Position numbers and translations under genes: made by a program. A model generated the notes under the pieces. The model saw only the letters and a list, made by a program, of their open reading frames with translations, was not told the DNA's origin and made no database searches. From Methanomicrobiales archaeon (GTDB lineage: Archaea > Halobacteriota > Methanomicrobia > Methanomicrobiales > Methanospirillaceae), in assembly GCA_012729535.1 (NCBI GenBank), contig JAAYCY010000020.1, positions 1 through 34,397 on the forward strand: a stretch of 34,397 nt of DNA, given 5' to 3'. This document shows, in pieces, positions 1 to 34,397 of the stretch. Position 1 is the first letter of the stretch; each line of letters begins with the position of its first letter.

Positions 1-99
1 AATTGATAATTCCAGGATTTTTGTTCGAATTCTAAATTTCACAGATGAGTTAAGGGATATTGTCCGATGGCTGGGCCCAAATGTTGAAAAATATTACAT

Positions 100-1160
100 A
101 TGAAAAATTTGGTGCCGAGTGTCGGTTTTACCATGTTCCTGAATTTTTTTAAAAAACCCGGATATCAGATTACCCATAAAATTTACCAAAAACTGATAGA
201 TATGATACATAGCTCTGAACCCCCATACAGAACGCAAACAAAAGAACCTGGCAATGCTGGACAAGACCCACTTGACCGGATCATCATTGAATGTGATGAA
301 TCAACCAATGAACTCCTCTACCTGAATAAATGTGGAAAATTGAGTAGAAAGAAACAGATATCCTAAACAATGGAGAAGAAATTCAGGGAAAGACTTCAGT
401 CAGGGAATACCATGATAGTGATACCGGATTATGGTTTCAGTGCTGGGATTCTGTAATCAGATGGTATAATGGCAAACTTATCAGGCTTGAAATAGCTATG
501 AATATTACTGCCCGTAAACAGATAAAATCACAAATTCTGCAGTTATGCAACCTGAGAGAACGTCTTTTCACTCCAAAACCACTTCTTACCAAACTCCAGG
601 ACATTACAGACACTGCAGTTCCACTATTTGGTCTCTCAGTCTCCGGTATATGGCTATTTAAAAATATCATTGACATATCCAGAATTTCTCTCCTTCATGA
701 TGAATCATGGACAGCATGTCAAAATCCAAAAAAACAAAAACTTAAACTTATCATCAGTTCATCCAAAAAAAACGAGATCTCATCGCTTGTCTCCTCATTA
801 TCCACTTTTTCAGGATATAAATCAGGCATTCCCGATATCCTGGAACCGGTTGAGATAGAAAACCCGGAAGATTTTTTTCACTCATTACGGTTACACATCA
901 AAGAACAGGCAAGGACATACAATCTTCACTATTCAGAAATCTTTCCTCTCATTGATGCGAGTGGAAAAACAATCGGATATACCTGTTCATTCAGAGAGAA
1001 TGAATTCCTTTCAGAAGAGCAGCAACTCTTAAGAAACCTGGCACATATCACATCACAGGTGATAATTTCGGATTTAGCCATGCAGGCCCATGTCCGGACC
1101 ATGGAAAAATACCAGATACTGGTAGATAATCTCCCCCAGGGTGTTTTTTTTAAAAGATAA
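100..1160 (+). pseudogene. Decayed PAS-GAF N-terminal half of a sensor histidine kinase
   Basis: This is the sensory half of a cytoplasmic signal-transduction kinase that no longer reads through. Bases 100-366 encode the start of a PAS domain (motif PLDRIIIECDES, then LLYLNKCGK) and then hit a stop. From 348 a second frame continues with the end of the same PAS domain (EYHDSDTGLWFQCWD, then IAMNITARKQ), so roughly 15-20 residues of the PAS core are missing and the frame is changed. The second frame runs through a GAF-like region (about 540-1080) into the start of another PAS domain (DNLPQGVFF) and stops at 1160. Deleting one T from the 8-T run at 1144-1151 would join it to the next entry. The true N-terminus may lie upstream of 100 and is unclear. 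I see two lesions, so decay is more likely than regulated frameshifting. Confidence 0.7.
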
Positions 1161-2190
1161 TGAACTTCGGTACATTTCGTTCAACAAAAGGTTTGCAATC
1201 GATGCAGAAGCTGAATGGAGTTCATTATTTGGTAAAAAGGATTCGGATATATTCCCCGCATCCCTGGCGAAAATATCTTCAGACCTCGACAATAGAGTTC
1301 TTATCTCGAGAGACACCCTGGAATCGGTATTTGAATATATCCAGGATGACAAGACCAGGTGGATTGAATCAATCCGGACTCCCCTCATTGATAACGATGG
1401 AAACGTCTCCGGAATACTTGGGATTATGCATGACATAACCCGGAGAAAACTTGCTGAAGAAGAACTCCAGTGCCTGTATAATGAACTCGAAGTGAGAGTA
1501 GAAGCAAGGACTGAAGAACTACTTCGGGCACAGGAATCATTTCACCAGGCTAACCGGAAATTAAACCTCTTAAATTCCATAACAAGGCATGATATCCTGA
1601 ACCAGATAACTGCCTTGTACGCCTACCTGGAGTTTGCCAGAGAACAGGTGACTGATTCATCTACACTTGAATATCTGGAAAAAGCCGTAGAATCTGCCAG
1701 AATAATTCATGAACAGATTGCGTTTACAAAATTATACCAGGATATCGGGGTTAATGTACCGTTGTGGCAACCGGTTCGCCAGGTCATCGCCCGGGTCATC
1801 AGGAGTATTCATGCAGATTCGGTAACCATCACCATGTCACTTCAAAATGTTGAAGTATACGCCGATCCTCTTTTAGAAAAGGTATTCTACACATTAATTG
1901 ATAATTCTATCAGGCATGGAAACCATGTTTCACACATACATTTTAGCTTTAAAAAAACATCCAATATTCTTACCATCTGGTATGAAGATAACGGAACCGG
2001 GATAGAACCGGAAAACAAAACACGTATCTTTGAACGTGGGTTTGGAAAAAATACCGGTCTGGGTCTCTTTTTGGCACAAGAAATTCTTGCCATAACAGGT
2101 TCATCAATATCTGAAACCGGAGAATATCGAAAAGGAGCGAGATTTGAATTGACATTTCTCAATGACAGGTACAGGATCTGTTCTGAATGA
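1141..2190 (+). CDS. PAS-histidine kinase, C-terminal half of the split gene
   Basis: The open frame begins with a GTG inside the sequence that would continue the PAS domain of the preceding fragment. It holds the PAS remainder (ending GIMHDITRRK, about residues 90-105), a coiled linker (LEVRVEARTEELL), the phospho-acceptor motif TRHDILNQ, and an HATPase_c domain with N box DNSIRHG and G boxes EDNGTGIEP and FGKNTGLGLF. All catalytic kinase motifs are intact, so this half could still act as a kinase if translated from the internal GTG, but its sensor input is lost. No Shine-Dalgarno site is evident before 1141, since that sequence is coding in the ancestral gene. I regard it as the 3' part of a pseudogene; an indel sequencing error in the T run is the main alternative for this one lesion. 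Confidence 0.7.
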   Translation: MFFLKDNELRYISFNKRFAIDAEAEWSSLFGKKDSDIFPASLAKISSDLDNRVLISRDTLESVFEYIQDDKTRWIESIRTPLIDNDGNVSGILGIMHDITRRKLAEEELQCLYNELEVRVEARTEELLRAQESFHQANRKLNLLNSITRHDILNQITALYAYLEFAREQVTDSSTLEYLEKAVESARIIHEQIAFTKLYQDIGVNVPLWQPVRQVIARVIRSIHADSVTITMSLQNVEVYADPLLEKVFYTLIDNSIRHGNHVSHIHFSFKKTSNILTIWYEDNGTGIEPENKTRIFERGFGKNTGLGLFLAQEILAITGSSISETGEYRKGARFELTFLNDRYRICSE

Positions 2191-2226
2191 ATGGTGCAAC
2201 CACCAGGCAAGAAAAAATTTCACGGG

Positions 2227-2234
2227 TTTTTTTT
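2227..2234 (+). terminator. T-run terminator after the split kinase
   Basis: Eight consecutive T residues lie 37 bases after the kinase stop codon, with no strong hairpin. Archaeal RNA polymerase terminates at such U-runs. The next gene is convergent. Confidence 0.5.
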
Positions 2235-2296
2235 AATAATTATACGTATATTATCGATTTACTCTTTTTGAACACGTTATCTAAAAAAATTTTGGA

Positions 2297-3586
2297 TTAA
2301 CAATTTTCAGTATTCTGGATTTTAAACTGAAACTCGTTCCAAGTGATAGTAACCCCGGTTCTCCCTAAATCATCATCATCGGTGTCACCAACATACTCTA
2401 ATTCATTTATTGCTCCTGAACCAAGGGGGAAATAATCATTTTCATGATCCATATCTATATACGAATGTTTTTTTGCCTTTTTCGGAGAGAAATCAATCAC
2501 TTTCCACCCAATAGGGGGCGTATACAAACTTACCGTAGTTTCTCCTGTAATAAATGTACGATCTTGTTCAATTTTTCCACCCTTATTCTCATCAGCGCTA
2601 AATTTGATTTCTCCGATTACTTCATCTCCAAGATTTTTAAAACTTACATCAAGGTCAATATATGCCGATCCATCAAAGTCTTTATCACCCCATTCCAAGT
2701 TCATTGGAACAAATGTAAACTTTTCAGGTGTTTTTTTCTCTATCTTTGTTTCACAATCCTTTTGCTGATTTCCACCCTTTGTTCCGCTGATGCAGTCTGT
2801 GTTTTGGACTTTTCCAGGAACACTGTTTTTTAACCAGCAACGAGCATTCTGCCCTTGTATACCGGGTTTCACATAGGTATATGCCTTACATGCAGTATCT
2901 TTGTTACATCCATCCCTGCATTCACAGGGGTTAGGACTTGATAAATCAAAATTTTTATAATTAGAACCAGGTCTGTCAGTATCTATCTCCATATCAGGAT
3001 CATTACAACCAGTGGTTGTGCCTGAACCAGATTTTTTAATGCCTGATATGCAATCAACATCAGACTTTGCTTCGGGAACACTGTTTTTCAGCCAGCACCT
3101 GGGTTTTTCTCCCTGGGCACCAGATTTTACATAGGTATATGCCTTACATGTGGCATCTTTGTTACATGCATCCCTGCATTCACATGCATCACGATTTGTC
3201 AGATCAAAATCTTTGTAATCAGAACCTGGTCTATTGGTACCAATCTCCATGTCAGGCTCAAAACAGACAGTGATATTCATAGAACCAGGACTTTTAACTC
3301 CGCTAACACAATTCGGATCAGATTCAGCAACCGGAACAGAAGACTTAAGCCAGCAATTTGCTTTTTCTCCCTGGACACCAGGTTTTACATAGGTATATGC
3401 CATGCATCCGCTATCAACAAGACATTTCTGCTCACATAACGCCGGATCTGCAATATCAAGTGGAATTGTTGAATAATCAAAACCAGGTCGATTCGTATTT
3501 TCTTCACGAGTGATAGCTCCACCTGCAATTAAGACACAGGTGAGAAATCCAAAAAAAACAAGAGTCAGAACCTTTTCATACCTCAT
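2297..3586 (-). CDS. Secreted protein with three PAN/apple-like domains
   Basis: The 429-residue product has an N-terminal hydrophobic signal segment (residues 5-24) and should be exported. Three tandem Cys-rich modules follow at about 31-98, 116-184 and 203-269. Each has the pattern RPG-x-(D/N)Y, a Cys pair, C-x-A-Y-TYVK, then CWLK-x-SVP and a final Cys, which matches PAN/apple domains (PAN_4 type), disulfide-stabilised modules that bind proteins or carbohydrates. Residues about 285-429 form a separate Asp-rich C-terminal domain that I do not recognise (it includes VGDTDDDDLG, possibly cation-binding). The start is supported by GGGAGGA 5-7 bases upstream of the ATG and a TATA-like element further up. 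The same PAN module ends the protease at 9481-11178, so the two may act at the same cell surface. The exact ligand is unknown. Confidence 0.8.
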   Translation of the reverse strand: MRYEKVLTLVFFGFLTCVLIAGGAITREENTNRPGFDYSTIPLDIADPALCEQKCLVDSGCMAYTYVKPGVQGEKANCWLKSSVPVAESDPNCVSGVKSPGSMNITVCFEPDMEIGTNRPGSDYKDFDLTNRDACECRDACNKDATCKAYTYVKSGAQGEKPRCWLKNSVPEAKSDVDCISGIKKSGSGTTTGCNDPDMEIDTDRPGSNYKNFDLSSPNPCECRDGCNKDTACKAYTYVKPGIQGQNARCWLKNSVPGKVQNTDCISGTKGGNQQKDCETKIEKKTPEKFTFVPMNLEWGDKDFDGSAYIDLDVSFKNLGDEVIGEIKFSADENKGGKIEQDRTFITGETTVSLYTPPIGWKVIDFSPKKAKKHSYIDMDHENDYFPLGSGAINELEYVGDTDDDDLGRTGVTITWNEFQFKIQNTENC

Positions 3587-3644
3587 AATAATCCTCCCTT
3601 ATAACACACATCTACGCCATTTATTTGAATATCTTCAATATCCG

Positions 3645-3654
3645 TTTTTTTATA
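3645..3654 (-). promoter_or_regulatory. TATA-like box for the PAN protein
   Basis: On the minus strand the sequence reads TATAAAAAAA, about 60 bases upstream of the start codon at 3586, flanked by short CCGT/ACGG arms. Initiation about 25 bases downstream would leave a leader of about 35 nt carrying the GGGAGG ribosome site. Confidence 0.45.
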
Positions 3655-3655
3655 C

Positions 3656-4055
3656 GGTTATTTGAAAATCATACCCACACAGTACGCCAGGGGGTACCTC
3701 CGGGTAACAACACTCTCTTGTTATTATCCAGCGGAGAGGTTTTGGATTATCTCATATGAAACGACAGTGAAGGTTTAGATATACGATACAGTCAGGTATA
3801 TGGGATGAATCAATTTCTTGGAATAATCTGGTACTTTTTGTTCGTCCATGAATATCCCATAACCTTTTTTCCCCATGGTTTCTCAATAGACATGGGAAAA
3901 GAAAAAAATATGCCCTGCAGAATTGCTTTGCAATAGAATATATTATTAATACCTGAATAATCGCGATTTCTAAAGAATTTTTACATGATTGCTAAAAATT
4001 ATTAAAATCAGGTGAGATAATTTTTTTCAGATAAAAAAACTGAAAATCAAAAAAA
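3656..4055. other. Intergenic stretch, no gene seen
   Basis: I see no convincing reading frame. It contains a small inverted repeat CCCATG...CATGGG (about 3872-3896) and a 7-bp stem, TTTTCAG/CTGAAAA, at 4024-4046 just before the transporter-tail fragment. The base composition is strongly A/T. Confidence 0.4.
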
Positions 4056-4165
4056 ACCTGATATTTTATGATCCCTGCTTATTATGGTCATGAATATGAT
4101 GAAGAACAGGTGTGGGGATGATCATGAATCATACTCTCATGTTCATGTGAATGAGCGTGAACTAT
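4056..4165 (-). pseudogene. Remnant of a His-rich transporter C-terminal tail
   Basis: About 110 bases align by eye with the 3' end of the DMT transporter gene (about 11556-11665), including the shared stretch ctgatattttat and the following CAT-rich run. On the minus strand it reads V-H-A-H-S-H-E-H-E and then I-H-D-H-P-H, where the intact gene has V-H-A-H-P-H-E-H-E and I-V-H-S-H-S-H. A small deletion then shifts the frame, so the L-H-H-x-H-x-H end of the intact gene survives only in another frame. Nothing of the membrane domain remains. It is a relic of a second copy of that transporter, either deleted in place or transposed. Confidence 0.6.
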
Positions 4166-4566
4166 TGTGCTAAAATCACCAAGACGAAAAGGCGTCTGTT
4201 TTGAATCAAAAGCAAAAACCAACTCAAAAGTCAACCTTAATATGGATTTTCTTAAAGTTCAGGGTAATAATATCCTGCATTTTTGTATTCAATGATAGAT
4301 TATGCTCATCAGTTCAAGGATTGAGTCCTGAGAACTTGAAGATATTGCGAATGCTCGGGCCGGATTTAAGAAAAATTCTACGCCTGAAAAAAGATCTGGT
4401 GAATGTGGTATAAACTTATTTTAATTATTATTTTCCTTCCAATCAGGTTACTCCTTAAAATTCAAATGAAATACAACAATCTTTCAACGATATATGTACA
4501 CCATTGATGTTCTTGATGGTGTTACCTCCAATAATTTTACTCTGAAACTTCTTTAGGTAACTCCTG
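4166..4566. other. Intergenic stretch with one inverted repeat
   Basis: A 70-codon frame at 4201-4413 (+) has no recognisable domain, no ribosome site and no family resemblance, so I do not call it. At 4498-4522 there is an inverted repeat, ACACCAT/ATGGTGT with an 11-base loop, 45 bases past the stop of the large kinase on the minus strand. It may be a terminator or RNA-stability stem for that gene. Confidence 0.35.
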
Positions 4567-7500
4567 CTAATCAGCATATCGCCATTTCCGCTTTGGAACA
4601 TTGATTTCAAACATTGCTCCAATTTCTGTCTGTCCGGTCTCCTGGATAGTGATACCAGTGATTGAAAAAATCTCTCTGCAAAGAGTCAGTCCAAGGCCGG
4701 TATTTTTCCCAAATCCTCTCTCAAAGATCTTTTCTTTCATATCATCAGGAATACCCGTACCATCATCTTCACATATAATCAGGAAATCCTCATCCTTCTG
4801 TAATGCATGGAACCGGATTGTGGTGATTTTTTCTCCATATCGAAGGGCATTCTCAATCAAATTATATACTATCTTAAAAAACATCGGATCAGCATAAATC
4901 TCGAGTTTTTCAGGGAGTTCATTTTTTAGGGTAACAGAATTGAGATTCAGTTGTAATGCAGCTTGATCCACGGTCTGCCTGACATTCTGCCAGGTAGGAA
5001 TATTTATACCGATCTCTTCATATTGTTTGGTAAACTGGATAATTGAATTGATATGGTCTGAAATGGTTATAGCCTTACCTGTCATTTCCTGTAATGAAGA
5101 TCCCTGTACTGACTCATCAAGAATCTGAAGAAAACCCATCAGACCTATTAGTTGATTATTGATATCATGCCTGGTAATATCAGTCAATAGGTTCAGTTTT
5201 TTGTTAGCCTGCCGAAGTGATTCCTCTGCAAGTTTAAGTCTGGTGATATCATGCATGATTCCTTCAATGCCAGCACAATTTCCCTGGTTATCGTAGAAGT
5301 AGTGACAACTGGCAGTAACATAGAGTATGTTGCCATTGCGGTCAGAGAGAGTAAGCGGAAAGTCCTTAATGGTTCCGTTTTCAGTTAAAATTCTTATTAA
5401 CTCCTCTCGCTCAACCAGATCAGCGAATAAAGTATCCCTAATGTTCAGTCCAATCATCTCTTCAGGTGATGAGTACCCTGCAATCAGAGCTCCCATGGGA
5501 CTTATCATAGTAAGATTCCCGTCAAGATCTACCTGGTACAAGAGATCCTGCATATTCTCTATGATAGAACGGTATTTTCTTTCACTTGCCAATAGTTCAT
5601 CTTCAGCTTTTTTCCGTTCAGTAATATCTCTAAAAATTCCTTCTATCCCTTTAAACTCTCCTTGTAAGTCATAGTACTTGTGACTGCTGGTTATGACAGT
5701 AATTGGTGTTCCATCTTTCTTTTTCAGGAGGACTTCAACATTACTAACGGAACCTGTTTTTTCAATTTCTTTTAAAAACTGGTCTCTTACTTCCGGATTA
5801 GAATAAAATGATTGGGCGACATTCTGTCCAATGATCCCAGAGATTGAATCATACCCAAGAACCTTTGATGCAGAAGGACTGAGCTGGATGATGTTACCGC
5901 TTTTATCAGTCCTGTAAAACACGTCCTGGATATTCTCAAAAATTGTCCGGTAATCCATTTCAGCCATAACACGATCGGTAATATCCAGGACTGATGCAAT
6001 ACTCCAGGTAGTCCCAGGGATCATCGATACGTTATTCATACAGAATCTGATGTTTCCAAATTTATCGATAAATCTGAACTCATATACTCTCGGAGCATCA
6101 GAAGGGTCATCACGCCGATCAGCGTGATATTTTTTCATACGCTCAAGGTCTTCTTTGACAATAAATTCGGTCCAGCTCTTTTTATGTTCCAGTTCTTCAA
6201 TCGAAAAACCAGAAAGCCGGGAAAAACCATCATTTGCATACAAAATGGTTGTATCTTGTTCGATTATGATGGTGGCTGTACCGGTATTATCAAATATCGC
6301 ATGGTAGAGGTTTTCTGATTTTTTATATTCATCTTCTGCGTTTTTCCGGTCAGTAATATCTCTGAAAATCCCTTCTATCCCTTTAAACTCTCCTTGTAAG
6401 TCATAGTACTGGTGACTGCTGGTTATGACAGTAATTGGTGTTCCATCTTTCTTTTTCAGGAGGACTTCAACATTACTAACTGACCCTGTTTTTTCAATTT
6501 CTTCTAAAAAATGGTCTCTTACTTCCGGATTAGAATAAAATGATTGGGCTACATTCTGTCCAATGATCCCAGAGATTGAATCATACCCAAGAACCTTTGA
6601 TGCAGAAGGACTGAGCAGGATGATGTTACCGCTTTTATCAGTCCTGTAAAACACGTCCTGGATATTCTCAAAAATTGACCGGTAATCCATTTCAGCCGTA
6701 ACACGTTCGGTAATATCCTGGACTGATGCAATACTCCAGGTAGTCCCAGGAATCATCGATACGTTATTCATACAGAATCTGATGTTTCCAAATTTATTGA
6801 TAAATCTGAACTCATATACTCTCGGAGCATCAGAAGGGTCATCACGCCGGTCAGCATGATATTTTTTCATTCGTTCAAGGTCTTCTTTGACAATAAATTC
6901 GGTCCAGCTCTTTTTATGTTCAAGTTCTTCAATCGTGAAACCAGAAAGCCGGGAAAAACCAGCATTTGCATACAAAATGGTGGTATCTTGTTCGATTATG
7001 ATTGTGGCTGTGCCGGTATTATCAAAAATGGCATGGTAGAGGTTTTCTGATCTTTTCAATTCATCTTCTACATTTTTTCGTTCAGTAATATCGATGAGTA
7101 CGCCATTCCAGATAATGGTTCCATCCGGTCCTTGAACTTCCGGGATAGAACTTCCATAAATCCACCTTACCTTATCATGAAAAGAAGTCCTGAATTCATG
7201 TTTCAATGGTGTAAGAGTCCGGGCAGATTCTGTTATGGATTTGAATAATTCCTCACGGTCTTCAGGGAGAACCACGGAAAAAATTGAAGATGGAGATTCA
7301 ATTGCTTCTTTATCCGGTATTCCGGTTAAATCAATCCAGCTCTTACTGACAAAAGGCATCAGGATTCTCCCATCCGGATGGAGTTCCATTTGGTAGATAG
7401 CACCAGGAATATTCTTTCCCACTGTTTCGAACTTGTGTTGTTCCTCCTTTAATGCCTCTTCTGCATTTTTTGTTTCGGTAATATCCCGGCCAACAAGTTG

Positions 7501-9081
7501 ATACTCGGTAATATGCTGATTTTCATCAAGAATTGCCCGTATGGTCCAGTGGTGCCAGATTTTTTTCCCGCTATTAATATAATTCATCCCTTCCGATTCA
7601 TAGATCGGATTTTCCGGTGATATTGACTGAAATATTTCAGTGTTCTGAAGATTATCATCAAATCGAATAATTTCAAATATCTTTTTCGCCTGAATATCCT
7701 TGTTCTCGGATATTTTTTCATAGAAAGATCTGAATGATTTATTGCTGAAAGTTATGGTCCCGTTTGGAGTAAATCGTGCAATAAGCTCAGTCTGTTCATT
7801 GATAACTGATCGGTACCGCTCTTCACTTTGAAGCAGTGCTTCTTCTGCCTTAACTCTTGCAATAGCCGCCCCAATCTGAGTAGCTATCGTCTCTAATGCA
7901 ACCCGGGAACTTTCAGAAATCTTAATAATACTGTGAGAACTGATATTGAGACAGGCAACTAATTCGTTCGCAGAAAAAATAGGTATGATAGCGATTGCCT
8001 GTAATCCGTCTCTTTTAATTTCTTCATTCTGATTTTTATCGAGGTCATTATAATTAGTAAAAATGGGGGCTCCTTTCCTGATGACTTCAGCGTGTATTGA
8101 ATCAGGCGAAAAACTTGGGACCTGTGCGATAAATTCATCTGAAAGGTTATGTGACAGGGCAAGATCTATTGAACCGGTTTTTTCATCAACAAGGTAAATT
8201 CCACCTGAGTCAAGTTCAGATATTTCAATAGCCTTGGTCAGGCAGAGTTCTAATAACTCATACAACCCAGTAGTTTTCTGGGATATCAGCCCTAATTCAA
8301 GCTGGGTGAGTAATATGTTTTCTGCTCTCTTCTGTTCGGTAATATCTCTTCCAACTGACTGATATTCAAATACTCTTCCCTGTTCATCAAAGAAAGCGTG
8401 TTCTCTCCACCAGTGCCACCTGATACTGCCATCAGGCATGATTATTCTGTGTTCAATATCCCCCATGGGATGGTCTGGTGTGAGCGACTGGAAATGGAGG
8501 AGAAGCCGGGATATGTCTTCCGGATGAATTTTTGGCTTAAAGGATGTTCCAAGAATATCTTCTGTTTTTACATCAAAGTATGTGCAATATGCCTCATTAG
8601 CAAAAACTGTGATTCCATCTGGTGTGAACCGGCAGATAAAATCTCTTTGCGTTTCTACGATATCACGATACTTTCGTTCACTCTCTTCAAGGGCCATATC
8701 AGCCTTTCGTTTATGAAACGCTGTTCTGACTTTATGAGCCAGTTCTGCAAATTGTGATTTAGGTTCCCCTCCCTTCTGCAGGTAAAAATCTGCACCATAA
8801 TTAAGTGCAAGGATGACAACCTCTTCCCTGCCTCTGCCCGTGAATAAAATAAATGGGATCTCTCCATATTGGGATCTCACCTCCTGAAGAAATTCGAGTC
8901 CGTTCTTTTTTGGCATCTCATAATCGGAGATAATTACGTCAAAATGATCATGAGAGAGCAGAGTTAATCCCATATCTGCGGAATCAGCTAGTTCTACCTG
9001 GAAATCAGCAGTTCTTTCCAGAAATAATTTACCGATCTCCAAAAGTGATCTGTCATCATCAACATACAGGATGGAAATCAT
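4567..9081 (-). CDS. Giant hybrid sensor kinase: receiver, GAF, eight PAS, histidine kinase
   Basis: This 1504-residue cytoplasmic protein has no predicted membrane segment. Order: receiver domain (1-120; D8-D10 acidic pocket, phospho-acceptor D53, T81, K103); PAS1 (about 130-250); GAF (about 260-420); PAS2 and PAS3 (about 425-675); PAS4-PAS5 (678-921); PAS6-PAS7 (922-1165); PAS8 (about 1168-1290); dimerisation motif TRHDINNQL with the phosphorylatable H1305; then HATPase_c with NALRYGE, EDDGTGIPDD and FGKNTGLGL. An N-terminal receiver on a kinase suggests it is itself a phosphorelay target that integrates several signals. PAS4-5 and PAS6-7 are near-identical copies of one 244-residue unit. 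No clear Shine-Dalgarno site precedes the ATG, so translation may be leaderless. No output regulator lies next to it. The signal is unknown; PAS ligands such as haem or flavin cannot be read from sequence. Confidence 0.9.
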   Translation of the reverse strand: MISILYVDDDRSLLEIGKLFLERTADFQVELADSADMGLTLLSHDHFDVIISDYEMPKKNGLEFLQEVRSQYGEIPFILFTGRGREEVVILALNYGADFYLQKGGEPKSQFAELAHKVRTAFHKRKADMALEESERKYRDIVETQRDFICRFTPDGITVFANEAYCTYFDVKTEDILGTSFKPKIHPEDISRLLLHFQSLTPDHPMGDIEHRIIMPDGSIRWHWWREHAFFDEQGRVFEYQSVGRDITEQKRAENILLTQLELGLISQKTTGLYELLELCLTKAIEISELDSGGIYLVDEKTGSIDLALSHNLSDEFIAQVPSFSPDSIHAEVIRKGAPIFTNYNDLDKNQNEEIKRDGLQAIAIIPIFSANELVACLNISSHSIIKISESSRVALETIATQIGAAIARVKAEEALLQSEERYRSVINEQTELIARFTPNGTITFSNKSFRSFYEKISENKDIQAKKIFEIIRFDDNLQNTEIFQSISPENPIYESEGMNYINSGKKIWHHWTIRAILDENQHITEYQLVGRDITETKNAEEALKEEQHKFETVGKNIPGAIYQMELHPDGRILMPFVSKSWIDLTGIPDKEAIESPSSIFSVVLPEDREELFKSITESARTLTPLKHEFRTSFHDKVRWIYGSSIPEVQGPDGTIIWNGVLIDITERKNVEDELKRSENLYHAIFDNTGTATIIIEQDTTILYANAGFSRLSGFTIEELEHKKSWTEFIVKEDLERMKKYHADRRDDPSDAPRVYEFRFINKFGNIRFCMNNVSMIPGTTWSIASVQDITERVTAEMDYRSIFENIQDVFYRTDKSGNIILLSPSASKVLGYDSISGIIGQNVAQSFYSNPEVRDHFLEEIEKTGSVSNVEVLLKKKDGTPITVITSSHQYYDLQGEFKGIEGIFRDITDRKNAEDEYKKSENLYHAIFDNTGTATIIIEQDTTILYANDGFSRLSGFSIEELEHKKSWTEFIVKEDLERMKKYHADRRDDPSDAPRVYEFRFIDKFGNIRFCMNNVSMIPGTTWSIASVLDITDRVMAEMDYRTIFENIQDVFYRTDKSGNIIQLSPSASKVLGYDSISGIIGQNVAQSFYSNPEVRDQFLKEIEKTGSVSNVEVLLKKKDGTPITVITSSHKYYDLQGEFKGIEGIFRDITERKKAEDELLASERKYRSIIENMQDLLYQVDLDGNLTMISPMGALIAGYSSPEEMIGLNIRDTLFADLVEREELIRILTENGTIKDFPLTLSDRNGNILYVTASCHYFYDNQGNCAGIEGIMHDITRLKLAEESLRQANKKLNLLTDITRHDINNQLIGLMGFLQILDESVQGSSLQEMTGKAITISDHINSIIQFTKQYEEIGINIPTWQNVRQTVDQAALQLNLNSVTLKNELPEKLEIYADPMFFKIVYNLIENALRYGEKITTIRFHALQKDEDFLIICEDDGTGIPDDMKEKIFERGFGKNTGLGLTLCREIFSITGITIQETGQTEIGAMFEINVPKRKWRYAD
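5587..6318 (-). repeat. 732-bp in-frame tandem repeat, copy B (PAS6-PAS7)
   Basis: This is the second copy (in reading direction) of a 244-codon unit encoding two PAS domains, residues 922-1165 of the giant kinase. It starts at SENLYHAIFDN and ends before ASERKYRS. By eye it differs from copy A at about 16 of 244 residues, several of them clustered in the last few codons. Confidence 0.9.
6319..7050 (-). repeat. 732-bp in-frame tandem repeat, copy A (PAS4-PAS5)
   Basis: This is the first copy (in reading direction) of the 244-codon unit, residues 678-921. Matching markers sit exactly 732 bases apart, for example attctgtcca at 5821 and 6553. The length is a multiple of three, so the frame is kept. 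Confidence 0.9.
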
Positions 9082-9480
9082 ACTAGTGCGGGGGTTTTAA
9101 AAATCTTTTATTCAAAGACAAACCTATCGGAATTAGATAAGATAGTATTTAAGCATATCCTCAGCATTACAATGTTCAAATGGGAATAATAACCGATGAT
9201 TTGTTTGCTCTTCCCTTCAATGGATCCATACATTATCATAGCTGGATGTTACTATTCAGCGATGTAAACCAACTCGAATGTTCCGAAAAATAAATTTTTA
9301 TTCAAATCAAGGAAGTTCGAACTCTTGAGTGGTTGAAACGAGTTTAGGATTTTTTTTTCAGAATGATCAGGAATCCAGGGATCTCCAATCGCGATAGCAC
9401 TCATTAGAAGTAATATCTCAACCATTCGAAAGAATGGGGTGAATGTTATTGAGGGAATTTTTTTGGCATTTAAAAAAGGA
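9082..9480. other. Intergenic stretch upstream of the giant kinase
   Basis: I see no coding frame. At 9422-9437 there is a compact hairpin, CCATTC-GAAA-GAATGG, a six-base-pair stem with a GNRA-type tetraloop. It lies 44 bases downstream of the protease stop on the minus strand and could cap its 3' end. Confidence 0.35.
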
Positions 9481-11178
9481 TCATGGTTTTACCCATGAAG
9501 AACAGCATTGATCCGTCTGTTTTTCGGGCACACCATTTTTAAGCCAACACCTGGCTGAAGTCCCCTGAACTCCGGGTTTAACATATGTACATGCGACACA
9601 TTGAGAATCCTGCTCACATGCCTGGACACAAAGTAATGGATCATCAGAAGAAAGATCAAACGAAGAATAATCTAGGCCAGGTAAATTAATATTTTCTTCA
9701 GGTTCATAATTACCCGTTACGTTTATCACGGCAGGCTCAATTATTGCAATTTCATTCATATCAACTGGCTCTGCTTCCTTAATAATACCCTCATTAATTA
9801 CTGGGTATACAGGTTCATACGCTGGAAAAGGCAGAATTGTCGCCTTGAAATCTTTGGGAACGGTTGCAGGAGTTGGAGTTGGGGTTGCTTGTTCTCGTGC
9901 ACAGCTACATTTTGCTTTTCCGACAACCGGTGAATCGTGGGGATCATCTCCTGCCACACGGTCAAGGTCAAGCTGAGTAATAAACGCCCCATCAAGACAC
10001 CAGTCATTCTTTTGATGACTTAAATCAGGACCAACATCCATCCAGTACGTTGAGCCCCAAGTATCATAACCGGTTGGTTTTGAGCATTGGACCTGCCCGA
10101 TAACAGGTGAATCCATAGGATCAGACCCAGCAGCAGCATCAAGATCAATTCCGGTGATATAACTTCCCTGAGGACACCAGGACCCGAGCATACTATGACT
10201 GCTTATCCCCTTTGTTTCAATCTGAAACCATTCGCTTTTTTCCCATTTGTGACTTTTTGCTCCTTTTATCTTACAGCACTTTGCCTGACCAATAACCGGA
10301 GTATCCATGTCGCTAAGAGAGCGATCCCCATCCAGATCCAATGCAGTGAGATAACTTCCTTCTGGACAATACTGGGATTTTCCATGACTGTTTATCCCTC
10401 CTGTCTCAATTGGTATCCATGAACAATCTGACCAACCCGGAGTAGGGATTCCATAAATCCAGTTATATGCGTATGATGTCGGACGATAGGTACTACTTGA
10501 ACCTTGATTCCAGGATGCAACTCCTACCACATGACCTGCTTTGTTAATTATCGGACCTCCGGAATCTCCAGGACAGGAGTGTAATTGTGCATTTTTAAAA
10601 CTGATTCCACCCCATCCACTTCCATCAACCGCAACTTCCATCTTCATTTTCCCCTTTGATGGAGATTTGCAATCAGTACCTGTGGCACCAAAACCAACTA
10701 ATGTTAATTTTTCACCAACAAGTGGAATATTCCATGGATTCTCAACGGAAATAGGATTTACCAGGGCAACCGAAGATGCCGGCTGATCAAGTTCAATCAC
10801 AGAATAATCCTCCCGAAGCCATCCCCTTTTTCCATATTCAGGGTGAATCCTGACGTCACCGGATATAGAAATATCCTGCCTGATATTTGGATTATTAACG
10901 GGTCTGACATCATGGAGAATAAATTGTGCACGATTCCCACAATTGTTCCCAAAATCGTCGCAAAAACAATGTCCTGCAGCCAGGACCAGATTATCAGTTA
11001 TCAACGTCGCCGAGCAGCCACCAACAGTTCCCACCGCTTCAAGCTCTCCTTCGGGAACAGGGGAACCTTGTGATAATGCCTGCTCAATTTTTCCGATATT
11101 ATCATCTGCAAATCCGGTATTTATACATAATAACACCGTAAAAATGCAAAAAAATATCAGAATAACACCTATTTTCAT
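9481..11178 (-). CDS. Secreted trypsin-like serine protease with Cys repeats and a C-terminal PAN domain
   Basis: A signal peptide (residues 1-24, cleaved near GFA-DD) is followed by a chymotrypsin-fold S1 protease domain (about 45-245). The catalytic triad is visible: H70 in AAGHC, D124 in REDYSVIEL and S206 in CPGDSGGP. Three repeats of about 55-60 residues follow (about 250-430), each with WCxxGSYxTxxDLD, then D-SPVIGQ-x-KC. They resemble no domain I can name. A Thr-Pro linker (TPTPTPATVP) leads through an acidic segment to one PAN/apple-like domain (about 496-565, with TYVKPGVQG and CWLKNGVP). The start is supported by GAGGTG 5 bases before the ATG. It probably cleaves proteins at or outside the cell envelope, with the repeats and PAN domain giving targeting. 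The order S1-repeats-PAN is unusual for an archaeon and may have come by transfer from bacteria or eukaryotes. Confidence 0.85.
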   Translation of the reverse strand: MKIGVILIFFCIFTVLLCINTGFADDNIGKIEQALSQGSPVPEGELEAVGTVGGCSATLITDNLVLAAGHCFCDDFGNNCGNRAQFILHDVRPVNNPNIRQDISISGDVRIHPEYGKRGWLREDYSVIELDQPASSVALVNPISVENPWNIPLVGEKLTLVGFGATGTDCKSPSKGKMKMEVAVDGSGWGGISFKNAQLHSCPGDSGGPIINKAGHVVGVASWNQGSSSTYRPTSYAYNWIYGIPTPGWSDCSWIPIETGGINSHGKSQYCPEGSYLTALDLDGDRSLSDMDTPVIGQAKCCKIKGAKSHKWEKSEWFQIETKGISSHSMLGSWCPQGSYITGIDLDAAAGSDPMDSPVIGQVQCSKPTGYDTWGSTYWMDVGPDLSHQKNDWCLDGAFITQLDLDRVAGDDPHDSPVVGKAKCSCAREQATPTPTPATVPKDFKATILPFPAYEPVYPVINEGIIKEAEPVDMNEIAIIEPAVINVTGNYEPEENINLPGLDYSSFDLSSDDPLLCVQACEQDSQCVACTYVKPGVQGTSARCWLKNGVPEKQTDQCCSSWVKP

Positions 11179-11567
11179 GCTTCACCTCTTTGATAATTTA
11201 AACTTCTATTATCACCACAATTACTGACCGCGAAATCTTTTTTTTACAATTTTCCTCAATTACATTCAAACGGTTTTCATCGATCCTGAAAACCAGAAAA
11301 ACAAAATGGGCCTGATAAATCAAAAACAAACCTGAACCGTGAATCCTCCTCCATTATTCAGGGGTTAAATTAAAAAGATCTAATTTGACCCATGAGTTGT
11401 TAATAGGTATTTCATACCATAAGAGTATGCACAGCAAAATTGCCATGCATATGGTTTTTTACTGTATCATGTCAGACACAAGGTATTCGGATTTTTTGTT
11501 ACACTCCGGTTATGGACTTTTAAAGTTCTGGGCGATAGATATATCAAAATCTGATATTTTATTATCC
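11179..11567. other. Intergenic stretch between transporter and protease
   Basis: I see no coding frame. A perfect 8-bp stem with a 7-base loop (GGTTTTCA/TGAAAACC, 11272-11294) lies 94 bases upstream of the protease start. It may be an operator or the 3' stem of the transporter transcript. The rest is A/T-rich. Confidence 0.35.
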
Positions 11568-12623
11568 CTACTTATCATGTTCATGAAAATGATGAAGGTC
11601 AGGAGTATGGGAATGGGAATGAACAATTTTTTCATGTTCATGAGGATGAGCATGCACTACATCTTCCATACCCGGACTATGATGGACATGATGACCATCA
11701 TCGTGACTGTGCCGGTGTTCATGCTGTATCGCGAGATGAATATGGCGATGACTATGCTGTTCGGTTGCAATAAGCCAGGCTCCAACAGCCATCAGCGGTA
11801 GACTCAGCAATAATTGCAGCCCCGGACTTTCACCCGGAAGCGGAAGGGAAAGAACAAGGCCAATAAAGGGAGCGGTCGCAAATAACGCCCCGGTCCGTGC
11901 TGACCCCAGAACTCTCATCGCCCTGATGACAAAGAAGATTGAAAATCCGTACCCAAGGCACCCGATAATCAGGGCGGCCGGAATAATTCCGACGGTTGGA
12001 AATGGCTCGCCTATGGCCTGACCTAGGCAGACACTAAAAATACCTGCAACTAACCCCTTGATCATAACAATCTGGGCAGGCTCTTTTCCGGATATGACCC
12101 GGGTAAAATTATTGTCAAGGCCCCAACACAAACATGCCAGGATGATAAGGATTGAACCAGGAGAAAGACCAAAAGTTCCGGAAGAGTCATACGATAACAA
12201 AAGTCCGCCGGATACCACTGCAATAATTGCACAAATTCCTCTTTTTCCGAGAGGTTCACGAAATCCGATAACCGCAATAAGAGTTGTGAACGCCAGCTCG
12301 GCATTAAGGAGCAGCGAAGCAGTTGACGCAGGAGTGGTAGTAAGGCCGACCATACAGAGGATTGGACCGATAACACTCCCAAAGACAATAACTCCCATAA
12401 GCCAGGGAAGATCAGTTCTCCGAATTGGAGACTCATTTTTCCCTTCCGGATTTGTGAGTCTCCGGATGATGAGCCCCCCAATCCCGGCTCCGACATACAG
12501 CAACCCGGCAAGAGTGACCGGCCCGATATTGAAAAGGAGAATTCTGGAAGCTGGAACTACTGCACCAAACAAAGCAGCAGCGAGAAGTGCCATCAGTATT
12601 GCATCCAGGTCAGAACGCTTCAT
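11568..12623 (-). CDS. DMT/EamA-family transporter with a histidine-rich C-terminal tail
   Basis: This is an integral membrane protein of the drug/metabolite transporter superfamily. The membrane part shows the EamA pattern of two five-helix repeats (ALLAAALFGAVVPAS at the start; a second repeat beginning LSPGSILIILACLCWG). The last 64 residues form a hydrophilic tail with 23 histidines in H-x-H and H-H patterns, which should bind transition metals such as Ni, Co, Zn or Cu. A metal substrate or metal-sensing role is therefore plausible but unproven, as EamA proteins usually carry organic metabolites. I chose the ATG that opens MKRSDLDAIL; in-frame alternatives are an ATG at 12656 and a TTG at 12674, none with a good ribosome site. 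A relic of a second tail lies at 4056-4165. Confidence 0.8.
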   Translation of the reverse strand: MKRSDLDAILMALLAAALFGAVVPASRILLFNIGPVTLAGLLYVGAGIGGLIIRRLTNPEGKNESPIRRTDLPWLMGVIVFGSVIGPILCMVGLTTTPASTASLLLNAELAFTTLIAVIGFREPLGKRGICAIIAVVSGGLLLSYDSSGTFGLSPGSILIILACLCWGLDNNFTRVISGKEPAQIVMIKGLVAGIFSVCLGQAIGEPFPTVGIIPAALIIGCLGYGFSIFFVIRAMRVLGSARTGALFATAPFIGLVLSLPLPGESPGLQLLLSLPLMAVGAWLIATEQHSHRHIHLAIQHEHRHSHDDGHHVHHSPGMEDVVHAHPHEHEKIVHSHSHTPDLHHFHEHDK

Positions 12624-12833
12624 GATTGATATTTGTTTTTCTGAAAGAAAAGACATTTGGCAGGGAATTAACAAGATTTTGAAAAAATGGAAGAGAAATG
12701 AAAATTATTTGGATCCTTGTGTGCAGATAATGTTACGAATTTTGAAATGTTATCATCCGGACGGGATGAACGGTTAGTTTATCCTAAGAACCTCTTAATG
12801 TGTCAAAACAAAAAAATAAAAAAAGTCTGTAGA

Positions 12834-14786
12834 TCAGGGGAGAACAATGTTAAAGGAATTATCAAACACATCAAGCATGCCAACAAACGTATCAAATACC
12901 GCTGAATCTCCTGTTGTGGTGACACTTGCCGGAGTCACGGATGGATCTAGGGCAAGCTGTTCAAGGGTTTTTCTTGGCATCCTCACCGTCGCATCTGCAA
13001 TAGATGAACTCACATCCACATAGTAAACAAGAACATTATTCTTTACCTGGAGTAAAGCCTGATCACCGGTATCTGAGAGAAACAGATTAATCTGGAAGTC
13101 CTGACCTACTGCTTTTTCTCCATTTACCCTGACGGATATGTAGTCAAGTAACTGACTCATGGTCATAGCAGACATGATGTCTTCAGATATTCCGCTGGCT
13201 ATCATTTTCTGTGGTTCGGCACTTCGAAGGTCTCGGGCAGCCATCAGATATGCATTCCTTGCAGTTCCGGATACAGACTGGTATCCAAGTTGTTCAAGAG
13301 CTGCAGCTTCCATCTCCCGGGCAGCCATGTTGGTAGGATCAGCAAAGACAAGATAATGTGCAATGGAGGCTACCAGTTGATATTCGCCTGCATCGTAGTC
13401 ATTTTGGAGCTGTCGCAGAGCTGCATCGGCACCACCCATGTATTCAGTCAGGACCTGGGCGTATTCCTCCGGAGGAACCCGATTTAAGTTAATCGGATTT
13501 GCATCATAAAATCCGAGGTATTTCTGGTATGTGGCTTTTACTCCCATGTAGATCTGTCCATAAAATCCATAGGTATACCAGTACTCTTTGAGTGATTCAG
13601 GAACCTCAATCATGTTTGCAATCTCATCCATGGTATACCCCTTGTTCATGAGATTCAGTGTCTGATCATTGACATATTTGTACAAATCACGCTGATTTTC
13701 AAGGATTTCTCTGACCTTATCATTGCCATATCGTGGCCAGTGGTGAGAACTGAGCATGACCTCTGCCTTGTCTCCATATAACTCGAGAACTTCTTTTAAC
13801 GCATTTGACCAGGCAAGCGGATCTCTGACCTGTGCTCCCCGCAGAGTCAGAATGTTATGGAATGTTGCAGTACAGTCTTCAGCAACCAAAAGTGCATTCT
13901 TTTGAGGGAACCAGATATCAAGTTCCACCGGAGCTTCCGTGTTTGCGGTCAGATGGAATTCCATGTGAACACCGTCAACGGTTACCTGCTGTCCGGTATG
14001 GGTGATATCAAGAGTCGGAGGAATCAATGATATCGTACCAATAGAAGGAGTTTTTCCAAGACCAATGTCAACATTCCCTTTGGCATCCTTTGGAAGCTGA
14101 GTTCCGTACTGATATGTTGCCCTCCGGAACATTGCATTTCCGGCATAGACATTCTCACTCAGTGCATGTTCCATAAAATGTTCCGGAGCGATTACCTCAA
14201 CCCAGCCTGCATCAACATCCTCCTGGGTAGTTACTCCTTTCACTCCCTGGTAGTGATCTACATGAGGATGTGTGTAAATGACTGCTTTTACCGGATAATC
14301 TCCAATGGTCTGATTCACAGTATCCATCGCTGCTTTTGCAGTTTCAACCGTGACCATCGGGTCCACAACAATCCACCCGGTTTCTCCTTTTACAAGGGTC
14401 ATAGAGGTGACATCATATCCCCTGACCTGGTAAATCCCGTCAGTAACATTATACAGCCCATTGATGTTGTTGAGCTGTGCCTGCCTGTAGAGGAGGGGAT
14501 TTATGGTATTCGGACATGTAGGTTCTTCTAAAAATTCATATGCCGACATGTTCCAGGAATCAACACCCGGATAGGCCGAGGGAATAACCAGGGGATCATC
14601 GGTGGCCATAAATCCCCGGTTAGCGAAATCAAAGTCTTCGTCGTTATTCTCCCATGCAGGAGTGTTATTTAACTCTGCATTCACTGCAATCGTATAATCT
14701 GTAGCATCATTCCGATCATCTGCACATGCTATCCCACAGAGGAATACCAGACAGAGCAAAACAAGGATTACCCATCTCTTTTTCAT
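12834..14786 (-). CDS. Secreted SdsA1/BDS1-type alkyl sulfatase
   Basis: The 650-residue product has a signal peptide (1-22, ending IACA-DD) and the length expected for class III alkyl sulfatases, which hydrolyse sulfate esters such as dodecyl sulfate to alcohol and sulfate. The metallo-beta-lactamase motif THPHVDHYQG gives the zinc ligands H173, H175, D177 and H178. Further family motifs are FMEHALSENVYAGNAM, LLVAEDCTATFHN and SSHHWPRYG. A helical dimerisation region follows, then an SCP2-like C-terminal domain (about 530-650) that in this family holds the alkyl chain. The enzyme should act outside the membrane. No sulfate transporter or alcohol-oxidising gene is adjacent, so it appears to be a single-gene unit. 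Its role in a methanogen could be detoxifying surfactants or scavenging alcohols; the latter is speculative. Confidence 0.88.
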   Translation of the reverse strand: MKKRWVILVLLCLVFLCGIACADDRNDATDYTIAVNAELNNTPAWENNDEDFDFANRGFMATDDPLVIPSAYPGVDSWNMSAYEFLEEPTCPNTINPLLYRQAQLNNINGLYNVTDGIYQVRGYDVTSMTLVKGETGWIVVDPMVTVETAKAAMDTVNQTIGDYPVKAVIYTHPHVDHYQGVKGVTTQEDVDAGWVEVIAPEHFMEHALSENVYAGNAMFRRATYQYGTQLPKDAKGNVDIGLGKTPSIGTISLIPPTLDITHTGQQVTVDGVHMEFHLTANTEAPVELDIWFPQKNALLVAEDCTATFHNILTLRGAQVRDPLAWSNALKEVLELYGDKAEVMLSSHHWPRYGNDKVREILENQRDLYKYVNDQTLNLMNKGYTMDEIANMIEVPESLKEYWYTYGFYGQIYMGVKATYQKYLGFYDANPINLNRVPPEEYAQVLTEYMGGADAALRQLQNDYDAGEYQLVASIAHYLVFADPTNMAAREMEAAALEQLGYQSVSGTARNAYLMAARDLRSAEPQKMIASGISEDIMSAMTMSQLLDYISVRVNGEKAVGQDFQINLFLSDTGDQALLQVKNNVLVYYVDVSSSIADATVRMPRKTLEQLALDPSVTPASVTTTGDSAVFDTFVGMLDVFDNSFNIVLP

Positions 14787-14961
14787 GCGTCAACATGAGT
14801 TGTAGTTATTTATTTGTACTTAAATCAGTCGATTTGAACTGGTGAAATTATCGTTACCCATATAACCACATATTCAACAAAATTTACCCTGATAAGCGCA
14901 AAAGATCTATTATTCCACTTAATTTTTATGCCTAAACATTAACGGGGATTAATAACGATCA

Positions 14962-14971
14962 TATATAAATA
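14962..14971 (+). promoter_or_regulatory. TATA box for the GH13 gene
   Basis: TATATAAATA is a strong match to an archaeal TATA box. Initiation about 25 bases downstream (near 14996) would give a very short leader carrying the ribosome site. A perfect 10-bp palindrome, TGCATATGCA (14974-14983), lies just after it and may be an operator. Confidence 0.55.
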
Positions 14972-14995
14972 TCTGCATATGCATGATACTTCATC

Positions 14996-15011
14996 ATAGG
15001 AGGTATCCTAT
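14996..15011 (+). promoter_or_regulatory. Dyad containing the ribosome-binding site and start codon
   Basis: GGAGGT at 14999-15004 lies 5 bases before the ATG at 15010 and decides that start over the in-frame ATG at 14983. The site lies in a perfect dyad, ATAGGA-GGTA-TCCTAT, whose second arm reaches into the start codon, so pairing could mask translation initiation. Confidence 0.55.
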
Positions 15012-16863
15012 GAACCTGCTAGACTTAACAAAACTAGGACCAAGGGAGACATCTCCCGGAACATTTCATTTTGGCCTTTTATTACCGGATATCTCACCAG
15101 ATACAGGAAATCATCTTTTTTTGAAGATCATCCATGAATCTGATCAATTCCTTCAGAAAATCTCTCCAAAACTCTTTCCACTCGATCATTCAATCGATTC
15201 CTCGTATGGAGATTACTGGTCATCGACGATATCAATTAAACCTGAAAAAGGGTCATCACCGGAATCTGCCTGGGGCAGTAAAGGGAAATATGTGTACCGT
15301 TATTTTTTGAAAAATGATGAAAAAAATATCGAGATAGACTGGATTATCGATCCTTTTGCCCGGGAATTTGGGACCGGAAAATTATCTGCAGTCACCATGG
15401 GGTATTCTGATCATGAATGGGATGAATCAGAAAAAACCTGGAAAACTCCGGAGTTATCTGATCTTGTTGTGTATGAGCTCATGATAAGTGAATTTGCCGG
15501 CAGCATTCAAAGAGCGATAAAGCGTCTTGATTATCTTGCAGATCTTGGGATCACGTGTATTGAAATTATGCCGGTTTCCAATTCGCTGGAATCCATTGAC
15601 TGGGGTTTTTCACCAGTTGGGTATTTTGGTGTCGATGAGCGGTTTGGAAAAAGAAAAAAGTTTCAATGGTTTGTCAACGAAGCACACAAACGGGGGATAG
15701 CCATCATTATTGATTCTGTGTATGCACATACCGATGCCCAGTTTCCATATGTCTCGGTATATCGGCAGTTAAAGATGAATAAATACCCGATAAACGGCCC
15801 ATTTGCTAAAGATGAGTTTGGTGAAAGCACAGATTTTCATAAAAAATTGACCAGGGATTATTTTTTTTCCGTGAATATGTTCTGGCTGGAGAAATTCCAT
15901 GTTGATGGGTTCAGGTATGATTATGTCCCAGGATATTATGATGGTCCGACTGGTGAAGGATATGCCAACCTGGTATATAGCACCTACAAAGCAGTAAAAT
16001 CCTATCACAATACCAAAGGTTACTGGCAACGGTTTTTTAATGGTTCTGACTTCAATTTTATTCAATGTGCAGAACAACTTGAAAAACCTAAAGAAATCCT
16101 TGAAAAAACATATACCAATAGTACCTGGCAGGATAGTATTCTCTATTCAGGATCAGAAGTAGCAAAAGGGAGATCAGAGTTTCTCACGAGTTTTGGATTA
16201 TCTCTTGGTCTGGATGGTTTTTGTGAACAGGTATCAGTAAATGATGATGAGATCAAGAAATCAGCAATCCAGTACTTGGAAAATCATGATCATGCAAGGT
16301 TTATCTGTAACTTCGGACTTTCCAGCGATTATGATAATCAACTGTTATGGGAAGGAAACAGAGAGCACTGGTTTAAACTGCAACCCTATCTTATTGCCCT
16401 TTTTACCGCGAAGGGCATTCCTTTTCTGTGGCAGGGGCAGGAGTTTGGTGAGAATTACTATATTCCCGATAAAGGGTGGGGACGTGTGAAATTATTCAGA
16501 CCTGTTCGGTGGGATTATTTCTATTCTCATGAAGGAAAGAACCTCATAGCACTTGTACGGAAATTAATCCAGATTCGGAAGAATAACATTCAGTTCAGAA
16601 AAGGGGATTTTTATTTTTACAATCATCATGATTATTACCAGTCTCACCAGGTAATTCTCTTTTCAAGACGATACCAGGATAAATTTAGTTGTATTGCACT
16701 AAATTTTGGAAGTGTCAGCGAGACTGTTCCCTTCTGGTTCCCTATTGACGGGAATTATCATGAAGAACTGGAAGGCAAGGATAATCGCTCTGGAATAAAT
16801 TCAAAAGATAAAACAATGCTTACAATTCCGAGCAATTACGGCAGGATCTGGACATCTGAATAA
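15010..16863 (+). CDS. GH13 alpha-amylase family enzyme (branching enzyme / trehalohydrolase-like)
   Basis: This 617-residue cytoplasmic enzyme acts on alpha-glucans. An N-terminal beta-sandwich (about 1-140) precedes the GH13 barrel. The conserved regions are present: WGFSPVGYFGVDERFG, DGFRYDYVPGYYD (nucleophile D in FRYDYV), IQCAEQLEKP (acid/base E) and ENHDHAR (transition-state D). The order and the WGF-PVGYF motif are closest to GlgB and TreZ types rather than classical amylases. No signal peptide is seen. There is no glycogen synthase or TreY gene next to it, so the exact reaction (branching, debranching, or trehalose release) cannot be fixed from context. Expression signals are strong: a TATA box, GGAGGT and a possible RNA dyad. 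Confidence 0.85.
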   Translation: MNLLDLTKLGPRETSPGTFHFGLLLPDISPDTGNHLFLKIIHESDQFLQKISPKLFPLDHSIDSSYGDYWSSTISIKPEKGSSPESAWGSKGKYVYRYFLKNDEKNIEIDWIIDPFAREFGTGKLSAVTMGYSDHEWDESEKTWKTPELSDLVVYELMISEFAGSIQRAIKRLDYLADLGITCIEIMPVSNSLESIDWGFSPVGYFGVDERFGKRKKFQWFVNEAHKRGIAIIIDSVYAHTDAQFPYVSVYRQLKMNKYPINGPFAKDEFGESTDFHKKLTRDYFFSVNMFWLEKFHVDGFRYDYVPGYYDGPTGEGYANLVYSTYKAVKSYHNTKGYWQRFFNGSDFNFIQCAEQLEKPKEILEKTYTNSTWQDSILYSGSEVAKGRSEFLTSFGLSLGLDGFCEQVSVNDDEIKKSAIQYLENHDHARFICNFGLSSDYDNQLLWEGNREHWFKLQPYLIALFTAKGIPFLWQGQEFGENYYIPDKGWGRVKLFRPVRWDYFYSHEGKNLIALVRKLIQIRKNNIQFRKGDFYFYNHHDYYQSHQVILFSRRYQDKFSCIALNFGSVSETVPFWFPIDGNYHEELEGKDNRSGINSKDKTMLTIPSNYGRIWTSE

Positions 16864-16910
16864 CTACTACCTTGTTTTTCTCTTATCTCCGGTAATTTTA
16901 TAAAAAACTG

Positions 16911-17330
16911 ATGAAGTTTTATATAGGAAGTCTTCTTGGAGATAAAGCAGAGAAGCTTTTCGAGAGTATCGTTCTTGACGGACTCCCGATTGACGTGAAT
17001 AAAAAAGTAAATGAAGGAATTTTTGATATCGGGATTGTTTCCCTGCCCTTCTCCCGGGCATCCAGGGACCAGAATGTTACCCTCTGCTGGCCAGAAGAGG
17101 GTGCTTTTGCCCTCCCACAAGTTCTGATTCAGAAAAACGGGGCCAGCGAGGAAGCACTGAGGGTTAGTAATTATCTCCTCTCGGAGGATGCCCAGAAATT
17201 CATCTCCGATGTAGGCGTTATGATTCCGGTAAATCCCGTTGTTCCTCTGCCCCGTGAAGTAGAAGAGAACAACATGTCATTATACTGGAAAGGATGGGAC
17301 TGGTTTATATCCGGGATAAATACAGTATAA
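16911..17330 (+). pseudogene. C-terminal fragment of a periplasmic-binding-protein-like gene
   Basis: The 139-residue frame matches only the C-terminal part of the binding-protein-like product at 21974-22891. Shared features are FDIGI/YDIGI, P-EG-x-x-LPQV, K-x-GA-E, LL-x-ED-Q and a final GW. The N-terminal lobe, about 170 residues in the paralogue, is absent; the frame begins 48 bases after the GH13 stop with no ribosome site. I infer a truncated gene left by a deletion whose breakpoint is near 16905. A functional single-lobe protein is possible but less likely. A T-run terminator follows the stop. Confidence 0.6.
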
Positions 17331-17349
17331 CCTGCAGTGTTCAATAATC

Positions 17350-17357
17350 TTTTTTTT
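17350..17357 (+). terminator. T-run terminator
   Basis: Eight consecutive T residues lie 20 bases after the stop of the binding-protein fragment and upstream of a TATA-like TTTTATA (about 17386-17392) that may drive the next gene. Confidence 0.5.
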
Positions 17358-17451
17358 TTATTTTCTTCATCAATAACAGAAGTAAAATTTTATACAGGTG
17401 CAAAAATTGAACCCAAAGATGTAACATATATCCAAACTAAGATGAAAATCA

Positions 17452-18273
17452 ATGTCTCAGTCACCGGATAGTAAAAACTCCAGTAGTTCAAAGATTACCT
17501 GGAAATGCACGGTATGCGGTTTTCTTTTTCAGGGAGAAAAACCCCCGAAAGGATGTCCTCATTGTCATAGTCCGACAGGTGAATTCATCCCGGCACATAC
17601 TGACCCATTAACCTATCCAAAAGAGGAATTTGACGTACTTCTCATAAACGGGAGTTCCCACCGGGCGGGAAATACGGGAATAATGACCGATATCGCAGAA
17701 GAAGTCCTAAAGGAAAGAAATATTTCGTACCGAAGGTTTAATCTGAATGAATATACCATCGATCATTGCTGGTGCTGCTATGCGGTCAGGGCACAGTCCT
17801 GCGATTATCCATGTCGCAATAAGGACGATGATATGCATGTATTTCATCAGATGCTGGCAAACACACGGGCAGTTATTATCGCTTCACCCATCAACTGGAA
17901 CAGCATGTCAGCCAGGCTGAAGACGTTTCTTGACCGGACAACCTGTATGCAAAACCTCTACCATCTGCAAAAACCCGGACTGACACATGGGAAGATAGTA
18001 GGAATCCTGGTCTGTGGTCATGAAGATGGGGGCATTAAGACTGCCATGGACATTTTTCTAAATTTTCAACAGTTGGGATACATCCTTGCTCCGTTTGGTA
18101 TTGCGTACCGGACCCATGGTGCCGAGTATACCAGTAATGTGGATCGGGAGTTTTTTACTAACGATGAGTTATTCCGTACATATACCCGGGGTGTTGTAAG
18201 CAATGTTGTGGAAATGATGAACCTGAATGTTGAGGGGATACTAAAAGAGAAAATCATCCCGGTATCTGAATAA
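17452..18273 (+). CDS. Rubredoxin-like / flavodoxin-fold oxidoreductase fusion
   Basis: The 273-residue cytoplasmic redox protein begins with a Ser-rich leader and a rubredoxin or zinc-ribbon knuckle with four cysteines, C19-x2-C22 and C35-x2-C38 (WKCTVCGF, GCPHCHSP). From about residue 58 it has a flavodoxin-like FMN-binding domain of the NADPH-dependent FMN reductase/iron-sulfur flavoprotein type (LLINGSSHRAGNTG phosphate-binding loop; ASPINWNSMSARLK). A Cys cluster, CWCCYAVRAQSCDYPC, sits where iron-sulfur flavoproteins ligate a cluster. The fused rubredoxin could pass electrons directly to FMN, as in oxygen or peroxide detoxification of anaerobes. The reaction partner is unknown. It is monocistronic, with its own upstream TATA-like element and a following T-rich terminator. 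Confidence 0.82.
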   Translation: MSQSPDSKNSSSSKITWKCTVCGFLFQGEKPPKGCPHCHSPTGEFIPAHTDPLTYPKEEFDVLLINGSSHRAGNTGIMTDIAEEVLKERNISYRRFNLNEYTIDHCWCCYAVRAQSCDYPCRNKDDDMHVFHQMLANTRAVIIASPINWNSMSARLKTFLDRTTCMQNLYHLQKPGLTHGKIVGILVCGHEDGGIKTAMDIFLNFQQLGYILAPFGIAYRTHGAEYTSNVDREFFTNDELFRTYTRGVVSNVVEMMNLNVEGILKEKIIPVSE

Positions 18274-18285
18274 TTTTTTCTTTTT
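18274..18285 (+). terminator. T-rich terminator after the flavoprotein
   Basis: The stop codon is followed directly by six T, one C and five T residues, a typical archaeal U-rich termination signal. Confidence 0.5.
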
Positions 18286-18369
18286 CAATTCTCCTGCCTG
18301 CACGAATGATTGTAAAGATCAGGAAAAACGACCAGAGATCTGAAATATTCGCAGAATAACCTGCATAGT

Positions 18370-18600
18370 TCATTCATCTACCTTTTCATTTTCACCAGTA
18401 TTTTCTTCATCTTCAAAGCAACACAGTTCTTCAATGGTTACATTGAAGAGTTTCGCCATTTTGTATGCCACATCAATCGAAGGATTGTATTTTCCTCCTT
18501 CAATCGAGTTTACCGTCTTCCTGGTGACCGATATCTTCCGGGCTAACTCTTCCTGAGTCAGGTTATGAATTGCTCGGTAAATTCGTATATTATTCTTCAT
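18370..18600 (-). CDS. XRE-family HTH regulator, copy 1
   Basis: This 76-residue DNA-binding protein is nearly all helix-turn-helix of the Cro/C1 (XRE) type: IRIYRAIHNLTQEELARKI, then SVTRKTVNSIEGGKYNPS as recognition and wing region, and VAYKMAKLFNVTIEEL. The C-terminus is short and acidic. Its ATG overlaps the TGA of the upstream membrane protein by one base (TGATG), so the two are translationally coupled. In methanogens this pair (DUF2178 membrane protein plus XRE protein) is recurrent. I infer autoregulation through the dyads at 19184-19210. It is nearly identical to the copy at 20761-20991 apart from the C-terminal tail, including a C for F change in EELCCF. Confidence 0.88.
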   Translation of the reverse strand: MKNNIRIYRAIHNLTQEELARKISVTRKTVNSIEGGKYNPSIDVAYKMAKLFNVTIEELCCFEDEENTGENEKVDE

Positions 18601-19181
18601 CAGGTTCCAGGTTCCATTTTTTTATAATAGTAGAATGAAAATGCAACAAAAAGACCTGCAATGAGAATTGTCATAATACCAAATGCAAGACCCATGAACA
18701 TCGGTCCATCTCTTACCCGGTACCCAAGCCCGAATAACCGTTCAAGAGAGAACAGTTCATCTCCTGAAATATAGTTCATATCCTGGATAAACACATTGTC
18801 ATCATACACTGGATTACCATGTGGGTAAAAAACCATGAACCCGATTCTGGCAGATCCATTATCATATATGCCAATTCCAGAACCAAGACCACTATTGCCG
18901 AAATAAAACATAAACGTGGTTGCAAACAATATCGCACCAAGCACTATAATAATTTCAAGAGTCCGGATCGCCGCTTTTCCACTGATTGCTTCAGATAAAT
19001 CATCAGTCATTACCTCATTAATCCGCCGGTGAAATACAAATGCCCCGATTATCGCAAAAATCACCACAAAAGTGATAATAAGCAGATTTCCCATTGCAAT
19101 CCCAAGACCAAGACCCAGGATAATACTCAAACAGATTCCGGCCAGACACAGGTAATATGTCATTCTGTTGATCCCTGCCAT
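18600..19181 (-). CDS. DUF2178-type membrane protein, copy 1
   Basis: About 193 residues with four likely membrane helices: two at the N-terminus (YYLCLAGICLSIILGLGLGI and the next hydrophobic run), one near the middle (IIIVLGAILFATTFMFYFG) and one near the C-terminus (GLAFGIMTILIAGLFVAF). The cytoplasmic loop RRINEVMTDDLSEAISGKAA is the family hallmark. An extracytoplasmic loop of about 60 residues before the last helix differs most from copy 2. I chose the ATG at 19181 (MAGINR); a GTG at 19190 and an ATG at 19154 (MTYYL) are alternatives. The function is unknown; the partner regulator suggests a membrane-linked sensing or stress role. Confidence 0.78.
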   Translation of the reverse strand: MAGINRMTYYLCLAGICLSIILGLGLGIAMGNLLIITFVVIFAIIGAFVFHRRINEVMTDDLSEAISGKAAIRTLEIIIVLGAILFATTFMFYFGNSGLGSGIGIYDNGSARIGFMVFYPHGNPVYDDNVFIQDMNYISGDELFSLERLFGLGYRVRDGPMFMGLAFGIMTILIAGLFVAFSFYYYKKMEPGT

Positions 19182-19183
19182 AT

Positions 19184-19210
19184 GTAACACATGTTACTCT
19201 TTTAGAGTAA
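19184..19210. promoter_or_regulatory. Paired dyads upstream of DUF2178-XRE copy 1
   Basis: Two overlapping inverted repeats abut the start codon: GTAACACATGTTAC (19184-19197, one mismatched pair) and TTACTC-TTTTA-GAGTAA (19194-19210, perfect 6-bp arms). The same arrangement is preserved in copy 2, so it is probably the operator of the XRE protein. Confidence 0.6.
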
Positions 19211-19343
19211 ATAGTTTCTCATTACACAGGTAATCTTTCTCAAACCAGTGGAATCCTATCATACATCAGAATACCATTCAAAGAGAAAAAATGAAACCCC
19301 ATAATCAAAGGAAAAAAAAGAATATCGCCAACGTCCGGATATT

Positions 19344-19412
19344 GGTTTTTACGTAAAACCATATATTACTAATATATAGTTTTAGAACAATCCATATAAT
19401 ACCAATATATGG
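19344..19412 (+). promoter_or_regulatory. Promoter with three inverted repeats before the ATPase gene
   Basis: In order: GGTTTT-TACGT-AAAACC (19344-19360, with the perfect core TTTTACGTAAAA), CCATATATTACTAATATATAG (19359-19379, one mismatched pair) and CCATATA-ATACCAA-TATATGG (19392-19412, perfect arms) running across the ATG at 19409. The last two are alike and start 33 bases apart, about three helical turns. The second probably also serves as the TATA region. No ribosome site is seen, so the transcript is probably leaderless or nearly so. Confidence 0.55.
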
Positions 19413-20686
19413 ATCCATTATCACATCACAACCTTGAAACCGTCCTGATAAACCAGGTTCAGCGGTTTAAAAATTCCAACCCGGGGATACAAAGGAGAAT
19501 TGACTTTTCACAGTATGTGAACCACCCACAAATAATTGTAATTACCGGGGTTCGAAGATGTGGGAAATCCACCCTGCTCAGACAACTTGCTGACTTTTTT
19601 CCATCGTATTTGTATGTTAATCTGGATGATGAAAGATTTGCAGGGAGCGGGATTCATCATCTAACTGAAATAATGACAATATTTGAAGAGAATAATCCCG
19701 GAGTGCGAACCATTTTTCTTGACGAGATTCAAAACATTCCAGAATGGGAACGTTTTGTAAGGAGAATACATGATGATGGATATCAGATTTTTCTTACCGG
19801 ATCGAATGCGCAACTCCTGAGTTCTGAACTTGGAACCCGCCTTACCGGTAGGTATATTACAATATCACTCTGGCCATTCAGATTTGATGAATATTGTAAT
19901 TGTGTGGGAATATCAGAATTTCCACGGGGAACACAGGCTGAAGCAGAAGTGCAACTATTATTTGTAAAATACCTGGAAGAAGGGGGATTCCCCGGTTTTC
20001 TGCAATACCAGGACCCGGAGATATTACATCAGATCTTTGAAGACATTATCTATCGGGACATAATTGTTCGGCATGGAATTCGTGAAATTCTTCCGTTCCG
20101 TGAATTGTGCAGGTACATCTATTCAAATCTGACCCGCGAGGCATCATATCAATCACTGGCAAAATCTATCGGGGTAAAAAATGCGATGACTATCCGATCA
20201 TGGGTTGGATATCTTCAGGATTCATTTCTCATATCTGAATGTTTTAAGTTTGATTATTCACTCCGACGTCAGCATGCATACCACAAAAAAATGTATGGGA
20301 TTGATACCGGCCTTCGGAACACTGTATCATTCAGGTTTTCAGGCGATACCGGAATGTTATTTGAACAGGCTGTCTGGATGGAATATAAAAGTCGTGGGTA
20401 CGAACTGTTCTGGTTTAAAGCAGAAGGTGAATGCGATTTCTTAATTTTTGACCAGGGAAAAATAACTAATTGTATTCAGGCATGTACTGAGCTCACTATG
20501 GAAAACCAGGAAAGAGAGATATCCGGATTGGTGGAGGCCATGAAAGAAACACGGTGTAATGATGGAGTAATACTTACACTCAGGCAATATCAGGACATGG
20601 TTATTGAGGGAATACCGATAAAAATACGCCCGTTTTGGAATGTAGTACTTGCTGACAGCCCATTAATCCGGAAGGCAAAGTGGTAA
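19409..20686 (+). CDS. AAA-family ATPase with DUF4143 C-terminal domain
   Basis: This 425-residue cytoplasmic protein has an AAA_14 ATPase domain (about 25-200) with Walker A GVRRCGKST (47-55), Walker B TIFLDEIQNI and sensor ILTGSNAQLL-type sequence FLTGSNAQLLSSELG. The DUF4143 domain follows (about 230-400). Its motif G-ELFWFKAEGECDFLI resembles a restriction-endonuclease-like fold with D and D/E-x-K-type positions. Such ATPases are numerous in archaea and bacteria, often horizontally moved, with no settled function; mobile-element maintenance or defence have been suggested. It is transcribed opposite to the flanking repeated cassettes and has its own dyad-rich promoter, which suggests tight repression, perhaps by an unlinked regulator or by its XRE neighbours. 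Confidence 0.85.
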   Translation: MDPLSHHNLETVLINQVQRFKNSNPGIQRRIDFSQYVNHPQIIVITGVRRCGKSTLLRQLADFFPSYLYVNLDDERFAGSGIHHLTEIMTIFEENNPGVRTIFLDEIQNIPEWERFVRRIHDDGYQIFLTGSNAQLLSSELGTRLTGRYITISLWPFRFDEYCNCVGISEFPRGTQAEAEVQLLFVKYLEEGGFPGFLQYQDPEILHQIFEDIIYRDIIVRHGIREILPFRELCRYIYSNLTREASYQSLAKSIGVKNAMTIRSWVGYLQDSFLISECFKFDYSLRRQHAYHKKMYGIDTGLRNTVSFRFSGDTGMLFEQAVWMEYKSRGYELFWFKAEGECDFLIFDQGKITNCIQACTELTMENQEREISGLVEAMKETRCNDGVILTLRQYQDMVIEGIPIKIRPFWNVVLADSPLIRKAKW

Positions 20687-20760
20687 TCCAACGACAGGAG
20701 ACATAATTCCCGAAGCCGGAGCAGCCAGTATGATTTACGCTCTGCCTCTCAAATGAGGAT

Positions 20761-20991
20761 TTATGGAAGAGATTCATCTTCTTCATTGTTATTTTCTTCA
20801 TCTTCAAAACAAAACAGTTCTTCAATAGTCACATTGAAGAGTTTTGCCATTTTATACGCTACATCAATCGAAGGATTATATTTTCCTCCTTCAATTGAAT
20901 TTACCGTCTTCCTGGTGACCGATATCTTCCGGGCTAATTCTTCCTGTGTCAGATTATGAATTGCCCGGTAAATTCGAATATTATTCTTCAT
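20761..20991 (-). CDS. XRE-family HTH regulator, copy 2
   Basis: This 76-residue HTH protein is identical to copy 1 (18370-18600) over about the first 59 residues, including the whole recognition region SVTRKTVNSIEGGKYNPS. The two should therefore bind the same DNA sites and cross-regulate. It differs only in the acidic tail (DEENNNEEDESLP). The ATG overlaps the upstream TGA by one base (TGATG), as in copy 1. Confidence 0.88.
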   Translation of the reverse strand: MKNNIRIYRAIHNLTQEELARKISVTRKTVNSIEGGKYNPSIDVAYKMAKLFNVTIEELFCFEDEENNNEEDESLP

Positions 20992-21575
20992 CAGGTTTCA
21001 GGATCCATTTTTTTATTATAATAGTATGAAAATGCTGCAAAAAGACCCGCAGTGAGAATGGTCATTATCCCGAATGCAAGTCCCATGAACATCGGTCCAT
21101 CTCTCACCCGGTATCCTAGCCCGAATAATCGTTCAAGTGAGAATAATTCATCTCCGGATATATTATTCATCTCCTGGATGAACACACGTTCATCATACAC
21201 CGGATGAAAATCCGGATACCAGACCGAAAAATGAATCGTGGCCGATCCATTATCAAATGTGTGAATCCCGGAACCGAGCCCTCCCCCGGTGCCCCAATAA
21301 AGCATCATAGTACTGGCAAACAATATCGCACCAAGCACCGTAAGAATTTCAAGAGTCCTTATCGCCGCTTTCCCGCTGATTGCTTCAGATAAATCATCGG
21401 TCATGACTTCATTAATCCGCCGATGAAATACATATGCTCCGATCATTGCAATAATCACCACAAGAGTAATTACAAGCAGACTTCCCATTGCAATCCCAAG
21501 CCCTAAACCCAGAATGATTCCCAAACAGATTCCGGCCAGACACAGGTAATATGTCATTCTGTTGATCCCTGCCAT
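20991..21575 (-). CDS. DUF2178-type membrane protein, copy 2
   Basis: About 194 residues, four likely membrane helices, with the conserved loop RRINEVMTDDLSEAISGKAA. It aligns with copy 1 throughout. The outer loop before the last helix is the least conserved part, and it carries one extra glycine-rich codon (GTGGGLGSGIH). The ATG at 21575 (MAGINR) is preferred; an ATG at 21584 lies within the operator palindrome. Function as for copy 1: unknown, probably linked to the coupled XRE regulator. Confidence 0.78.
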   Translation of the reverse strand: MAGINRMTYYLCLAGICLGIILGLGLGIAMGSLLVITLVVIIAMIGAYVFHRRINEVMTDDLSEAISGKAAIRTLEILTVLGAILFASTMMLYWGTGGGLGSGIHTFDNGSATIHFSVWYPDFHPVYDERVFIQEMNNISGDELFSLERLFGLGYRVRDGPMFMGLAFGIMTILTAGLFAAFSYYYNKKMDPET

Positions 21576-21577
21576 AT

Positions 21578-21604
21578 GTAACATATGTTACTCTTTTAGA
21601 GTAA
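21578..21604. promoter_or_regulatory. Paired dyads upstream of DUF2178-XRE copy 2
   Basis: GTAACATATGTTAC (21578-21591) is a perfect 14-bp palindrome, and TTACTC-TTTTA-GAGTAA (21588-21604) a perfect 6-bp inverted repeat. The overlap matches copy 1 base for base except at the palindrome centre. Confidence 0.6.
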
Positions 21605-21674
21605 ATAGTTTCCCACGTGTGATGGAGACTATCTTCTGGATGTGTTATAACCGATGAACCCATCTGAAAAAAGA

Positions 21675-21833
21675 TTAATGGTGATGATAACAGAAAAAGC
21701 GTCTGTCAAACAGGTAAAACAACAGAAGAAGCAGTATCATAAGCAGGGAGAAGACAAAAGCATCTCCGATGAGATTGTCCGGATTAAGGCCCCGGACCAT
21801 CTCCGGATCAGGAATGTAGGCATGGGTTGACAT
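21675..21833 (-). CDS. Small single-pass membrane protein (52 residues)
   Basis: A short frame with a soluble N-terminus (MSTHAYIPDPEMVRGLNPDN), one strong membrane helix (FVFSLLMILLLLLFYLF) and a basic, His-ending tail (DRRFFCYHHH). The ribosome site AAGGTG lies 5 bases before the ATG. The topology is probably N-terminus out with the basic tail in, by the positive-inside rule. It lies about 140 bases downstream of the binding-protein-like gene on the same strand, so it may be part of that transcription unit. I recognise no family. Confidence 0.6.
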   Translation of the reverse strand: MSTHAYIPDPEMVRGLNPDNLIGDAFVFSLLMILLLLLFYLFDRRFFCYHHH

Positions 21834-21973
21834 AGGGCACCTTGTGTTGAATTATGTACGGTGATAACAAAAAACTATCTCAACCTCTGGGATCTTCCAT
21901 GGATTGTTAAATGAGTAATGAATAAGGGGAGGTTTTTTGCAAAAGTATTTGAATTAAGCATTGTTTTTACCGT

Positions 21974-22891
21974 TTACTTACCTGGATATCGATCGAATTC
22001 AGAAACTTCTTCGATATACGATTCCCACCCCTGCCAATTCTCCAACCTGCCATTATATGCAATCATATCATGTATTGGGATGCCGCTCAGAGCTGGCCAG
22101 CACCCCTGCTTGCTCAGGTAATTTTGCATATCTTCATGCATCAACAGGTCGGCAATAATTTTCAGCTTCTCGTCAGCACCTTTTTTCCATACAATAACCT
22201 GAGGCAAGAGAACAAATCCTTCTTTTGGAGGATTGATTGCAATTCCTCTTCCTTCCGCCATCATTGCAAATGAAAAATTCGTAATACCAATGTCATATTC
22301 TCCTGATATAACTGATTTGATAACGCTCGGCGGACTGCCTTCATATACTGCTCGTTCCTCAAATTCTGGAAACTTATCTGGAAATTCATGCTTGAGATAG
22401 GCTCCCACCGCTCTGCTTAAAGGCTTATCCCGGTTAGGTAAAATGACTTTAAATTTTTTATTGAAAAGATCACTCCATGAGTGCTTCAATTCATTCTCCT
22501 GTATTTTTTTGGTATTATAAAACATAACCATAGGGACTACAAAAAGCGGATAGAACAGTCCATGAGGATCGGTCAGCATTTGTAACTCTTCTCTTACGGG
22601 ATGTTCACTAGCAAACTGGCCCGCAACATTAGAAAACAAACCACTCTCAACTCTGTTACCTAAAGATGCAAACTCCGGAACATGAGTAATCATCAGATCA
22701 GGAAGAATTCCTTTTTTAATCGATGAACCAAGCCACTCTTCACTGCAATTCGAACAGTATTCAATATCATGAGGCGTATACAGGGAAATTTTATCGCCGA
22801 TCCTTTTTTCCAGATCCGGAAGATTATTTTTTAAATAATCCAGCATGTGACCTCGTAAATTTACCGGGGTGTGAATCATAATACGTATCAT
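21974..22891 (-). CDS. Binding-protein-like (PBP type 2 fold) protein without signal peptide
   Basis: About 305 residues resembling the substrate-binding proteins of Fe(III)-type ABC importers: TPVNLRGHML near the start, LFVVPMVMFYNTKKI in the hinge region, LPNRDKPLSRAVGAYL, GEYDIGITNFSFA and a C-terminal LPQVIVWKKGADEKL. Unlike true importer components it has no signal peptide or lipobox, so it should stay in the cytoplasm. A CSNCSEEW motif near residue 46 could bind a metal or cluster. I prefer the ATG at 22891 (MIRIMIH), which has GAGG 11 bases upstream; the in-frame ATG at 22939 has no ribosome site. It follows the DUF1858 ATPase and the GTPase on the same strand. A truncated paralogue lies at 16911-17330. 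The ligand is unknown; a metal complex or cofactor is the inference. Confidence 0.7.
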   Translation of the reverse strand: MIRIMIHTPVNLRGHMLDYLKNNLPDLEKRIGDKISLYTPHDIEYCSNCSEEWLGSSIKKGILPDLMITHVPEFASLGNRVESGLFSNVAGQFASEHPVREELQMLTDPHGLFYPLFVVPMVMFYNTKKIQENELKHSWSDLFNKKFKVILPNRDKPLSRAVGAYLKHEFPDKFPEFEERAVYEGSPPSVIKSVISGEYDIGITNFSFAMMAEGRGIAINPPKEGFVLLPQVIVWKKGADEKLKIIADLLMHEDMQNYLSKQGCWPALSGIPIHDMIAYNGRLENWQGWESYIEEVSEFDRYPGK

Positions 22892-23012
22892 ACTAACATG
22901 TTCCTCGTTTTTCTGTCTTTTTTCAAATCGAATTTTCATTAAGCGTCTTTTAAAACCGCAACTCAGGTTTTAGGAAGTCATCTTTCAAAGCGAAAATTTT
23001 TAGCTTTTACAA

Positions 23013-24032
23013 TTAACATAACAATTCATCTCCGATCTCAAGTAGTTGACCATTCCGAAGAGATTCCCGATACTTCATCAAAATATTGTCAATTTCAGTG
23101 AGCCGGAGCAACCCTTTTTTTTCATTTGATGTAGTGTTAATAACCTTTTTAATTCCCCCATTTTTGACAACAATTCGTTTATTCCCCATCAATGCAAGGA
23201 GGGGATCATGTGTCGCGATAAGGACAATCTTATTTTGTCCGATAAGCAACTCCAAAGCTTTTTTTCTGTTAATACCAGCATTTTCAATCTCATCAATCAA
23301 AACAATAGGAGATGTACTTAAAAAGGCAGTATCGGCCACCATCAATGCTCTGGATTGTCCACCGCTTAAGGATGTAAGCGGAGTATTCATGTCAAATCTT
23401 TCACCGGAAAGCTGATTTGCATGAAATACGATCTCCTGTGTTTTTATTTCAGAATTATCGATCAATCTGCTTTGAGCATGAAGTGTTATAAATTCTCCAA
23501 CACTAACATCCATGACAAAATTCATATTCTGAGATAATTGAGCCACCAGTTTGTGTTCAACCGAAAAACGCCAATCTCTTGGTGGAACTGACCCATTTAT
23601 CAAGATTTGTCTACGAGTGGGTGTATCCCTTTGGGCCATCCATTCGATATCAGCGAGAAGTCTGCTTTTGCCAGACCCGGTAGGACCCACAATACAGATT
23701 ATTTCTCCGATGCAAATCTTCAAATCAATCTCTTCTGGTTTTTCAGATTTATTTCTTCCACCCAAAATGGTAATATCACGGATATTGAAAGCAGGTTCTT
23801 CTCTGATAGCCTTCATCCGGTCCATAAACGAACGGAATCGCTTTAGTAAATCCTCCTGATTCAGGCCCATATCTTCCAGAAATACGTAACCAAGTGAGTT
23901 GATATAGTCTCTTATCGAGATTTTTACATCATCAATTGGCAGACCATTAATGTTGAAAAACTCTTTGGAATAGGGATATTTATCTAACAAGTCTTTTATC
24001 GTCAATTCTTCCAATAAATCAGATTCATTCAT
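23013..24032 (-). CDS. DUF1858 / ABC-type ATPase fusion without a permease
   Basis: This 339-residue soluble protein has a DUF1858-like N-terminal domain (about 5-70; TIKDLLDKYPYSKEFFNING) and an ABC ATPase domain (about 80-310). All ABC motifs are seen: Walker A GPTGSGKS, signature LSGGQSRALMV, Walker B VLIDEIENAG with the catalytic glutamate, and the switch histidine in ATHDP. No membrane protein that could be its permease is encoded nearby, so it is more like soluble ABC proteins than an importer subunit. It starts 13 bases after the GTPase stop, with AGAGGA before the ATG, and is clearly cotranscribed. I infer an energy-using step in an intracellular delivery or remodelling process. Confidence 0.78.
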   Translation of the reverse strand: MNESDLLEELTIKDLLDKYPYSKEFFNINGLPIDDVKISIRDYINSLGYVFLEDMGLNQEDLLKRFRSFMDRMKAIREEPAFNIRDITILGGRNKSEKPEEIDLKICIGEIICIVGPTGSGKSRLLADIEWMAQRDTPTRRQILINGSVPPRDWRFSVEHKLVAQLSQNMNFVMDVSVGEFITLHAQSRLIDNSEIKTQEIVFHANQLSGERFDMNTPLTSLSGGQSRALMVADTAFLSTSPIVLIDEIENAGINRKKALELLIGQNKIVLIATHDPLLALMGNKRIVVKNGGIKKVINTTSNEKKGLLRLTEIDNILMKYRESLRNGQLLEIGDELLC

Positions 24033-24045
24033 TAAATATCCTCTT

Positions 24046-24732
24046 TTAATCCAATTTCATCTTTCTTACATTTCCCATCTGTTTATTAAGCCCAATCACC
24101 GTTTCACCAAGACAATATGAACAAAGAGCGGATGGCATGCTTATCCTCAGTTCCTTTCCGACCAATGTTTCAATCTCTGTGGCTGTCTCTATGAGTGTCG
24201 CTAACTCACCAGCTCCCTGGCCTGTAAGTCCATTCACATGCAAAATAATCCCATCTGGATTGGCCTGTCTGATTTTTAATGCAAAGATTTCTCTTTCTGC
24301 CTGTGAAACAATATCTCCCTTGGTGATAACAACAATATCCGCCATTTTGAGCATTGGACCGATTTTTTTGGGCGTATTTATCCCCATCAGGTTATCAATG
24401 ACACATACGGCAGTACAACCTTTGATATGGGGTGAACAGCGATTGCACAGGCCTGCACTTTCACTTATTAAAATATCATAGGACTGCCCGATAGCCCAAT
24501 TAAGACAATCATCGATGTTACTTACAAAAAAGTGATCCGGACACATGCTCCCGGATAGACCAACTCTACTGTCAATATTCTGTGCAGCATACAGGTTATC
24601 GTCATCGGTTACTAAGCAGTCAAATTTCAAGACTCCGATTTTTAAATGCCTGTCTTTTAATTCTCCTATAGATTTTATAATAACCGATGTTTTCCCAGAT
24701 GAAGGCGGTCCGGAAACCGTAATTAATTTCAT
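24046..24732 (-). CDS. HypB/UreG/CooC-like P-loop NTPase with Cys motifs
   Basis: A 228-residue SIMIBI-class GTPase-like protein: P-loop SGPPSSGKTS (residues 7-16), SESAGLCNRC in the switch region, hydrophobic strand CTAVCVIDNL and TKGD in place of NKxD for base recognition. It carries two Cys pairs, CNRC and CSYC, and further single cysteines, suiting it to bind nickel, zinc or an Fe-S cluster. Relatives (HypB, UreG, CooC) insert metals into hydrogenase, urease or CO dehydrogenase. No hydrogenase or CODH gene is nearby, so the client is unknown. The start at 24732 rather than 24762 is decided by GGGAGG 7 bases upstream. It heads the three-gene unit. Confidence 0.78.
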   Translation of the reverse strand: MKLITVSGPPSSGKTSVIIKSIGELKDRHLKIGVLKFDCLVTDDDNLYAAQNIDSRVGLSGSMCPDHFFVSNIDDCLNWAIGQSYDILISESAGLCNRCSPHIKGCTAVCVIDNLMGINTPKKIGPMLKMADIVVITKGDIVSQAEREIFALKIRQANPDGIILHVNGLTGQGAGELATLIETATEIETLVGKELRISMPSALCSYCLGETVIGLNKQMGNVRKMKLD

Positions 24733-24739
24733 GATTTTT

Positions 24740-24745
24740 CCTCCC
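24740..24745 (-). promoter_or_regulatory. Ribosome-binding site deciding the GTPase start
   Basis: On the minus strand GGGAGG lies 7 bases before the ATG at 24732 (MKLITVSG). A TATA-like TTTATTAAAAATG lies at about 24816-24828, suggesting that the three-gene unit has its own promoter, separate from the upstream binding-protein gene. Confidence 0.55.
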
Positions 24746-24942
24746 GAATCATAGTAATTCAAATCTCCTGATTATCAGGGACATCTTTCATCATCGATAT
24801 ACTAGACCTTACTACATTTTTAATAAACAGGAAAAACTTAGTCAAACTGAAGAAGAACATGAACTTTTTTATCATTCATTTTCTGATAACGTACCCAGAA
24901 AAAATCCAAAAAAGGTGTCAGAGATCTTCTGATACCTCTCCG

Positions 24943-25998
24943 TTACAAACCAGAAGAAGAAATGATAGTGTTCACTTCATCATCGGTCAGGTAATAATGG
25001 AAGAATTTCGAGTAAAACTCCTTGATGTATGCAGGAAGATCAATATCGGTGAAGAGATCCGGATAAAGAACCTTTGCCAGCCATGGAATTCCGATAATTC
25101 TGTTTACACCCGGAGGGCGGTCAATCCAGCCAAATGGCTGATTTGGAATCAGGTAAACTCTCTTGTTCTTAACTGCATCGATGTCCTGCCAGTTTGGATC
25201 GGTATAAATTGAATCATAGAATTTGCTATCACCGGCAAGAATAAGCTCCGGATTCCAGGAGACTACCGATTCAAGAGAAACCGGAGACATCCCACCCTGT
25301 CCTTTTGCAGGAACGGTTGCAACATTCTCACCACCACAAAGGGTTATGAGCTGGGCACATGCTGTTCCTGCAGGATCAGTCTTTAACCCATCCGGACCCT
25401 CAGCATAATAAACCCTGACTCTCTCTTCGGTTGGGATCTTTTTCACCGTTGAATTTACTTTTTGAAAGAGCTCGTCATAATATCTGATGAGATCCGCTGC
25501 CTGCTCTTCTTTACCAAAGAGTTGACCGAGAAACTCAATTTCAGAGCTGTATGATAAGACATCAGTCGCATCAGAAACGGCAACGACTGGAATTGGATAG
25601 AGTTTCTGTTCCAAATCCTCAATCTTGGTGTTAGGGTTTATTCCGGGAGCAAAGGCAAAGAGAATAATATCCGGATTCATTGAGAGGAATGTTTCATAAT
25701 TCAGCGTATTTCCGGCCTGCTGACCACCTACATTTGGAAGAGATTTGTATTTCGCATCCATGTATTTCGTCTTAGAAAAGTCCCAATTCGTTCCAATCAG
25801 AACATCCGGAGAGAGCATATATGTCGCAAACGTAATCGGAGGATTGGTTCCCAGTACCGTGTTTATTTCAGTTGGAATAGTGACCTCTCTGCCACACATA
25901 TCCGTGATGGTCCTCGTATCATCAGCAAAAACACAGGGACCTGCACAAATCCCCATTAACAGGATAAGTAAAAATCCTTTCAACCATATTTGTTTCAT
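24943..25998 (-). CDS. Class III ABC binding protein (Fe-siderophore/cobalamin type)
   Basis: The 351-residue exported protein has a signal peptide (1-25, ending CVFA-DD). It then opens with TITDMCGREVTIP, the typical first strand of BtuF/FhuD-type binding proteins. Other family features are SLPNVGGQQAGNTLNYE, the MNPDIILF core and SWNPELILAGDS at the start of the second lobe, with a long helix joining the lobes. The C-terminal YLTDDEVNTIISS is common in this family. Such proteins capture iron chelates, haem or corrinoids for a BtuCD-type importer, but no permease or importer ATPase lies here, so it must share one encoded elsewhere. It is upstream of the GTPase/DUF1858-ATPase/binding-protein-like genes on the same strand with a 210-base gap, consistent with a common metal theme. 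Confidence 0.85.
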   Translation of the reverse strand: MKQIWLKGFLLILLMGICAGPCVFADDTRTITDMCGREVTIPTEINTVLGTNPPITFATYMLSPDVLIGTNWDFSKTKYMDAKYKSLPNVGGQQAGNTLNYETFLSMNPDIILFAFAPGINPNTKIEDLEQKLYPIPVVAVSDATDVLSYSSEIEFLGQLFGKEEQAADLIRYYDELFQKVNSTVKKIPTEERVRVYYAEGPDGLKTDPAGTACAQLITLCGGENVATVPAKGQGGMSPVSLESVVSWNPELILAGDSKFYDSIYTDPNWQDIDAVKNKRVYLIPNQPFGWIDRPPGVNRIIGIPWLAKVLYPDLFTDIDLPAYIKEFYSKFFHYYLTDDEVNTIISSSGL

Positions 25999-26431
25999 GA
26001 AATTACCCCATTGAGATTAAAATTAAATAAAATGTTTAAACTTTAACCTTCAAACAAATTTTTGAATTTTCCCATTAATAAAATTTTATTTTCATCATTA
26101 TGTAATGATAAATGACTTACAATTCGAACTAATTATTGATTCAAACTTATCAACCGGGATCTCATAAAAAATAGGATATTCTTTGTTCAATTGTAAAAAT
26201 ATTAATATAAAGGAAAATTTTTCAGAGATCTAATAATTTACACACAAATATCTGTCTGAACGAAAAAATGATAGGATCCCATAGAGATCCTGCTGAAAAT
26301 AAAAATTCACATATGTGTCTAAAAACGGATTTTTTGAGAGATTCAAAAAAAACAGCGCAGAAAAAATGATTGTTTTGATCTGACAGGGAAATGGTAAGGA
26401 TACTTACAAGAATAACATAAAGGGAAGGATT
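25999..26431. other. A/T-rich intergenic region upstream of the binding protein
   Basis: I see no gene. On the minus strand a TATA-like TTTATTTAATTTT (about 26020-26035) may drive the binding-protein gene. An inverted repeat, AGGATC/GATCCT, with a 7-base loop lies at 26273-26291. Confidence 0.35.
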
Positions 26432-26455
26432 AAAAAAGGTGAAAAAAAGTAAAAA
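26432..26455 (-). terminator. Clustered T-runs after the methyltransferase
   Basis: On the minus strand, runs of 5, 7 and 6 T residues follow within 35 bases of the stop at 26466. Repeated U-runs without a hairpin are typical archaeal terminators. Confidence 0.5.
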
Positions 26456-26465
26456 GATGGGGAGG

Positions 26466-27317
26466 CTACTGAGATTTATCCGGAGACCACCACATAACCA
26501 CGGCATGGTTTGTCTCGGTAAAAAACCCATCTTCAGGAATTTCCTTTTCAATCATTTCCATTATCCGTTTTGCAACCTCATTGTCAACTTCTTTAAACCG
26601 CCCGATAAAACCGGCAGTCATACGAAGTCTCTCCTGTGGTGAGGTGGAATTTGTAAATGAATAATGATCAACCTTGCATAACCGGCCCCATTCCCGGACA
26701 ATCACATAGGCAAAATAATCTGCATCAGGTTCGAATTCTCCCCGGTATGGCACTCCGACAATCTCTTCGTATACCTTTTTCACAAAATTGGATCTTCCCG
26801 CAGGCTGGATAATAACACAATATTTCCGGGCAGCATTCTCCATCCGTATGATATGTTCTTTCAGGTCAGGAATCATCCAGAGAAAATGGGAACAGACAAC
26901 AAGATCATACGAATCAGCAAGTTCTGAATCGTTCATCTTTGTCCAGTCGGCCTGGATTATCTTCACATTTGAACATCCGCTATCATCAAGGTTTTTCTGC
27001 AGATGTGCAATATTTTGCGGATTAGTATCGATACAGGTAATTGACCGGACTTTTTTTGAGAGCGGAATGGTAAGTGTCCCAGGGCCAGGTCCGATTTCAA
27101 GGACATCCATAGAATTGTCCAGTATTGAGTCGATTATTTCAACCGGTTTTCTACCAAACTCATAATCATTTGTTTGAACCCGTTTTGAAAAGTCACCTGC
27201 AGAACTTTTGAAATAATCCGGGTCAAAAGTCACTTTTGACCTGCCTGCCCGCTCACTCCGGATAGCCTGCCTTGCATCTTCCCAATTTATTGAATACTTT
27301 AAATCGCGATTACTCAT
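26466..27317 (-). CDS. Class I SAM-dependent methyltransferase
   Basis: A 283-residue cytoplasmic protein with a Rossmann-like methyltransferase core: motif I VLEIGPGPGTLT, motif II acidic residue in SITCIDTNPQ, motif III IIQADWTKM and motif IV YDLVVCSHFLWM. A 70-residue N-terminal extension (INWEDARQAIRSERA) and the C-terminal region FTETNHAVVMWW probably determine the substrate. I cannot name the substrate; small molecules are more likely than nucleic acid given the architecture. The ATG at 27317 is chosen over a GTG directly before it. It is a single-gene unit with its own terminator. Confidence 0.78.
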   Translation of the reverse strand: MSNRDLKYSINWEDARQAIRSERAGRSKVTFDPDYFKSSAGDFSKRVQTNDYEFGRKPVEIIDSILDNSMDVLEIGPGPGTLTIPLSKKVRSITCIDTNPQNIAHLQKNLDDSGCSNVKIIQADWTKMNDSELADSYDLVVCSHFLWMIPDLKEHIIRMENAARKYCVIIQPAGRSNFVKKVYEEIVGVPYRGEFEPDADYFAYVIVREWGRLCKVDHYSFTNSTSPQERLRMTAGFIGRFKEVDNEVAKRIMEMIEKEIPEDGFFTETNHAVVMWWSPDKSQ

Positions 27318-27376
27318 CACCCATAATTTCTACTCATGAGAGAAAAATTTAACTATTTGTTAATGTAACGTATTTT

Positions 27377-27703
27377 TTGTTTACCTTACAAAAACCTAAA
27401 TCCCGGTTAATTTGTCCGGACTCTTTTATCCGGTTTGCCGTTCACTATGGTTTTTCATACGATGTCTGTAATGTCAGATCGCCTCATGAAAAAGGAACCG
27501 ATGAGGAAAGTTTAGGGCATATTCGTTCCGAGGCATTTAGTGAACGGAATTTGTTCGAGTCATTTACAGAAGCCCAAGACTGGCTCATCGAATCCCTACA
27601 CCGAATCAACCAAAACCATGTCTATCGCCGTGAATTACCTCCAGAAGAAGGAATGGTACGAGAACAGGAAAAAATGAAACCATTACCCACACTGGAGGGG
27701 TGA
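27377..27703 (+). pseudogene. IS21-family IstA transposase, C-terminal remnant
   Basis: The recognisable part (from about 27430) reads AVHYGFSYDVCNVRSPHEKG, then IRSEAFSERNLFESF and RRELPPEEGM, which matches the C-terminal end of the integrase domain and tail of IS21 IstA proteins. The rest of IstA, including the first catalytic Asp residues, and the IstB helper ATPase are missing. The frame has only a TTG at its start and no ribosome site. A strong hairpin follows directly. It is a dead insertion-sequence fragment. Confidence 0.65.
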
Positions 27704-27707
27704 GTGT

Positions 27708-27732
27708 AAGGGAGGGGAGCGAAGCCTCCCTT
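27708..27732 (+). terminator. Hairpin after the IstA remnant
   Basis: Perfect 8-bp arms, AAGGGAGG and CCTCCCTT, with a 9-base loop, followed by a T-rich stretch. It may be the original IS transcription terminator or part of the element's end. Confidence 0.55.
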
Positions 27733-27810
27733 CCTTATCTTTATGTTAGCGATTCTTTTTTCTATTAGGAATATGACATTCAACTTAGGGCTGGTCAAAA
27801 AGTAATGGTC

Positions 27811-28139
27811 CTACCTGGTCAATATTGAATGGTAAAAAACAAGGTGTGAGATTAGAGATTACAAGACATCTGACGAAGTTATTTCCCCTTCTGATACAGC
27901 CATGCAGAACCAGATCTATGCCTTTGGAATGAAAATTCTTGGAAAACCGGTTTTTTGGATCGATTGCATATGTCGAGGATGCCAAGGTTGATCTGGTCCC
28001 GGTCTGCCCGGAAGAAGTTGACCGTGTCCGGGGAATTGTTAAAGGAATAATTGATGAGATAACCAAAGGAAAGATTCCGGCAAGGCCCGGGAAGCAGTGT
28101 GAGCGGTGTGATTATTTCCAGTTGTGCCGGTATCGGTGA
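27811..28139 (+). pseudogene. C-terminal remnant of a RecB-type nuclease / helicase-nuclease
   Basis: Read across frameshifts, the segment gives SILNGKKQGV, then EIRDYKTSDEVISPSD and MQNQIYAFGMKILGKPV, then IAYVEDAKVDLVPV and finally RPGKQCERCDYFQLCRYR. This is the end of a PD-(D/E)xK exonuclease domain: the D-Y-K active-site strand followed by the three-cysteine CxxC-x5-C cluster typical of Cas4 and of UvrD-like helicase-nuclease C-termini. At least two frameshifts (near 27847 and in the T run near 27951) and the loss of all upstream domains make it a relic. The helicase-fused type seems likelier than free Cas4, as no CRISPR genes are present. Confidence 0.6.
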
Positions 28140-28159
28140 AATAATTATTACTTATTTGG

Positions 28160-28490
28160 TCAATTTTTTAAATTTCGTTTGACAAATCTGTCCAATTCAG
28201 GGAGGTCATGCTCAATAATGATCCAAATTCTTGGTATATTGATCTCTGTATATTGATGAACCAAAATGTTTCGAAGTCCGGAAATATCCTGCCAGGGAAT
28301 TTTTTGGTTCGGTTGTTTTAATCTCATCAGATAATCTTTGAGTTGATTCTGTAAGAATCTGTAATTTCCTGACTACTGCATCCTGAGTTTTTTCGTCAGA
28401 CAGGAAAAAATCATACCCTTCCTGGGTATATTCCAGAATTTTTTCGATGTATTCATTCATGAGGGTAAGATAATACCGGTCATCTTTCAT
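28160..28490 (-). pseudogene. hepT: Frameshifted HepT-like (DUF86) toxin
   Basis: HepT toxins are HEPN-domain RNases. Here residues 1-60 (MKDDRYYLTLMNEYIEKILE, KTQDAVVRKLQILTEST) are typical. The frame then shifts in an AAAA run near 28320 and the written product ends early at 28212. Removing one A restores KQPNQKIPWQDISGLRNILV, the catalytic R-x4-H-x-Y motif (RNILVHQY), and a normal C-terminus (HDLPELDRFVKRNLKN) ending at 28160. The ATG overlaps the mntA stop by four bases (ATGA), so the pair was an operon. The toxin is inactivated as written, because the truncated product lacks the catalytic motif. A sequencing indel is the alternative. Confidence 0.72.
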
Positions 28491-28795
28491 AATGGAATTG
28501 CCTCCTGCATAATGGCATCCTTAATATACCAATGAAGACAAGCCGGTTCTACAAGATCAACCTTTATATTCAGGAGTTCTTCCAATTCACGGATAAGTGC
28601 TGCCTGTTCGAGAAGACTTTTGTCTGGGTCAATATCAGCAAGGAGATCAAGATCACTATCCGGTTTTTGTTCTCCCCTGATAAATGAACCGAAAATCCTG
28701 ATATTATGTGCTCCATGAGATAGTGCAATTGCGACTATTTTATCCCGGACAGCCTGAATATCTGCTAATTCCTTTACTCTCTGAATATCTGCCAT
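28487..28795 (-). CDS. mntA: MntA-like minimal nucleotidyltransferase antitoxin
   Basis: A 102-residue protein of the minimal nucleotidyltransferase family with the signature GSFIRGEQKPDSDLDLLADI, giving the G36-S37 and the metal-binding D48 and D50, and a later acidic residue in IKVDLVE. Family members neutralise HepT by AMP-ylating its active-site tyrosine. The gene is intact while its cognate toxin is frameshifted, the order in which such a pair can safely decay. No ribosome site is obvious before the ATG, and an upstream palindrome (28819-28832) may mark the promoter. Confidence 0.82.
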   Translation of the reverse strand: MADIQRVKELADIQAVRDKIVAIALSHGAHNIRIFGSFIRGEQKPDSDLDLLADIDPDKSLLEQAALIRELEELLNIKVDLVEPACLHWYIKDAIMQEAIPL

Positions 28796-28818
28796 GGTAT
28801 TATGTGATGGTTAAAGAA

Positions 28819-28832
28819 AAATACTAGTATTT
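28819..28832. promoter_or_regulatory. Palindrome upstream of mntA-hepT
   Basis: AAATACTAGTATTT is a perfect 14-bp palindrome 24 bases upstream of the mntA start. Its position fits an operator at the promoter of the toxin-antitoxin pair. Confidence 0.4.
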
Positions 28833-29000
28833 CTTATTCGATCGTTTCCTTTTTTCCTGGATAGTTATGATGGATTATATCCCTTTTATACTCTTTATGG
28901 TTTCTTATAGTAAAACCATCTGATTCGAATCAATCAGTTTATTAATCCTGAAAAATTATCGGGTTCATCCTTATCAGTTGTGAATGAAAAATAATAAAAA

Positions 29001-29342
29001 TTAAGGACCAAAGAATAATGAATTACCTAATTTACCATTTACCGGAACGGTAATGTCACCCTTTACTACCTGACTTTGTGAGAGATTATTCCTTGCCCAT
29101 AAGGATACGGTGTACATTCCCGGATTGGAATACGTGTGGTCGACTGAGTTTCCGGAACCGCTCGTTCCATCACCGAAGTCCCATTTCCACATTTCCGATC
29201 TACCCCATGATTCATCTTTGAAATGGACTGAATTTCCGTTGATATGCGTAGCGGAAAATGCTGCAATTACAACGCCCGGAAGTGGTTCATTATTAACTGG
29301 TATAACACAAGAATTCATCTCACAGATCGGTTCATTTATCAT
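29001..29342 (-). pseudogene. PKD-domain surface protein, probable fragment
   Basis: The 113-residue frame holds one PKD domain (about 25-100): FSATHINGNSVHFKDES, then WKWDFGDGTSGSG and HTYSNPGMYTVSLWA. PKD modules are common in large archaeal envelope proteins. No signal peptide or membrane anchor is present, and the sequence directly upstream shows a transposase-like scrap on the other strand, so I read this as the surviving C-terminal part of a larger secreted protein. An intact small PKD protein without export signal is less likely. Confidence 0.55.
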
Positions 29343-29495
29343 AAACGCTTGATTCGGGGTGGAAAAAGGGAGATTGATGGAAAGATACTCTATCTATTTG
29401 AAGATAAAGATCTGGAACTTGAGGAGAACAAGACACTTTTTGAACTTAAGTTCTTCTGGAATGTCCATTTGACAAAACGTCTAATTCCATCATAA
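29340..29495 (+). pseudogene. Possible DDE transposase fragment
   Basis: The frame reads GGKREIDGKILYLFEDKDLE and LEENKTLFELKFF, which resembles part of IS1634/IS4-type transposases (D-G-K-x-x-LYLF-x-D pattern). It is too short to assign firmly. Its position next to the truncated PKD gene fits an insertion followed by deletion. Confidence 0.25.
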
Positions 29496-29609
29496 AAGGG
29501 CTTTCGGAGGAATCTTTTCTTTGGAGAAGAAAGGAGATATTTGGGGAGATTTCAGGGTGACTCTGAAGAGAGCGTTCAGACCACCTGAATAGTTACAATT
29601 TATTTACAA

Positions 29610-32177
29610 TTATACCGGAAGACCCGAACTCACCTGTTCTTCTGACACAGAAAATGTATCGCCGGTTATCGTATTGCGATACGGCCCGGTTACCGTTACT
29701 GCTCCGACGGTTGTATCTGTCGGATATGGGACGGTAAATATCCCGTTCACACTGGTTGTCAGGTAGACAAATTCACGACCTGTGTTGGTCCTGACTGGTA
29801 ATTCAAGCATCCCTTCTCCGGGAATTTTTGCTCCCTTAACATACTCAAATATCTTGACATACCGGAGATCAGGCATATCTGCAGGGGTGGTCCTAGTATC
29901 TGACTCATATATCAGACGGTAATGCTGAAGGGAACTGACCGGACTTACCGGATCAGTATAAACAAAATTTGCCAGGATAACACCATACCCGGGATTTGTG
30001 GAGGCATTGAATGATTCCACCCTTTTTCTTCCATCCATGTAACTTGTTTTATTCGCTTCAATGATAACCGGTATGGAAATTCCTGATTTTTCTGGCTTCA
30101 TGTATGTAAAGAAATACACCTCACCGGGCTCAACATAAGAACCATCAAAGTTATGCAGTCTCGATACCATGGAATGATAATAGTCATCGGTGAGTATTGA
30201 ATAATTCACACCGGTCTTTCCATCCTGATTTGGAAACAGGAATTGTTTTTGGTACGGATCTATTCCGACTTCCGGATTATCCCAGATTGAAATCGCATTC
30301 AGGTATCCGGTGTCCATATCAATATCAGTAATGACATACCGGGTGTTCAGATTGTCCAGTATCTGGTCTGCTTCACTCTCATTTTGGGCAAGTAAAAACC
30401 GGGCAGAACCATTCGGCCCGTCCACTCCATATTGGAAAGGATTCGCATTTGGTATCCGTTTACCAAGGAGCGTAATGATATGACCATAATCCCACCATGA
30501 CATCACCCCGTACGCATTATCCGGATAGGTGAAGTTTTCTTTCTCATATATGGCTAAATAATCAATTCCCGGATCAGGAGTATTTTTTTCAAGCCATTCG
30601 GTAGCCATTCTCCAGTCCTGATTGAGCCGGTATCCTCCGGACTTTAGATCCATACCAATCGCAGCAAATGAAAAAAGCAGAACTGATAATAATACAAACC
30701 CGAGGAAGATGTATGAAAAAGCCTGCACTCGAGAAAAATCACCCTGATTTCGAGTTGAGGAGTGTTTTCCTTTTCCTTTTTCTAATTTTTTCTTTGTATC
30801 CGGTGTCTTCTGTTCACCTGCATCCGGATTTTCCGGTTTTGCCGCACCGGGTAATTTTATCAGATCAAGAGCAAATCCAACCGCAATACCTCCGAGAATT
30901 GCAACCGGAACGGCCAGATAATATTCGTACCTGATGTGCTGACTGGTTGCATACAGGATTACTATGGACCAGAGAAGGGTAAATGCATGGGAAGGACAGA
31001 GTTCTTTTCTAATCCGCCATGCCAGAACGATAAGCCCCAGACAAAACAGAACCAGGGAATAATTGAACGTTCTCCATGCATCTTCCCATTCCCAGGGCCG
31101 GGCTTCACGGATGGTCTGCCAGTGAATATCACTTGAGCCAAAAAAGCCCACGGCGTTTGATAACAGGTACTGAAACAGATCCGGCATGAGTGCTGCAAGG
31201 CTTACAATACCAAGGACCGTAACGCCCAGAATCGCTCCGACATAATACCACACCGGTTTTTCCCGTAATGCATACGAAAATGAAAACAGCAGAACATTTG
31301 CAATAATCAATAGGGAATATGCAATTGGATGGCCGGTCGTGTAATAATTAAGACCCCCCTCTGCATGTATCCCGATAATAAAAAATCCGATTATGGCAAC
31401 AAGAAAAGTAACCGTATTAATGAGCAGGGCTGAAGCACCATAATGACCGATGGATCGCTGGATGATAAACCAGATAGGAGTAAAGATCCCAACGAGAAGG
31501 GCAAACAAGAGCATCGTCGGCATCAGGGCAAGACCTAATGTATAAGAAATACCGCACAAAACACCAAGCAGTGCAGGGATCTTCCAGGTCTCCCGGTTTT
31601 TTATATCGACCGGATGCCGCCTGCAGTACATCAGTGCGAGGATATAACACAGACAGAAAAGTGTGCTAAAAAAAACTTCTCCGGCATGGTGATCCAGGTA
31701 CCCGTAAAATGACCGGCTGAAAAACTGACCTGGCATAATGGCGATGAAAAATGCAGCAAATAGTCCAGCCTTCCAGTCAGCAATCCGGCTTACCAGAAGA
31801 TATACTATCGGGACTAAAAGTGCAGCCAATACACAGGGTAAAAAGAGAGAGACAGAAATTATTTCCGGTCTCGTAACTGCTCCGGCAAGAAGGCAGATCG
31901 TAGCGCCAAGAAAGGGAAAGAGCGGTCCCCAATGCATCTGCTGACCATAGGGGAAATAGGTCATCGGATCAAACCATGGGACATTCGGATAATTGGCTAT
32001 TACCTGTTCTATCCGCCTGAGCTGGTAGGTCGGATCATCCATTCCCACAAACATCAGAACGTCGATGTTTCCAAGAAAAGCAGGAGTCGTCCGGATATAA
32101 AAAGATAAAAGAACCAAAAGAGCGAGAATTCCTCCGATAATTATCGAAGATCTCTTTAATAGATTATGATTATTCAT
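29610..32177 (-). CDS. aglB: Archaeal oligosaccharyltransferase AglB (STT3 family)
   Basis: The 855-residue membrane enzyme transfers lipid-linked glycans to Asn in N-x-S/T sequons of exported proteins such as S-layer and archaellum subunits. The N-terminal half has about 13 membrane helices, with the external D-x-D-type motifs GMDDPTYQLRR and FYGYLDHHAGE that bind metal and glycan phosphate. A charged Lys/Glu-rich loop (about 470-500) precedes the last helix. The soluble C-terminal domain carries the hallmark WWDYGH (W561-H566), which recognises the sequon hydroxyl residue. I set the start at the ATG 32177 (MNNHNLLKRSS); the longer frame begins with TTG and overlaps the upstream gene. It lies 106 bases after the methyltransferase on the same strand, possibly cotranscribed. 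No glycosyltransferase cluster adjoins it within the window. Confidence 0.93.
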   Translation of the reverse strand: MNNHNLLKRSSIIIGGILALLVLLSFYIRTTPAFLGNIDVLMFVGMDDPTYQLRRIEQVIANYPNVPWFDPMTYFPYGQQMHWGPLFPFLGATICLLAGAVTRPEIISVSLFLPCVLAALLVPIVYLLVSRIADWKAGLFAAFFIAIMPGQFFSRSFYGYLDHHAGEVFFSTLFCLCYILALMYCRRHPVDIKNRETWKIPALLGVLCGISYTLGLALMPTMLLFALLVGIFTPIWFIIQRSIGHYGASALLINTVTFLVAIIGFFIIGIHAEGGLNYYTTGHPIAYSLLIIANVLLFSFSYALREKPVWYYVGAILGVTVLGIVSLAALMPDLFQYLLSNAVGFFGSSDIHWQTIREARPWEWEDAWRTFNYSLVLFCLGLIVLAWRIRKELCPSHAFTLLWSIVILYATSQHIRYEYYLAVPVAILGGIAVGFALDLIKLPGAAKPENPDAGEQKTPDTKKKLEKGKGKHSSTRNQGDFSRVQAFSYIFLGFVLLSVLLFSFAAIGMDLKSGGYRLNQDWRMATEWLEKNTPDPGIDYLAIYEKENFTYPDNAYGVMSWWDYGHIITLLGKRIPNANPFQYGVDGPNGSARFLLAQNESEADQILDNLNTRYVITDIDMDTGYLNAISIWDNPEVGIDPYQKQFLFPNQDGKTGVNYSILTDDYYHSMVSRLHNFDGSYVEPGEVYFFTYMKPEKSGISIPVIIEANKTSYMDGRKRVESFNASTNPGYGVILANFVYTDPVSPVSSLQHYRLIYESDTRTTPADMPDLRYVKIFEYVKGAKIPGEGMLELPVRTNTGREFVYLTTSVNGIFTVPYPTDTTVGAVTVTGPYRNTITGDTFSVSEEQVSSGLPV

Positions 32178-32283
32178 ACCATCTTCTAAACAGCATATGA
32201 GTCTGGAGTGATAAAAATCTGCTTGAAGAGGTAATTTTTTCAGCTTCCGGATATTCGCCAATCTTTTTTTTTGAGAGTTTTTA

Positions 32284-32946
32284 TCAGGTATACGCAACCA
32301 TCACGCCGTACATCTCGTACCAGTATGGGAAAATAACCCGTGAAAATCCTGCATTTATGAGTTCTTTTCTGACATAATCCGGACTATATCCTTTGATCAT
32401 CGGTTCAAGTGGCTTTAACATGAGATCTGTTTCTGCTTCACTCATCCCATTCTGAATCATCTGTTCCCTCCAATGGGAGACATACAATTCAAATTCCCAC
32501 TTGTCCAGCGGCTCAAAAATATCTCCATATGCAAATACTCCGCCGGGGGATATTCTCTCTCGGATACGATGAAGAATTTCCGGAATCTTTTCCCGTGGGA
32601 GAGCAAACAGGCATTGTGTCAGAACAACTGCATCAAATGTTCCATCCGGAATATCCTTTGTTATATCACTGGTGCAGAACCGGACATCAGAGAGTTCGGG
32701 TTTTTTTTGTGCAACAGCCATCATGTCCGGATTAATATCTGAGCAGACTATCTGTGTATCGTTAAACTCCCGCCGAATCAGTTGGGTCAGAAAGCCGGTC
32801 CCAGATGCGAGTTCAAGAATTGATTTCGTCTGCTTTGGAATAAACTCAATCACCGTTGAAAAAAACGTATCATAATGGGGAAGTGCCATCCGTTCAAGTT
32901 CGTCGTACCTTTCCGGTAACTCCAGTTGGTACTGAAAATTATTCAT
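32284..32946 (-). CDS. Class I SAM-dependent methyltransferase upstream of aglB
   Basis: A 220-residue protein with a methyltransferase fold: motif I ILELASGTGFLTQLI, acidic loop IVCSDINPDMM, RFCTSDITKDIPDG and the post-motif FDAVVLTQCLFALP. The C-terminal part (SPDYVRKELINAGFSRVIFP) is the usual beta-alpha cap ending near a Tyr-rich strand (YWYEMYGVMVAY). The fold and size resemble UbiE/trans-aconitate-type small-molecule methyltransferases. Its position before aglB raises the possibility that it methylates a glycan or lipid carrier, as some archaeal N-glycans are O-methylated, but this rests only on neighbourhood. Confidence 0.78.
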   Translation of the reverse strand: MNNFQYQLELPERYDELERMALPHYDTFFSTVIEFIPKQTKSILELASGTGFLTQLIRREFNDTQIVCSDINPDMMAVAQKKPELSDVRFCTSDITKDIPDGTFDAVVLTQCLFALPREKIPEILHRIRERISPGGVFAYGDIFEPLDKWEFELYVSHWREQMIQNGMSEAETDLMLKPLEPMIKGYSPDYVRKELINAGFSRVIFPYWYEMYGVMVAYT

Positions 32947-33012
32947 ACTCTATTTGGGACATGGCTCTTTATCAAAGGAATGAATCAAACCAGAAAAATA
33001 CCCATTCGGTAT

Positions 33013-33024
33013 TCTATATATTCC
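33013..33024. promoter_or_regulatory. Shared A/T-rich promoter element of the divergent genes
   Basis: TCTATATATTCC reads as a TATA-like box on both strands. It lies 67-78 bases before the methyltransferase and 139 bases before the three-gene operon, which also has later A/T-rich candidates. The region holds three CCGGA(T/A) repeats (about 33074-33145). Confidence 0.35.
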
Positions 33025-33162
33025 GGCTTTATCACAATTGTTAAAACGAAATTTCGCTACATTTTAATCTCATCCGGATACTAATTTTTCTGCCCGCCGA
33101 AACTCCGGATACATTATTCTTTTTCCTCAAAATCCGGAATCACCGGTGGGAGAGGTAGTACC

Positions 33163-33396
33163 ATGATTACCATACCCGGATATCTCTTTATACCTGACCG
33201 GAAAGGCCGGTCAATGTTTCAAGCACGAAAAAAACCTTCGAATTCCAGAAAAGATGAAGTGTCCCCCACCGCTGAGTTCGCCGCCAAGCTGATCACACGA
33301 GGGGAACAATCATACATTATTCTGGCACGTAAAAAAGATACCTGCAGCCTATTTACCCTGAAGGCCCTGTCGGACTGTGCTATGAGGTATCTATGA
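33163..33396 (+). CDS. Small protein of unknown function, first gene of three-gene operon
   Basis: This 77-residue basic protein has no membrane segment or recognised domain. It has an N-terminal hydrophobic strand (MITIPGYLFIPD), a Lys/Arg/Ser-rich stretch (FQARKKPSNSRKDE) and a C-terminal strand-helix (SYIILARKKDTCSLFTL). The start is well supported by GGGAGAGGT 7 bases upstream of the ATG. Its stop overlaps the next start by four bases (ATGA), so it is translationally coupled. The size and charge suit a nucleic-acid-binding accessory of the following genes. Confidence 0.6.
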   Translation: MITIPGYLFIPDRKGRSMFQARKKPSNSRKDEVSPTAEFAAKLITRGEQSYIILARKKDTCSLFTLKALSDCAMRYL

Positions 33397-33737
33397 CCAC
33401 TCCTCCGGCTTACCTGACAGTGAGGATAACTCCCCATGCTGCACGGCTCTTTTTACAGCACCAGGGATATTTTACCGTCCATGTGACGAAATCAACACTT
33501 CCCATAGACTTTCTCGCGTGGAAAGAGCGAAATGAACTACTCTTTGTGCATGTTCTTTCTTCCCGGACAAAACAGGGCACACCATCATATCGTAATCTGG
33601 TCGGTGATCTTTGCAGCCTTGTCAGGAAGAACCCTCTTCCCGGAGAGATGCAACTGATGGTATATTCGGGCTGTTCCTGGAACCGGTTTCGGGTATTGTC
33701 TGGTGGTATCTATGCCATGTCCGGAGAGTGTACATGA
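33393..33737 (+). CDS. Possible nuclease-fold protein, second gene of the operon
   Basis: A 114-residue protein of alpha/beta character. The central part (VHVTKSTLPIDFLAWKERN, then LLFVHVLSSRT) follows the pattern of restriction-endonuclease-like folds: a conserved Asp strand followed by a hydrophobic strand. The usual second acidic residue and Lys of the E-x-K strand are not obvious here (V-L-S-S-R instead), so it may be inactive or a different fold. The C-terminus has an aromatic SGCSWNRFRVL segment. ATGA overlaps join it to both neighbours. I do not assign a function with confidence. Confidence 0.6.
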   Translation: MTTPPAYLTVRITPHAARLFLQHQGYFTVHVTKSTLPIDFLAWKERNELLFVHVLSSRTKQGTPSYRNLVGDLCSLVRKNPLPGEMQLMVYSGCSWNRFRVLSGGIYAMSGECT

Positions 33738-34315
33738 CATCGGACCAAAAGCAGAATATTCTTTCTGCGTTACGTATCCTCTCAAAACCGGGACAGGTTG
33801 TTGAGACGAGGATTATTACCGGAGAAGGAATCGGTTCAGGTTACTATGATAATCCGGAAAAATTAGCCGATGCAGCGGCCATTCTTGATACAAATTCGCA
33901 GATCAAAGGGATATACATCACCCTGAACGAGGTAAACCCGGCACTTTTGGCACGACGTGCAAACCGGGTTTTGATGAGGCTTTCAAAGAAGGATGCTACA
34001 ACGGCAGACCAGGATATTACGCAAAGATTGTGGCTGCCGATAGATATTGATCCCCGCAGGCCTTCCGGAGTCTCATCTTCTGATCCCGAGCACGAAGCAA
34101 GTCTTCTTAAAGCCGGGAAGATTGCTGCATATCTTACGTCGGTTGGATGGCCAGAGCCACTCATAGCCGATTCAGGTAACGGTGCACATCTTCTGTACAG
34201 GATTAGTCTTCCCAATGATGCACAGAGCCGTGACTGTATCAAAAAATGTCTTGAATCACTTGATATTCTCTCATGTAAGACAGCTTTGGAGATAGATCCA
34301 GATCCGGCGACATAA
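33734..34315 (+). CDS. Truncated archaeo-eukaryotic primase (PrimPol)-like protein
   Basis: The 193-residue frame matches the front part of the archaeo-eukaryotic primase fold used by plasmid and viral replication proteins. Motif I is LWLPIDIDPRRPSG (metal-binding D-x-D), motif II is ADSGNGAHLLYRI (G-x-G-x-H). The third motif would be expected near LEIDPDPAT, but the protein stops five residues after that D, whereas relatives usually continue with a V-N-P-x-R region and often a helicase. It could be a minimal form or a 3' truncation; other frames do not continue it. The start is fixed by GGAGAG 5 bases upstream and an ATGA overlap with the previous gene. Its context suggests a mobile element or defence module. 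Confidence 0.65.
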   Translation: MTSDQKQNILSALRILSKPGQVVETRIITGEGIGSGYYDNPEKLADAAAILDTNSQIKGIYITLNEVNPALLARRANRVLMRLSKKDATTADQDITQRLWLPIDIDPRRPSGVSSSDPEHEASLLKAGKIAAYLTSVGWPEPLIADSGNGAHLLYRISLPNDAQSRDCIKKCLESLDILSCKTALEIDPDPAT

Positions 34316-34397
34316 TTTTTCAACTTTCCGTAATATCAATTATGTCTCATACATAAACCTTGAGATACCTCTCCCACTCTATTCTACTACTCGTACG

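Follow-up and report, generated by a model that had tools for sequence, protein, structure and literature searches.

Two non-sister XRE-DUF2178 cassettes flanking an ATPase gene in a Methanospirillum genome: putative membrane sensor-repressor units

Genes and repeats at the locus

The window, i.e., the whole stretch of 34,397 nucleotides that was analyzed, is contig C6 of a 3.09-Mb genome in 86 contigs, which belongs to the same genus as Methanospirillum stamsii. Genomes of Methanospirillum are referred to as G001-G011, M. stamsii being G010, and a scan of genome contigs gave M. stamsii as the sole match. Two cassettes, each with genes for a predicted DUF2178 membrane protein and a small XRE regulator, flank an ATPase gene, and the following features were recognized.

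18370-18600, minus strand: cassette 1 XRE regulator, 76 amino acids (open reading frame; PF01381 HTH_3, E 3e-16)
18600-19181, minus strand: cassette 1 DUF2178 predicted membrane protein, 193 amino acids from the ATG at 19181 (PF09946, E 3e-10)
19182-19211, minus strand: operator-like double dyad of cassette 1, TTTACTCTAAAAGAGTAACATGTGTTACAT, conserved at six cassettes (five genomes) and absent from all other sites in the 12 genomes of the genus
19365-19411, plus strand: paired dyad of the ATPase gene, ATTACTAATAWA...AWTRSYAATATATG, ending at the ATPase ATG
19409-20686, plus strand: AAA_14-DUF4143 ATPase, 425 amino acids (AAA_14, E 6e-38; DUF4143, E 3e-17)
20714-20775, plus strand: scrap resembling the 5' end of feoB, with about 80% identity to the feoB start region of G001
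20761-20991, minus strand: cassette 2 XRE regulator, 76 amino acids (open reading frame; PF01381, E 3e-16)
20991-21575, minus strand: cassette 2 DUF2178 predicted membrane protein, 194 amino acids from the ATG at 21575 (PF09946, E 6e-10)
21576-21605, minus strand: operator-like double dyad of cassette 2 (same pattern search and window match count as for cassette 1)
About 18399-19222 and about 20790-21615, direct orientation: the two repeat copies (ungapped seeds start at 18386 and 20777)

An earlier note on this DNA described two direct copies of about 820 bp with the same dyads and coupled genes, and blastn bore this out, with 701 identities (85%) and 3 gap positions over 820 alignment columns; the extent of the repeat and its ungapped seeds exclude chance similarity. 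On the minus strand of each copy, the operator-like double dyad is followed by the DUF2178 gene and, directly downstream with a 1-base overlap, the XRE gene, the left one of which ends at 18370, beyond the interval 18400-21612 of the earlier note. Both DUF2178 proteins score above the curated Pfam cut-off for PF09946 (40.5 and 39.7 vs 22.8 bits). Translation of the two proteins probably begins at the ATG codons at 19181 and 21575, directly after the dyads, because the upstream starts of these reading frames fall within the dyad, and the ATG at 19181 is common to close orthologues of the cassette 1 protein. The ATPase gene between the cassettes is divergent from cassette 1, across a gap of 0.2 kb, and convergent with cassette 2.

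As the earlier note also held, the DNA-binding regions of the two regulators are identical (residues 1-59, with differences confined to the tail), and this part of the XRE protein is strongly constrained, with a dN/dS of 0.017. The outer loops of the membrane proteins have indeed diverged more than the rest, dN being 0.18 there vs 0.06 for helices 1-3. Since dS is also raised in the outer loops and dN/dS is about 0.2 throughout the protein, positive selection on the loop is not indicated and was rejected as an explanation. Synonymous divergence between the two cassettes is about 0.5, comparable to the between-species level. A viral origin was likewise discarded, with no match in phage records or viral contigs and only general regulator matches of XRE in PHROGs, as was a defense annotation of the cassette, for which PADLOC gave nothing for DUF2178 and only general HTH matches for XRE.

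Several other genes of the window were recorded. The solute-binding protein encoded at 16911-17330 (139 amino acids) looks N-terminally truncated relative to its 284-amino acid counterpart in M. stamsii (L045, 10519-11373). A trio of genes for a solute-binding protein, an ABC-type ATPase, and a small P-loop protein occurs twice in M. stamsii, and the window keeps one full trio (window 21974-24762; L045 10519-12842). A multi-PAS histidine kinase of 1504 amino acids, encoded at 4567-9081, contains two internal near-identical blocks.

Histories of the ATPase and the two cassettes

The ATPase matches the PADLOC profile PDC-S01 over residues 27-414 (E 1e-101, 338 bits), and its AlphaFold model has an AAA+ fold (pLDDT 89). 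It is a candidate member of this candidate defense family, in which an AAA ATPase is fused to a PD-(D/E)XK-like DUF4143 domain. The (D/E)xK motif of PDC-S01 reads IQAC in the window ATPase, and IQVC or IQVS in those paralogues where it is readable. The family is abundant in archaea, and most candidates of this kind still await validation (PMC12988326). Purifying selection acts on the window gene (dN/dS 0.09-0.12), and the same genome carries several paralogues. Its own upstream paired dyad is common to cassette-free orthologues and to paralogues of about 50% identity; in the 12 genus genomes, the pattern has six sites, all at starts of this ATPase family, with no control match, and the cassette operator was not found in front of the ATPase in a search of the same genomes.

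Orthologues with 86-88% DNA identity occur without a cassette in three genomes: intact in G003, where the gene adjoins one for an EamA-type transporter; in G009 with the same surroundings but running into a contig end; and in G006 split between two contigs. A group II intron-type reverse transcriptase gene was noted near the G003 ATPase locus (L070, 1480-3042). Two other genomes hold remnants of the same orthologue beside a single cassette, G001 the 3' part only and M. stamsii a 5' stub only. No DUF2178 or XRE gene was in reach at any of 43 sampled ATPase loci, and ATPase sequence was near 2 of 56 DUF2178 loci, these being the remnants in G001 and M. stamsii.

These data bear on the proposal that the sandwich is a composite island of three components, with the cassette pair controlling or guarding the ATPase, perhaps in the manner of a regulated defense unit. 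The divergent arrangement of cassette 1 and the ATPase across a short gap, the match to a candidate defense family, and the ATPase remnants beside the cassette in two genomes are what such an island might leave. However, the ATPase stands without a cassette in three genomes, is broken where a cassette adjoins it in G001 and M. stamsii, and carries its own conserved dyad and no cassette operator, and we regard the island as very unlikely. The comparative evidence shows an ATPase that, as far as genome sequences can tell, is independent of the cassettes, and the three parts probably do not form one system.

The earlier note offered, as the other possibility, that a duplication had captured the ATPase. 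By position, cassette 2 corresponds to the single cassette that G001 and M. stamsii each carry, and in all three the feoB-like scrap lies on the ATPase side of the cassette; no other copy of this scrap was found in the same genome, and cassette 1 has no such flank. With G004 as the root, the tree places cassette 1 outside the group of cassette 2, G001, and M. stamsii. A clade of cassettes 1 and 2 was rejected at an AU p of 0.002-0.003 (0.0024; 0.0034 without the outgroup), and it has 6 supporting sites, whereas the alternatives have 22 and 23. These 6 shared sites lie dispersed, with no run of conversion, and gene conversion between the copies was therefore dismissed. A recent local duplication of one cassette, with recombination between the copies still going on, would account for one gene bracketed by two direct repeats, but it is hardly credible for copies that are not sisters, that differ at synonymous sites as species do and show no conversion run, and whose flanks are not duplicated (none was found around cassette 1). 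In addition, cassette 2 together with ATPase sequence occurs without a second cassette in two genomes.

Because cassette 1 lies outside the other three and its clade with cassette 2 is rejected, it may have been transferred from an unsampled relative or may be an old paralogue lost elsewhere, and the data fit either history. M. stamsii lacks, at the same site, the window segment 17332-19272, which holds a flavodoxin gene (17452-18273) and cassette 1. That a Methanospirillum ancestor already had both cassettes and the other sampled genomes have since lost cassette 1, with no transfer involved, is a plausible though not the favored history: it agrees with the outside position of cassette 1, but several losses are required and the gap in M. 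stamsii fits insertion as well as loss. This history concerns descent only and is compatible with the mechanism of an autorepressor and a membrane sensor discussed below.

The sandwich thus appears to be a juxtaposition in one genome, because the copies are not sisters, the ATPase is cassette-free elsewhere, cassettes are absent at 43 ATPase loci, and the ATPase has its own dyad. It looks like chance adjacency of three parts joined by separate events. The data come close to what the earlier note gave as the sign of chance adjacency: the ATPase stands away from cassettes in three genomes, although a strain that has both cassettes but lacks the ATPase was not encountered.

The XRE-DUF2178 pair and its putative operator

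The XRE-DUF2178 pair is conserved and widespread in archaea. DUF2178 is present in 97 of 119 genomes of the class, and it also occurs in Methanosarcina acetivorans and Haloferax volcanii. At every locus examined across the class, an XRE gene lies no more than 1.5 kb away; among the nearest relatives, it is adjacent at 26 of 27 loci, the remaining one being at a contig end. An extra DUF2178 gene elsewhere in the own genome (L033, contig C79) has a frame that stops about 165 bases before its XRE partner and is possibly frameshifted. The window cassettes share family (PF09946) and gene order with the DUF2178-XRE pairs of methanogens, and their subfamily differs from most of these in a longer outer loop and an operator of its own. 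In the literature searched, no paper naming DUF2178 was found.

In both copies, the DUF2178 start is immediately preceded by the dyads TTTACTCTAAAAGAGTAA and GTAACATRTGTTAC, the first of which has two matches in the window vs 0.05 expected. A 30-bp pattern with both dyads, searched with up to three mismatches in the 12 genus genomes, gave six matches (two in the own genome and one each in G001, G002, G004, and G010) and no control matches. All six precede a cassette of this XRE subfamily and none lies elsewhere in these genomes; at the G002 locus the contig ends inside the cassette, and the XRE gene is therefore not visible there. Invariant across the six loci are TATTTACTC, AAAAGAGT, and a closing TACAT, in contrast to the sequence further upstream, and TTTACTCYAAAAGAGT persists even in the cassette of G004, where the DUF2178 protein has just 44% identity. 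In the own genome, the two cassettes are the only places with the tighter inner dyad GTAACATNTGTTAC. There is hence good evidence that the putative operator is dedicated to the cassettes and common to both copies.

Some XRE regulators are activators, not repressors. At this locus, the operator overlaps a TATA-like TATTTA and ends at the start codon, which suggests that XRE acts as a repressor there. Self- and cross-regulation are indicated since the operator, among the 12 genus genomes, stands only in front of these cassettes, and the two XRE proteins should act on both promoters because their DNA-binding regions and operators match. The cross-regulation anticipated in the earlier note is therefore likely.

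DUF2178 was modeled with four helices and an outer three-strand beta element (residues 99-133 in cassette 2; mean pLDDT 80, pTM 0.57). Among 27 sequences, conserved residues cluster in an inner segment after helix 2 (D60, I66, A71, T74) and at the C-terminus (F182, Y185, Y186, K189; YYxRK), and the outer segment, which links helices 3 and 4, is highly variable in both sequence and length. No solved relative was found by sequence search; Foldseek with the model gave no match under 0.001, and the best VIA-align Z of 6.2 is within background for such models. The nearest solved relatives of the XRE protein are 9k3w, on which a literature search found nothing, and CylR2 (phmmer E 2e-11, residues 3-64).

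In Enterococcus faecalis, the gene for the small multi-helix membrane protein CylR1 likewise adjoins that for CylR2, a small XRE-type repressor and the nearest named solved relative of the window regulator, and induction depends on CylR1, with no phosphorelay (PMC3709268). CylR1 has three predicted helices vs four in the DUF2178 model, and the likeness is one of gene layout and the CylR2 match only. CylR1/CylR2 also controls a divergent biosynthetic operon, whereas nothing like that operon lies at the window locus, where the operator stands only before the cassettes; the ATPase gene that diverges from cassette 1 carries a dyad of its own, and this gene is missing at that position in other genomes. 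SdpI/SdpR of Bacillus subtilis also combines an autorepressor and a polytopic membrane partner in one operon, but SdpR is an ArsR-type and not an XRE regulator, the window regulator is of the HTH_3/XRE type, and no SdpC-like ligand gene was recognized at the window locus. In that system, the membrane protein sequesters the repressor (PMC1626106), which makes it a second case of an autorepressor released by a membrane protein.

By analogy with these two systems, an autorepressor released by a membrane sensor would be the best-supported mechanism. The small XRE protein, presumably as a dimer, would bind the dyads overlapping the presumed TATA box and start site, on both promoters, and keep its own operon low. 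DUF2178, predicted to be a four-helix membrane protein whose outer loop is rich in beta structure, may relieve repression once the loop senses a signal, with XRE contacted or trapped probably via the inner segment DERxxxIxxKAAxRTLE and the C-terminal YYxRKY. We consider it reasonably probable that two separately derived XRE-DUF2178 operons flank an unrelated ATPase and that each is such an autoregulated sensor-repressor unit.

The pair might instead be a toxin-antitoxin-like addiction module, with a toxic membrane protein and XRE as antitoxin and autorepressor. The small two-gene operon with an overlap, the autoregulation pattern of XRE, and the patchy occurrence of this subfamily agree with this, and a toxin-antitoxin survey set aside conserved Xre-membrane protein pairs, flagging them as possible unusual systems (PMC2701414). 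However, the membrane-protein gene comes first, the class carries the DUF2178 family almost universally, unlike typical addiction modules, and a conserved inner motif with a variable outer loop suits a receptor. Type II toxins are soluble, whereas the XRE partner here is a predicted four-helix membrane protein, and that 2009 survey was aware of no type II system that included a membrane component (PMC2701414). An addiction module is accordingly improbable.

Meaning of the pair

As a genomic arrangement, the locus is ordinary: two members of a regulatory pair that is common but unstudied adjoin an ATPase that is likewise common and unstudied. Its importance lies in the XRE-DUF2178 pair, not in the sandwich. 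The six-locus footprint gives a precise candidate operator for a direct binding test, and a genome with two copies offers a natural test of cross-regulation. We tentatively suggest that the pair may be a class-wide archaeal membrane-to-promoter signaling unit that works without a phosphorelay; in this genome, two sensors with differing outer loops would share one common operator, and either signal would set both.
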